This document shows, one piece after another, positions 1-64,000 of a stretch of DNA of 64,000 bases (the first letter of the stretch is position 1; each line of letters opens with the position of its first letter). Under the pieces are notes generated by a model. It ran no database searches. It was not told where the DNA came from and saw only the letters and a program-made list of their open reading frames with translations. This DNA comes from Candidatus Didemnitutus mandela. Lineage in GTDB: Bacteria > Verrucomicrobiota > Verrucomicrobiia > Opitutales > Opitutaceae. The stretch lies in the NCBI GenBank assembly GCA_002591725.1, contig NJAL01000002.1, positions 310,001 through 374,000 of the forward strand, in the 5' to 3' direction. A program made the position numbers and the translations under genes.

Positions 1-965
1 ATGAACAATTGCATAATTTTTATAATAAGACTCCACTAAAATCAAAGCGTCTGGTTGTTTATATTAACAATAAACATGATTATTTCAGTTCGGAAGGCCT
101 TATAATCTTTCCAGAGCGCCAAATTTACGTTTTGGGGAAGCTAGGTAGCTTCCATGTGTCACCAAAAATTGACTAAGGGGGAAAGAACCCTTGGCGCGTA
201 CAAGCCGCGCTCAAGAGAAAACAGATGCAGCCGTCATTCTAAGTAATCAAACTCATTGTGTATAATCCATCACCAAATCGCCTATAAATTTGCTCTGGAA
301 TCTTTATAACTTCATATATTATCAGGTTATTTACCCATCTAATACTTCCTTTGTGGCATCTTTTAAAATAATATTAAAAAAAAACCTGACCTCAAATATT
401 TTCTATAGTGACTGTTTCATTAACGCATCATCCTTAAAAATCAGTTCCTTTTGTGAGAAATCCAGTCGTTGTCATTGGCCAATTATCGCACGATTTTTCT
501 TCGTGTCCTCTTACTTTTTCCAACGCTCTTCTCTTGGCACACCGATTCCAGCAAGCGCCGCATGCCGTCTGAAGCTATTAGGAAATAAATCCCGCCATCA
601 CCAGCGGCCTCACGACCGGTTATTTTGGCTCTTTTTTATGCATCCGTTTGCGCGAAAAGTCGTCGAGCATTTCGCTGTAGCTCTCCAAACGCTCGGCAGC
701 CATATATTATTATAATATTATTATATATACTTTAATTCCCCCTAGTCCGAACCGATGGTCGGCGCATTAGTTACTTACATAGCCGGCACGCCAGAAGCGC
801 AACACTTCTCCCGCGAGATTGCTTGCACGGCATCGTTTACCCCACCATCGACACTACCACGCCCGCTAAAGTTTTTCTCTAGAACCTCTAGCGGGCTTCC
901 TTGTGCCCGCAAAGTCAAGGATCATCTCACACGTATCGGACTCATCGTTTCAGTTTATCTTGGAA
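1..965. other. Gene-free AT-rich region
   Basis: I see no credible gene here. The first 700 bases are AT-rich with several homopolymer runs and a TATTATAATATTAT-like tract near 705-730. On the minus strand around 630-705 a short run reads like the C-terminal tail of a protein (charged, ending in a stop), but it has no upstream continuation and I cannot name it. Confidence 0.5.
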
Positions 966-1905
966 AGCTTTCCGGGTAACGCTTCCGACAAATTTTCCCG
1001 ATCTCAACTGTGCCGTGCCCTTCCAATTGCCGGCGTCGACGACCTGGTTGTCGCCAACTGCGGCATGAGTGCGATTCACGCCGCCCTCCGAGAAACGTCC
1101 TGGTTACAGACCCCGCGCGGCAGCACCGGTTGGCTTTAACTTGGCTAGCTCTACCTCAACACGATCGCGATCCTCAGAAATTTTACCACCTCGACCGCCG
1201 ATTACGTTTACGTGCACAATGTCACAAATCTCACCGTAATCGAACGCACTTTGCTGTTCACGGTGCACGCATCGCCGAAGTCCCCACCAACCAGCTGGTC
1301 GAAAACGCCCAATTCCAAAAAATTTGCCAAGCTCTGTCGCCTTCACGATATTGGGTCTACTTCTCGATCCATCGGTCGTCTCTGTCTTCTGTTTCGATGT
1401 TTTCACGCACGTCACCGTCGTTGGATTCCAGCCTCACAAAATGCACAGATAGCAGCGGTAGTCTGACCGCCAGCCTCTGGGCAATCAAACCTATCCATCC
1501 AGACACCGTTGAACTCTGTGTCGACATCCGTGCACGCATCGGGCCATTTTGATCGCACGATGCCAGCCGCAAGCACCTCAAACGGCTGACCAAAACAGCG
1601 CAACAACGAAGCTAGCGCTAACAAGCCCACGATAAACACCACGCTAAGCTCGACAGCCAAGACCAGCCAGTAACGCAGATACTCCGCGCACTCCTACAAC
1701 TGTTTCGCTCCGCGCTCCAAACACCGAAACCGGCAACAGCACATCGACCAAAGCCACGTAACAAAAGTTAAAATCGTGCCTCCGGGTTCCGAAACCGTCA
1801 GAGGTACACGGTCCGCTCGACCGATCATCAGCCTGTCGATGGCGCCGACCAGGACCTGGAATATCTATCACACCACAACCGGGAAGACGAACTCCAGCGT
1901 AAGAC
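966..1905 (+). pseudogene. Cystathionine gamma-synthase-type PLP enzyme, eroded
   Basis: Relic of a trans-sulfuration enzyme, which would condense an activated homoserine with cysteine in methionine synthesis. It reads only by switching among the three forward frames. Around 1030-1100 there is a GMSAIHAAL-like stretch matching the GMxAxxAA segment after the PLP phosphate-binding site. Around 1140-1260 come LYLNTIAIL and DYVYVHNVT. Around 1275-1300 comes the EVPTNQLVE segment (family EVPTNPLV). Around 1395-1440 comes SVFDVFTHVTVVGF, corresponding to the NVDVxxxADVVVNSLTKY region; the PLP lysine segment is damaged. A GSLTASL stretch with a PIHPD run follows near 1455-1510. Stops interrupt it near 1138, 1146 and 1452. 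The match was read by eye, so MetB versus a related Cys/Met enzyme is not settled. The 3' limit is approximate. Confidence 0.6.
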
Positions 1906-1929
1906 GCAATTAGCGAACGATAGAGAGGA

Positions 1930-2447
1930 GCGTGGAAACGCGCGGAAGAAAGAAAAATTTTTATGCAACACAGTGTATTTTGGTTTGGAGAACAGAACAG
2001 CTCATACCTTTGTCGCACCCCTGTATTCGTGTTCGTCATCCTCATCGTCTTTATCGCCGTGTTCACGCACACGATGTGTGGCTTCCCAGAAAAGCTGGCA
2101 GAGTGAGGTTGGTTTTTCTTCTGGCAAGCATCAATGGCCCTGTTGCTCTACACGACCGATCGTTACAGTTTTTATTGCTGGGCCAGCCTGCCAATGGTTC
2201 CTCTAACCGATATGTTTGTCATCGTCGTCATCGATATAACCAAGGCAACCTGCAGTCTATTGGCTCTTACTACAAAGCTGAGCAAAACTCCAACAGTAGA
2301 CGTTTGTTGGCTCGCCTACGGCCTCACAATCGCGATCTCTGCAACGCTGGGACCAGCATGCCGTCTCACCGCCTCCACCTGCCTCCGATCACCTTCGATT
2401 CCGATACACAATTGACGATGTTCTGTTTCATCACTCTCTCCGCGTGA
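1930..2447 (+). pseudogene. Unrecognised membrane-protein relic
   Basis: A forward reading through frameshifts shows hydrophobic stretches: VFVILIVFIAVFTHTMCGF near 2025-2085, then ASMALLLYTTDRYSFY, MVPLTDMFVIVVID, and a final segment around 2290-2410 with two small-residue helices. It has the composition of a polytopic membrane protein with two or more breaks. I do not recognise the family. It lies just downstream of the PLP-enzyme relic on the same strand, so the two may once have been neighbours in an operon. Confidence 0.35.
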
Positions 2448-4675
2448 CAACAACGCGAGGAGGCTAGATTCTAATAAAAAAACAACCGCTAGCACACGTT
2501 CACGGCCTCGGTCCTTCGGGTCAGTGTGTTATGTGCTTATCATAACTGCAATAAAATTCATTGCCAATTAGCTTCAGCAGCCCGTAAAATCAACACCATG
2601 ATCGGCGAGTTCGTTCCTCAGCGCGAAACTCCTAAAGGAATCCATGCGAGTCGTCGTTTCGAAGCTACGGTCACTATAGCCATCAGCGCCATTGCGCTAG
2701 CTTTGGGGGATAAACTCCAGGCAACGCTCCTATCGTGCGTCACTCGAAGGAAGCCATCTTTTTCTCGCGCTGCTTCTCTGTCCCATGGCCGCCGTGCTCT
2801 AGTATGTGATCCAGCGCCGCCGCCAGCTGTAGAACTTTCAGCCGATTTTTTTCGTTGAACAACTCGCAGCGCCACCTTCTTCCATCTCTTTGTTTGCATT
2901 CTTTCCCCTATCATCCTGGGGAAACCATTATCACGTCTCCGATTTACGGCTCGTTCTATCTACCCGCGTTCTTCGATCTCGGGAGCTACGTTCGCCTTTT
3001 CTCTTCCCGGTTGACTCGCCAGGACTAATTCCAACCACAACATCGTCAAACGTAGTTACCCTCGCGCTGACCTCCGGAATAGACCGCATAATTTTCGGTA
3101 TCGTTTTTCGGTTCGTGCATTCGCTATTTCACTCTGTTTATTGCATTTGGTCGATGCGCATACGCCCGGCCTTAGCACCTACGCGCGTCTTCAGTGTGCA
3201 GAAATCACTCCTCTCCAGCTTTGCTCCCTCGGCCTCGATACTTATCAATATTCATCAATGTCGTCGCTATCATCTGTTCACCGGAGAGGCCGGAGAAGTC
3301 ACGTCCATTCTTTTCTTTGAATGGCAATCCCCCGGGATGAATGCCAGCCGCACCACAATTGTCGCCAACATGCATATCTTTACTTTTTCACGCTAACCAT
3401 CGCCTTCATCTGGCGCACTGGGCCAGTCGGTCCGGGAGTATTTTTGGAACTGAAAAACTGCCGTTTTCCTGATTTTGTTTTCTGTCCCTCCTTCCGTGCC
3501 ATATCCTGTTGCGTTTTCTCTATCGACCAGGACACCACGTCCATCCGAGCGACTATTTTTGACAAACGGAGCCGGCCACGCCGGCATCGCGCAATAATAG
3601 CCTCCTTAAGATTTCTCCCAAGCCCTGCTGTGTCGAGCATAATCCGCGCGATCTATTGGAAACCAACCGACGCATGCTGCTCGCGTCCAACAGCCGATTT
3701 CAATCACGGCCCGCTAAACCTCCACAGTCTCTGCCTCACGGACCAGCACGAAAAAACACTTTCGTTGGAACGCACCACCGGCTGGATAGTACACTCACCT
3801 GGGTCGGAAACAACCGAGCTGATCTAGAAACCACTTTTCGCAGCAAAACCAGACTTATTTTCAACCCATATTTTCCCGGGACAAAACTAGCCTGGTTGCT
3901 CGGTCACATGCCCGGCATACGCCGCCCAGCAAGCCCCAGCCGTTCCCGAAAGCAACTCGCGGAAATCCAAAGCAGACTCACCACCGTGTTCCGCCGTTAC
4001 GCATGCTCTAAAAAGAACGCGGCCATTCCACCGTAAAGTCTACCCAACCTATTGACTTCCTCAGAACAGGAAAACCCTCGCTCTCCAATGCCAAAGACTA
4101 CGCCGAAACGGAGATCAAGCGGTTCAACGATACGATTGGCTCCGTCCAACGCGCTAGCAGCGCAACCAACCGTGCCGTTCGCCTTGTTCCAACAGCAACA
4201 AAGCGCGCCACGCTCTCGCAGGAAAATTACCCCGAGCAGCCACTCCGTTTTCCCCATGTTGTCAAAACGAGTTCGCCAGTTTTACGAAAAGCAGCGCTCG
4301 CAAACCGAACCAAACAAGTGAAGCAATTCGTTTCCTTGAGAAATCATTCCGACACGAAGTCCGTACGTTTAAAAAACGTCCCGAGAACAACCATCCCAAA
4401 AGCGGCGCAAACACGTTCATGGTGAGCATCGTTCCGCATATGGCCCCGCCGCTCCCCTAAAAATCAGCGCTTCGTCCCCCAACGCTAAAACAGAAAATTC
4501 CGCGCCCCTTCGAACACGTAGGGACAAATGAAGTGTGTTCACTTTTTAGATGAAGATATGCAGCAACGTCAGGATCGGCAATTTCAACCAGTTGTAGCTT
4601 GCAGCTCATCCGCTCCCGCCCAACGGAATATTCACCTGCTAATCGATAGCTGCCGATCTGAAGTGCTCGGGAAAA
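2448..4675. other. Decayed region with forward-strand coding remnants
   Basis: No intact gene. Forward-frame fragments between about 2890 and 4430 have the base bias of old coding sequence, including a membrane-like segment near 2930-3130 and a run near 3830-3960 with an [18 protein letters not shown] segment that recalls sugar kinases. Flanking sequence does not extend that resemblance, so I give no name. Confidence 0.4.
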
Positions 4676-5009
4676 GTGAGGACGCTGCAAATCGACCAGA
4701 CAACCATTTATCTTTATGCACGAGACACCCCGAAAGCCGTTGTTTTTTACAATTGGTATTTCGGTTTTCAAGAGTTGCCTGGTGTTAAAAAGGACTGGCT
4801 GGAGTTATCATTCGGATCAGGAGGTTGCACAACTTCGCTGCAGCCAAGCAGCCCCGATGCAAAAAAGTGTCGCCGCCATAAAGCTCGTCTTTTCGGCTCG
4901 TAATGTCCGTGAACCCACAGAAAAGTGGAAAGCCAACGACTTTGAATTTTCGATTAAGAAGGATCTCGCTAGGAATTCGATCCAGATTCCCAGTTATGGT
5001 GTGACATGA
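4676..5009 (+). pseudogene. VOC/glyoxalase-family protein, frameshifted
   Basis: Small vicinal-oxygen-chelate (glyoxalase/bleomycin-resistance) fold protein. From a GTG at 4676 the frame reads TLQIDQTTIYLYARDT followed by VVFYNWYFGF, the usual first VOC strand and helix with the AxxFYxxxLGF pattern. The frame breaks near 4820-4830. The second half continues in another forward frame as IKLVFSARNVREP and DFEFSIKKDLARNSIQI, the family's second beta-alpha module, ending at a TGA at 5007-5009. The metal-binding pattern cannot be judged because of the break. The substrate is unknown. It is followed directly by a strong hairpin, consistent with the original gene end. Confidence 0.6.
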
Positions 5010-5011
5010 AA

Positions 5012-5041
5012 GATCCCTAGCCACCTCAGTGGCTAGGGATC
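5012..5041 (+). terminator. Hairpin after the VOC relic
   Basis: A perfect 13-bp stem (5012-5024 with 5029-5041) and a CTCA loop begin 2 bases after the relic stop codon. There is no T-run after the stem, so it may be a Rho-independent terminator that lost its tail or a structural 3' end. Confidence 0.55.
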
Positions 5042-8000
5042 AATTTCGACAAAACATGCATCCTAAAAAAGGTTGCCGCCAACTACGACTAAATTGCGCT
5101 GAGGAAAAACGCAATTCAGCTATGGGTCCTCCGATGTACTACAGTATGCTTGGGAATTTTCGCTACCGCCTCCTGGTCATCGCTGAGGCAGGCTGCGTCT
5201 TCCGACGTCTCGATTATGGTCAGTTTCCACCAAAACACATTTTCATCATCACCACAAAAGTATAAATGCTAGCCTGTAAATGATTTCCGGGCTGCCACGT
5301 CTTGTCTTTTATTCTAATCATCCTTGCGAAAGCACATTAACGCATACTGTCAAAAATGGGATCCGTCCGCGCTATCAGCGCAATATGCAGCAAGCTGCAT
5401 TAGCGCTAATTTGCGGATCGGGAATGGCGTTCGGCGAACGCCATTCTAAACTATAAACTACCAACATGTTCCATGCCGCCTGTTTCTCGGATTGGTTCTC
5501 GTCTCCTCCCTCTTAGGGAAGCTAGTGAAGCGCCGATTCAAGAAAGTCGCTATACTGAGTTCACGATACCATTCAGCATCTTCGTGGCCAAGTTCGATTC
5601 CTGGCAAACGCCGGTAAACAGTCGCTCATCTTTTCGGCCTCGCCGAAAGTTCGCTCACACCACGCGACGGAAAACCACTTTATACGGGTTTAATAATGGC
5701 ACCGTGCCGATTCCCGACTTCGTGACCAAGGGTAGCGACGAATTCCCCCTTGATAGAAAAGCGACAACCAAAAAAGAAGCAGTTTTATCCATAGCGGAGC
5801 CAAGCACAACGCCATCCCTGGTGATGTCCACGACAACACCATCGCAACGGTCTAGTGGCTTTACAGGAGCGAAACTCTCGTCGCCCGCGTTTTTCTAAAA
5901 AATCCTTACGATCGTCAAGATGCCCGGGGATGAATTCACACCTGCCGCCTATAACTACCCCGCGATCACCCGCCGCGCCGGAACTTCGCTATGGGACCGC
6001 CACAGTGAAGTTTATCGATGCCGAGATGGGAAGCTGAAGATTTCAGCCAGTTTGACCGTACGCCGGGGAAAACTTCATTCTGCCTTGTCCACATCGGAGC
6101 CAGCTAACCGCATCAATATCTGTATTCCAGCAAATTCACTTCGCTACCAGAACCAACACTGAAGGCTGGAAGATTTTCCGTGGCGAGTGTTATCTTCGAC
6201 CTCCTAGTCAGAAAGTAACCCTATGAAACGCTCGCCCTCATCTTTTTCTTTCCATTTTTAGTCTTATTTCCGCAGCCAAAAATAATAAAATCGCCACTCG
6301 CTCGGCTCTTGTCTCCCAGAAGGCAGCGTGGAACCGCAGCAATGCCCTTTCCCTCGTGCAGGGCTCCTAGATAGATAGAAATCGGATCAACTTCACTTCG
6401 CCTCAGGTAGCACCACCTACAGCTGGGAGCCAACCCCTTACTCGTTATGCCAACCGAATCGAAAACAGGCCGCCTCTTCACAAAAGGCTCCTCGAAGCCA
6501 CGCTATTATCTCCCAACTATGCTATCGCGTTCGGCAAGTAGAAGTTAATCTGGAAGAAGGACCATCTTTCTGATCTCTTTACGATCACATTTCGAACGCC
6601 GAAAAATAAGAACGACCTTCCAGCCAAGGGAATTAAATATGAAAGGATATTTCCAGACTTTCGGGTTAGGTTAGTTGTTTATTTCCAACTCTACTGTAAA
6701 ATTTTAGCAGCTTGATAAAAAAAGAGAAGGTTTTTTTAACTTTCCCTTGTTATTATATGGTTATTAGTATGGCGATCTTTTGCCTGATCGTGTTGCACAA
6801 ACTGGCCCGCCAAATAGGACAACAAGCGAGAAAGCAGTCTCGCAGCCGCCAGAGCTCCGCAGAACGGTCCCTGGACCGAGAACGCTTCGGCGGACCCACA
6901 GCGACAACGCGACAAAATGCACGTGCCACGATTTGGTTCTCTTTTCGAGCATTGCGCCACCAGCAAAAGTTCTGGCAGTAACATTCCTAACCGACACGAA
7001 GTTTTTTGCTTCGGACAATTACGGCTGGGTCTGCAGCACACCGGCCTCACGATTCGGCGCTAGTTTGTACACCGCCCGTGACCTTGGTAGCAGCGAGTTC
7101 TGCCCCCGCTTTTCGCACCACAGATAGGTTAACGTAACTGCGATTAGCGGATTGCGTAAAAATATTTTACAAAACTATCTACATCGCGGCACAGTAGAAT
7201 AGGTCCCAGTCACGTTATCGCGTGTGGTGGCACGCCTACTGGATATTTTTATCCACCTGGTCTGTATGGGGATGCAAGCTTTAACTCCATTCTTCTAAAC
7301 GTCCCGGTAATGAGCTCATTGTCGGGAGTAAACAGCTAGGCAAGAAACACCAAGTTGGGCACACCATAGCGGCTGCCACTGGCTTTATCAGCAACGTCGA
7401 GAATCTATCTGTAAACGTTTCCCGTGATCGCACCGGTTCGAATCGTCGCAAGCAAGTCGGCTTTCGCTTCCGCCGCACGTCACGTTTGTTCATCGTAAAA
7501 GACCGCTCAGATCTTGTCCGGGATAAAAAATATCATAGAGGCTGTCGTTGTTCTTCGACCTGGAGCCGTCCTGCCCGGTGGAAGCAACCCGTAGTTGAGC
7601 CCGCGTTTGCCGTCGGCGCCAACCATCCGCGTGCGCTAACGCGCTCTTGACAGCCCGAGTCGCAAAGATGTGGAAGGAATGCCGGCGAGAAGATCGCTGT
7701 TGTGCGTGTTGATAATAGTGTTTGATGATAAGGCAACTTTTAAGTCCCGAACAATATCAAAGCCCACAACATCAGCCCTTTGGATTGGCTCAGCAGCTGT
7801 CGAAACCCTGCTGATAGAGGCCCATGCTATAGACTTCCGATCCATCCATCGGCAGACCAAACCAACCTGCACGAGTACGATGCTCATAATAACACACCTC
7901 GGTGGGGTTCGAGGTGCCATCTGCTTCCGTGCCCAGAATAATCACCTCTACACCAAATCGCACATAAGTAAAAAAGACAACTAATTCCACGTAGTAGGCA

Positions 8001-8970
8001 TTACCCCCCCCGTATCGGGCAGCTTAAAGCGGGGCGGAGCGGCCCCCTTATCAGTAAGCGCCAAAAACCCCTCGCTCTATTCAAATCAGCGCGCGCAGTA
8101 CCACGCACGTACCTTGGGGAACGTGCTCTGATTGATACGCCAACAGATGAATTATCCAATCGTTTTGAGGTTTGCTAGGTTTCAGGCCCACCAACAGATC
8201 CACACACGATTGGGTATAGATTTGTCGTAATTGGTGAAATCGATGCAAACGATTGCTCCGTGCAGACCGCTAACCACATCAAAATCCAGTTTTACCGTTT
8301 CTGTATAGGGAAATTACTCGCGAGTACCGGAAGCCAACCTTCGGGGGATGCCCCACATGGATTTGCGCCAGTAAATTCCCCTCTACCTCGGGCCACAACA
8401 CAGCTTTCGAATCAACCTTCGATGTAGTGAAAGAAACGAAAAGGAGATTACTTAGGTTGCTGCTTGCCACATGCAAATGTGGCCTATTCCAGCTCGCAAT
8501 CGACAAGCGCCTTGTCGTTGCTGTCGCACAACGCCACGGTTAAGCGATGAAGGCAACCGAAGGCGTATCCAGAATCAACTTTAGCTGGGGCATAAGACTC
8601 AAAAAAACGGTATAAATAAATAGCTAAAATAGTACAAAAGTCAATCAAAAACCGAGCAAAGGCAGGGAAACAAACATAGGAAAAGGACAAAAAAGTCATC
8701 CACAAACACGCGGCAACAGAGCTAGTGTGAGCCGGAACTGATGGAAAGTTGAGTTCGCTGCCTCCGGAATTATGCGGTAAAATTCCATTGTTACCCTACG
8801 AGCCTAGAACGGCATCCAGCGCTGACGAAAAGTCGCCAGCGCTCAACGGAGCGAGTTACGAAAATTTTGTCGCGCCGAGAATCGAATCATACTCACCGCG
8901 GTTTAAATCTACACAGCTAACTTCCCAGAGCACGCTCACAAATACAATTTTCACCAGCACAGACAGCTAT
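5042..8970. other. Gene-free decayed region
   Basis: No intact gene is visible. A compact hairpin lies at 5422-5446 (11-bp arms, GGC loop). Several stretches on both strands (about 5470-6160 forward, 7280-7980, 8150-8510 reverse) look like old coding sequence but break every 100-200 bases and match no family I can name. A 60-base AT-rich tract surrounds 6660-6770. Confidence 0.45.
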
Positions 8971-8974
8971 GGCG

Positions 8975-9660
8975 AAAAGAAAATTTCCCACAAAGAGCTC
9001 AGCTCATCAGGTCAACCGCGTAAGCCACCGGATCCAGATGCTTCGCCATGTGCATCCAGTACGGTGCCACCACAATCGGATGCATCGCACCAGGCAGGGA
9101 AAACATCGGCAGAATCAGCGTATTGCTGATCCATCGGGAATACCGTCGCCAACGTAAACCGCGACGCCACGGCCCCCATCCCAAACACCGAGAAAGCGAT
9201 CGAGCCTAGAGCCCATTCCCGCAACCACCAACACAAATTCACCCAAACGCCAGCTACCGACGCAAACGGCCGAAAGACCAAACCTTAGACGATTGCCTGC
9301 AGCACCGGAGCCACCAACATAGCCTTGAAAAGGCCGATTTTTTCTGTCGAATACGATGGAAATGGCTGCAAAGCCTGCGATCATCAACAACGTCAACGCT
9401 ATCGTTCCTGGAAAAATGAAACGCTAGTAATCAACAAGCCCTAGCGGCGATCTTGCGCCTAAGCTCAACCCCCAACACAAAAAGATAAAACAGCTGCTGC
9501 ACCAAACCTGTTGTCAGCCGCGTTCCGTCCGAACTAGAAACGCTTCAGATCTAAGACGACGCCGTAAATTCCCCGAACCATCGCCGCACCCTCCGTCCGA
9601 GATGTCTTCATTGCCGCCGAGCCAGCAAGTCGTCGTTTTGAGAAATACGTCCTCGAAACC
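8975..9660 (-). pseudogene. ABC-2 type permease of an exporter, eroded
   Basis: Relic of the membrane subunit of a two-component ABC exporter (DrrB/NodJ-like architecture). On the reverse strand, in broken frames, one reads FVLGVELRRKIAA-like sequence near 9470, then MTLLMIAGFAAISIVFDRKN near 9340-9396 (family: xxTAGFxxISIVFDRE). Near 9000-9145 comes NTLILPMFSLPGAMHPI followed by HLDPVAYAVDLM, the conserved LPMFFLSGAxxP and LDPLAYxVD signatures of ABC-2 permeases. At least three frameshifts separate these blocks. The matching ATPase relic lies immediately upstream on the same strand. Substrate unknown; lipid, drug or polysaccharide export are all possible for the family. Confidence 0.7.
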
Positions 9661-9719
9661 CGGCTCATGCACTTTCACGTACTGCACGCGGATTAGGCAG
9701 CTCGCGCAAATTGGACGGT

Positions 9720-10480
9720 AGCACCGCTGCCGGCCCTTCGCTTCCGGAACGAGTCGACTCTTTTTCAGCCAGATGCAAGCCTAGATATTATCGTCGGTTT
9801 TCAGCCGTACCATTCCGCCAAGCTGCGCCTTCAGCGCCAACAGCGCCCCAGCATGATAATGTGCCAGCCGTCGATCAATGCAGTCCGATCCGCAACCTTA
9901 GCTTCCTCCGTATAGTGCGTCGTGAAAAACACCGTGCAGCCCGAATCGACGTCGAGTCCAAAGCGTTGCCTCGTCGAGAAACAGCACGCCGGAATCGACT
10001 ACTATAGCACGCGCTAGCTCGAGTTTGCTCCGCTGGCCGCCGGAAAGACTTTGGCTGGCTGGACCCGCTGCCTCACTCAGACCAAGCCGCTGCAACAACA
10101 CTTCCATTTTTACACGCGCAGCCGATGTGTTTTAACCAGTAGAAAAGTCCCATCAGTAGCAAATTATCGGCGCCTGTTCAGCCGCTGATCAATGGCGGGG
10201 TCCTTGGAAACGATTTTTATTCTCCGCCGCAGATTGTCGCGCTCAGCCACAACATCATGACCGAACACCTGCGATGTGCCCTAGGCCGGTGTGCGCGCGC
10301 AACGTGGGAAACACAGGGGAAAGAAGCGCCGTCTTACCGGCGCTATGCGGCCCTAGAAGCGCAAACATCTCACCCAGTCGCACGCTCAAAATCACACCAA
10401 GCAACGCTTCACTCTCCACTAACGTCGGGAGCGGACGTCGCGTTTTTCATCAGTTTTGCAATCGTCGCTTTGTCTCGTTC
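9720..10480 (-). pseudogene. ABC exporter ATP-binding protein, eroded
   Basis: ATPase partner of the downstream permease relic. Read from high to low coordinates with frame switches: a Walker A remnant LLGPHSAGKTALL near 10330-10365 (family GPNGAGKTT), then IAGHDVVAERDNLRRRI near 10210-10275. The signature motif SLSGGQRSKLELARAI lies near 10010-10060, Walker B VLFLDEAT near 9965-9990, and an H-loop remnant TVFFTTHYTEEA near 9895-9935. The Asn and first Thr of Walker A are gone and the frame is interrupted repeatedly, so no functional protein is expected. The order ATPase then permease is typical of DrrAB-like operons. Confidence 0.75.
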
Positions 10481-10621
10481 CCCATAATGAGTGATTTTCG
10501 CAGAACCTCACGAGGAGAGCGCGTTTACCCAGCCGATTTTTAAGAATTAAGAAGTCAGGACCAGCAAATCCCAGGGAACTCTTTTGATTCGCAGCAAAAC
10601 CTTCTCAAACTCTAGTTTCCC

Positions 10622-11155
10622 ATGCGCAAATATGGCTTCGTCTTTTTTCTCGGTCTCACCCTCGCCTTCATCGCCTTCCAAGCCCGCACAGGCATCTTTC
10701 GTCGCAAAGACCCCGGTCCGCCAGCGAATAAATATACCCGCGAAATCATGGAGGGAAAGCGCCTCCCTAAGGACGATCTCCAGCTCATCAAAAAAAAGTA
10801 TCCCAACGCAGTCGTCACAAGCTCGGGCCTCCGCTATATCATCGAGCGTATAGGAGCCGGCGACCCAGCGCCCACAGGCGGAGAGATTGTGGTCAACTAC
10901 GAGGGCTATCTCCTCAGCAACGGGCACAGGTTCGACAGCAGCTATAATCGTGGCCAGCCTCTCGTCTTTCAGATCGGCCGGGGCCGCGTAATTGCAGGCT
11001 TGGACGAAGCTCTCGCCAGCATGAAAAAAGGAGAAAAACGTACCCTGATCATTCCGTGGTGGCTTGGTTACGGGATTGATGGCAAAGGCGACGCTATTCC
11101 GCCCCGCGCAACGCTAGTTTTCGAAGTCGAACTTATAGACATAGATATTCGGTGA
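10622..11155 (+). CDS. FKBP-type peptidyl-prolyl cis-trans isomerase
   Basis: 177-aa membrane-anchored prolyl isomerase that would speed proline cis-trans isomerisation in proteins folding outside the cytoplasmic membrane. Residues 1-20 form a signal-anchor helix after a short basic start. A linker of about 45 residues follows, and the FKBP domain fills residues 65-177. Visible family features are VVNYEGYLLSNGHRFDSS (binding-site Tyr and Phe-Asp), VIAGLDEALASMKKGEKR (the V-I-P-G-W region, here with A for P and L for W), the IPWWLGYGIDG segment and PPRATLVFEVELIDI at the end. The Trp at the pocket floor is Leu, common in divergent FKBPs. Start chosen at the ATG giving an immediate anchor. It is isolated: relics lie on both sides. 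Family assignment is firm; client proteins are unknown. Confidence 0.9.
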   Translation: MRKYGFVFFLGLTLAFIAFQARTGIFRRKDPGPPANKYTREIMEGKRLPKDDLQLIKKKYPNAVVTSSGLRYIIERIGAGDPAPTGGEIVVNYEGYLLSNGHRFDSSYNRGQPLVFQIGRGRVIAGLDEALASMKKGEKRTLIIPWWLGYGIDGKGDAIPPRATLVFEVELIDIDIR

Positions 11156-12680
11156 TCCGCCGGTTCTCTAGCCAGCTTCCGAATCTCTCCACCGGGTCAG
11201 CCCAGCCGGCCGGAGGAAGACCGCCCAGTCTCAGTGCACCCTTTTTACTCAGACACCCCTTTTAGAGCATCGCGCTCGCGATATCTTTCGCAAAACTTGG
11301 TGGCCCTGCTCATCGTAAAGCAATATCACGCAAACCGCGAAGACGCTTTGTGCGACCTCCGCCTTATTCGTCAGCTCACAAAAAACCGGATCAACTAGTA
11401 TCCCCATTTCTCTCATCGCGTCCTTCGCGATCCGGCCAGCCTCAATTTCGTCCAGCGAATAGAACCGGCACACCTCACACCCATTTTCCACGACATCCTG
11501 AAAACTTCACCCAACTACTACAACCTAGCCTATCTCAACTCGCAGCAACACGCTATCGAGGCTGCGCTATTCGGGCCGGACCCCCGGTCGCAGGAATTCT
11601 TTCGCCAATATCCCTCTATCAACGCCAACAATTATCTTATCGGTTCGCCCTACCTCGGACTGAATATCATGATTTAGACCACGTTGGTGCTGCTTCCCGT
11701 TTTTGACGCACAGCACATCCGTTTCGGAAAACTAGCTCTTCCGCTCAATCTCAACGAGGATACCAGCAGCAAACTCCTGCACAAGCCTCGGGACCTTCGA
11801 GTGTGACGGCCACGGTCATCGATCGCAGCAACATCATGCTTTCCGACATGGCCTGAAATGAACGCTAGGTCGAACCAGTCCTATTTTCACATTTACTACC
11901 ATCGCGCCGATCGCCGGAGACGCAGAGTGAAACGGTGCGATCAAGAGACTCGATCCGGAGCCGCAAATCTTCAGTAGCAAACCGACCGTCGGTTCCCCCT
12001 TGGTTAATCGTCGTCTCTGATGCCAAACCGCGTCATCTATTATCAGGCCAGGCAGGTGCTGCCCTTAAACACAGTGCTCAGGGTAGCCGCGTTCGGCGCC
12101 ATCTTCGCCAGCATTTATATTTATTTCTACGCGCACTAGCTCGCCAGGAGAGCGCAGTCTCCCTCCAAGTTAGAAAACTGTGATACAATACCATCGTCGA
12201 CAAAACGGACAAAATGGGCTGCAATCGAAGCTTTTGTCTAAGCGACCCAAAGCCGGCAACCTTTCCGTACGGAGTATCATTTCCGTTGCCGCGGCAGCAG
12301 CTACGGCCTGGTGAACAACGTCGGCTTATTCCTCACCAACGAAACCCGTACCACCACCCGCATGTTCGCGGTGGATGAGGATGAGAAACACCACCCATCT
12401 TCAGGTCGAACTCGAGCGCCAGGCCATCTAACACAAGTTTCCACCAGCAAAAAGCCTCGGTCTGTCTCGATCTTCAACCGCAACTTTCCAAGGTAGAAGC
12501 CGGCCTACCCAAACTCAGCAGACCGTGATAAACTTATTTATCATTAGTTATCAACGCATTCGAATCATATCGGGAAAACCAAATTGCCTGCATCGATTCC
12601 GACAATCTCGGTTCTCTACTCCTTGTGTTCTGTACTGTATTGTGCCGATGATTATATATGTGTAATTATATCAGCCTAGA
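11156..12680. other. Decayed region, forward coding remnants
   Basis: No intact gene. Between about 11490 and 11790 the forward strand reads through a frameshift as NLAYLNSQQHAIEAALFGPD and then FRQYPSINANNYLIGSPYLG, clearly once protein-coding, but I do not recognise it. A single hydrophobic helix is readable near 12050-12140, and a GSYGLVNNVGLFLTNETRT run near 12297-12355. An AT-rich patch (12638-12675) directly precedes the kinase relic. Confidence 0.45.
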
Positions 12681-12682
12681 GA

Positions 12683-13231
12683 GTTTCTCGGCAACAGCGG
12701 AATGAACGCGGAAACGATCGCCCGCGCCTCCCCTTTCACCACGAAAGCTGACGACCTCGGCCTAGTCGGCGATCTGGGAAACATACGCAGCGACCATGGC
12801 GCCATCAGTGTCCGGAGCCTATCCAGCCGAAGCACAACTTCTCGCATCCTGCTGCCCATCGCCACCGAGCCAGCAGAAAAAAAGCGCGTAGTTTGTTTCT
12901 TTGGAGGAAATATCTTGGCGCTATTTCAGCCAGCTGATAATCTTCGATAACGAAGTCGTCCGTCTGAGAAATCGCAGCCGCTCTCCACGAAAAGCCCGGT
13001 TGCAGCGCCACCATCACTGGCAGCGGACAAAGATTTTCGATACTTTACCCAACGCTTTTACACTCGTACTGCTAGATCTGGCCATACCTCACCTCGACGG
13101 TGAGGAAGCCTATAAACGGCTTCGAACCATTTGAAGCCGGCATACGCGTGGTCCTGGTGAGCAGCTTTAACCAAGCCGATATCTTACATCGACTCGGCAA
13201 CAAAACAGTGGCTGGATTTATAGAAAAATAG
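12683..13231 (+). pseudogene. Hybrid sensor histidine kinase, C-terminal relic
   Basis: Remains of a two-component kinase fused to a receiver domain. First block (about 12690-12880): GMNAETIARAS then PFTTKAD, the G1/F-box region of the HATPase domain (family DNGxGM...PFFTTK), followed by GDLGNIRSDHGAISVRS and TTSRILLPI, the G2 box and the terminal strand. Second block (about 13030-13231): TLPNAFTLVLLDLAIPHLDG with the phosphoacceptor Asp in LLDLAIPHLDG, then YKRLRTI. After a frameshift at about 13132 come VVLVSSFNQADILHRL and VAGFIEK, the receiver beta4 Ser/Thr and beta5 Lys regions, ending at TAG 13229-13231. Everything N-terminal, including the phosphorylated His, is gone. Frameshifts near 12890 and 13132 confirm inactivation. 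Confidence 0.8.
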
Positions 13232-13559
13232 TTATAAGTCAATACTTTAATCTATGAAATCCATAGAATGGTTAAAGGATATCCCCCGTCGTAAGCAACA
13301 ACAAAAGTTGTAAATCGAACCGCTCTGTTTCCAGCCGCCGCCTTGCTCGCGCCAGCCTGCCGCTAGTGTTGCTTTTCGCCAGCACCGCGAAAAGCGATAA
13401 CATCGCCCGTCGCCGGCCGGCCAGCCGATCACGAATGCGTGCAAGCAGGGTTCCGAGCTCGAGATGTTTACGATCATACTGGCCTTAGCGCTTGTACCAG
13501 AAGAACACAATACCCTGAATGCGATCCCTCTTTTTTCAGCAGGGCACCGGCTCGGCAGT
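13232..13559. other. Short gene-free spacer
   Basis: No gene seen. The reverse strand stays open in pieces downstream of the metallopeptidase but shows no recognisable motif, so it may be a remnant of a former downstream neighbour. Confidence 0.4.
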
Positions 13560-14264
13560 CTAAAGTCCCATGAGCGAACCATTGCGCCTGAGCCATTTCT
13601 CAGCATCGCGCCACCACGGACACACTTTCTCTACGTGTGCCCAGAAAATAGGCGAATGGTTCATCTCTTTCAAGTGCATCAGCTCGTGATAAATGATGCA
13701 GTCGCGAACACTCTTCGGCGTCTGAACGAGGCGCCAGTTGAGAGAGATAGTGCCGCTCGTGGAGCACGAGCCCCAGCGAGAGCGCTGATTGCGCACAGCT
13801 ACCATCTTCATCCCGACGCCGGTTTCCGCAGCCAGTTCCCACGCACGGGCTGGCAACTCAATCTTCGCCAAGGAGGAAAAATGTTCCTCAAGTTTTTTTT
13901 TCAAATCACCCGCAATTGTTTTGACACCAAAAATATCCTTCGCTATACATACCCGTTTTTTTTCGCCCTCGACGGCGGCTCGAATTTCACTCAACTCGCC
14001 ACGCCAGAGCACACGCGTACCAATGGTCCAGATTTTCGCGGCAAGCGGCTTCCGCGCCCGCGCCCGGTCAAGCCAGTCAAGATGTTTCTCGACGAAGCGG
14101 AGCGCTTCGCGTTCGCTGCCGCGGGTCGGAATGGTCGCCACCGCAACTCCATCGCCTCGCAACGTAAGACGATACCTCGTGGCCTGCACGCTTCGAACGA
14201 ACACAATATCGTGTTTCGACGCGACCATAAGCCCCGAAAAAAATTCCTCCTGGACATTCGTCAT
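13560..14264 (-). CDS. YgjP-like (DUF45/M48-type) metallopeptidase
   Basis: About 234 aa if started at the ATG at 14264; a later Met at 14228 is also possible. The frame stays open upstream to 14432, but that part looks like non-coding AT-rich sequence. The protein carries the zinc motif HELMH (about residues 193-197) with a third His six residues on in EMNHSPIFW, and the diagnostic RSRWGSCSTSGTISLNWRL segment of the YgjP/WLM-related family before it. An early RYRLTLRGDG...VATIPTRGS strand pair is also typical. Predicted soluble, with no signal peptide from this start. The family's substrates are poorly known; E. coli YgjP has been linked to nucleotide or protein turnover only loosely. It stands alone among relics, so its intactness suggests selection. 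Confidence 0.85.
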   Translation of the reverse strand: MTNVQEEFFSGLMVASKHDIVFVRSVQATRYRLTLRGDGVAVATIPTRGSEREALRFVEKHLDWLDRARARKPLAAKIWTIGTRVLWRGELSEIRAAVEGEKKRVCIAKDIFGVKTIAGDLKKKLEEHFSSLAKIELPARAWELAAETGVGMKMVAVRNQRSRWGSCSTSGTISLNWRLVQTPKSVRDCIIYHELMHLKEMNHSPIFWAHVEKVCPWWRDAEKWLRRNGSLMGL

Positions 14265-17200
14265 ATATATAACATAATCTAATAATCTATTAAAAATATT
14301 AATGTTAAAACAGGAAACTCGCAGGGAAATAGTAAAAATCCAAGCCTGGGTATGAGCATGGAAAGTTTTTTGCGAATCGAAAGTCAAATTTACAGATGCA
14401 CGAGACTCCAGCATATTGGCCCACCGATCCACACCTCAAGCAACGTAAATCTCGACAAACACCCCGCCCCCACGGTTGGGTCAGAAAACGCAGCCGTGCT
14501 CTACACCACCATATGCTATGCTCATCTAGATTATCCAGCAGCACATACGTGCTGGCTGTGCAAGGCACAGCGCCACACAAAATATGTATGAATAGAAAAA
14601 TTTTCCAGCTCGCTCTTGATATGATGGACATCGGTCAAAATGAATACTGCTCATTGTTAACGAGAATCACGTGCAACGGCACGCACACGTCGCCCAAACG
14701 CCAGATTTAGTCCGACCCGCGCAGTCTTCCGGCATATACGAAGGATAACAGTCGCAAGATGTCGGAAAGAACAGAAAAGCGCACGATTCAACGAGCAGCC
14801 GCTGCAGCACCCCACGTCAACAATCATCGTGCCAATGGCCCGATTTATCACCCAAGTGCGCTTTGGATTGGTCAGAAAGCCCCAACCGTCCGCGCCGCTA
14901 TCGATACCACACATGGTCGCCATGTCGATACCGCTCCGCTTTAGTTTTCCATGTCGACAAACGTAGTCAACAGGCTGGCAAGGAGAACCATCGTTTTTGG
15001 GGTTGTTCAAAGCCCCCACCACCCCAGCGGGCGCATTGGCCGGAAACGTATTTTTATTCACGCTCCACATCTTACCAACTGAGCTCTTTCTCCTAACACA
15101 ACATCGCCATGAGCTTGTGTTAGGTTGCGGACTAAACTTATTTACTTACCTTTCTCCTTTGACAGAGCCAGCATCCGATAAACGAGACAGCAAAAGCGCA
15201 CCATCATGGTTGTGTCCGACTCCGCCACCGAAGAACTCACCGGGCTTACCAGAACGATGGAAATCGAAAACGGAACTGACAGCAGTCATCGCTATATATT
15301 TGTGTATTTTCTTCCCCAGTCGCCGGTTCCGTATACCCTCTCCCCAATAGGCCATCGAATACGCAGTATTCTACTGCCATGCATGAAGTGTCCACTCCTT
15401 TACGTTATCTGATCCACGATTCCGTCTCGCTGCCAAAGTCCACGTCATTCTCGACGATTGATGCGTCTTCACTCAAGGTTTATAGTAGCTAGTTGCAAAA
15501 TTATTCCAAAGAAACAGAGCCAGCCGTAAAACGTATCAGCGTGGCCAAACTACCGGTTGCATTAGGCAATACAAAAATTAGACTCTCTCGTCTTTCCACA
15601 CACCAAAGGGCCAACAGCTGGATAGTTTTTTTTCAACAAAGCGAAATTGTTTTTCAACAAACGTGTTGGCCTCAAAAACTGCTCTGATCACTACAGCGAG
15701 ATTATGATTCCCGATTTTCTTGCCTGCTTCAACTCCAGCCAGCGGCCTCGCTGGCTGCCCGCAAGGCTACCGCCAAAGATATCGTCGTCCTTGCCGCGGC
15801 AAGCGCCGCTCTTCCAAACCCTGAGTTTCATACCCAACCGGCCGCCGCCAGCGGGCGTTCAACCCGGCGAGAGGACACAGCTCCACGCGGACTTCGTAAT
15901 ATAGCGCCATCAGCCAAATGAAGAAACACTGTGCCATCAAACCGAACGCAGTGGCGCCGACGAACCAACGACCGTAGGTCTACCGCAAAAAAGTCGCGAA
16001 CCCCTTTGAGAAACATCAGACCTCACTTGGCCAATCAGCTCCGGCTCCCTCTGGTTCTGGCCTCCATGTATGATTTTTTCATTTCCATTCTTTTAGCCGT
16101 GAGCGGCACGGCCACCTTTTACTCTGTTTCGTCAGAGCTATTCAGTGCATTGGCTTCGGCAAGAGAGCCAACACGAACAAAGCGCTGCAAAGGGAAAGCA
16201 GCGATTCGAACGCCAATTTGACCGGGCGAAAACAAACCGCCCCGTCAGAAAAAAACTAAGTTAGCTTCGTCAAGACGACGTAGAAGCAGCGCGATTCCGC
16301 AACGAGATCGACTCGATCCGCTGCCGTGTCGATTATCGACGAAACAATGGACCTTCTGGACCTTCCCTACCAAGTGTGGTGTGCCAGAGAACACCTTCTA
16401 AACGCTGTTCTCGGCTAGTGTCAGCGTCAACATCGAAGCCGCGAGCGCCAATTTGGAATTTGCCCCAGCCGCGCAACAAAAGGCCGATGATCTCTTTGCG
16501 CAATTGTCTTCAGAATCCAGCGCCAGCTATGGCGATGCGAGCAAGCCAAGTTTATCGCCGCGCTCACCGTGGAAGCTATTCCACCTGGCAGTACTCAAAT
16601 CCTCGGAGAGATTCCAGAAAGTGGATGTACCACTGCTTGGCGTGCAAATTAAGGACGCAAGAAACCAAGCCAGATCCCTTTCTTTTCATTTCCGCACCAG
16701 CAATAACACCTTAGCACGTGATCGTGCACTCCAAGACCACCAAACACTGTGCCAAAGCGCTGATTAACACAGCTAGCCGCTAACTCACGAAAACTAGCTG
16801 GCTCCAGTAAATTTACGCTGGTCCTTCCATCGAGCTTTTCTTCGCTCCATCAGTTCCAGCATGCACCCACGCCAGTTCGATCAAAACCACGATGGCACAA
16901 TCCGCCCCAGCGGGTATTGGAATGTAGGACTTTTGCGAACTTGGTAGTCCCCTATCCCAATCCCGACTTGGATATCGATCCAAAGCCAGCTTTGATCGCT
17001 GCTTTACGCCATCAGGTACAGGTCGCCGATACAATGCTCTTGCACAATACCGAATACGCACATGGTGTTTTCGATACGTTAAAAATGTTCTCAACTGGCT
17101 TATGAGTTTCGAATGTTTTACCGACAAATCGGTCGCCATGGTCAACGCCCGCCTCGGAGCCGCTTTGAGCCATCGCCCAACTCCTGGAAACAACCACGGG

Positions 17201-17449
17201 CATAGAACACACTAAACGCCGAGTCTGCGTGTCTGACTTTTTAGCTAGCGAATAAATCTCTTGATCTTGAACTTACCTTCCCGAAACGATATCGTCGTCA
17301 GGCTGTAAACACCCCTTGACGCCGCCCAGCGATAAGAAAGAAGCATCGGCTTCGAAAAGCTGGGGCTTGATTATGTTACTTCGACGCGACAACCGTAGCC
17401 GATTCCGGATTTTTTCTATAAACATATGGAAATCAATAATTTCGATGAC
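14265..17449. other. Gene-free decayed region
   Basis: No intact gene. AT-rich for about 80 bases upstream of the metallopeptidase. Forward-strand fragments between about 15940 and 16770 look like old coding sequence (one hydrophobic N-terminal helix near 16065-16120, then a helical run ending near 16767), and another lies near 16910-17100. None matches a family I can name. Confidence 0.45.
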
Positions 17450-19390
17450 AGTCAAAGCACCGTATCAACTGCCGCCCACTGGCAACGTCGGTGACCCGTT
17501 TCTTACTGTTGCTCGCCAACGATTTTGCTACCTTGATTGCCACAAAGCTCTCTCGGCTAGCCGCCACAGCCTTTCTTGGGTTACTACCGAATCGATTTCG
17601 GCACAACGGCCGAAGGCCTGTTCGAGTTCTTTTCCTACGACCTCGACTTGGCGCTTCGTCTACTAGGTAACGTGCTCCTGTTCGACAATTTTGTGGTCCG
17701 TAAACGTTTTCATCAGTTTGTCGGGCACCGTGATGTCATCGATGGCTCTGGAGATCTGCTTCTTAGCATCGACTCGGCGTTCGGCATGCGACTTTAGGAA
17801 CTCAATGACGTCGAAATTCTGCACCGCATTGATTGCCGATCATGGGCTCGAGCATCTGCGTGACGAGATCCGCCAATACTCCCCAAAAGCGCGACAGCGT
17901 TCGGCACGTCGTTGCACAACTTGCAACACATCAAAGCAGAACATTAAAGTAAAGTCGTCGAATAAATGAGCAGTGATCGCCGAGATTTTTTTGTCGAGTT
18001 TGTGCTCCTTGGCTTTTACTGTGATGCAGTTCCAATTGAGCACAGGATTAGCCTTCCTGTCGCGCATTTTCGACGCGATGCATCTGCGGATTGATCCGCA
18101 TAGTGACTCGGATTGATCAGTTCAATCCCCAAACGTCCTTCTTTTTTCCACGAAATTTCCGTTGCTAAAGTATTCACCATTAGCATAATGACGGCCAGCT
18201 TCGCCAACATAAGAGATCATGACGCCGATGGTATCCGATCGGAACCTCGGTCACTTCCGCTGTTTCCACCGCAGCGAAGAGCGGACTGATAAAATCAGCA
18301 ACGGGCCAGCGGAGCCTGTCTTTGGAAACCTTTGAAGCCGTCAACGGCGACAAACAACCGACCGTGCTAAAAACAACTATAGCCAGCCATTTTTCACGAA
18401 ACATATCATAGTCGCTCTCCGTCAGACGCTAGCCAAGCGGCAACACCAAGATCCAGCGAAGACCCGCCGGTCGTTGGGGCTGCAGGATTACCAGCGGCTC
18501 CGACGATCCATACCGTAGGACGCAGCCAGGCAGCAAAGCTCACACGGAGAAACCGCACGTACGTCCGTTCTCGCCGTCAGCCACCACCCACGGTGTTCCA
18601 GGCTTGTCGGTCTTTGCATGAATCCGTTTCGCGGTCTTGGTATTAGCCTGGAAGATCGGTTCCAGGAATCTGCATGACACACCCCAGCTCGCCCGTTGGA
18701 AAACGAACCAAGATCGCCTCGCCAAAGTGTTTTTTCTCCTCGAACAGACTGCACGCTATAATCTAGACTCTAGTGAATCTACTAGCGTTCTCGGTCTCGC
18801 CCTCGATTATGTCGGATGCTTGCAGGAAAAATTAGCATGGCAGTTTCGCTCGGTCAGCGCGCATAGCGAGCTGCCACAGGCCGAAGGACTTCGATCGAAA
18901 TATTTTAAAAGGCAGCCTAGCGTGCGGTCGATACACACTACATTATCCATTATTTCATGTCTACCCAGTTCCCAGATATAGCGCCGATGTGGCCGACCTC
19001 CGAAGAGTTGATTCAGAAAACTTCGCCCCCCTCGCCGCATCTCGAGTTTTTCTTGGTCGGTCGCAGCGAAAGCAAAGTCCGAAAGCAATCCATCGATGAA
19101 AGGCGTTGTAGGTCAACGTTTCGTAATGTTTTGAACCCGGGGTGGTCAAGACACCAGATATAGCTTTTTGCAGAGTCGCTCCAAGCTCTAAAATATCTTC
19201 TTCCTCGTCCGGTTATGCGTCCGCCGCCCACTGGATATTATAGCTATCGACGGGAATAGTTCGGATCCAGTTTTTCTCGAAAAAGACATCCACCTTACAA
19301 AAATCGCTCCAGTCCATTCTCCCATCAGGCAAGTCCTGCATATATGATGTAATGTAATAGTTGGAGATAACCATACGGCCAGCATTTTAT
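17450..19390 (-). pseudogene. Unrecognised reverse-strand coding remnants
   Basis: Reverse-strand reading is coherent in blocks with repeated breaks: NVIEFLKSHAERRVDAKKQI-like sequence and AIDDITVPDKLMKTFTDHKI near 17690-17800, an HLFDDFTLMFCFDVLQVVQR block near 17900-17960, and DRLRWPVADFISPLFAAVE near 18260-18330. Near 18810-19090 there is a YIWELGRHEIMDNVVCIDR block. At least two former genes are implied. No catalytic or domain signature is recognisable and I assign no function. Confidence 0.35.
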
Positions 19391-20098
19391 TTATGAATTA
19401 ACACAGCTTTTGCGACCTTGTCACTAATCAAAATTAAAGTACGATCCTTGCCAGAAGTAGCGATTGCTTTCGGCTCACAATTACGCGCAATCCGAGGTTC
19501 GTCGCCCAACGTGATAATGAAAAGACTTTTCTGCGAGCACCAAAAATGGGCATCTTCGATTCCTTTTTATGCCTTTTTTTGATCAATGCTACGACAAAGC
19601 GAAAGCATCTAGGAGTCAGGATCGCTCACACACAAGATTCTTTTAAATCTGCAGCGATCAATCCAGTCGTTGCGAATGATCCCGTGGCAATCCGGATAGA
19701 TTGCCCAATATCACCACAGCGTAGCCGTAACCAGATTTGATACACGTGTGTCAAAAAAGGCAGTTGACAAAGTTCACGCCATACTCGTATAGGGAGGATA
19801 AAGTCGTTTTTGTAAAAAGGTTTAAAACACTTTTAAAAGTGCCTGATATAGTTTTGGAGGAATTGATCTATTCTTGTAACCAGCCCCCTTAAATGGAGGC
19901 TCGACATAGACCGAATCAGCCTAAAAATATATATAGTTATTATTGAGTAATAGCCTCAATAAAATGAGGCAGCCGGCAATAAAAAATTATAATGGATTTG
20001 GATTGGTGGTAGTTGTCTCTTTCCAATTATTTGTGCTTCCTGTCAAAATCTGACATGCTTTTTCTTTTTTTGGAAAAGTAAATTTAGCTAGTAAATCA
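19391..20098. other. AT-rich gene-free stretch
   Basis: No gene seen. The sequence becomes AT-rich towards 19920-20090. It lies downstream of the SSS operon, but I find no convincing terminator hairpin. Confidence 0.5.
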
Positions 20099-20332
20099 TT
20101 ATTTTTTGGGTAATGAGCGGTGAACAGTCACCAGGGATTTGTTGCGTTTGTACAGTGCCAAAACCAGCATGATCAAGCTAAAATGGACCAACACCGTGCC
20201 CCAAACTAGGTTGATGTTGATGCCAAGAGACTGCCGGTAGTTCGCTGGTTCGGAAACCAATCCAGAAATGACGAGGGCCACTCCGAATAAGCTGAAAAGC
20301 AGACCTAGGGGAAAACGAATATCGAAATTCAT
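20099..20332 (-). CDS. Small integral membrane protein, partner of the SSS transporter
   Basis: 77-aa protein with two predicted membrane helices (about residues 8-26 and 42-62) separated by a short polar loop containing NYRQSLGININLVWG, and a basic C-terminal tail. It starts with ATG 13 bases after the symporter stop on the same strand, so the two are almost certainly co-transcribed. Many bacterial solute:sodium symporters have such a small open reading frame next to them; its role is not established, and a structural or stabilising accessory subunit is inference. It has no catalytic motifs. Confidence 0.75.
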   Translation of the reverse strand: MNFDIRFPLGLLFSLFGVALVISGLVSEPANYRQSLGININLVWGTVLVHFSLIMLVLALYKRNKSLVTVHRSLPKK

Positions 20333-20345
20333 AACGAACGGAGAA

Positions 20346-22061
20346 CTACCAGAAGACGATGTTCAAAAGTGCGGTACCGACAAGCACAAGAAGACATAGC
20401 GCTAACGGACGTTTATGCCAGGTCTCGGACTTCGTCGGTGTCAGGGAATAAACCAAGCCGGTAAGCTGGGCATCCGTTTTTTTTTGTCGCGTCACCAGCG
20501 ACACAACCACCGTGAGCACGAAACAAATAGTCCACGCCACGATCGCGACCCAGAGGTTCTGCCCCATCTCGCTGTTGAAGTACAACCGCGGCGTGATCCA
20601 GCCGCCCTTGATACCAGCATGAGAGCCATGGGACAGTGTAATCCCGTGAAAAACAGCCGCACCGAGAATGCCGCTGAGCATCCCCCAAAACGCACCATCG
20701 CCTGTAGCCCGTTTCCAGAACATACCGAGCAGAAAAGTTGCAAACAGAGGCGCGTTCACAAAACCGAATACGAGCTGGACCATATCCAGAATGTTGTTGA
20801 ACTGCGAAGCGAAATACGCCGTCCCAATGCTAACTATTGTACCAACAACCGTCGCCAACTGGCCTACCAACAGGTAGTGGTGATCGGATTTGCATGGCGC
20901 GATGTAGCTCTGATAAATATCATAGGTCCATACTGTGTTAAACGCGGTCACGTTACCAGCCATTCCAGACATGAACGAGGCCATTAACGCTGTCAAGCCG
21001 AGACCGAGCATGCCCGACGGGAAGTAACGCGCTAGCAACGCAGGAATAGCCATGTTGTAATTCACGCCCTTCGAAGGATCGTGCGCATCGATGGGCGGCA
21101 GCAGGCTGTATTCGCCAGCCTGATAAATTGCGATCGCGATCATGCCGGGCAGAATCACGAGAGCCGGGAAAAGCATCTTAGGAATGGCCGCAATTAGCGG
21201 CGTGCGCTGGGCGGAGCCAATGGAATCCGCCGCCATCGCCCGCTGCACGACGAGAAAATCAGTGCACCAGTAACCGAAGGACAACGCAAAACCTAGCCCC
21301 GCCAATAGACCGAACCAGCCCACGCCCATCGGATTTTCTGTCGAGCTGCCCACATATTGCCATGCATGCGACCACGTGCCAGGCGCAAACCCCTGCGCGG
21401 TCGCCACAGGGATCAGTTTCGCTTTCAGCGCCGACCAGCCGCCAATATCCTGAAGCGCGAGAAAAACGAGCGGCGCAAACCCGAACACTATCATGAAAAA
21501 CTGTAGCACTTCGTTGTAAATCGCAGATGTCAGGCCCCCGAAAAAGATATAGACGAGCACGATCGCTGCGGAGGTTACAATACAGGAACTGTAGCTCCAT
21601 CCGATCAGCTGCTCCATAAACTCCGCGAGCACGTGTAGGGAAATTCCCGAAGAAAATACAGTCATCACGGCAAACGAGATTGCATTCAGATCGCGCGTTT
21701 TTTCATCGAAGCGCAGTTTTAGATATTCCGGCACCGTGCGCACCTTCGAGGTATGATAAAAGGGCATCATGAAGATCGCGAGAAACAACATCGCAGGAAT
21801 CGCACCGACCCAATAAAATTGGCTTGTCATGATGCCATATTTTGCCCCAGAAGCGGCCATACCGATCACCTCCTGGGCGCCGAGATTCGCCGACAAAAAT
21901 GCCAACCCCGCCACCCAAGCTGGAATTGACCGCCCGGACAAAAAAAAATCCGAGCTATTTTTCATGCGACGCTTCAGCACCCAACCGATGCCAATTACAA
22001 AGGAAAAGTAGGCCGCTAGCAAAAAATAGTCAATGAAGTGAAGGTCTAAAGTATGTAGCAT
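20346..22061 (-). CDS. Sodium:solute symporter (SSS family)
   Basis: About 571 aa, using the ATG at 22061; a TTG six codons upstream is also in frame. It is a polytopic inner-membrane protein with roughly 13-14 helices, which imports a sugar or similar small solute with sodium. Family features: helix 1 IDYFLLAAYFSFVIGIG, the FFLSGRSIPAWVAGLAFLSAN segment (SSS FxxxGRxxxWWxxGxSxxA), then GAQEVIGMAASGAKYG, the TVPEYLKLRFD loop, and GLGLTALMASFMSGMAGNVT in the sodium-site helix with its small and hydroxyl residues. C-terminal helices end about 45 residues after a lysine-rich loop. The subfamily looks sugar-type (SglT-like), but the substrate cannot be fixed from sequence. It leads a two-gene operon with the small membrane protein. 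Confidence 0.9.
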   Translation of the reverse strand: MLHTLDLHFIDYFLLAAYFSFVIGIGWVLKRRMKNSSDFFLSGRSIPAWVAGLAFLSANLGAQEVIGMAASGAKYGIMTSQFYWVGAIPAMLFLAIFMMPFYHTSKVRTVPEYLKLRFDEKTRDLNAISFAVMTVFSSGISLHVLAEFMEQLIGWSYSSCIVTSAAIVLVYIFFGGLTSAIYNEVLQFFMIVFGFAPLVFLALQDIGGWSALKAKLIPVATAQGFAPGTWSHAWQYVGSSTENPMGVGWFGLLAGLGFALSFGYWCTDFLVVQRAMAADSIGSAQRTPLIAAIPKMLFPALVILPGMIAIAIYQAGEYSLLPPIDAHDPSKGVNYNMAIPALLARYFPSGMLGLGLTALMASFMSGMAGNVTAFNTVWTYDIYQSYIAPCKSDHHYLLVGQLATVVGTIVSIGTAYFASQFNNILDMVQLVFGFVNAPLFATFLLGMFWKRATGDGAFWGMLSGILGAAVFHGITLSHGSHAGIKGGWITPRLYFNSEMGQNLWVAIVAWTICFVLTVVVSLVTRQKKTDAQLTGLVYSLTPTKSETWHKRPLALCLLVLVGTALLNIVFW

Positions 22062-22393
22062 AATGGAGGGAAGGGCCAAGACGTTTGTAGCTGAACAAAA
22101 AACAGGAATCCCGGGAACAATTTAGAAGAACTAACGGATACCAAGGGTGATGTTTTCGTGGTAGGAAAGCAGAACTCAGAACTAGCCTGATCTGCCCGCC
22201 AAAGTCGATTTACAACACCCTCTTTTTACAATAACTATAGCTATATAGAAAAACTCCCTCGTCCAAATTCTTCACGAACGGACAAGCATTCTCTTCCAAT
22301 CCTTGATTTTAGCTTGCTCTTTAGCTTTCAAAGCAGAGGGCTCACAATTTAATCACGTGGCAAAAAAGCAACTTCTCCTTTGAAGACAGATTA
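22062..22393. other. Upstream region of the SSS operon
   Basis: Contains no gene. It must hold the promoter for the symporter operon if that operon starts locally, but I cannot point to a clear -35/-10 pair. A T-rich and A-rich tract near 22200-22260 is the likeliest place. Confidence 0.35.
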
Positions 22394-22419
22394 AGGAAGA
22401 CATCCCGGGATGTCTTCCT
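22394..22419. terminator. 26-bp perfect palindrome upstream of the SSS operon
   Basis: The 13-base arms 22394-22406 and 22407-22419 are exact reverse complements, centred on CCCGGG. As RNA it would fold into a hairpin using the central bases as loop. It sits between the structured 22540-22660 segment and the symporter. It could be a terminator of an older reverse-strand gene, or a two-fold operator site. Confidence 0.45.
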
Positions 22420-22539
22420 ATTGGAATTTTTGGAATTTACCTAGGCACTTCCCGGTCAGTCTTGGCTGGCCGGACGCCCCTAATGGCTCGGTAGCCAGCA
22501 CGAACAATCGTTCATAAAGAGCCTGAAGTCCTTCGCGAT

Positions 22540-22660
22540 CCCCCGGCTCCGGCCGGGGGCAGATCGTTGGCATAATAGAACGTCACCCTGCCCATGCTTT
22601 CGAAGGCTCCCCAGAAGCTTCCACAGGCTTTCATGGGCAGGAATAGCCGCCCATTCCTGC
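22540..22660. repeat. Cluster of GC-rich inverted repeats, partly mutually exclusive
   Basis: Three inverted repeats: 22540-22546 with 22553-22559 (CCCCCGG/CCGGGGG); 22587-22596 with 22632-22641 (CCTGCCCATG/CATGGGCAGG); and 22637-22644 with 22653-22660 (GCAGGAAT/ATTCCTGC). The last two share 22637-22641, so only one can form at a time. It lies about 500-600 bases upstream of the SSS start on that gene's 5' side. It could be a leader structure or a decayed GC-rich gene. Confidence 0.4.
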
Positions 22661-25600
22661 CAGTAATCTAGGTAAGCAATTGCAAAAGCGATTATTTTTC
22701 AATCTTTTGGGCTACGCTTCGTAGCGTCGTCCTTTCGTCCTTGTAAGGGCGATGCTCCAGCAGATTTGGCCAAGGTCATCATTTCTAATCGCACGCAGCG
22801 AACGCCAAACCCTTGACGGCTGGGCTTCCAAGGTGGCGACTCTGATGAACTAAAAACTCGGCAACGCTCAGCGCTTACCCAACCCAAGAGAAAGAAAAGC
22901 GCGTCCATCCGCTGGTAGAACGGGTGGTTTAATTCTCTGATTCAGCCCCCCCGTAAGCAGCTTCCAAAGCCAACTTCCGCCGCCCGATGGATAAAGTATA
23001 GCCACAGAAAGTTTATATTTCGACATGTCGGCGTTCGGCGTTCCCAAGGTTTGCCGAAGTTTTTCTCGGTCTTCTGTTTCCAGCCGGCCTTGAAAGCTCT
23101 TCTTCGGTTTCGCGGCTTTTCTCATTAGCCAAATGGTAGCCTAATAGCACGAAGTCCATATCCTTATGTCCTTGGGAAAAACTCCAGTAGCTTCGCCGCG
23201 TGTGGAAAGGCCGTATCCGGCGGTCTAGACCGCCGATGATGATCTTCGGACGAGCTTCGAAAGGATTCGCGCCTACACCACTTCCACGTCCTCTAGTATG
23301 CTCGAGATTGAAGCTTCAATGGGTTGAGCGCTCATATGTTTTGCGGCTTTTCCCGGAACGGTGCGCTAAAGGGCATTCCTGGCCTTCATCTCCAATCGTG
23401 CCTCTTCTTCATGCAGGTCTAACCGAGTAGGGCCACCTCAATCAACCTCCTCGCTATTCAAAAAGAGACTTGGCGTGATAGGTGCAATGCACGACAATTC
23501 TCGTAGGCATAGACGGAAGTGTGCAGTCGTGGCGGCTGCTACAATGTCCAAGTTTTTGCAGTCCCAAAGCCCAGCTAACCCCCATGCTATTGATGCCGAG
23601 AACCACAGAATCTCCCAGATGCTTTTCTGGCAGACCAAGGTTATCCAGATACCAGATACGCCCGCACATCTCTCTGTTGCTACAACCTGTTGTAAGACAT
23701 GGCTACCAAGCGGAGAAAATCTTCCTATATCCTATGAAAACCAGCGGAGCAGGATTTTGCGGTTCGACTTTCGTTTGACTGCACCCCCCAAGGCCTTTTG
23801 GTTGGAAATTTGCAATGGTAGAATAAGTCTAAGTCTATTCGCAAAGACTTGCCCGAATTGTTCGGGCACCAATAGAAGCTGTTGCTGGCTTTAACTCTTC
23901 ATAAAATTCTCCGAAACTTTAAGCTAGTCAATATTATAGCATATGTCATTATGCCAGTTCGAAGACCGCCTAGCTTGCCCCCTTATGCGATAAGGACAGA
24001 TAGTGGGCCGTATTCTTGAATAACGGAGAATATAAATATATAATTAAATTAATTATACATCCGTTTCTTAGGTAGACGAGCTATTTTGCTATAACGCCTC
24101 GTACTAAGTCGATTATAGTGTAACTCGAGTAGGCCGTGTTGCGGCCAGCGAATTGCAAGTCCACTGGACCAAGTAATTCTGGATTTCTCATTCCACGCCA
24201 CAATCTCGTGAACGTGACCGCCCAAGCGCAAGCTGTGGGACCACGGCTAGACTTGCAAAAGTCGTACAGTTCCAAGCAGCAGAAACTGATATTCCAACCA
24301 TAAATACCGTGCGGGACGTCCGTGGCTGGAAGTGGTGAGTTGGTGAGCCCAGGTTTTGGCTTCGTCCGAACTAAGGAGCGCCGCGTTCCAAGCCCCAATG
24401 CATCGAATGGTGCGACCGCAAAAATAGAACGCGGAACTGTCGTGGTTACCACTGACAATCGCAAGTTTTTTGGAGCACGAATGTCCTGGAGTAACTAAAC
24501 GACTTCCTGCAGTTGCCCCGCAGCGCAGAGCGCGGGAGAGAAAGTCGAGCTGGTTACCAAAAAGGACAGCTAGGCAGTAATCGTCACAGATTTTCTACAA
24601 CCATTTGATAGTGAGCGATTCATCGCGTGGAAACTAGAATAGAGGGGAACTTTGGACGGTAGACCCGCAAGAAGATAGGTTATACAAGCTCGGGAAAATT
24701 CTCGGAATAAAGGTGGTAGAACTCTTTCCGGTCCGCTTGGGAGTGAAACTTGCTTTTCGGACAATCTCGCAAAGCAGAGACCAAGCCGATCAAGCAATTG
24801 TAACGGCGGTGCTGTAGTCAGCGGAAGATAACGCGGTCATCTTTATTCATATATCCGATTGTCAATGGCAGGTCTCGTGGAATAGGAAGGACAATTGTTA
24901 ATAATTGTTTAAATACCCCCACGGAGACTGGAAGCCACTGCGCCGATGTAGTCGCGTATCACGCCACGCAGTGCAAAGCAAATTGCCGCCTTCATGCCAA
25001 TAAAGGTCCGCGAAAAAACAGAATCTAGTTCTGTTTGTAGGAGTGAACCGCCGGAACTAAATTGCAGCCTCAATCGTCTTGGTTACTACCCCAGTAAGCA
25101 AATCCTGCAGATGACGCGGCACACGTGCGGGCCTTCCAATAACGAAGCCAGCGATAAATAAGAGCCATGGCAGAAGGAATCTTCTGTTTTACAAGATGGT
25201 AAACCGGTGTTTTGGAACGACGAATAGAATGCCAGTGCGCCTTAAGAGAAAGAGAAAGAGAAAGGAATGCAGCGTTTCCTTGTGGCTAACGCCGAGGATG
25301 ATGGCATCGCTATTGGTGGGGGCTCACAGACGATAGCCCATCGGGATAAATTTGTTCGGCTGACGCTTTCTGCAACAGGAGTTAGCGGAACATCGCCACA
25401 ACTCGTGCAAAGTTCGTCCCGTGATGCGCCGCGAGTTCAGCAGCCCTTAAGTTGCACGAGACCTGTGATACCCCGGAAAAATCGCAACAGATAGTTCAGA
25501 GGCTGCCATCAGCAATTAGGTTCCTACCGCAAAAGCATCCTGGGAAAATTACCGGATTGCAAAAGCTAGTATAGCGCGATTTGATAAAAATTATCTTGCT

Positions 25601-28600
25601 TTCCGCTCATAGAGCTAAGGGGGCGCTAACAATCCAAATTAAGGGCACTAGGGACATAAGCGGAGCCGTGACGAGCCAGAAAAGCCGACAGGCTACGCCC
25701 AAGCGGTTCCAGAGGGTGTCACAGATGTTGGTCTTCCGCACGGTTTTTCCTGCACGATAGCAAATCCCCAATGTAAAGCCATTGCCTGAGCGGCATGGGC
25801 ATGATCCATTGCATCTGGGATGCCAGCACATGGGGCACGGGTGGCAACAACTGGTGGGCAGGTCTGGTTTGAGGAACGCCCAGATGCCCGCGACAAAAAC
25901 CGCGAAGAAACACGGTCGAAAGGATTGAAATGCGTATCGGAGCGGAGCGATTTAAAAATCGATTCAGGTCTTGACCTAACGGGTCACCTCATCCTGCGTA
26001 CGTCAGAGTGTTCTGCGAAAAAAAGTTCTTCTGTTTTTCGGTCGTCCACGCGAACGGGGAAGCCCCGTCGGTACACATCTCGGAGGCCGGAAAACTATCA
26101 AGTGCGGCCTCTATCGACTACTTGGTCCAGCCAGAGGGCGACCCCGCCTGCCAGCCGCTTTAAGCAAAAAGCGCCGACAAAGAATAGCCCATCAAGCATC
26201 TTGGCTGACGTGGTCAGCTACTGTACAAACTGCTGATTGTCAGTTAAAATAACGGAATCAAGGTGAAAGACTTCCTGGTCGAGGTTGCCAATCAGCGCGG
26301 CCTGATACTTCAGACCGGACAGCCTCAGTCAGAATAAGTCGCTCGGTTTTCAGCCGTTCAGCGAACGTGGCTTTGCGGATATGGTTCATGCTGCAAGATG
26401 GAACAGCAGACCGGCCATCTGGGTCGGCTATGCCAACCTATCCATTTATCCAGCAGGATATGTCGCCCCCCTGGCGGGCCATTGAACGAGAAAGAAGTCA
26501 AGGGTTGGGCTCGCCGAAAGTTTTGTCAACAGGCAGAGCTAATCCCATTACAGCCTTGCCGATCTGGGTATAAAAAAGTAACAGGCGCTTGCGAAAGGAC
26601 TGGAGCCCCCCAATAGGTGCTACACAAGAACCAGATCATAGCCCGGACAAAAACATACACACCGTTAGCAAATAAGCATCTAAAACCTTGAACTCCGGCT
26701 CCTGTCTCTTGTGATCTCAACAGCCCGTCCTTCCTCTTTCAAAACAGACAGGGCCTGGGCCCTGGTTGATTGGTCTGTTAGCGCCCTTGCGCAATGCGGA
26801 ACAGATACACCGCCTCTTGGATGAGCAAGCAAAACCAGGCTTGCGAAGCAGCAGGCAATTGGTTTCTAGATCCGCTCGCTTAAGAGGACGCCACAGCCAC
26901 GTATCACACTAACTCTACCGGCTACAGTCTCTCCTCTAATCAAACGCCGTGCTATACAGCCATCTCACAAGCGATTTGGTCCATTGTGGACCGACTATTT
27001 GGTCCAACTATACTACAAATAATAGGTACAATAGTAGGTTCGCTCGCCCAGAAGCTGATTCCTGCTCCAACCAAAAAAAAGCCACATCCCGATGTTTTGC
27101 AGTCGGCAAGAGACCAGGTAATTAGGGTAATTCCCTGTAGGGTGGCAGCAATCTAGTGGTCACTCATAAGATGTCTCCCTTGAGCACTCCAATGTCGCCA
27201 GGCCATGGGTTGGATACGCGGCGAACACAAGTAACGCGTCCTTCTCGCCTGGTAGTGGCTTACTCATTGAGGCTCCACTCCTAAGGAGCTACAATAGATC
27301 CGCAGCTGCCCCAACTCGCAGATTATGGGCAATGCGGTTTGTGTAGTTGAAAATTTTAGCAATGCCCATCTTTTTGTTGTCTGCTAGTTGTATTCCATCC
27401 ACTAAAAGGAGTTCCATTTCATCGCTGATCTGTAGGAAGCCTACCAATCGACGAAAAAAGTTGGACCAAAAAGCGGGATCTTCAGAAGAAACTCAGCAGT
27501 AGCGTTCTCAAAAAGAACTCGATGTTAGCAGATTTTGGGAACATCGCTGGTGATGCAGGGCCGTGTCGACGGTCCTTTTTTTCGGACAAAGCCGCGGATC
27601 ACGCAGGCGCGCATGCTGCGCGAAGCCGTAGGCGAAGCTAACCTCGAAACAGGTTCTTGCTGCCACAGTAGCTTGCGAGCTGGTTGATGAACCGGTCAAT
27701 GATTGCCTGTCGCACTGAATCGTGCCATCGCGATCCAGGAATTATACACAGCCGTTGCAGTGTTACCCCTAAACCCGAACGCAAAGGACCAGAAACAGTT
27801 TTTGAATAGGTTGCGCGATCGCTTTGGCGCCAAAGTCGTACGCGCAAAGTAAAGGAGCACCTCGATCCGGAGCCCGGCTCCGTCGACCACCACGCCGCCT
27901 TCCAACTTGACATCCCGCTGCATTACCAAAAGCTATCTATAGATAATTGTAGTTTTGTCTTACATACATCCGGATGGATGGCATATTGTAGTTTGGTGCT
28001 AATCGAGAGCGGCAAAGCAACGGGGCCGTTACAAGGTTTTCGTGTGTCGTAAAGTCCAAAAGGGGAACGTAGCAGTTGTATCCATGGCTACACTTCCTCG
28101 CATGGTGGGTTTTTCGTTTCGCAGCGCTCAACAGAGTTCAGTTTTGGTTACGCTGGAATCCCAAACTCTTTTAGCTTTAAGTTCGTGGACCTAGTGATCG
28201 AAGCAAAATCGAGTGTGTGCATTAACCCGCATACAACACATGTCGTAACGCTAGCCCGATCTCAGGAAAAATAAGTCAAAAGCTTAGATGCAATGCTCGA
28301 ATCGCCGATAATCCATACTCCCCTCCTGAAACTGAATTTCAGTTACTGAAGTTTTCCGGCATACGGCTATGCTGGAGGGCTCTCTAGAGCCAGGTCCGGC
28401 ATAATCACAAGCCCGACCTACCGCAAGAAGACGAAACTACATACGAAAACATATGAGACGAAAGTAGCTCTTGATTTATTATTTACATGGACACCGAAAC
28501 AATGTCACGAAACAAAAATGGGTTCGAACAGGAATCCTGTCACACAGCGAAAATTTCCCTTCGCCTTCCGCCTTTGGGACTACAATCGGAATAAGCACCG

Positions 28601-29692
28601 GAATTTTCTGCTTCTTTTGCAAACCGCGTGTGAAATCGCACTTCTGCATCGCAACCATTAACTTGCTCATGATCCGGCGATAGATGACACTGCGTGACAA
28701 CAGTTCTTGCATGATTCATGCCCTCGCTGACCAAAACAGCGTATCGTTGCTATTGGATTTGTAGACGTTGTGAGCCAAAGCCTTGCGAAGGATATGGATA
28801 TGGTACCAAAGGAGCCATCGCCCTCGATGGGCTGAAGCAACAAAAGCCGTATACATGATGCACCTAGAGCTCTCGCGAGTGAGTAATCGCAAGCTGCAAA
28901 ATTCATCGTCCTCGCAGCTGATGAAGAAGCAATAATGTCAGCCCGTAAGCCAAAATCCCCGTCGCAACCACCACGGATAGCTGAAGGGTTGGTGCCCGGA
29001 CAAGCTCCGCCACCACCTTGTGCAACCGTAACCGCCCTTCATGTTCCATGGTGCGATACCAACCCTGCTTACGGATGCCCCCCGTTACGGGAGACGGAAA
29101 ACAACCGTTAGTGAGAGAGTTTTCGAGATATGAAAATCCAGTCAGCCACTGGGCGGTGGTGAGGCAGCGGCGGCCCCACAGCGAAAATTCACGCACAACC
29201 AACAACACAGACGATAAGAGTGTTTTTTCTTCAAGGGGGGAATGTGGGAACAACATCTTCTAACCATGTCCAAAGAATGGAATGGCAACCACGTTTCCTC
29301 CGGTTTCGTCAAATGGCATTACTGCGTTTGGCCGAAAATTCTTTTTTTATTTGACTAACCGATACTTCATAATTTCATAATTATATTTTTATTTATATAT
29401 AAATTTTTAATTAAAATTTTTCTTTCTATGTTATCGCTTTCCTTTTTAGATTAGGTCATATTTTTTAAGCTTTAGAAGGAATTCACTTTCAGTTTTAATA
29501 TTACAATAAGCTTTTAGATTATCGCTCGTTTGTAGTTTAGAGGCAAATAAAAGACGCCACTAGCAGTTGAATACCAGCGGCTCCTTTTTTTGAGTGCCAT
29601 CCTCCTTCTCACAGAGAAAACAAAACGAGGTGTAAATAAGTTCGCATTGTTACGCTCTACCTCATTGAATTAATGACGTTCTTTCTATTATA
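22661..29692. other. Seven kilobases without an intact gene
   Basis: The longest empty stretch. Reverse-strand coding remnants are suggested at about 22700-23125, 24050-24460, 25600-25915, 27510-27930 and 28670-29256 (the last ends in a helix-like ILAYGLTLLLLHQLRGR), but each breaks within 100-300 bases and none carries a motif I recognise. 29340-29560 is strongly AT-rich. No RNA gene is apparent until the tRNA at 29693. Confidence 0.45.
25246..25264 (+). repeat. Purine microsatellite
   Basis: Three tandem copies of a GAAAGA/AGAGAA-type hexamer. Short and probably neutral slippage. Confidence 0.5.
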
Positions 29693-29994
29693 GGGCCTAT
29701 AGCTCAACCGGTTAGAGCAGAGGACTTTTACGGGTCGGCGCAGGGGAAACGCTGCGCTAGTCAGGTGTAAACTCGGCGAACGGCCTGCCTATAGAGGCGA
29801 CCCAACACCGAGCCAAGACCGGGCATTCGCTCAGTAAGGTGTAGAGACCATAATCACCCGCCTCTACTTCCGTCTTGGAGGAGCATGGCGAAGGCATGGT
29901 CCAGACCACGAACACCCCTCTAGAGGTGGCGGCGAAAGCCGAAGTGGTAGGCATAATCCTTTGGTTCTGGGTTCGAATCCCAGTAGGCCCACCA
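29693..29994 (+). tRNA. tRNA-Ile2 (CAU), interrupted by a group I intron
   Basis: Exons are 29693-29726 and 29952-29994. Joined, they give a 77-nt tRNA with a perfect 7-bp acceptor stem (GGGCCUA/UAGGCCC), D arm, a 5-bp anticodon stem, loop CUCAUAA, a T arm with GUUCGAAUC and an encoded CCA end. The anticodon CAU could serve Met or Ile. The G1-C72 pair rules out initiator tRNA. The C4-G69 and C5-G68 pairs with A37/A38 match the known determinants for lysidine formation by TilS, favouring the AUA-reading isoleucine tRNA. The intron lies between U33 and C34, so without splicing the cell would lack its decoder of AUA codons if this is the only copy. Splicing is inferred from structure. Confidence 0.9.
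29727..29951 (+). ncRNA. Group I intron (IC3-like, Azoarcus tRNA-Ile type)
   Basis: 225-nt self-splicing intron without an open reading frame for a homing endonuclease. P1 pairs exon GACU (29723-29726) with GGUC (29733-29736), giving the required U-G wobble at the 5' splice site. P3 is GGUG 29764-29767 with CACC 29855-29858. P4 is CUCGG 29772-29776 with CCGAG 29808-29812. P7 is GACCA 29846-29850 with UGGUC 29897-29901. P8 is CCUC 29861-29864 with GAGG 29878-29881. The intron ends in the obligatory G at 29951. The segments GAGCCAAGAC and AAGGUGUAGAGAC closely follow the Azoarcus tRNA-Ile(CAU) intron as I remember it, with a compensatory change in P7. Autocatalytic splicing with guanosine cofactor is expected. 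Confidence 0.88.
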
Positions 29995-31823
29995 CTTTCA
30001 CTATGAGAGAATGTCGAGGGATGCTGATCAACAGACCCGTTGGCCGAGATAGACAGATGATTCTTTCTTTATAGTTTGGCCATCTTATGCGTTCGGTTTC
30101 CGGAAACTCGTCTATCAAAGCGAGAAATGCCATCACCATCCTTAATGGCGCATGCATGGTCAGGTTGCTTTGCTCATATGCTCATATGGAAAACAACTAA
30201 AATTTGTGGTGGTCCGTGTAAGCTTGCACTGCTGGGCAACCCAAACGGCTTAAATTTCCTGAACAATTGCCGGTTCCTGCTTCCGGAAGTAGACCGCAAG
30301 CCAACGCGAGATTTCTCAATGAGTGCCCAACGTAGAACTCTGTGTTATGCGCAGGACCAGCCCAAGTTGTGCTGGATTGTAGGAGCGAAGCGCCGGCACA
30401 TGCGATTCGATCTTCTTTGGCCTCTCACCCGATGCCATGTAGGCCACGACAAGTAGCAGCAAATCGAGTGATTCAGCAAAGGAATGCCCCCCTGGTCGTA
30501 ATGCACAGGCAGCGGGCCTCTGCAATGCAGTTTCTTTGATCTGTTCCTGTTCCTAAAGTTGTCCAAGCATTTCTGGATTTTTTCGAAATGTTCGGCAAAA
30601 GCCGAAAAAATCGTGCTCACCGATCAGCAACAACCGAGATGTTGCCCTTTAAAATCGGGCTTTGGTTTGGTGCTTCCGCCAAACAACACAGAAATCCAAA
30701 TGGAGTTACGCACGGTAGAGAAATGACCCTGTGATAAAACACCACTCAGACAGCGAAAAAACCACAGTATCTAGTGTTAATATGAACGCGAAAGAAGTAC
30801 AAAAATTTTAGCTACCAAATCAAAAAATGCAATGGAATCACATCTAACCCTGGGATGTCGGTCCAAAACCGTTTAAGATATTTCCGTAACAACTAACCCC
30901 AAAAAACATTTAATGTACTGTTCTCGATACCCCTCAACGAAAACTTCGCTTACCAGATCCCCGGTCATTTGAGTGCCCGGTCCCAGAACTCTATTTGACA
31001 ACATCCCCCCAGAGAGTGGGCGTATCAGCTCCATGACATACACTTAAAAAATCGGAAACCAATAAACTGGAAGCCACGACACAACACAAAGTACCGAAGT
31101 AGGGAGTTAAAAAATCCGGATCTATGAGATCCAGCACAAAGCAAAGAAGAAAACGAGGGCAAACAAGACACCCGCCGTCCAAGGATAGGTCGGAAACGGG
31201 AGTCCAATTGTGCCAAACGAAAAGACAGGGTAATGGATCTAATTATGGCACACCTTCCTATCTGTTGCAATACAGCAAAACCAAACCTGGATGCTACGCA
31301 TCGATTGAAGAACAATGCTCAGATATTGATGAACGCTCGTGATGAGCCCTGACAAGCTTTTGCGCACTTTTCAGCAATCATGGGGAACGAAATTTCTAGG
31401 GTTAAGCAATTATAGCCAATGAACTAGCATGGAAAGCCCCAAAATCCGCCTATCGCCTCACAAAAATTTTCTCATAAGCTTTTCTCCGTTGACCGAAAAA
31501 ACACGCTGATCTTCGGCAGTCCCGCCTCCGGCAAGCGCCAGCAATGGTTCCGCATTTTTCTGAAACTCGCCATCCCTCATAAGTGGACAAGACCGGTTCG
31601 AAATGCAGGCAAACCACAAAAAGTGATCCCATAGCACCAAGTACCACTCAATGCTGCCTCAATAAAGGGAGTGTAACCACCTGCTTGCATCACGCCAAAC
31701 AAGCCACTGAAGGTGCTGGAATGTGGCGGCCGAAAGCTTGCTTTTTCTTTTCGACTCAGAAAGATTATAAATTTGTTCTTTGACAGTAGTGCTCACCACA
31801 CCAGTCGCTGGACTTCTCATTTT
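29995..31823. other. Gene-free region between tRNA-Ile2 and tmRNA
   Basis: No intact gene. A short direct repeat (TGCTCATA twice) lies at about 30171-30186. A reverse-strand fragment ending near 31458 (AEPLLALAGGGTAEDQRVF, then stop) looks like the C-terminus of a lost gene. No terminator is evident after the tRNA. Confidence 0.45.
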
Positions 31824-32183
31824 GGGGGTGCTCCGGATTCGACCCCTGGTTGGAGTGCGCAGCTGCCTTTCGAGGATGATGGTTGGCCTCGTTAATCACC
31901 CCATTAAAAAACAATAGGCAACTATGAAGAGATGCCATTGGCCGCCTAATGTAAGGTAGGCCTCGTTCTTTCTATAACTCCTGCTAATGGAAAAGAGCGT
32001 CGACAGCAGGAATAGCGCGCCGGGTCGTGACGACATGCGCGCCGTAGCTTTCAAACCGTCGCTGGCTGACGGACGCGCGTGTAGCTTCACGCGCCGTTAG
32101 CGAGACTAAAAAAGCTTCTACAAAGGTAGATGCGGCGCGCAAAGGCTCGGGGCACAGGGGTTCAACTCCCCTCACCTCCACCA
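31824..32183 (+). ncRNA. ssrA: Transfer-messenger RNA
   Basis: 360-nt tmRNA that rescues ribosomes stalled on broken messages. The 5' end GGGGGUG pairs with CACCUCC at 32173-32179 (one G-U pair), followed by an encoded ACCA. The 5' tRNA-like half has the typical CUCCGGAUUCGAC of the D-loop region, and the 3' end carries a T arm with GGUUCAACUCCCC. The mRNA-like part follows the GGUUGGCCUCGU segment seen in many tmRNAs. It ends in the tag frame 31917-31949, and the pseudoknot-rich part follows. All elements expected of a one-piece tmRNA are present. smpB is not in the window. Confidence 0.92.
31917..31949 (+). other. tmRNA proteolysis-tag reading frame
   Basis: Codons GGC to TAA encode the peptide G-N-Y-E-E-M-P-L-A-A. 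The Leu-Ala-Ala end is the usual recognition tail for ClpXP-type proteases. An A-rich run and an AATA stretch precede it, as at the resume point of other tmRNAs. GGC as resume codon is inferred; GCN is more common. Confidence 0.8.
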
Positions 32184-33395
32184 TTTTCGTTTTTCCTATT
32201 TCATGTTCATTTCCAACTGAGTTTGATTGATTTTAGACCGAAATCAGATGACTACCTAGCCATAGATATATAATATAAATATATATGCTCCACTTCCTTT
32301 TCCAAAACCGGAAAAAGAGAAGCTCAAGAACCCGATGGAGAGCATCCGAAGGGCAGCAGCATCAAAACTAGCACGATGCCCAACAATGCCAATAGAAACG
32401 CCTTCAGGTTCGCATCCTGGCCAACTTGTTAGCCCCCTGTTCGCGTGAAATATTCCAGGAACAAAATAAGGCTGAAGCTTAACAAGCAGAAGAAGACTGT
32501 TTAATCTTTCTTAAATAACATAAAAAACGGTTTGTAAAAACCTAAAAATCTATCTATAATCCGCGCCAAAAAAAGCGAGCCGCGGCTCGGCCATTGGACG
32601 AGCTAGGCTGGAAGAGCACTACAAGTGCCAATAGCCTCAATCTAGACTTCATCGCAATGATTTAGGTAAGCATTCAAATGCTGAGCCCAACGATTGGACT
32701 AAAGACATTCATCCAAGTCGCCGCCGAGATACGCGCAAGCAAGGCCGTCCGGCTAGCAGCGGTCAACTAATTTATCCACAAAGGCCTTGTGTTATAAGAG
32801 AGGAAAATCTCAGGGCGCGACGTAGAAACATCAACGTCCTGGATGTGAAGGTAGAGGGAAACCACAGCAGCTCATCAACACAGTACTGCAGTTCAGGAAA
32901 GCAAGGCTGCTAGCGACACTTGCGCTACGCTTCTTCTGTGGCATTCCAAACAGGTAAAATTTTCCGTCTCGACTGGTTGGTCCTGGGTTCACTGGATAGA
33001 CTCCAAAAATCTATATCCATACCAGAGGCTTTAAAAATAAGAAGAGCAAAACTCGACGGGTAACGCGCTCCAGATAATGTGCTGTCGTAGCTAAAACTGC
33101 AGTCAACCTTCAGGGTGGCTGTTCGCGTTTATTCGCTTTCACGCAAGACTTAAGCCAAGAGCATCGGGGACCGGACCGCGAAGGCGGCGCAGGCGGAGGC
33201 AGACTAGAAAATAACGAACACAGTGGCCCAATTTTAAGTCCCGGAAAACGAGCGGAGTAAAATTCCATTATTTCTATGTAATTTATCTAATCACAAACGA
33301 ATTAAAAAAACAACAAATTAGGCTAGCCGAGATCGAACGACCTAGAGTCCATTGTTAACCAGCAACATCCTAAAAATATCAGGCGCGGCGATCAG
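32184..33395. other. Gene-free region
   Basis: No gene seen. 32215-32290 is AT-rich just after the tmRNA. The rest shows no open reading with recognisable content on either strand. Confidence 0.5.
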
Positions 33396-34850
33396 GCATT
33401 TTATCAAGCGACGACATTGCCGGTGGCTTTCAACTGGCCGATGAAGGGAATGTCTTCATTCCCGAGAATGATCGAATAGGCCGCGCTGGTGTGGCTGAAC
33501 GTAACGCTGGCCAAGAAGCGAAAGCCGTTGAAGAGCTCGTTCAGGAAGCGCAGCAGCTATTGGGTAGCTGCTGCTACGCTCGAGTCCCTTGATGTCGCGG
33601 CTCAGACCATTTTGCGCAAGTCTATGTAGTCAGGGTAGTGAGACCGTAATCTGTCGAGGCATCGGTGCCCGATGCTTAATTGACAGGTAATTTTTTTTAG
33701 ACCGCAACCAAAACGACACTCAATAATGGCAGATAGTATTCCTCGGCCAGGTCTCATTTGGTGAGCTGCAGCGGTTTCTGGCCGTAAGTTGCCCTGCGAG
33801 ATTTCCTCGTTGTCGCCGTGGATGGTGCCAGCTGAGCGAGGTCTTGTGAAGTCGGAACGCGAAATTGTTTTTGTAATCAAGGAGCAGAGAACGATCCAAT
33901 TGGTCGCATCATAGCGAAACCAGAAACCGGACAGCGCGTTGATACAGCCGTGACCGGGAGAAACGAGCAAAAGACGATGCACAGCTGGTAACACAATCGT
34001 GTGTAGCTTAATTATGTCCGACGTAAACGCCCTCTTACGCCCTCTGCAAAGTTGCAGAGTACTAATTTTATTATCGACCATGGCATAATCCGGAAACATG
34101 TTTTAAATGGTGTTGAAATTCTCCAAGAGGATCACTATCTTAGCGAGCGCATGACCGTGAAACCGCAGTTGCTGTCATAGAAAAGATTCTGGAGCTTCGT
34201 TCCGTTAATGAACGGGGTCCGAAAAAACTGCGGGTAGTTTCGCCGAGGTTTTCGTAGAGCAAAGCGAACCTGAAATGGCCTGATAGGCCAAAATCGTATA
34301 GGCTTCTTTATTTTTTACCGAGGTTCTTGTCCTTCGTGCGATAAGCAGAGCCAAACTTTATGAAAGTCGGCCGACTCAGCGCAAGATCGTAGTAGACGTT
34401 GCTGTGCAACTCCGGAGGAATGTTCTCCGCCAGTCGATTTATCAAGTGTGCTCTTGTTCGGTTTTTAAAAAGGTCGCAGGAACTTTCGGATCAGCACCCT
34501 CCTTCAGAAGCGGAAACGACACTGTAGGGATCAGCGAAATTTATAAGCTTATTTCGAGGTATTTTTTGCTGTCAAAGTGCGCCTCGGTTCGCAGGCTCCC
34601 AAAGAGTAGAGTTGGTCGTCGATCTTCCAATCACTCGCCTGCTTCTCGAAGCCGAAAGTTCCGGCCTGGAGTTTCTGTTCCTTTTCGTACATGCAGAAAC
34701 GTTCGTGTTGCTGAATGCGGTAACAAGTAGCCAGTAAAGTACCTTTCGAGAGCCAAATGTCCATCAGCAAGCGCCAAAGTAGCACATTGATTGGTTGCCC
34801 CCTATGTGCAGTACCGGCAGCGGAGCCGTACAATCACAATAACAAAGCCC
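33396..34850 (-). pseudogene. Unrecognised protein relic
   Basis: Coherent reverse-strand coding remnants run from about 34830 to a stop near 33405. The best-preserved end (33405-33560) reads LLRFLNELFNGFRFLASVTF followed by SHTSAAYSIILGNEDIPFIG. Upstream blocks include LAENIPPELHSNVYYDLALS near 34360-34440 and EAYTILAYQAISGS near 34265-34310, separated by frameshifts. The original protein would have been roughly 400-500 aa. The C-terminal block is amphipathic rather than clearly membrane-spanning. I do not recognise the family. Confidence 0.4.
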
Positions 34851-35761
34851 TCTAGCTTTACCACATCACTAAATGCGACATCGAGTCGCGTGGTATCACC
34901 GCTAGCAGTGACTTCGCTGCTCGGTTAGTGCATAGCATACATAGCTGATTTTTACCGATTTACCGAGTATGCTATGCGCGCGCCCCCGGGAGGACCCTGC
35001 AACGCCCACACGGGAAAGGGAAGAAGGGCAGCGGAAATCGATGCCGACCATGCAAAACGCTATCATAGCGTATAATCGAGCATAAATATGTCACAAAAAT
35101 ATTACACAAAACTCACAAATTGATCTTTTTCGAAACAGGCGTTGATCCTTTTTTTAAGGAAAAAAACGAGCGTTCCAGCAATTTTTCTTACCACTTCCAA
35201 TTTATTCGCTGGCAAAGCGATGTTTTCCCATCGCGAGGCACAACTGCTTTGGCTTTCAGGATCATGTGCTCCGCCTCAACCGCCAGCAATTTGTCCGACA
35301 CATCGAACGGAGCTCCCCGTCCCCGGTACGCTCCAACAATGCTACCGATAGGGGAAAAGCACAATGCTAGAGACATTTTTCCGCGATCATAACGCCCGAC
35401 ACCGTCGTCGCATCTTTTTAGTCCAGCCAATTGAGACCGGAAAGTTCGGCCTGCTGAATTTGCACACGCTGCCAGCCGACCGTAGTTTTCCCCGAAAAAC
35501 GAAGATCACGTCCGGAACCGTAAACCTGCTCTCGCGCACCGCGCTTCCTATCGCAAACATCGCCTCGGCATCGATTCTAGCCACATCACAGGACAGCTAT
35601 CAACGGGCACATCGGCAACTTTTTACAAAATCCTTAACTTTAACTTAACCTTAACGTTTCTATCTTCATGATATTATCAGTAATAAATATACATTTTCAC
35701 ACCTTCTGAAGAAGTTAAACTCGCTTTCTGGAAATATCTTCCCTTAATATCAGCCCTCCCC
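34851..35761. other. Upstream region of the DAACS transporter
   Basis: No intact gene. 34930-34985 holds an inverted arrangement of GCATAGCATAC/GTATGCTATGC (34929-34939 with 34967-34977), a possible hairpin. 35630-35700 carries repeated TTAACTTTAACTTAACCTTAA-like steps and AT-rich sequence, the likeliest promoter area of the transporter. Confidence 0.4.
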
Positions 35762-37081
35762 ATGGAAAGCAACGCACTCGGCTCTCAGAAAAAGCCTAGA
35801 TTTCGCCTCTCTGTCACTAATCAAACCTTTCTCGGCCTTGCACTCGGTATCTTGCTCGGCTGGTGGATTAACACCCTAACGCCGGCTAACCGCGATAAAT
35901 GGGACGAATGGATTAGTCTGGTACGCGACATCTTTCTCAACCTGATCAAGGCGATGATCGCCCCGTTAGTCTTCGCCAGCATCGTGCAGGGCATCGCCGC
36001 AACAGGCGATCTGAAGCGAGTCGGCCGCATGGGCGCCAAATCGCTCCTATATTTTGAAATTGTCACCACCTTTGCACTGATTATCGGCCTGCTCGTGGCC
36101 AACATCGCTAAACCAGGAGCGGGAGTGGTGCTTTCCGGCAACGTCAGCACGCTCGGCTCCGTCGCCACGACCAAGGCCGCAACCTTCGTGGATACGCTTC
36201 TGAACACGGTCCCAACCAGCTTGATCCATGCGATGGCGAATGACAACGTGCTCCAGACCGTCTGTTTCGCCGTACTGTTTTCGATGGCCGTCATAGCCGC
36301 CGGAGAAAAGGGAAAACCGATCCTCGTGTGGTGCGAATCGCTTACGCAAGTGATGTTCAAGTTCGCCAGCATCGTGATGTTCTTAGCACCCTACGGAGTC
36401 GGCGCCGCCATAGCTTCCACGGTCGGACATCAGGGTCTCAACGTCCTGTTCTCCCTCAGCAAACTGATCTTCACTCTTTACAGCGCGCTAGCACTCTTCG
36501 TGGTGCTGGTGTTCGGCGCCGTGATCGCCATCGTGAAGATTCCGCTGAAGCCTTTCTTTCGCGCCGTTCGTGAACCGTTCACTCTAGCCTTCGCCACAGC
36601 GAATAGCGAGGCTGCACTGCCAAAGGCTTTTGAAAACATGGAGCGGTTCGGCGTGCCGCGCTGCAGTGTCGGCTTCGTGCTCCCCGCCGGCTACACGTTC
36701 AACCTCGACGGCTCCACACTCTATCTCGCCATCGCCTCCGTATTCGTAGCCCAAACGGCCGAGGCCAGCATTCCAAATTTTCATTTCAGTATCACCCAAC
36801 AGATCACAATGATGCTCACGCTTATGGTCACCTCGAAGGGCGTCGCTGCCGTACCGCGCGCCTCGCTCGTGATCCTAGTCGCCGCGCTCGGTAGCTTCGG
36901 CCTTCCGCTCGAAGGCGCCGCGATGATCCTTGGTATCGATTCGCTAATGGACATGGCTCGCACATCGGTCAATGTTCTCGGCAATTGTCTCGCCAGTGTC
37001 GTTGTCGCTCGCTGGGAAGGCGAATTCGACTACAAAAAAGCCCTCACGTTTAGCAGGCCAGACGAGGTAAAAGCCTCGTAA
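35762..37081 (+). CDS. Dicarboxylate/amino acid:cation symporter (DAACS)
   Basis: 439-aa inner-membrane secondary transporter of the GltP/DctA family, importing glutamate, aspartate or C4-dicarboxylates with sodium or protons. The fold's signatures are present: helices 1-6, then the HP1 and TM7 region with ATANSEAALPKAFENM and GYTFNLDGSTLYLAIASVF (TM7 NxDG sodium motif, here FNLDG), the HP2 segment MVTSKGVAAVPRASLVIL, and TM8 DSLMDMARTSVNVLGNCLAS carrying the substrate-binding Asp, Arg-Thr and Asn. Length is usual for the family. There is no recognisable Shine-Dalgarno sequence before the ATG, as for several genes here. It is monocistronic with decayed flanks, and substrate preference is not decidable. 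With the SSS and SBF carriers it suggests reliance on sodium-coupled uptake. Confidence 0.93.
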   Translation: MESNALGSQKKPRFRLSVTNQTFLGLALGILLGWWINTLTPANRDKWDEWISLVRDIFLNLIKAMIAPLVFASIVQGIAATGDLKRVGRMGAKSLLYFEIVTTFALIIGLLVANIAKPGAGVVLSGNVSTLGSVATTKAATFVDTLLNTVPTSLIHAMANDNVLQTVCFAVLFSMAVIAAGEKGKPILVWCESLTQVMFKFASIVMFLAPYGVGAAIASTVGHQGLNVLFSLSKLIFTLYSALALFVVLVFGAVIAIVKIPLKPFFRAVREPFTLAFATANSEAALPKAFENMERFGVPRCSVGFVLPAGYTFNLDGSTLYLAIASVFVAQTAEASIPNFHFSITQQITMMLTLMVTSKGVAAVPRASLVILVAALGSFGLPLEGAAMILGIDSLMDMARTSVNVLGNCLASVVVARWEGEFDYKKALTFSRPDEVKAS

Positions 37082-37967
37082 ACTCTAACGCCAAAAGCTT
37101 GAAAAAGTGCAATTCTATTTGGTTCGTTCGCCCTGTAATTGTGGATTTTGTAGTTGCACAATTTATATCTCGATGCTACGTTGCAAAGCCTATCGCAAAT
37201 AGGCCCTTTATCGCTTTCTATTTTTTTTACTGTACTCGTCAAGACCCAGAGCTAGTCAGTTGTTCCAGTTGAAAAGCCAGGCGGCTAGGATGTATGCTTA
37301 GCTTTGCAAAACCCACCACTTCGACGCCGCTCTGTCAGGTCACATAACTTGGAATCATGCTCGCCAGTCTTGGTCTCGTCTGGGCAAGGCAAACCGATTC
37401 TCGTCCGCAAGCTAGCCCATTTTTCCGCTTAAGCGTCACAGACCCGCAAGCCTTCGCTTCGCTCTCGTTCACCGCGACTTTAATCGTTACATTTGCACAG
37501 ATCATTTTAGCAAACCCGAACAAAAATTGATCGCAATACAACGCGCAAAGAGCGTGCTTTTCTAGGGGTAGTCGCTCCTTCTCGGCCCTGTTACGTCTTT
37601 TTTTCACACAATCGGGAAACCAACAGCCTCGCCAACGTCGTGCTGCGCACCCAAAAATCGTGCTCTGGCTCGATCCGATGCGGTCACTAAAAATTTCCGC
37701 ATAATCCAGACGAACAGCTACAGCCAGTTTTTCCGTTCATGTGGGATTGCTCGACCGCATGGAAAATCTATTTCTCATTCGCGAATTGCTCTGGAATATT
37801 CAGGCGCTCGGCCAAAAAACTTCTTTCGAGCCGTTGATGCACGATATCGCCGAGTTCAAACTGACGGCATCGCTCCTCTTGATTACCTGAGCCTTCCCTC
37901 ACCCCACCGCCGTACTCGGCAAAAAAAACGTCTCGCAAACATCGTTACGTCTTAGAACATATAAAGG

Positions 37968-37999
37968 GAGATCGTAAGCAACACTTTGCTTACGATCTC
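37968..37999. terminator. 14-bp perfect stem-loop
   Basis: Arms 37968-37981 and 37986-37999 are exact complements (GAGATCGTAAGCAA) around a CACT loop. There is no T-tract after either arm. It follows the forward coding remnants, so it may be the terminator of that lost gene. Confidence 0.45.
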
Positions 38000-38393
38000 A
38001 GCATCGAGCACGGCTGTCTCTGCGAACGCACCGGCATCACTGTCATCGTTTCCAGCACGGATCACAACGCGTAAGCTGCAAGCCAAAACCGGAATGGCCA
38101 ATCGAAAGTGCCAGCGGAGGCGCATACCATGCCATACATCCCGATAGCTGGGTAATGCCCACAAACAGCCAATGCAGCACCGTACCAATCGAACACCAAC
38201 GTCAAGCGCCAGGAGCCATCTCGTACATCCACTACTTACCTCTTACCTAAAACAGAAATCGACCGCGTTTTCTAGGGACGCGACATGCGCCTCTCAGGCC
38301 AGACTCAACGCAGCATATACAGCGGTCGCTCGAATTGATAGCCGCCAAAAGCATGGAGACCAGAAGTCGTTGCGAGATTCCGGTGCACTGTGC

Positions 38394-38419
38394 TGTTCTA
38401 GTACTATAGTACTAGAACA
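38394..38419. repeat. 26-bp perfect palindrome without loop
   Basis: The two 13-base arms TGTTCTAGTACTA / TAGTACTAGAACA are exact complements with no spacer. It could be a cruciform, a dimeric regulator site or a folded RNA element. No gene start is adjacent. Confidence 0.5.
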
Positions 38420-38940
38420 TCGTAAATAACCCAGTGTCTCGAGCTCGCCAACCAGTATCCGCTTATAGATTAGGGCTAGCAACCGCAAATTATTTTAAAT
38501 ACAATGCGTATTTAAAATACTTAAATTTCAATAACGGAAGCTTTTCAAAAATGTATTTTCACAACCCAGGATCTTCCCAGAAGTTTTTCTGGAATTACAC
38601 ATGACACATCATTTTAATGCATATTTCGGAACCACGTCCTAGCCTCACTGAAGAAGGCCACCTCCTCCGAGCCGCAGCACATGCTGCGCTACATACCCGA
38701 AAACGTGTAGACGTCGTCCGACTTCACATCACACAGACCCTTTTCGCCAAGTTTATTTATTTTTGTGTGTACAAGTTAATTCTACGATCTCCTTGGTCAA
38801 GTCAACTTCCCCGGCTTGATGAACTCAAGTCCCTAAGCGATGGATTTCTTCTTGGAATTATAAGACCGCTACGCAGAGTAGCTGGCCGGCAGCCAAAGGA
38901 AGCTGTGCTAAGTTTTTTTATAGGAAAGTAAGGATCGAAT

Positions 38941-39867
38941 TCAGCCCAGCAGACTTTTTAGTGCCGCAAGATACTTCGCTTGGGTGCGCACAATTATATC
39001 GGCCGGAAGCTTGGGTGCCGGCAGCTTCTTGTCCCACTCAAGCGTCAGGAGGTAATCGCGCACAAATTGCTTGTCGTAGCTCGGCGGCGAGATACCAGTA
39101 CGATAATCCTCGGCTGGCCAGAAACGCGACGAATCGGGCGTCAACACTTCATCAATGAGAAACAGATTCCCTGCAGCGTCCGTACCAAATTCGAACTTAG
39201 TGTCAGCGAGGATCATACCCGCCGCCTTCGCGTAATCGTGGCCAAGTCGGTAGAGTGCGAGGCTGATCAACTTCACCTTGCCGTATAGGCCAGCGCCAAC
39301 AACGGCCGCACCCTGCGCATCGTTAATCGGTTCGTCGTGCTGGCCTTTCGGAGCCTTCGTTGTCGGCGTGAAGATCGGCTCGGGCAACCTCGCCCCCTGG
39401 TTAAGCCCCGCGGGCAGTCTAATGCTACAGATTTCTCCTGTTTTTTGGTAAGAGCTCCAACCGCCACCGATTAGGTAGCCACGCACCACACACTCGATGG
39501 TAAGCGGTCTCAGTTTTTTCACGATCATGCTACGTAGTTGCAAATCGCGACTCGCGATGCGGCGCCGTGCAAACTCGCCGGCCTGATCCGAAAAAAGGTG
39601 ATTGGCGATGATCCATTCCGTCTGCGCAAACCACCATAGGCTTATTTGTGTAAGGATGATACCCTTGCCAGAAAGGCCGTCAGGGAAAATAACATCGAAA
39701 GCCGACAGCCGATCGCTCGCCACCAGCAGCAGCGCATCACCGAGATCGAAAACGTCGCGCACCTTGCCCGAGCCGATTTTCGGAAACGGAAGCCCCCTGA
39801 TGGAGGTCACTGCTTTTTTCGGCAACGCGGTAGAGACTTGGGCAAGTACCATGCCCAAGCCAAACAT
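38941..39867 (-). CDS. purC: Phosphoribosylaminoimidazole-succinocarboxamide synthase
   Basis: 308 aa, or 303 from the Met at 39852. It joins aspartate to CAIR with ATP to form SAICAR, the eighth step of purine synthesis in the cytosol. Visible motifs: GSGKVRDVFDLGDALLLVAS (ATP-site N-lobe), DRLSAFDVIFPDGLSGKG, the PurC signature LTIECVVRGYLIGGGW, then LADTKFEFGTD and LIDEVLTPDSSRFWP, the conserved catalytic and nucleotide segments. Length matches the long single-domain bacterial/yeast-type enzyme. purB, which acts on the product, lies 11 kb away in the same orientation. No frameshift or missing key residue is seen. Retention of purC and purB indicates that purine synthesis is still under selection. 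Confidence 0.93.
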   Translation of the reverse strand: MFGLGMVLAQVSTALPKKAVTSIRGLPFPKIGSGKVRDVFDLGDALLLVASDRLSAFDVIFPDGLSGKGIILTQISLWWFAQTEWIIANHLFSDQAGEFARRRIASRDLQLRSMIVKKLRPLTIECVVRGYLIGGGWSSYQKTGEICSIRLPAGLNQGARLPEPIFTPTTKAPKGQHDEPINDAQGAAVVGAGLYGKVKLISLALYRLGHDYAKAAGMILADTKFEFGTDAAGNLFLIDEVLTPDSSRFWPAEDYRTGISPPSYDKQFVRDYLLTLEWDKKLPAPKLPADIIVRTQAKYLAALKSLLG

Positions 39868-41925
39868 AGCCCGTAGTCCGCGTCAAAAGAAGAAAACTGT
39901 AATCGCGTGACGCTGCAAAACCATCGGGCAAGTTCGTCAAATTCAGTGTTTCTTCGCGAGCGCTCGCTGGCCAAATTTTCTTTTTATCCCGTCCGAAGGT
40001 TCCGGCCTCAACCGCCTTGACGACTTTCCCGTATGTCTGAACGATTCCCAATGCGTTTCCTTCTATCGTAGCTTGATGTCAATATATAAGCGCTCGAAAG
40101 CCTCACTTCCAGCGCTCGCTCGATCTCGTAAAGAAGCAATGGGCTGGTAGAAGGACCAGTTGGTGCAGATACTGGAGCCGAAAAACAGAAAAGAAACAAT
40201 CCGCCGCGTCACAATACGCTGAGTATACCTCCTCGCATAGCCCCTGCAGCCAGTCTGCAAGTCCGTTTTGATTTCGCCTCAGTGAGTTTCGAGTTTTAGG
40301 AGCCGAATTCGAAAAGGTTCGTTTTTTTTCGTTTACTTAGCTCGCGAGCCACCGCTCCTTCCGATTCTTCAACAAAAGCGTCAGCGACTTCGCTAACCAA
40401 TAGTTGAGACGTTCGGGATTGTCGTAGCTATGTAAAAAAATGTAAATTAGAAAATTGGGTGCAACTAGATGCAATCGCTCATATAAAGTTATTACTAAAA
40501 AATGGGATTGCTGCATGAAGCTGCCCAGGACCACGGACCACCCGCTTGCCGAGTACTCGTATAGTTTTATACGAAATTTTCGCGCACGAAGACGTGCGAA
40601 CTTGCTCTGCCGAGAGAGCTTCCGCCAGGAGAAGACAAAAAGAAAAAGGAAAATGCCGTTGGTTTGTTCTATACGAACCTAACCCAGTCGCTGGTTCAGA
40701 ATAAAGGATATTATTATCCCACAACAAGATCTGCAACTTCTCCGATAGCAAGTCACACATTCCTCAAACTTCAACGCCACTCAGCCAGCTGTATTGGGTT
40801 GGACAAATTCCACTGGTCTCCAACGCACAGCGGGAAAGCATTTCGGCCCAGCGAAAGCGATTCATCCAGGTTTTCCGAGCCCAATCCTACCAAAAATCCC
40901 ACACCAGAAAAGCCTGCGACACCGCTTGGAACGGTTTCCGATCCGGAGCAACATATATTCATCCTCGGAAGAAAAAACCCGTCCACCAGGCAGCTGCAAA
41001 CGATCACGCGCCGCCCAGCTTATTACCTGCGCTACATTCGAGAAAAATAAACCGCCAACCATTTTGCGAAACGTTTTCAAAAAACACGGAACAGTCACCG
41101 CGGATAGACCCAATCGGACGCAACCTGGAAGAGAACTCGCTCGAATTTTAGCTCGTAGACCAAGTTCCAAGACAGCAAACTCTGCATCGACGCATGTACG
41201 TCGGCCAAGTTCGCCATAGCTTCTCCATCCCTCCAGCTTCGCTGAAATAACCACGTTCGCTTTCTCTCGGCCCGACTGGCGAGCTTTCCGGAACTCATGG
41301 CAGTGAGTTCTCCGGAGTCGTAAGGTAATAATATAAGAGCAAGACGCCAACAGATTCGGACCATCAAGCGGAGCTTCTTGGACTGAACCTGGATAATGAT
41401 TTCACGTTTTCCCGTTTCCGCCACCAAATAGTGTTCATCGCGCCACACCTAAAAAACTCCACAAACGCTATCGTGAACCATCGCAGCCGTCTCGGCTCTA
41501 TAGCGTCCACCGAAGATTCACTTTCAGTTTTGTGCGGGCTCTGTTGGCCTCGGTCCCGGCCGCACTTCTATCTGTACTTCCTAGTGGCAGTTTCTTTATC
41601 CATTATAGTAAGTTTCTTACTCTGCGCACGCCCGACGCCAACGTCCGATCCATTTTCAACCGAAAAAAACGTCCTCTATACAGCACCGCAAACCCCAGCC
41701 GCACGCAAAGAGCCTCCGGAAGCAACACGCTGGGCATGTCACAAGTATAGTCAGGGTATGGGCTAGAGAGCAGTGTCTATGGGTTGGTTTTCGCCACTAT
41801 AGATTCGACAAAAATCACGAAGCAGGAAGGAGCAGCTATCTGACGGCTGTCACAGGGCGGTTGAAAACATCCTCCAGATTCCCGCAACTGCAATCGTCTG
41901 AAACTGGCTCCTTGTGGAAAGCATT
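39868..41925. other. Gene-free region between purC and ctaG
   Basis: No intact gene. Reverse-strand remnants near 39940-40160 run up to purC and may be a lost upstream neighbour. A proline-rich forward remnant lies at about 40800-41220, reading in two frames with FSEPNPTKNPTPEKP near 40875-40920. I cannot name either. Confidence 0.45.
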
Positions 41926-42768
41926 TTATCCGATTGGTCTTCCGTAATGGCTACTTTCCGCGCAACTAACGTTTTTTTCTTCCGCGCGAAACCAAACCGT
42001 CAGCACGATCACGGCGCCGACGATGCTCATCATCGTGCTCGGCACCCACAGGATCACACCTCCGATAGTTTGATCGTCCATCGCGCTGACGGCCGAAAAA
42101 GCCCGCCCGCACAGTTCGTAGAGCGGATAGATGTTGCACGGCGCAAAAGTGACCAACGACGCCGAAAGCACCTGCGGCGGTACGATCGCAGCCAGCAAGA
42201 GCGCGCGCCAGCCGCGCTTGATTCGCGCCGGCGGCGAGGGTCGTGGATCAAACACCAGCCACCAAAACAACAACCCGTCGATCGCCATACTCCAGTTCAT
42301 CACCCGATAGATCCGAATATCTAGCATCGCATAGAAATGCACATCCGGGATAAGCCACAGCCAAATCAAACCGACAAATAGAACAGCACCGATCACGGGG
42401 TGCATGACCACATACAATACGCCGCGCACGAGTCGCGACTCGAGTACCGGCTGCACCCAGCGCTGGCCGAGCATCACAACCCCCCCCAGCCGAATTGCCG
42501 CGCTCGGCCACGCCAGCGCAACCAGAAACGGTCCAATATGATGGAGACAAAGATGCTGGAGCCGATGAACAAAAAATTCACGATCGGCATAGTAGTCGAG
42601 CCGCGTGTGCAGCGCTCCATAGATAATCGTCAACCCGAGCCAAAACAGCAATTGCCTCCACCACTGATCACGGACAACTCGCTGGCCTCGCGCGTAGCTT
42701 AATGCCACAGCCACGATCGCGACCACGACCGTCGGTGAAAACTGCCAAGGGACAAGAAAACGAAACAT
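41926..42768 (-). CDS. Cytochrome c oxidase assembly protein, CtaG (caa3) family
   Basis: 280-aa polytopic membrane protein with six to seven helices, which helps build the copper-containing oxidase in the cytoplasmic membrane. Family features: N-terminal WQFSPTVVVAIVAVALSYARG (the WxxxP entry to helix 1); YYADREFFVHRLQHLCLHHIGPFLVALAWP, with the conserved HxxQHLxLHHIGP histidine cluster thought to bind metal; and GVLYVVMHPVIGAVLFVG and MNWSMAIDGLLFWWLVFDP in the later helices. ATG start. It is the third gene of a tight operon after Sco and PCuAC (gap 32 bases), which supports the copper-delivery role. The extreme C-terminus is short and charged. Confidence 0.88.
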   Translation of the reverse strand: MFRFLVPWQFSPTVVVAIVAVALSYARGQRVVRDQWWRQLLFWLGLTIIYGALHTRLDYYADREFFVHRLQHLCLHHIGPFLVALAWPSAAIRLGGVVMLGQRWVQPVLESRLVRGVLYVVMHPVIGAVLFVGLIWLWLIPDVHFYAMLDIRIYRVMNWSMAIDGLLFWWLVFDPRPSPPARIKRGWRALLLAAIVPPQVLSASLVTFAPCNIYPLYELCGRAFSAVSAMDDQTIGGVILWVPSTMMSIVGAVIVLTVWFRAEEKNVSCAESSHYGRPIG

Positions 42769-42800
42769 CGCTCAGTGGAGGCAGGCGAAAGCGGGCGCAC

Positions 42801-43262
42801 TTAGCCGTCTTTACCGGCCAGCTTCACCGGCAATACCACCGTCAGCGTTTCTCCGCCATCGAGCTCCAGAATCACAGTTACCGTTTCACCCGGTTTGACT
42901 TTACCGTGTGCACCAATAAGCATCAGGTGATAGCTGCCGGGCTTTAATTCCGCACTACCGTGCGCGGGGATCGGCAGCTTCGCAACCATCCGCATGCTGC
43001 TTTCACCCGAAGGCATGGTATAAGATTCGTGCAGGCTTACATGATCATAATCCGGGCTGCTCGCTGCAATTAGGAAACGCTCCTGATTGCTGTTGTTAAC
43101 GAGCGTCATATAGCCTGCCGCCGGCAACTTGCCAGGAAGCCAGCGCGTCCATGCACCATGCGTCGTAATTGCAGACGAATCCGATGCGGCTTGGGTGGCC
43201 AAACAAACGAAAGCCAGACTAGCAATGGGGAAAAAAAGAAAACGGAAAATGCTTTTTATCAT
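42801..43262 (-). CDS. PCu(A)C-type periplasmic copper chaperone
   Basis: 153-aa exported protein. Residues 1-26 form a signal peptide ending near ATQAAS. The mature domain is the PCuAC cupredoxin-like fold that carries Cu(I) to the CuA site of cytochrome oxidase. The metal ligands are in place: LHES with His, SSMRMV with Met residues, and SYHLMLIG with His and Met, matching the family H...M...HxM arrangement. Downstream VKPGETVTVILELDGGETL is the usual last hairpin. ATG start; 25 bases after sco and 32 before ctaG, so one transcript is expected. A specific partner oxidase is not encoded in this window. Confidence 0.88.
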   Translation of the reverse strand: MIKSIFRFLFFPIASLAFVCLATQAASDSSAITTHGAWTRWLPGKLPAAGYMTLVNNSNQERFLIAASSPDYDHVSLHESYTMPSGESSMRMVAKLPIPAHGSAELKPGSYHLMLIGAHGKVKPGETVTVILELDGGETLTVVLPVKLAGKDG

Positions 43263-43287
43263 ATAGTTATAGTCATCATATAGGCAA

Positions 43288-43917
43288 TCATGAATGGAGC
43301 AATTGTTTCAAGTCGTGTACTATCGCTTCGGACGAGTCCGCTTCGGTGATCATCAACTGCACTTGGCCTTCGCGATCGAAAACATAAACTACTTTGCTGT
43401 GCATCACCTGGTAGTTACCAGCTGCGTCTATCGGCGTTTCCTGATAAGCTACCCGGTAGCGCCTCGCAAGCGACTCGATCTGCTCCGGGTTTCCCGTCGC
43501 ACCCACTGCCTGCGGGCTGAAGGACTGGACGTAATCGCTCAGAAGATCCGGCGTGTCGCGCTTCGGATCGACACTTATGAAAAGGATTCGAACGCCTTGG
43601 GCGGAATCGCCTAAAGTGCGCAACACAGCACCAAGCCGCGCCATGGTCGTCGGACAGATATCAGGGCAGTGCGCGTAGCCGAAAAATACCAGCGCAACCT
43701 TGCCGCGAAAGTCCTCCGCCATGAGCAATGGATTCCCTGCACTCTCTAACTTAAACTGCAAGTCTGGCAAGGATCCCTTCACATTTGTAAGCTTCCACTG
43801 ATTTTCCGGTTTAAAGCATGCAGACAAAAAAAACAGAGCCCCGATTACTGTCCCCCTACACCATCCTCCGTATATGATCTTTTGAAAACGGAAGTTGGTG
43901 AAAAAATTTTTTTTCAC
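43288..43917 (-). CDS. SCO1/SenC family copper-insertion lipoprotein
   Basis: 209 aa from a GTG start. An N-terminal hydrophobic run ends in lipobox LSAC with the modified Cys at residue 34, so the protein is probably tethered to a membrane. The thioredoxin-like domain carries HCPDICP with the copper/redox pair Cys84 and Cys88 and the third ligand His173 in MHSKVVYVFD, plus SVDPKRDTP, all diagnostic of Sco proteins. It metallates or reduces the CuA site of oxidase subunit II. It is the first gene of the Sco-PCuAC-CtaG operon. The AT-rich region upstream (43918-44050) probably holds its promoter. Confidence 0.92.
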   Translation of the reverse strand: MKKNFFTNFRFQKIIYGGWCRGTVIGALFFLSACFKPENQWKLTNVKGSLPDLQFKLESAGNPLLMAEDFRGKVALVFFGYAHCPDICPTTMARLGAVLRTLGDSAQGVRILFISVDPKRDTPDLLSDYVQSFSPQAVGATGNPEQIESLARRYRVAYQETPIDAAGNYQVMHSKVVYVFDREGQVQLMITEADSSEAIVHDLKQLLHS

Positions 43918-46900
43918 TATTTTATTATCTTCGTAAAATCAATTTTTCGCAAGCTAAATTCGACTTTATGATTTTAAGTTTTAAGTAAAAAAGTTTATTA
44001 ATAGGACAAATATTTAATTTATTTTTACAACTAATTAATCAAACAATCTACTTTCCGGTCGATCAAGCTAGTAAAATTAATTCATTTTTTAGAAAACTTT
44101 TTCTCAACCTCTTCCAGTGCAAGTGCACTGGCCATTCGTTTCCAGGAATCAGAAAGCCACCGAAAGGGAATGTCCAACCATTCAGACGGCCCAGAAAACA
44201 GAAAAAAATCGCGACACAGCCGCAGCGAATTAAACAAGCTGGGAGTAAAAACGCCACGATTGCCGTCAAAAGTGCCTAACCACCGAAAACCCGATCTCTA
44301 GTCTGTCTCTATGTTATTATTATGTTATTCTGTTATGTTCAGCGAGCGAATACGCGTAGGTATAATCTGGGGGTAGCTCCTGACATTTTCAGATACCCGA
44401 TTACGTCGCAAAAGCAGCAACAAAAAAATCAGACAAGCTACCACCGCAATTGTCTTGTCAACACTCTGCTGCTTCTAAGTCAGCTTTTTCAAGGGTGACA
44501 AGTAAAGTAAGAACTAAAATAGTGGAATTAACATCGATATCTTGCGTGAGCCAGAATAATGCACAGACAGACTAAGATGGTAGGAACAGCGTATTTGCGC
44601 CAGAAACTGGCTGTCCTTCTCGCTTTTTCAAGCCAGCCGCCAAAGGCGGCTTCGCGGGCTCAACACCGAAATAGCCAGCACCGTACCACTCTTCGCTGCG
44701 AATTCGCAGTTTGAATTGCTTCCAATACTGTCTCGTGACGGGCTGAATCTTACAGCTCGCCGTGTTTCAGTTAAAGTTAAGTCAACTTCGAAGAAATACT
44801 CCAACATCTGAAAAAATAATCAGTCCAATATAGAAAATAAAAACATAAACTAAACCTGGCGCGAACCCAAGGAGATCAATCGCGCCAACCGGCAGCGAGA
44901 AAACTAATCAAATTCTGCAAATCAATATTGGCGTGGGCGAAATCGATAACGAACACTTCGATTGATGTGGTAAGCTTATTTTCACCTCGGCCAGGCCGGG
45001 ATGCAGCGTGGGATCGGGGTTTACGAAGCCATTGATACAAAAGCTTTAGTCTCTCGGCAAGCGAGGCTAACAGAAGGTGCCTCCATAAGCGAAAAAATAC
45101 CAAGCGCGAGACGGAGCTGGATAGGCTTCAGATTGTCGAGGCGTTCGATTTTGCACTAAGTAGACTCCAGCGTGTCCAATCCATGGTCGATCCAATTCTG
45201 ATCCAATCCTAAACGTAGCCGCCATGCAGGTAGGCCACGCCAGAATAAATTTGATCGCCAATAACCCCAGATGTAGCCATTGTTGTTGCCCATCGTGTGG
45301 AAATGTTCTCACATAATGAAAGACTTCGCATGTGGCAGTGCGGCATGAGGCGAGAGAAAAGTCCGGCGTTTAGTACATTAGACAGACAGGGGTCTCTTAT
45401 CGCAGTGCTGCGACCGTCTTTCGTATTGAACCAGATGCGTATCGTGCTCCTTTATGCACTGGAGTCGTACACAAAATTCTCACTAGCCTCTGTTTTTTTC
45501 AAACGGCCAGACGATAACGGAAGCATAGTTTTTTTTGTCGCGCTCGAGCATGCCCCTGATTCGATCGAGGTGGGCGGGATCGTAAGCGGAATTTTTCGCG
45601 AGGGAGTTTTCCAAAATCCCGTGCCATGCAATTCGACGTCGTTTTCATCGATTAGGTAAAAGCTGTAATTCATCGCAGAGGACATACCATTCGGACACGC
45701 TGTAATAGTGACAAATACGGAAAGTCGTTTATGTTATTCTGTTTCAGCTGGCGAATGCCTTAAAACAGGGCGCTCGCGAGTTAATACCTGGCTGAAATCG
45801 GGATCCCACTTATGGAGGTTGACGCCGCAGAAGGCGCCGTCCGGCCATTGACGGGCAACCTGCCGTTCTTATTTTCTACAGAGCTAAAATCAACGTACCA
45901 ATGCACCACCTCGAACGCATGACTATGAAAGCCTTTAGTCGCGATAAGAAGCGTGTAGAGATGTTGCCTCTCCGGGGACCGTTTCAACGCAACAGCGGTG
46001 AAAAATAACACGTGGAGCGAGCTGGAATTTTGAGTCACCGTGCACACCGAGACCAACGAGGAATGCAGCGCGACCAAGATGGTTAGAAAACTGCTTTCGC
46101 GCAGCCATCGCTGCATCCTGCACCTAACTTGGCCCAACAGATTGCTCGGCTCGAAACGCCAGTTTCGCGGCTACAACCGCGCACTTGTACCCCGAACGGG
46201 TGAAGCTAGATCCAATTCTTTTCGTTACGACCAGCTTCGATACCAACAACAGTCAGCGGAAAGTGCAGTCGGCTGACTGCAGCATCGTTCTAGTAAGCCA
46301 TTATCTCAAACCGTTTTTTGTACAAACGACAATGTCTCCGTGGGCCCTATTCATTTCACGCGCTACGAAGAAGGCTTGGCTTGTATCTGAGAAATATTTT
46401 CGTCGTGGGCTTTTGGACGGCTAGCTAGCGAGCCCACACTGTCGTTTCCAATCTCACCGAAGTCCGTCAGCCCTTGCACACGATCAGCATAAACATGCTG
46501 TAGAGCATCGCTCATCACGGTGACGGCGGCCGCAGCACCGACTAAGACCAACAATCGTTTTCCCTGTTGAAACCGTCTAGCGAACCTCAGCCAGAAAAAA
46601 CGCAAATGCCGCCCATCCCCTCGCTGGCATCGCAATGAGTAGAGGCGGCAAGGATAAACATTAGCGTGGCAATGGTCAGCGTTTCGTGTTGTTCATAGCT
46701 TGTCGGCCTGTCCAAAATCGCGTGACAAACCACAGGACAACAGGATAAACGTTCCCACATCGACGTTCCAAAGCATGGTGGTCGGGAGCGAAAAAAGCGA
46801 AAGGAAATGCGCTCAGCATGAATGGACGCCATCTTCGTCTCGCCGTAAGTAAACCCAAGCTTCACAAGGAGCTTTAAGCTCCTGCTCAGGCTGCGCAGCA

Positions 46901-49147
46901 CGCATGGCAACGCATGACGCATTTTCTTGTAACCTAAAATTGAGCCGTCCTCCCCCGTGCACCTATTCGTAAAACCGCATTTCGCTGTTAGTTAATATGT
47001 TACTAATAGCGTATACGTCATTCCCAGCTGCCAGCACAGCACTCCATCGCCATACCGGATTCTCGCTCTACGCTAGCATCAAGAACGCCGGTTTAAAACT
47101 CGGTCAGTGGCTCAATCTCAATTTTTACCAACTTACCCTACCCCCCGTCAACAGCTAAGGTGCCACCACACCGCGATTCCGACGATCAAAGGATGGCGGC
47201 TCGCCGGCATATATCATATACCGGGCAAGTGAAACGACTTGTTACCCTTCTCCGCCGGTTGCCTGGAAACGCGACACGCGGCTATTGAGGTACTTCTTCC
47301 AGACGAAAACCTTCCGTCACGAAATTCGCCAATCGCGACCATGCGGGCAGCAGTGCGCTAGATGAGCTCCCGGTGTGTGGTATCGAAGGCGTACTCGACA
47401 CAGAAGCTGGCGCTATCGACCATCAGATGGAACCTGTAGATTTTTGTGTCGCGGAAATCGAGTTTCCATTTACGAAAAATCGTCAGTGAGCCAGCCAGAT
47501 ATCGAGCCATTTTCTTGGCATGATATCCCCTCGGGGTGTAGCCTTGCAAAGGAAGCCGTCTCGGTCACCCACTTTCCGTACATGTGCTTGTTTCTCGGCT
47601 AAACAACACACAAGCACCTGGTGCTGGTATACTAGCGGTCAGACGGTCAGCCCAACTCCGCCACAGACCACCGCCACCACGCGCTAAAAACCCGCCAACT
47701 TTCCGTCATGGGAAATTTTTCTGATAGCATTGGGTGCTTCGTTCCATCACCCAAGACTTGCTTTTCGAACAAAGCGACTGAAGCAGCAAGTATGTGTTTT
47801 CCGAACTCACTCTGCGTTCTCCGTTCCGCAAGCCTGTGTCCGGGAGAAAACCAACCAACCATCGGGCAATCCTGCACCTTCACAGTCACTTCCTACCCTC
47901 TAGTCTCGTCTAATATTAGACATATATAAGCATTTGAGCAGTCAATTTCTGGGTGCGGCGTTTTTATGTATATCGTTCTAAAACAATAACTTACTATCCA
48001 ACTACCCCATAGATATTCCAGCTTCGCCGCTGATCACCCACCTTTATGCCTCCGACCCGTTGGCCCAGTTCTTAGGGAGAAAAATTTATCGCTATCCGTC
48101 TCATGATCAGGGATAAAATCAAGAATAACGATCTCTGCGACCAACACGAGACAGTGGACTATCGTGCTTTCCCCATGGAGAAAGCGGTAGGCGCGGTACC
48201 AGACCATGGATGATATAGGGCTTGCCATCGAACAGATGGCGTGAACGAGCTAGCCGCTATGGTGGCCAGACGCTGTCTGGCGCAGTTGGTACTATTACTA
48301 CTATTACCTTTACTTTTACTTTTACTTTCCAGCGGAATAAAGTGGGGGGATTTCGCATCAGCGTAGTCTGTCAGCGATAGGCCGAGCAGTCCGTTTACAC
48401 CTGGGAAGGAACTAATTAAATAAATACAGCTAGCTGCAGTATCGGCCCGTACAGTTTTATCGACAATTGATGGTTGATCTTATTTATATTTTTCGGGCTT
48501 TAGAAAAGCCAATTGCAAAACTGGCCCAAAAAATTTCGGGCCTGCAAGCAAAGACCCGGTTGTCAACACGCCCAGATCTCGCCACAAATGGCAGCATTCG
48601 ATACGGACATGAAGTTTTTTGCTAGGCTTAATTCGGGAAGTCATAACTCTTGATGATAACGGTCACCCACCTAGGACCGACAATCACGATCGGCGCTTCT
48701 TCTATACCACGTTGATGAACAACTATAAGGGTATCCGCTATTTCTCCTACTCCATGAGAGATACACACTACTTTATCTATACAAAAATCAAAAGCCCATG
48801 GAGACCGTTTAGCTACAAAGGGTGACTGCTCGATCCTGCCATCCGCTGGATCGACCCTATTCATTCGATCTTTTGCTACCAAGGGCCGCTGGTTTATATC
48901 CAATTACGGCTCGTCTCTCTCAGCAGACGCAATCGCCTAAGCCTCGCAAAAGTCAAAGAACCCATCTACAAGGGCCAAGGCAACCTTGCACGTGCCCGCG
49001 CCTGCCCAGAAGGAGCAACGCCGTCTAAAAATGAGGATATGGGCAGAAAACCCGGTTGCAACGCGCCGCTCAGAGCAGGGGTTCCCTTGGCACCCGAAAA
49101 ATGAAAAGGCCCGTAATTCTCACAAGCTACGAGCCCTTTGGAAGGAG
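43918..49147. other. Five kilobases without an intact gene
   Basis: 43918-44060 is AT-rich. Remnants of coding sequence are readable on the reverse strand (about 44880-45000, 45450-45690, 45780-46080, 46390-46920) and forward strand (about 47060-47930, 48640-48950), each broken within 300 bases. The 45780-46080 block has a faint resemblance to the end of oxidase subunit III, and the 48680-48800 block faintly recalls a glycosidase, but neither is good enough to name. Confidence 0.45.
48289..48330 (+). repeat. TTTTAC/ACTATT microsatellite
   Basis: Tandem ACTATT-like triplet repeats followed by three TTTTAC hexamers. No coding context; a simple-sequence slippage tract. Confidence 0.55.
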
Positions 49148-49221
49148 CGTCCCCATGGGGATTCGAACCCCAGTTCTCACCGTGAAAGGGTGGTGTCCTA
49201 ACCTGGCTAGACGATGGGGAC
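49148..49221 (-). tRNA. tRNA-Glu (UUC)
   Basis: 74-nt cloverleaf on the reverse strand: acceptor GUCCCCA/UGGGGAC perfectly paired with discriminator G, D arm with CAGGUUAGGAC, anticodon loop CUUUCAC with UUC, and T arm with GGGGUUCGAAUCCCC. CCA is not encoded. It decodes both glutamate codons and could also supply glutamyl-tRNA for haem synthesis. It lies about 255 bases downstream of pfp in the same orientation. Confidence 0.95.
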
Positions 49222-49476
49222 AAAAGCAGAAAAGGAATGACATTGCGGCGAACGAAAATCCACACAAGAGCTTATTCTTGCTTTCTTATTACCACATCAC
49301 GCAAACTGCTTTCACTCGACGATAAAATCATCGTTTCCACGTGAATGGCGTGTAAACAAGCTAAAATTTCTTTTCCCCATCTTGACAATAGACCAATTCG
49401 TGAATTTCAGGTCAGGAAAATAAAAGTCTGTCAAATGTGACAAAGATCGGCCGAAAATCCATTATTCTTCGACACA
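49222..49476. other. Spacer between tRNA-Glu and pfp
   Basis: No gene. The tRNA promoter probably lies here on the reverse strand: TTGACA at 49382-49387 reads in the forward sense only, and no clear reverse-strand pair is evident. Confidence 0.3.
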
Positions 49477-50727
49477 TCAGCTCTCATAGGCAGGAAGCGT
49501 ACGATTGATCAAATCCTTTCCAAGTCGAATGTAAGCCGGGATGCCGTTATCGAACGGCACTGTAACCTCACCCTGAATTAGCGGCAGCGCATAGCGAAAA
49601 AACTGAAAATTTAAGCTCACGCCATCTTCGTTGATCCACGCGCGTGGCAGTTTTTTCACCGCACCAGCCAGCTCGGTTAGCGAGGTGAGTCCGGTTTCAC
49701 AGGAATAGGCATCACTGTCGCCGCGAACCAGCGTCACCATCTTCCCGGTTTCACCCGCAATCGCTGCACGCACTGCCGCCTGGCCAGCGAGGTAGGCTTC
49801 ATCAGCGTCGGCTTTCGACGCGAGATGGGCCGCCGCGCGCTGAGCAACGCCGAGACACAAAACACGAACCTTGGCGCCAACCTGAAATTTGATCTGTTTT
49901 TTCAAAAAATCGCCCACGCCACCGAACTGCACAGCATCAGCAATATTGTTGGCTTCGACAGCAACGTAGCTGCCATCCTTGTCAACAAGACCTTCTCCCA
50001 CAACGACAAAAGCGTGCCGCTCGCGTTCCAAAACCAAGCGCACATCTTCGATGAATTTGGCGAGTGAGAAAGCGACTTCCGGCACGTAAACGAGATGCGG
50101 AGCGTCGCTTGGCTGGCCGCAACGTTTCGCGAGTGAGGCGCCAGCAGCGAGCCAGCCGGTATTTCGGCCCATAACTTCAACGATTGTCACAAGATCGCCC
50201 TGGCCGATCGCATCAGCATCGACGGCGAGTTCGCGCACGGTCGTAGCGATGTATTTCACCGCCGAGCCATAACCCGGGCAGTGATCCGTAATAGGGATGT
50301 CGTTATTTATCGTCTTCGGCACACCGATCACGCACAATTCATAACCCTTCTCATTGGCAGCTTCGGCAATTTTCGCAGCACTTTTCTGCGCATCGCCATC
50401 GCCGATATGGAAATAATAACGGACATTGTTAGCCTTGAAGACCTCGATCGCGCGGGCAACGTCCGCTTCTTTCGTAAGCCGCGTGCAGCAACTACCAAGC
50501 GCAGCGCCAGGCGTATAGCGCAAACCACGGATCGCCTGCTGCAACTCCGCCGCCAGATCCACAAAGTGTTCATTAAGGATGCCCTGCACGCCATTCAACG
50601 CGCCGTAAACTTCCTCGACAGCTTCATGATTAAGCGCTTCGGCAACAATACCAGCCACGCTGGCGTTATTGACGGCCGATAGACCGCCGCTTTGGCCGAT
50701 GAGACAATTTCCTACGAGTTCTGCCAT
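49477..50727 (-). CDS. pfp: 6-phosphofructokinase, PPi-dependent type, active site altered
   Basis: 416 aa with ATG start. By family it phosphorylates fructose 6-phosphate to the 1,6-bisphosphate with pyrophosphate, reversibly, in glycolysis. Recognised by GQSGGLSAVNNASVAG (phosphate loop), YGALNGVQGIL, DHCPGYGSAVKYIATTVREL, EVMGRNTGWLAAGASLA and the VVVGEGL stretch. The catalytic segment is unusual: the expected TIDND reads T-I-N-N-D, with Asn141 (AAT) replacing the base Asp, and the GGNDSQDT-type loop reads GDGDAQKS at residues 109-116. In phosphofructokinases that Asp is essential. The frame is otherwise intact over full length, so it may be newly inactivated or have altered activity. It is last in the order holA-purB-pfp, 125 bases after purB. 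Confidence 0.85.
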   Translation of the reverse strand: MAELVGNCLIGQSGGLSAVNNASVAGIVAEALNHEAVEEVYGALNGVQGILNEHFVDLAAELQQAIRGLRYTPGAALGSCCTRLTKEADVARAIEVFKANNVRYYFHIGDGDAQKSAAKIAEAANEKGYELCVIGVPKTINNDIPITDHCPGYGSAVKYIATTVRELAVDADAIGQGDLVTIVEVMGRNTGWLAAGASLAKRCGQPSDAPHLVYVPEVAFSLAKFIEDVRLVLERERHAFVVVGEGLVDKDGSYVAVEANNIADAVQFGGVGDFLKKQIKFQVGAKVRVLCLGVAQRAAAHLASKADADEAYLAGQAAVRAAIAGETGKMVTLVRGDSDAYSCETGLTSLTELAGAVKKLPRAWINEDGVSLNFQFFRYALPLIQGEVTVPFDNGIPAYIRLGKDLINRTLPAYES

Positions 50728-50852
50728 GGATTGGAGTGGTTAAAAATCTACTTGAAATCACAAAAAAAGGCCGGCCTTCCGGCACTGGCAAACCAAATCG
50801 CGCCTTCCAAGAAAATCCCAAGGAATGCCATTTGTAAGCAACTTTCTAAGAT

Positions 50853-52304
50853 TTACAACAATTTCCCAGGCCGGTAGTCCCCCGCCCCTTTGTGTCGCTT
50901 GGCCACTATTTTGGCAGACTCTACAAAATCATCGACCTGCTGCGGAGCAGCCCCGGCGAACAGGTCATTCTGCGTCAAGATCTTCTGCAACTTGCGCTTC
51001 CCCAAACCGACGCGTTTATCACCAGCTAGCCGGTCCAGTAAATCCACATCCACACCGTCACGGAGCGTTTTTGCTGCCGCTAGCACATGCTGCTTGATAG
51101 CCTCGTGCGCCGTTTCTCGCCCAGCACCGTCCTTGACCGCCTCCATGAGAATCGTGGTAGTAGCGAGGAACGGAAGGTTGCGCTGTCTCTCCGCCGTGAT
51201 CGCCTCCATAGAAACCTCCACCTGCCAAAGCACCACGAGATAGGTTTCGAGCAAACCGTCAATCGCGTAAAAAGCATCCGGCAACGCCACGCGGCGCACC
51301 ACAGAGCATGAAACGTCGCCTTCGTTCCATTGATGGCCGGAAAGGCTCGCCATCATCGCCACATAGCCGCTGAGGATCGTCGAAAAGCCACAAACTCGTT
51401 CGCAATTGCGCGTATTCATCTTGTGTGGCATCGCGGAGGAACCGACCTGCCCTTCCTGGAAGCCTTCAGTCAACAGGCCAGCGCCAGCCATCAGTCGCAG
51501 CGTCGTCGCGCAACTTGCCGCCGCTGCGCCAGCCTGGTACAACGCGCTCACTACATCGAAATCAAGCGAACGCGGGTAAATCTGCCCGACGGCGCCCAAC
51601 GAAACCTTGAAACCAAGGTGCTTCAGCACGCGCGCTTCGAGCTGGTCGACCTTCGCCGCATCGCCGCCAAGTAGCGTGAACTGATCCAGCTGCGTGCCGA
51701 CAGCGCTCTTGAGCCCGCGTACCGGATAGCGCGCTGCCAAGGCGTCGAGCCGCGCGCTCGCGAGCAACATCTCCTGTCCGAACATAGCCAGCCGTTTGCC
51801 GAGCGTGGTAAGTTGCGCAGGCACGTTGTGCGTGCGGCCAGTCAGCATAACGTCGCGAAATTCCGCCGCGCGTTTTGCAATCTGTGCCAGCACCGCCGCC
51901 ACCTTAAAGCGCACAAGGCGCAAACTGCGCGCGATTTGCAGTTGTTCAACGTTCTCCGTTAGGTCGCGACTGGTCAGACCAAGATGGATAAATTGCTGCT
52001 GCGCCAGATCGGAAAACTCCTCAATTCGCGCCTTCACGTCGTGCAGTGTCGTGCGTTCGCGCTCAACGATTCGCTGGATATTCACATCACCGCGTACCCG
52101 TTCGTAGACAGCTATGGCATCCAACGGGATAGCCACACCAAGATCGCGCTGAGCCTTCATCACGGCAACCCAAAAATCGCGTTCGAGCAGAATCCGGCCA
52201 TGGGGAGACCAGATTGCCCTCATGGCCGCAGAGGCATAACGCTCGGCTAGTACATTGGGGATCGAATCAAAAGAGGAGACGGAGGTAACTGGAATCACAG
52301 CCAA
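50853..52304 (-). CDS. purB: Adenylosuccinate lyase
   Basis: 483 aa from a TTG at 52304; a GTG two codons on is an alternative. It cleaves SAICAR to AICAR and adenylosuccinate to AMP, releasing fumarate, in the cytosol as a tetramer of the fumarase/aspartase fold. Key segments: NVLAERYASAAMRAIWSP at the start, QQFIHLGLTSRDLTEN with the catalytic-site SRD, and the signature loop GSSAMPHKMNTRNCE that carries the mobile catalytic Ser. The long helical domain continues to the end, with KAAGDYRPG-like tail residues. The HxGLTS motif uses Leu-Thr-Ser-Arg as in the long bacterial/eukaryotic type. The gene lies 50 bases after holA and upstream of pfp, suggesting co-transcription. It works with purC in the same window. 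Confidence 0.93.
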   Translation of the reverse strand: MAVIPVTSVSSFDSIPNVLAERYASAAMRAIWSPHGRILLERDFWVAVMKAQRDLGVAIPLDAIAVYERVRGDVNIQRIVERERTTLHDVKARIEEFSDLAQQQFIHLGLTSRDLTENVEQLQIARSLRLVRFKVAAVLAQIAKRAAEFRDVMLTGRTHNVPAQLTTLGKRLAMFGQEMLLASARLDALAARYPVRGLKSAVGTQLDQFTLLGGDAAKVDQLEARVLKHLGFKVSLGAVGQIYPRSLDFDVVSALYQAGAAAASCATTLRLMAGAGLLTEGFQEGQVGSSAMPHKMNTRNCERVCGFSTILSGYVAMMASLSGHQWNEGDVSCSVVRRVALPDAFYAIDGLLETYLVVLWQVEVSMEAITAERQRNLPFLATTTILMEAVKDGAGRETAHEAIKQHVLAAAKTLRDGVDVDLLDRLAGDKRVGLGKRKLQKILTQNDLFAGAAPQQVDDFVESAKIVAKRHKGAGDYRPGKLL

Positions 52305-52354
52305 TCAGTATAAAGCTGACCTGCCATCCGAAGCTAATCGAAAATATATCAACA

Positions 52355-53449
52355 TCATGCACTGAGGCAGCGCAATATCATTTCACGCAGCACCTGCTCT
52401 TGCTCGGAAGATCGCCGGATTATTTCCTCGAACGCACGAACAAATTCCTGCTGATTGTCGATCAGCCGGCGCGGCGGCGGCAACTTCTCTCCGCCCACCA
52501 ACTTACCCGCATACCATTGGTTTTGTGTAAAAAGGTTGAAGGAACTCTTTTCCTCATCGCCACCGAAGTGTTTCGCGTAGCTCGCTTTCGCCCGCGCCCA
52601 CGCCGACTTGTCGAAACCGAATCGTTTCGACGGAACACCCAAACCGCCTACATCCATAAGAACCCGCACCTGCAGCAGGATCCGATTGCGGCGTTGCAAC
52701 GCTGCGATGATCGGGCGCGCATCGCCACCCGAGAAGAAATGCTTCTGGAGCGCATCCAGCTCCCCGGAAAGGTCGTCAGCGAAAAAACGGTCCACCGCCT
52801 CGAAAAAATCCCACTCGGCTACGTTCGGTGTCAGCTCGGCCACCGTTCCCTCCTCGATCACCGCCCCCTCGCCAACGTAAGTCGCCAGCTTGTGCACCTC
52901 CTCGATGATCAGACGCGAATTGGCGCCGACTTTGGTGAGCAAAAGCTCAACCGCTCCCCCATCAAAACTCGTCCCGAGTCTCTTCGCCTCCGCCAGAGCC
53001 TCTCCGCTAGCTTCGCCTCCGCCAACGAGCGTGAAGTCGGAATGACCTTCGAGCCACCTCATAAAACTTCGCCGCCGGTCAATGGGCGAAGCCGTCATAA
53101 CTACCGCAGCGCCCCCGGGATCAATTTCTTCCAGCAGCTCCTGAAGCGCCTGCACCTGCCGCTGCGTATCCTCAGCGCGCCCGGTCACGGTATCGGCAAG
53201 AAAATTTATGTCCTTAAACCACACAGCGCGCTTCCCGCCAAACATCGGCACCGTTTTCAACGCATCGCGGAAGCGATTCACGGCAGTTTCCACCTCGCCA
53301 GTATTATTGGCTAAGCCATTGACGATCTCGCGCGAAAGATCGTTCGCTTGTACATCCGTAGCGAGCGTCTCAAAGCGCTCTTTGCCGAGCCGCGAAGTGA
53401 GAAAGTCGTCCTGCCCACACACGCAGATAAAGTTTTTCGCAGAAGTCAT
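52355..53449 (-). CDS. holA: DNA polymerase III delta subunit
   Basis: 364 aa from the ATG at 53449; the frame is open further upstream, but that part belongs to the end of the cinA relic in another frame. Delta opens the beta sliding clamp within the clamp-loader complex. Features: N-terminal CVCGQDDFLTSRLGKERFE (the GxDxxL start of domain I), NRFRDALKTVPMFGGKRAVW with the FGxxRxVxL clamp-interaction element, then AVVMTASPIDRRRSFMRWLE. The EEVHKLATYVGEG segment precedes the C-terminal helical collar with LQRRNRILLQVRVLM. Walker motifs are absent, as normal for delta. First of the run holA-purB-pfp. No Shine-Dalgarno sequence is apparent. Confidence 0.9.
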   Translation of the reverse strand: MTSAKNFICVCGQDDFLTSRLGKERFETLATDVQANDLSREIVNGLANNTGEVETAVNRFRDALKTVPMFGGKRAVWFKDINFLADTVTGRAEDTQRQVQALQELLEEIDPGGAAVVMTASPIDRRRSFMRWLEGHSDFTLVGGGEASGEALAEAKRLGTSFDGGAVELLLTKVGANSRLIIEEVHKLATYVGEGAVIEEGTVAELTPNVAEWDFFEAVDRFFADDLSGELDALQKHFFSGGDARPIIAALQRRNRILLQVRVLMDVGGLGVPSKRFGFDKSAWARAKASYAKHFGGDEEKSSFNLFTQNQWYAGKLVGGEKLPPPRRLIDNQQEFVRAFEEIIRRSSEQEQVLREMILRCLSA

Positions 53450-53549
53450 GGCTTTTAAATAAAAATAGCAACAGTCCCCCGGCAAACTGACAAACACCAG
53501 CTTTGCCTCCGGCCGAAAAAATCGCCGCAAGAACCAGTTCACCATAGAC

Positions 53550-54840
53550 ACCGGGCTTTTTCGCTGCTTCGCGTCCCAGCCAGTCAATTGCTGTCGCTAC
53601 CACCCGTTTTTTACGGCGTCATACAGGCCGGGATAGATAATTTTTTTGACCAGTCGCCGCCCTGTATGTGCAGCCTAAGATAAATAAATAAATATAAATT
53701 TTCCCACCTGCCCACCTGGGTTACACCCGCGCTACTGCACAAGCCGAAATAGCCATTCACCGACAGTCCGAAAACCAGCGCCAAACTGATCCGAAACGCA
53801 ACTCGCCATCACCACCGCACAATTCCTCACTAACTGCGTCGTGTTGAGAAAGCAGGAGATAGGGACAATCGAGCAACACCGTCTTGGACTCATTGCTATA
53901 AGCTATAACTTACAATTCCGCCCTAAAAAAATCCGTCGCTCCGTACAAGTCGGTAAAGCTGTTTGAAAGCAGCCCGCCGGTAGATGACTCAGCCATCGCG
54001 AGAGTGCGGCCCTGCGCACGTAACTGGTTAGCGACGATCTTGACCAGGACTGCCGTGGCCCAAACACGCGAAGTCCTCACTGATCAGTGTTTAGTGCTTC
54101 GCACTCGTCAGCAATCATCTAGAGTTTCGCTATTGTATAACGTCTTCCCAGCGAACAAATCCGGAAATCGACTTGTCCTAAGTGCGCACAAAAGACGATA
54201 TCAAGGCCCAGACACTGGTCGAATACGGTCTGGTATTCGACCTCCAACAGCGATTCGCCAACACCGGCCATTCGGGTTTGCGCATAAGTTTCGTCCCTGG
54301 TCAAGATAGGTAGACCGCGCGCAAATAGGTTCGAACAGCACAGGTTTCGTAAAAGGTAAAAATCGGCCGCAACTCATTTGGCAGCCCGGGCAGCGTCACC
54401 AACATGCAGCTGCCCTGCTCGACTTAGAGCCAAGATAAGATGCCGCTGGCGCTTGGGAAAACCTCCGCGCGTTCAAATCGGTAGGCCTGTTTGAGATCGT
54501 TCGCCGTTGGATTGCGGCCAAATTTCGAAAAGCGATCTCCAGTTGCCGTGTCGAAAACCAGCTTTTTCCCAGCTCCTGTGCCAGCATATCGCACGTGCGG
54601 TCGTCGCAGGTTGGTCGGTCTAAGACAGCCAGTCACGATAACCACGTTAGCTTTCTGCGAGCTCTCGCCGATTTTCCCTGCAATCGTGTGTCAGCATCGT
54701 CGGAAACAGTAAAATTGCGCGCCAGCTGAACGCCAAACAGGCCAAGCTCGACACCAATCCACAAGATTGGTAGCAGAAGTAGCTGTTTGCGGTCAACAAA
54801 AGCAGCAGTTTATCTCCCTCCCAACGTGAGTAGCTAGTTA
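53550..54840 (-). pseudogene. cinA: CinA-like nicotinamide-nucleotide amidase/ADP-ribose hydrolase, eroded
   Basis: Both domains of a full-length CinA can be followed by switching reverse frames. N-terminal molybdopterin-binding-like part: GDKLLLLLTANSYF near 54775-54820 (family GDELLxGxTxNS), VIVTGCLRPTNL near 54600-54645 (VTGGLGPTxDD), then KKLVFDTATGDR. Next is RAEVFPSASGI near 54440-54475 with MLVTLPGLPNELRPIF (LPGxPxEM) near 54370-54410, and RMAGVGESLLEVEYQTVFD near 54215-54275. C-terminal amidase part: STGGLLSNSFTDLYGATDFF near 53930-53990 (SCTGGLLxxxxTDxxGxSxxF), YSNESKTVLLD, and a last helix ATAIDWLGREAAKK near 53552-53598. Several stops and frameshifts interrupt it. CinA normally recycles NMN and removes damaged pyridine nucleotides. 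Confidence 0.8.
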
Positions 54841-54937
54841 GTACGCAGAGGATTTTTTTCAGCGCCGCTGCGCCTCGTTTTATTTAGTGTAGAGCTTGAT
54901 ATACTCATAGGAAAACATGTAGTGTTTTTTCCAGAAA

Positions 54938-56542
54938 ATGCTAACCATTGAACAATTTTCTTGCCTCCGGTCAGCCAGCCATACGCTGGTGCCCGACTCC
55001 AGCAATACCGACTACATCCGAAAAAAAGTCCGCGTGCTGCCCGAAGCTCCGGGTGTCTACTTGATGAAGGACCGCCTTGGTCGGACCATTTATGTCGGGA
55101 AGGCACTCAACTTAAAAAAGCGTGTTTCGTCCTATTTTCAACCAGGTCGCGACCGCTCCTTTCGCTCCCAGCCAAAGATTCGCACGCTCATACAGCTAAT
55201 CGCCGATTTCGAGACCATTGAAGTGAAGTCCGAAGCCGAGGCACTCCTCCTCGAAGGCAAGCTGATCAAGCAGTGGCGCCCAAAATACAACACCGATTTC
55301 ACCGACGACAAACGTTTCCTCCTCATCCGTGTGAACTTTGAGGAGTGGCTGCCACGCTTCACACTCACTCGTTTCAAAAATGGGGATCGCTCGCGCTACT
55401 TCGGGCCATTCGCTCATTCCGGCCTGCTGCGGCGCACACTCCAATCAATGCGCAAACAATACGGAGTACTTATCGGCAACGCACGCCCGATCAAAGTCGA
55501 GAACGGTCGCTATCAGCTCTACGACGACGTGCGCGCTGAACTCTACGGCTGGTCCAACGAAGGCAACGTTTGGGAATACCGCCAGCGTGTGGAAAAAGCC
55601 TGTGCCTTCCTCGACGGGAAAAGTCGAGAATGGCAGGAAGCCTTGCGCATCGAGATGCAGAAACGCGCCGCGAAAAAAGAATTCGAAAAAGCCGCCGAAC
55701 TGCGCGATATAATAACCACGCTAGAGCGCACTCTGCAACGCACCCGAAAGTTCGTGCGCGACATCACTTGCATCCGCACCAGTGAAGCAGCAATGGAGTC
55801 GCTTCAAAAATCGCTCCACCTGACCACGAAACTAACTCATCTTGAGTGTTTTGACATATCTCACATAAGCGGCACCTTCGTTGTAGCCTCGATGGTGCAT
55901 TTCACTGACGGCCATCCCGATAAGGCCAGCTATCGCCGATTCACCATCAAGAGCTACATCGGCAACAACGACTTCCGCGCTATCGAAGAGGTTGTCGGCC
56001 GCCGCTATCGCCGGCTCGCCGAGGAAAAAAAACCATTCCCCAGTCTCGTTGTTATCGACGGCGGCCGCGGCCAGATCGCCGCGGCATTGAAGGCATTTTT
56101 TTCCCTTCAACTTACGCCTCCACCGCTCATTGGCCTCGCAAAAAAAGCCGAGACTATCATCTTACCAGGCGCCTATCCCCCGCTTAACCTGCCGCTCAGT
56201 GATCCAGGTCTCAACCTTTTACAGCGTCTCCGTGACGAGGCGCATCGTTTCGCCAACACCTACAATGCCGATCTGCGCTCGAAAAAGATTCGTGAGAGCA
56301 TGCTCGACGATTTTCCTGGCCTCGGCCTTGTCCGTCGCACAGCTTTGATGGAGCATTTCGGCTCCATTAACAAATTGAAAGCCGCCACTGTCGCCGAAAT
56401 CTCGGCCATCGAAGGATTCGGAGGAAAAACAGCGGCCGATTTGCATCACTTTCTACATGCCCCGGAAGTTCCGCCGTTCGAATCTGTTCAATCGTCCGGC
56501 TTGGTTGCCGGTTCCTGGCCCTCGCACTCCGATCGCCATTAG
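54938..56542 (+). CDS. uvrC: UvrABC excinuclease subunit C
   Basis: 534 aa; makes both incisions around a lesion in nucleotide excision repair. Domains in order: GIY-YIG nuclease (GVYLMKDRLGRTIYVGKALN about residues 39-58, catalytic Glu in EAEALLLEGKLIKQW); the middle region; UVR motif KKEFEKAAELRDIITTLER; RNase H-like 5' nuclease with ECFDISHISGTFVVASMV, DGGRGQ and DEAHRFA; and helix-hairpin-helix repeats DFPGLGLVRRTALMEHFGS and IEGFGGKTAADL. The middle region lacks the four closely spaced Cys that bind an iron-sulfur cluster in most UvrC: it reads MRKQYGVLIGNARPIK and GRYQLYDDVRAELYGW instead. It is shorter than the usual 600 aa, partly for this reason. Nuclease residues are present, so activity is likely. 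Confidence 0.93.
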   Translation: MLTIEQFSCLRSASHTLVPDSSNTDYIRKKVRVLPEAPGVYLMKDRLGRTIYVGKALNLKKRVSSYFQPGRDRSFRSQPKIRTLIQLIADFETIEVKSEAEALLLEGKLIKQWRPKYNTDFTDDKRFLLIRVNFEEWLPRFTLTRFKNGDRSRYFGPFAHSGLLRRTLQSMRKQYGVLIGNARPIKVENGRYQLYDDVRAELYGWSNEGNVWEYRQRVEKACAFLDGKSREWQEALRIEMQKRAAKKEFEKAAELRDIITTLERTLQRTRKFVRDITCIRTSEAAMESLQKSLHLTTKLTHLECFDISHISGTFVVASMVHFTDGHPDKASYRRFTIKSYIGNNDFRAIEEVVGRRYRRLAEEKKPFPSLVVIDGGRGQIAAALKAFFSLQLTPPPLIGLAKKAETIILPGAYPPLNLPLSDPGLNLLQRLRDEAHRFANTYNADLRSKKIRESMLDDFPGLGLVRRTALMEHFGSINKLKAATVAEISAIEGFGGKTAADLHHFLHAPEVPPFESVQSSGLVAGSWPSHSDRH

Positions 56543-56968
56543 CGGCTCCCAAGCGAGCTTTCGCTTCGGTACCCGCTGCGCTGATTTTCTCCCGTCCGCC
56601 ATGTTCGAAAAAAGCCTTCCGCAACACCGACGGAATTCTCTGAAAAAAATCCAGCTGAACCACTGATCTTAGTTGCACCTTCATATAATAGTTTTCTTTT
56701 TTATACATAGTTCAGAAAATCCTGATCGTAAAAACGGTGCTTGTCGGTATAATAAACGGTGCTCACCGACAGGCTGTGAGATTAGCGAGAGTTCTACTCC
56801 GATGCTACTGTAGGCGGCAGATGAGCCATATTTTACGTTACCCGGTTCCTTCACCCAATCCTAACCGGAGACTAGCCTCGCGCGTAGGAGGACTTGATGC
56901 TCTTGCTGAAATTCCAGTATTTGCGGCTCACCCAAGATGAGCATTTGTTCTGTCGCTCGACTGTTGGA
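56543..56968. other. Spacer after uvrC
   Basis: No gene seen. A repeated AACGGTGCT at 56732-56740 and 56757-56765 is the only visible structure. Confidence 0.4.
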
Positions 56969-57229
56969 TCACAGCTCTGAGCGGTAGTATTTGTAATCGA
57001 GGTTGGGTTGGACCACAAACTTGTAAAAATTGAGACCAACATGAGAGTGGACGAACTTGTGGGAACTGTAGCCCACGTTAACTAACGTAACTCGTACTAA
57101 GGAGACCCTGCTGTACTGGCTTAGGCGCCTTGGTATCCAAGGTGGCTTTATAGTGGCTTTTGCGGAAGCCGCGCCCATCGTACCAGCTACAAACGCCGCT
57201 ACGAGCAGAAAAATTTTCAGTGAGGTCAA
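56969..57229 (-). CDS. Putative small exported protein
   Basis: 86-aa frame from a TTG start. Residues 1-23 look like a signal peptide (Thr-Ser-Leu-Lys start, hydrophobic core IFLLVAAFVAGTMGAASA, Ala-X-Ala cut). The mature part is rich in Tyr, Val and basic residues, with NVGYSSHKFVHSHVGLNFYK. I recognise no domain. It stands alone between relics, so it could equally be the truncated front of a larger exported protein or a chance frame; the signal peptide is the main support. Confidence 0.35.
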   Translation of the reverse strand: MTSLKIFLLVAAFVAGTMGAASAKATIKPPWIPRRLSQYSRVSLVRVTLVNVGYSSHKFVHSHVGLNFYKFVVQPNLDYKYYRSEL

Positions 57230-57439
57230 CGTATTCTTTGCGAGTATAAGTTTTTTTCTTAGTCTCTTTCGCTTCGAATCAGCCAGGAGCTACTAGGCCA
57301 CAAGAAGCGCAAGCGAGCCCTTCTTTAGTGGCTGGTTATCCTCCTGTTCCTGAAAATTTTCCCGCCTCCTGGAAAATATTGTGGAACTTTCATCTTTTTT
57401 CGCGACATATGAATCTAAAATCAGGCTCTAGGCTATGTC

Positions 57440-57910
57440 GTGCCATGCAATTTCTGCGCCTCTCTACAAGAGACCTCACGATGCTTCCTAACTTCAAAAT
57501 CGTTCACCAAACTGAAGATTAACTCCACTTCGTCTGTCACTTCCCTAAATTTCGCCGACCTCTATAGCAGCCAGTACTCCTACTCCTACACCCTCATCTA
57601 TTTTTATCCGCAAGCTAAAACGCCTAGTTACACAAAAGAACTGATAGATCCATAACGGATACAAGGCGTTTATGAAAAAACATCACGGTCATCGATGTGA
57701 ACCACAATGATGCGAGCTGCGAAAGAGCTTAAAAAATACAACCTGTCCTTTACGCTCATCACCGAAACCGACGTCAAGATAGTCTAAGCTTTCGACGTAC
57801 CTCCAGCGATACCGATAACGCAATTGGTCCACTGATTTGTTTGACTTATCAAGGCATAAGAATGCCATCTACACTGATTAGAAGGTAAGCGGCTGCCAAG
57901 CAGGTTGGCG
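57440..57910 (+). pseudogene. Peroxiredoxin (BCP/AhpC-TSA type), eroded
   Basis: Relic of a thiol peroxidase. Reads LNFADLYSSQ then YTLIYFYPQAKTPSYTKELI near 57545-57645 (family VNLADL...LVYFYPKAxTPGCTKEA). The peroxidatic Cys codon is Tyr (TAC, 57629-57631), with Ser for the preceding Gly. After a stop at 57653 other forward frames give RAAKELKKYNLSFTLITETD near 57710-57770 and AFDVPPAIPIT near 57790-57820 (family KKFxxKYxLPFxLLxDxD, FGVP). Loss of the catalytic Cys and several stops leave no function. A second-line peroxide defence may therefore be missing unless encoded elsewhere. Confidence 0.72.
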
Positions 57911-58648
57911 AGCTACCCTCAAGGGAGCTCGCTGCGCCAAAATTCCTAATTTATCTGCTTTCTTGTCTTAAACAGCCAGCAAAAACTGATCAACGTAATC
58001 ACCGATAGCTACCATCATAGCGCAGAAACAGCAAAACATGTAGACGAAAGTCCGGTGTGCACTGGCGTCACGGACTGTTTTTCTGCCGGGAATAAACCAT
58101 CCAGCGGCCGCTCTGCAGGCTGTTTTTCGTTTAACAGCAGAAGTGATGATAAGCACCGCCTGGTTCGACTAAGCTAACGAGCTCTATGACCCCGATCTTT
58201 CCGACCGACACGCACAGTGTCCGCATCGCCCGCGGTGCTTAACCCAATCCAATGGCAGGCAAGCCGCGCCCCCCCAACGCCAAGAACGAGGTCTGGGGGC
58301 TGTTTCCTGTAGTTACCAACACTTGAGACGACTGTCTAAGTGAAATCAATAGCTCTCGCGTTCACGAAACTGCTATCTTCGGCGCGATCAGCCGCGGGCA
58401 GGCTTAGCAACGCCTCGAGCGATCTCTTCCTCACTTTTTTTACCAAGAGACACGGTCATAGAACCGGGGGACACTACGCCGGCGCAGTGAAAATGCTGCC
58501 CTCGGGGGTGTGAGCCTGCCTTTCGGCGCCGTCGTGCAAGCCGACTGAGTAAATAGTAGTCAACTTCTCGTGGCTGCAGAAACAATGATCGGAAGAAACA
58601 ATCACAGGGTCGTCGCCATGACGCACGATCGGCTAGTGAAGAAATAAG
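57911..58648. other. Gene-free region
   Basis: No intact gene. A reverse-strand remnant near 58390-58580 ends in a GKKSEEEIARGVAKPARG tail followed by a stop and may be the end of a lost gene. I recognise nothing else. Confidence 0.4.
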
Positions 58649-59683
58649 CTAGCCCGTCTCAGAACTGCGGGCTTTTTGCCCCCAGTAATTGGCGAGAAGC
58701 CCGTTGCAGAAAAGCTGCACCAGGTGGTAAAATACAACCGGCATCAAGATGAACGGCAAATCCGGACGGTCGCCGAAAATCAAAGCTGCCAGCGGCACAC
58801 CCATAGCTAGCGTCTTTTTCACCGAACAAAAATAGGCTGCGATAAAGTCCTCGCGCCCGAGGCGCAACACCCGACAGGATGCATAAACTAGCAGCGAGAT
58901 AAAAGAGAAAAGCCCCAGGACCCACGTAATTACCAGCAGCGTAATCGTTACGCCGTTTTTCGTCCAGATCCGCTCTTCGACTGAGCCACAAAATGCCGTG
59001 TAGACTATGAAAAGAACTACGGTGTTGCTGATGCGTGTCACCCAAACCTTGCGTGCATCAACCCACTCATAGATTTTCGGCCGTACCAGCATGCCGAGCA
59101 CAAACGGCACCAGTGTCAAAAGCGCAATTTGGAACAGCAGCGGCCCGAATGAACCGCGCTGGCCGGTTCTCTGCATCAGGAGCTGAACGAGCAATGGCGT
59201 CACGACCACACCAATGATATTGGAAAAAGCGGCGTTAAAGAGCGCCCCCGAGGTGTTGCCATACGCCGCCGCAGTGAACACAACGGACGTCGAAATCGTC
59301 GACGGCAACACGCAAAGGTAAAGCAAGCCATCACGGATCGCTGCTGGAGCGCCCGGCCACCACCAAGTCGTGGCCGCCGCCAGCCCGAGACCCACAAAAG
59401 GAAAAACTACAAAGGTGTAGGCCTGAACCAGCAAGTGCAGGCGCCAGTTACCCAGACCGCTTTTGATTTTTTCAAAGGCCAATGACACGCCCTGGAGAAA
59501 AAGAATGAGCGCGATGCCACCATTGTCTACCAAGCCCGGATACAGCACGCCGCCACGTGCCCCGGGCAATGGCCAAAGGAAGGCGAGCGCCACTGCGCCA
59601 ATCAGCCCGAGGACTAATCCGTTCGAGCGCCACCACGACACTGGAAGTTTTTTGGTAAGTTGCGCGACATGAGCTTTGGACAT
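58649..59683 (-). CDS. Bile acid:sodium symporter (SBF/YfeH-like) family transporter
   Basis: About 344 aa from the ATG at 59683. Ten-helix inner-membrane carrier of the BASS superfamily, YfeH-type subgroup. Features: NGGIALILFLQGVSLAFEKI in an early helix pair, the crossing-helix segment CVLPSTISTSVVFTAAAYGNTSGALFNAAFSNI with small residues forming the ion site, and a later SVKKTLAMGVPLAALIFGD with LPFILMPVVFYHLVQLF, the repeat's counterpart. YfeH-like members carry organic anions with sodium; the physiological substrate is unknown and bile acids are not implied. The 3' end of the gene contains an inverted repeat AGCCCG/CGGGCT that could serve as part of a terminator. It stands alone. Confidence 0.88.
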   Translation of the reverse strand: MSKAHVAQLTKKLPVSWWRSNGLVLGLIGAVALAFLWPLPGARGGVLYPGLVDNGGIALILFLQGVSLAFEKIKSGLGNWRLHLLVQAYTFVVFPFVGLGLAAATTWWWPGAPAAIRDGLLYLCVLPSTISTSVVFTAAAYGNTSGALFNAAFSNIIGVVVTPLLVQLLMQRTGQRGSFGPLLFQIALLTLVPFVLGMLVRPKIYEWVDARKVWVTRISNTVVLFIVYTAFCGSVEERIWTKNGVTITLLVITWVLGLFSFISLLVYASCRVLRLGREDFIAAYFCSVKKTLAMGVPLAALIFGDRPDLPFILMPVVFYHLVQLFCNGLLANYWGQKARSSETG

Positions 59684-59779
59684 AAACAATTACCAGAAGA
59701 CGACCAGACTCTAAAGCAAAGAAATTTCCCAGCTCAGCTCGTACAAAGCAGCCTTCAAAGTTCGTCATCCAGAACCTGA

Positions 59780-60497
59780 ACCAAAGCCTCGACCCGCAGA
59801 TTGTTCCAAATGCTCTCTACCAACTCCGAAAAACAACGGCTCGCCGCAGGGACTCCAGCCCAAAGAGAGCCGCCGCCAAATCGACCATCCTCAACTCTCT
59901 CCGCTAGTCAACCACGGCATCGCGTTCATGAGCGTCGGCAACCAACCACGGAACGCTGTCTATGAAGGAAATCCGCAATATAGTCGCAGCCCGATTCATA
60001 GGAATCGCGAGGTAGCCAAGGTGGAGAGAGCGCAAAGCCAGACACACCGGCCTTTTCCGGAAGAACGCGCCCAAAGGGCTGTTTCACAATGAGACAAGGA
60101 TACCCTCGTGTATAAAATTCGTGTATAAAACAGCGATCCCAGTCGGTATTACCGACTGGATGTGGGTAATCCGGAATTTCTAGAAAAGCCTCCGATAACT
60201 TCCCAGAAACACGGGCGCCACGAGTTTTTCGCCTTTGCCGCGGGAAAAGGGCAAACATCGCGCCTATTTCGATTCCCTAACGAAAAAGAAAATTTTATAG
60301 ACCTAGTGATCGTTCACAGCGAAAGCCAGAGCCTCCACGCCGTTGCAAATCCGGAAAAACCGAGCGGTATTCGCCTCGAACGGGTTGTCCTGTTCCGAAT
60401 CGAGCCTAAGGTCTTCCAGCCAGGCGTGTAACAGCGTTTGGAAAAACGTTAAGATCTCCGCGTCGAACTCCGCGCAACGCAGCTCGACCAGGCCCAT
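59780..60497 (-). pseudogene. Unrecognised protein relic, kinase-like C-terminus
   Basis: Reverse-strand reading begins near 60497 with GLVELRCAEFDAEILTFFQT and continues in other frames with VYKIFFFVRESK (about 60275-60310), CLIVKQPFG and PWLVADAHERDAVVD (about 59890-59935), then LRMVDLAAALFGLESL. The spacing of a VxxKFF...VKQ...HxxxxV...DL pattern is loosely like small-molecule or protein kinases of the aminoglycoside-phosphotransferase fold, but key residues cannot be aligned with confidence. Frameshifts and stops are frequent. Confidence 0.4.
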
Positions 60498-60807
60498 TTT
60501 TTAAGCCTTGCGCGAAGCTTTGAACCTGTTCTGATATCAAAATGTGGATTTTCTTTCTGTTTTTGCGAGCGTCCAAAACCTGTTATCCGCTGCTGCCAAG
60601 AAAAAGCACTCGGTTCTCCGGCATTGTGAAACCAAGCTTTTAAAATTCTGGTTTATCGTCCAGTAAACGAGCCTCTTTGCTGTATGAATCGGACATATCC
60701 AAACAGTGCGACCGGGCTCGAAGGGAACAATGGATTTTTAAAGAAAAAACCACGTACTTGACACCATTTGCATCTTTGCTTTTTTTCGTAAAAATTTTTT
60801 AAAATTT
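60498..60807. other. Upstream region of rpmH
   Basis: No gene. Probably contains the promoter of the rpmH-rnpA-yidD-yidC run: a TTGACA at 60759-60764 with an A/T-rich stretch 17-40 bases on, ending in a run of T and A just before the start codon at 60808. Confidence 0.4.
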
Positions 60808-60945
60808 ATGCAACCTACATTCCGTCCACACTGTAAAAAACGTGCGCGCAAAATCGGTTTTCGCGCCCGAAAATCAACTCGTGGTGGCCGAAAGATCCTT
60901 GCCGCTCGCCGCCACAAAGGCCGCAAGCGTCTCACTGTTGTCTGA
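60808..60945 (+). CDS. rpmH: Ribosomal protein bL34
   Basis: 45-aa strongly basic protein of the large ribosomal subunit. It matches the L34 pattern: [18 protein letters not shown] (family xxTYQPSxxKRxRxHGF), then [20 protein letters not shown] and a KGRKRLTV end. It is a little shorter and has Cys9 in place of the usual Ser or Asn. Its TGA overlaps the rnpA ATG by one base, the usual coupling, and it heads the rpmH-rnpA-yidD-yidC cluster that often lies near the replication origin. Confidence 0.95.
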
Positions 60946-61310
60946 TGGCGATGCGTTTGCGCGCCGCACAACGCCTGCGACGCAACGCCGATTTTCGCGC
61001 TACACGCGAACAAGGTTACTGGCATGACAGCAGGGCTTTTTTGTTGGTCTGGCGCCAGTCTCACACCACATCCACCCGCGTGGGTGTCGTTGCTTCGTGT
61101 GCCTCGATCGGCAATGCCGTGCGGCGCGTACGCGCCAAGCGGCTCCTGCGTGAATTGTTTCGCCAGCACCAAGCTCTCGTGCCCACGGGAGTCGATGTTG
61201 TGCTAACCGCCCGTCCCACCCTGTTACAGCTGGAGTTTGCAGAACTAGAAACGCTTTTCGCCGCTTCTTGCCGCAAGTTTGCGGCTCACGACCACCGATG
61301 TCTGAGCTAG
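60945..61310 (+). CDS. rnpA: Ribonuclease P protein component
   Basis: 121 aa; binds the catalytic RNase P RNA and helps it mature tRNA 5' ends. Features: basic [15 protein letters not shown] (first helix and strand), a central [20 protein letters not shown] carrying the family RNR-like signature, [14 protein letters not shown], then VDVVLTARP. It follows rpmH with the start overlapping the stop (ATGA type), and overlaps the next gene by 13 bases. Conserved residues for RNA and leader binding are present. The catalytic RNA is not seen in this window. Confidence 0.93.
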
Positions 61311-61627
61311 TTTTTACCAAGTCTGCTTCGCTGCTAACACGCTCGCTCAGATCGTTAGTTTTTGTCTATCAAAAAACTGTCTCGCCCGCGCTTCGGGTTG
61401 CAGCGCCAACACTCGGCTGCCGTTTCGAACCATCCTGTTCCAACTACGCCGCCGAAGCCCTGCGCAAACAGGGAGCGCTTGCCGGGCTCGCACTAATCGT
61501 CCGCCGCCTTTTGAAATGCGGTCCCTGGCACCCTGGTGGCTATGATCCGGTTCCAAAGAGGCTTTCCATTTGTATCAAATCGGTTTTATTACACCGATCC
61601 TGGCCTGTCTGCAGCTTCCTTCCGCCC
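61298..61627 (+). CDS. yidD: YidD-like membrane protein insertion factor, reading frame open into yidC
   Basis: Start ATG at 61298 overlaps rnpA by 13 bases. Residues 1-80 are a clear Yid[19 protein letters not shown], then [19 protein letters not shown] (the YidD hallmark CRFxPTCSxYxxEA) and [16 protein letters not shown]. YidD is a small membrane-surface protein aiding YidC-dependent insertion. After GGYDPVPKR there is no stop: the frame continues about 25 codons straight into the yidC ATG at 61628, making a possible 706-aa fusion over 61298-63418. Either the stop was lost, or translation gives both a fusion and a free YidC from its own ATG. I give it as an open partial for that reason. Confidence 0.75.
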
Positions 61628-63418
61628 ATGGATAAAAAAAACACCTTTATCGGAATCGCCCTCCTTGCCGCCTCCGGCATTTTATACTTTAGTACTCGAG
61701 ACGCCCCGCAACCGCCTCCAAAAACCCCGGAAACTGCCAAAACGGCCAGCACGATTCCCTTATCGAGTTCAGTCCGTTCCGAGATCGATTCGAACCTGAA
61801 AGCCCCGACCTCGCCCGCAGCTAACCAGCAGAAAGTCCGTTACGTCACGCTAAAAAACTCTTTTATCGCCGTGCGCTTCACCACCGCCAGCGGCGCCATC
61901 GACCGCATCGCGCTAAAGCAGCACCGCGCCAGGATCGACGGAGATGATCCCTATATCATCAACTCGCCGCACGCCACGCCCGCGCTGAGCTTCGTGGACC
62001 TCCCCGGCCTCGACGAAAACGCACGTTATGAGATCGTCTCGCAAAGCGCGACCGAGGTCACCTTCCGTTCCACGCTCGACAATCGCCTAGAGGTTACTCG
62101 CCACTACCAGCTCGGATCTGCCACCGGCGGCGACGATTATCAGGTGAACCATAAAACGACGTTTCGCAATCTCTCAGCCCAAGTCTTTCCGATGCCTCGC
62201 CTTCGTGTAAGCCTCGGCACCATTTCACCACCCTTCCCGAACGACACTGGCATCTACCTCAACGTCGGCTATTACAACGGGAATAAGACCGAGTTTATCC
62301 AGCGCGACGCACTAGCCGGCGGCGGTCTCTTCTCCAAGAGCAATCCACTACCATACATTAAGAAGACGTCCATCGTGGAATGGGCTTCAGTGAAAAACCA
62401 ATTTTTCACCACCATCCTCTCGCCTGACCAAGCCGGAAGCGGTGTTCACATTGAGCGGGTAAAAATCAATCCGCTCCTGCCCGACACTAATCGCTCTTCG
62501 TTTGGCATCACCGGTTCCGTGTTTTTCGATCTCGCTCCGATACCAGCCAACGGCATAAACACTTGGGAAGCAGGTTTTTTTGCCGGGCCGAAGGAATACC
62601 GCCGGCTCTCGAATTCCGACAACTTCCACCATAAAGAGGAAAAGATCATGGAGTTCGGCGCCTCGTTCTTCAATAAAATTTTCCTTTCCGGCTTCTTCGC
62701 CCCGCTGCTGCTCACGATCATGACGTGGGTACACTCGTGGATACCAAACTGGGGACTCGCCATCGTAGTGATGACGCTGTTGCTCAAGTTCGCCACGCTA
62801 CCCTTTACGCTCGCCGCCTCCCGCTCCACCAAGCGAATGCAAAAAGTCACTCCGCTCTTAGGTGAGGTGCGAGAGAAATACAAAAACAGCCCCGCTAAGC
62901 AACAACAAGCAATTGTGAAGCTCTACAAGGAAAACAAAGTCAACCCGCTCGGCGGCTGTCTTCCAATCTTTGTCACAATTCCGCTCTTCATCGGCTTCTT
63001 CAGCATATTGCAAAGCGCGGTCGACCTCCGTTTCGCCAATTTCCTCTGGGTGAAGGATCTCGCCGCCCCCGATACCGTGATCTCCTTCGGCACGCACACG
63101 CTTCCGCTGCTCGGTCTCACCCACCTTACCCTTAACATCCTCCCCCTTCTTCTCGGAGCGACGATGATTTTTCAGACCAGAGTCACGCCCACGCCCGCCA
63201 CAGACTCCACACAAGGCACCATGATGAAAGTTATGCCACTGATGTATGTTGCTTTCTGCTACAACTTCGCCTCGGCTCTTTCTCTCTACTCGACTATCAA
63301 TGGCCTCTTTACAATCGCCCAGCAACTTGTGATCAACCGCCTTCCGGAGCCAAAGCTTACCTCGAGGTCTTTCGCTGGCAGCACGATCAAAAACGTCACA
63401 TCTCAAAAAAAGAAATAA
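61628..63418 (+). CDS. yidC: Membrane protein insertase YidC/Oxa1
   Basis: 596 aa from the ATG at 61628. It inserts inner-membrane proteins with or without SecYEG. N-terminal helix [15 protein letters not shown], then a Pro/Thr-rich linker and the periplasmic P1 domain (about residues 60-330) typical of Gram-negative YidC with [20 protein letters not shown]. The conserved Oxa1 core starts near residue 350 ([20 protein letters not shown], a Gram-negative signature), with the cytoplasmic [19 protein letters not shown] and [19 protein letters not shown] loops carrying the expected Arg/Lys residues, and four further helices. In frame with yidD upstream. A hairpin follows at 63433. Order rpmH-rnpA-yidD-yidC is the standard cluster. 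Confidence 0.94.
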
Positions 63419-63432
63419 CAATATTTTCATCT

Positions 63433-63451
63433 GGCCTCGAAACTCGAGGCC
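63433..63451 (+). terminator. Hairpin after yidC
   Basis: Stem 63433-63440 with 63444-63451 (GGCCTCGA/TCGAGGCC), loop AAC, 14 bases after the yidC stop. There is no T-run behind it, so termination may be partial before yebC. Confidence 0.5.
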
Positions 63452-63491
63452 GTTGAGCAGAAACCTGACCGCTGAGTGTTAGACCTTCCCC

Positions 63492-64000
63492 ATGGCCGGC
63501 CATAATAAATGGTCCAAAGTCAAACGCCTTAAAACCGTCACCGACACCTGTAAGGGCAAGGTGTTCTCCCGCCTTTCGCGCGACATCACACTCGCTTCCA
63601 AGGCCGGCAGCGGCGACCCTGAAGTCAACGCCCGTCTCCGCGCGCTCCTCCGCAAAGCCAGCGAAGCCAACATGCCCGCCGAAAGCATCGCCCGCGCAAT
63701 TAAAAAAGGAACAGGCGAATTACCGGGCGTCGTGTTTGAAGAGATCACTTACAAAGGCTATGGGCCCGGAGGAGTCGCTTTCGTCGTGAAGTGCACAACC
63801 GATAACAAAGCTCGCGCCACTCAGGACGTACGCTCCGCCTTCACGAAGTTCGGAGGCAGCCTCGCACAAAGCAGCGCTGTTTCCTCCCAGTTTCTCCACG
63901 CCGGCCAGTTCTTCATCGCCAAGAGAGCAACCGACGAAGACAAGCTGATTGAACTAGCTCTGAAGGCGGGCATCGACGACATAATCAGTATCGATCAAGG
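63492..64000 (+). CDS. yebC: YebC/PmpR family protein, truncated by window edge
   Basis: 169 codons visible of an expected 240-250. YebC-type proteins act in the cytosol; originally called transcription regulators, some members are now known to help ribosomes through proline stretches. The start MAGHNKWSKVKRLKTVTD matches the family MAGHSKWAxIKHxK. Then DITLASKAGSGDPEVNARLR, the KASEANMPAESIARAIKKGTG loop, and EEITYKGYGPGGVAFVVKC with the family YEGYGPGGVA are all present. RSAFTKFGGSLAQSSAVSSQF corresponds to the middle domain. It begins 41 bases after the yidC hairpin and may be read from the same transcript by read-through. The rest lies beyond 64000. Confidence 0.92.
   Translation, partial: MAGHNKWSKVKRLKTVTDTCKGKVFSRLSRDITLASKAGSGDPEVNARLRALLRKASEANMPAESIARAIKKGTGELPGVVFEEITYKGYGPGGVAFVVKCTTDNKARATQDVRSAFTKFGGSLAQSSAVSSQFLHAGQFFIAKRATDEDKLIELALKAGIDDIISIDQ

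Follow-up and report, generated by a model that had tools for sequence, protein, structure and literature searches.

The interrupted tRNA-Ile2(CAU) gene and its genome

The window, by which we mean the whole stretch of 64,000 nucleotides analysed here, comes from an assembly of Candidatus Didemnitutus mandela of 2,171,216 bases in 10 contigs. The published figures, as given in an excerpt of the genome paper, are 2.17 Mbp, 10 contigs, an N50 of 319.6 kbp and 51.93% GC (PMC5698493); GC in the window is 0.465-0.536. At 29693-29994 of the forward strand lies a gene for tRNA-Ile2(CAU), 302 nt in length, in which a 225-nt group I intron (29727-29951, forward strand) separates U33 from C34. The 5′ exon (29693-29726) terminates in GGACU, the last base being U33, and the 3′ exon (29952-29994) starts with CAUAAUCC and includes an encoded CCA; both are on the forward strand. 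The joined exons fold as a tRNA, a 77-nt cloverleaf in which ARAGORN reads the anticodon CAU. This tRNA is neither an elongator Met nor an initiator, and the genome encodes TilS (155.9 bits, in an open frame); lysidine is accordingly predicted at position 34. It has the pairs C4-G69 and C5-G68, which we take to be the same as the Ile2 determinant of E. coli, and the acceptor pair U6-A67.

With its intron search turned off, ARAGORN called no tRNA at 29693-29994. With the search on, it returned the 302-nt gene and its 225-nt intron as tRNA-Lys(ttt), a wrong label because it was taken from the first three bases of the intron. Annotators should be warned that such genes are overlooked in the first mode and are labelled Lys, Glu, Ser, Leu, Met or Stop in the second, often from the first intron bases, and that a genome can therefore seem to be without tRNA-Ile2. 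Three other features of the window were recorded. A tmRNA (31824-32183, forward strand; 134.8 bits; tag GNYEEMPLAA) lies 1.8 kb downstream of the split tRNA. An 88-base ARAGORN call resembling tRNA-Arg(ccg) (40912-40999, reverse strand) is absent from the 44 Rfam tRNA matches described below; a second tRNA-Arg(ccg) of the genome lies at locus L038, and the call in the window is probably false or a relic. YidD and YidC are usually encoded by separate genes. An open frame of 716 amino acids (61268-63418, forward strand) holds a YidD domain (27-95) and a YidC domain (193-691) together, perhaps because two genes fused, a stop was lost or the assembly is wrong.

Genome-wide, Rfam matched 44 other tRNAs, one of them a tRNA-Glu in the window, and every one of the 20 amino acids is represented. 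The anticodon CAU occurs in two of them, one assigned by eye as elongator Met (L034) and the other as initiator-like (L043); neither resembles tRNA-Ile2, no other tRNA-Ile2 was found among the 44, and no tRNA-Ile with a UAU anticodon was seen. A pattern for uninterrupted tRNA-Ile2 that allowed up to three mismatches had no match in the whole assembly. The second, uninterrupted tRNA-Ile2(CAU) gene that the original prediction had considered was thus found in the assembly neither among the Rfam tRNAs nor by pattern. The assembly is incomplete, 74.5% by our computation and 94.2% in an excerpt of the publication (PMC5698493), so that a second copy may have been missed. The words "tRNA" and "intron" do not occur in the main text of that paper. 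AUA makes up 32 of 5352 codons in 14 open reading frames of the window, nine of which were run against Pfam, with matches for eight.

Structure and identity of the intron

Twelve helices were drawn on the window sequence and then counted over 14 aligned introns (59 pairs, 807 cells). Of these cells 97.8% are paired, compared with 87.9% in shuffled alignments and 24.8-44.1% when the structure was slid along the sequence; since the structure was taken from one row, this count is biased in its favour. Double changes, which are less subject to that bias, occur in 23 of the 59 pairs against 12.7 in shuffles, and none of 500 shuffles reached any of the measured values.

All helices lie on the forward strand. 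P1 (29723-29736) joins the exon end GACU (29723-29726) to the guide GGUC (29733-29736), with a U.G pair at the splice site, and is paired and invariant in all 14 rows. It is followed by P2 (29738-29757), a hairpin with a GAAA loop and double changes in each of its seven pairs. P3 (29764-29767/29855-29858) is invariant in the 14 rows; with P4, P6, P7 and P8 it makes up the core, which contains a pseudoknot. P4 (29772-29778/29806-29812) encloses P5 (29782-29789/29796-29802), the two spanning 29772-29812, and P6 (29813-29814/29838-29839, invariant) encloses P6a (29818-29823/29830-29835, double changes in six of six pairs) within 29813-29839. P7 (29844-29850/29897-29902), which by analogy would be the guanosine-binding helix, shows a C-G/U-A double change in four of the 14 rows, and P8 (29859-29862/29887-29890, within 29859-29890) a G-C/A-U double change in five. 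The P9 region (29905-29948) has a closing stem (29905-29909/29944-29948), a hairpin with double changes in all four pairs (29913-29916/29925-29928), and a second hairpin with a GAAA loop (29930-29941). The intron ends in G at 29951, the 3′ splice site, as do all 30 type-A (window-type) cores, which were themselves excised with the terminal-G rule. Being invariant in the 14 rows, P1, P3 and P6 lend no support from covariation. One C.A mismatch is present in P6a of the window. A further C.A, in P4 (29777/29807), is peculiar to the window, the other 29 cores having U.G or C-G there.

The original prediction had listed P1 with its U-G pair, P3, P4, P7, P8 and the terminal G, and all of these hold. 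Its compensatory change in P7 is likewise borne out: proteobacterial introns have GACUA/UAGUC where the window has GACCA/UGGUC. The variable pair also changes within the window's own clade, being C-G in 23 of 30 introns and U-A in seven.

The proposed check with Infernal and the Rfam group I model (RF00028) gave no hit: there was no match in the window at the gathering threshold or at E values up to 5, and none in the whole genome. A control set of ten introns puts this result in context. The model matched all three proteobacterial CAU-tRNA introns (58.5, 57.1 and 56.0 bits), a cyanobacterial tRNA-Leu intron (48.9 bits) and two Opitutaceae introns inserted at 36/37 (46.9 and 30.3 bits). Of four window-type introns, three had no match and one, L008, scored 23.7 bits (E 0.038). 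The model is thus insensitive to the window's subfamily, and the miss is no refutation; a reading of it as evidence against group I identity was dropped after this control. What the window fails to reach is a curated score, which is not a defining structural trait. Doubt that one alignment such as RF00028 covers group I diversity is also voiced in an excerpt of the literature (PMC6125680).

Homology was detected with a model, R1, built from 16 proteobacterial 36/37 introns (15 betaproteobacterial by name, one "Proteobacteria") and no Verrucomicrobia. Its best match in the whole genome was 29767-29912, with 44.3 bits against 9.4 bits for the runner-up; the E value was 1.1e-10 genome-wide and 3.2e-12 for the window alone, such values from custom models being rough. 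The R1 match, the covarying helices and the coordinates, which proved exact, confirm the predicted group I intron in the anticodon loop of tRNA-Ile2(CAU). It is small, lies in an anticodon loop, is homologous to the tRNA introns of Proteobacteria and Cyanobacteria and has no P5abc; we take it to belong to subgroup IC3, a label assigned from these traits and without an IC3 reference model.

Distribution and relatives

When the gene was compared by BLAST with 57 genomes, the window's own included, seven more full-length interrupted genes were found (L002-L008, 76-83% identity), and 11 of 12 further loci that were read proved to hold uninterrupted CAU tRNAs (L009-L020, L015 excepted). A second model, R2, was made from 13 of the relatives' introns, the window being excluded. 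Under strict filters that lose weak matches it matched nine of 387 genomes of the phylum, six strongly (167-182 bits, the window scoring 167.4), all of them Opitutaceae, and three at 40-46 bits. Among 252 Opitutaceae genomes 41 were matched, 30 with at least 137 bits and 11 at 39-54 bits. Insertion at U33|C34 fits 28 of the 30 strong matches (the window included) by ARAGORN together with the U.G and terminal-G rule; of the two read by eye, L207 fits as well, and L208 (G592), near a contig end, has the altered exon end GGCCU. Ten of the 11 weaker matches are inserted at CAU|AA, between 36 and 37, and the eleventh, L237, had no fitting split in the ARAGORN reading but matched the 36/37 pattern. 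Opitutaceae therefore have two introns, each interrupting the anticodon loop of this tRNA at its own point. In a tree of 154 cores the 30 window-type introns form one clade (support 100/99) and the Opitutaceae 36/37 introns a separate one (100/100). The window's intron is shared by ancestry within the family and is not peculiar to the symbiont.

An uninterrupted CAU tRNA was found by pattern in six of the 30 carriers and not in the other 24; in one of the six (G318) it had two mismatches and is perhaps not an Ile2. By the same pattern, none was found in 12 of the 17 carriers whose completeness is 90% or more and whose contamination does not exceed 5%. The expectation that an intron in an essential decoder would be unusual in a shrinking genome survives only in part: no uninterrupted copy was found beside it in the assembly, but its retention is not special, since 30 of 252 genomes of the family share it, 24 of these 30 without an uninterrupted copy. 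Synteny led nowhere as a tracer of gain and loss: matches to the window were confined to the gene or its edge, and few relatives share flanks among themselves. In relatives, 3′ halves of tRNA-Ile2 with no matching 5′ half were seen at L015, L066 and L069, and a piece resembling the intron's 3′ end in G031 (L067); these may be scars left by an integration event or damaged copies.

Named genomes, scanned by pattern, gave at least 118 stretches; 119 matches were scanned, 18 of them without a tRNA. The classes among the matches listed were CAU|AA at 36/37, tRNA-Leu at 34/35, tRNA-Arg(CCU) at 36/37, 33/34, and a few without a single split. The 33/34 site was seen in tRNA-Ile2 at no fewer than nine loci, all in Verrucomicrobiota and three of them on contigs already counted, and in tRNA-fMet at four or more, from Ca. 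Taylorbacteria, Ca. Kaiserbacteria and two further bacteria. Genes like tRNA-fMet(CAU) with a group I intron at U33|C34 were located at L123 (6166-6448), L139 (6624-6908), L169 (4321-4642) and L171 (1791-2106). Proteobacterial CAU-tRNA introns lay at CAU|AA, 36/37, among the matches listed, and at least 32 with that pattern were extracted. A CAU-tRNA intron at 36/37 like that of Limnohabitans was also found on a contig of an Akkermansia muciniphila MAG (L246, G621; L076, 1368-1647), where it came either by transfer or through contamination of the bin.

In 146 cyanobacterial genomes R2 matched 30, and the 29 new loci that were read comprised nine tRNA-fMet, 12 tRNA-Leu and eight tRNA-Arg genes. 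Read from the sequences, all nine tRNA-fMet introns are at U33|C34; four of them are 624-655 nt long and so, judging from length alone, could hold a protein. The highest R2 scores outside Opitutaceae belong to tRNA-Leu introns, one cyanobacterial (L240, 99.8 bits) and one from Bdellovibrionales (L241, 95.1 bits). Those of tRNA-fMet introns are 74-92 bits, below both, and R2 scores therefore do not single out tRNA-fMet. L241 (872-1200 of G620:C11), in a tRNA-Leu(UAA), shares nearly the whole P9 sequence with the window type and is a possible link between the 34/35 and 33/34 introns. Genomes G616 and G618, both with a 33/34 tRNA-fMet intron, gave a second R2 match each, L248 at 34.2 bits and L249 at 31.4 bits; these lie in other tRNAs, for which ARAGORN reported introns 223 and 556 nt long. 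The tree tentatively places the window's clade among tRNA-Leu and tRNA-fMet introns, with a sister support of 23/0 (154 cores; long branches and an unsettled bootstrap). A single clade of all 33/34 introns is absent from the free tree and scores 23.6 log units lower, a difference at which the AU test does not reject it (p 0.188).

The class of intron is already known. Excerpts of the literature record group I introns in tRNA-Ile2 of Acidovorax and Burkholderia (PMC8450103), name that of the Azoarcus pre-tRNA-Ile (PMC3984707) and mention introns in tRNA-fMet of Cyanobacteria (PMC8450103; PMC5733544). The betaproteobacterial introns of Azoarcus, Acidovorax and Burkholderia (IC3) have the same host tRNA according to one of these excerpts (PMC8450103). 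Their core, as the R1 match indicates, is homologous to that of the window, they are of similar size, and both kinds are without an endonuclease. They are, however, separate in the tree, and are inserted after U36 (CAU|AA, 36/37) with the guide GUG, whereas the window has U33|C34 and the guide GGUC. In the Azoarcus tRNA-Ile, too, the site is 36/37. The original suggestion that the insertion site differs from that of other tRNA-Ile introns was therefore correct with respect to the proteobacterial CAU-tRNA introns. The tRNA-fMet(CAU) introns of Cyanobacteria and Patescibacteria share the U33|C34 site, the loop CUCAUAA and a homologous core with the window, but their host is the initiator tRNA and their guide fits GGCU. 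The tRNA-Leu introns also have a homologous core, with a cut one base further on, the guide GAG and a different tRNA. The Opitutaceae 36/37 intron has the tRNA and the bacterial family in common with that of the window, but another site, a clade of its own and R2 scores of 39-54 bits. The 33/34 site is thus not new for bacterial tRNAs. Among the matches listed in a literature search it was not found in tRNA-Ile2, nor were such introns found in Verrucomicrobia, Opitutaceae or this symbiont, and as far as was searched the site is new for tRNA-Ile2. The twist in site and host is a modest one.

Proposed splicing and what it would mean

All 28 type-A introns with the exon end GACU have GGUC before the core. 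The tRNA-fMet introns, which have the exon end GGCU at the same site, have GGUC in none of 13 cases and GGC in 13 of 13; as 27 of these 28 type-A introns have GGC too, only the GGUC contrast discriminates. A guide that changes with the exon across two hosts is, as judged from these sequences, the best comparative support for the predicted P1.

Group I introns splice by two transesterifications, and this scheme can be applied to the window. The exon end GACU would pair with the guide GGUC, the U33.G pair marking the cut. A guanosine docked in P7 would attack after U33, and the freed U33 would then attack after the terminal G, which would release the intron and leave U33 and C34 joined within the loop CUCAUAA. 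TilS would turn C34 into lysidine, and the tRNA would then read AUA as isoleucine. Because TilS acts on the restored loop, splicing should precede modification. We consider it very probable that the group I intron at 33/34 of tRNA-Ile2(CAU) self-splices to yield an AUA-reading tRNA.

Several other readings must be weighed against self-splicing. The intron might depend on a protein in the cell and not be self-splicing in the strict sense, as a P3 of merely four pairs and the C.A in P4 could suggest; the Azoarcus tRNA-Ile intron is a strong self-splicer, and at 225 nt the window's intron is too small to encode a protein of its own, which makes this alternative rather unlikely. We regard it as considerably less probable that decay of this gene has set in within the symbiont: its intron would splice inefficiently or fail to splice, and AUA would be read poorly or by an undetected copy. 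The C.A mismatches in P4 and P6a would agree with decay, as would the long end branch of the intron in the core tree (0.26 against a median of 0.083 for all rows), the incomplete assembly and the heavy gene loss described in an excerpt of the genome paper (PMC5698493). Yet at the 87 columns that do not vary among the other 29 cores the window has a single private change, relatives losing 0 to 3, and near-complete retention of these columns despite the long branch suggests that selection maintains function while the genome decays. AUA codons are used in the window's open reading frames, TilS is retained, the pattern search detected no uninterrupted tRNA-Ile2 copy in the assembly, and the acceptor pair is U6-A67 where seven aligned relatives have U.G.

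A splice shifted by one base would give the loop CUUAUAA, hence a tRNA-Ile(UAU) with no need of lysidine, and the first base of the intron is indeed U, so that the shifted joint keeps a seven-base loop. For such a shift the intron would have to end in C, with the cut displaced from the U.G pair; in five of 30 introns (L193, L196, L201, L210 and L207) the first base is C, where the same shift would restore CAU, and TilS is present in the genome. This outcome is highly improbable. Scarcely any credence can be given to a mobile fragment or chance inverted repeats in place of an intron. The failure of RF00028 would be in keeping with such an origin, but 29 other Opitutaceae genomes carry the insertion at the identical base, and this, the covarying structure and the R1 match oppose it; on these grounds other types of insertion and chance repeats were ruled out.

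One tRNA with two introns, each at its own site, and one site occupied in two tRNAs with matched guides provide a test bed for target change in group I introns. A tentative reading, which we hold to be doubtful as a whole, is that one intron lineage specific to the CUCAUAA loop moved between tRNA-fMet (in Cyanobacteria and Patescibacteria) and tRNA-Ile2 (in Opitutaceae) by way of one guide pair (G-C to A-U, position 31), and that in about one tenth of Opitutaceae, among them the reduced symbiont, AUA is decoded entirely by way of a ribozyme, without an uninterrupted gene in reserve. If its intron splices as proposed, Candidatus Didemnitutus mandela, with a genome that has lost much else, would rely on a ribozyme for AUA decoding and hence for much of its protein synthesis.
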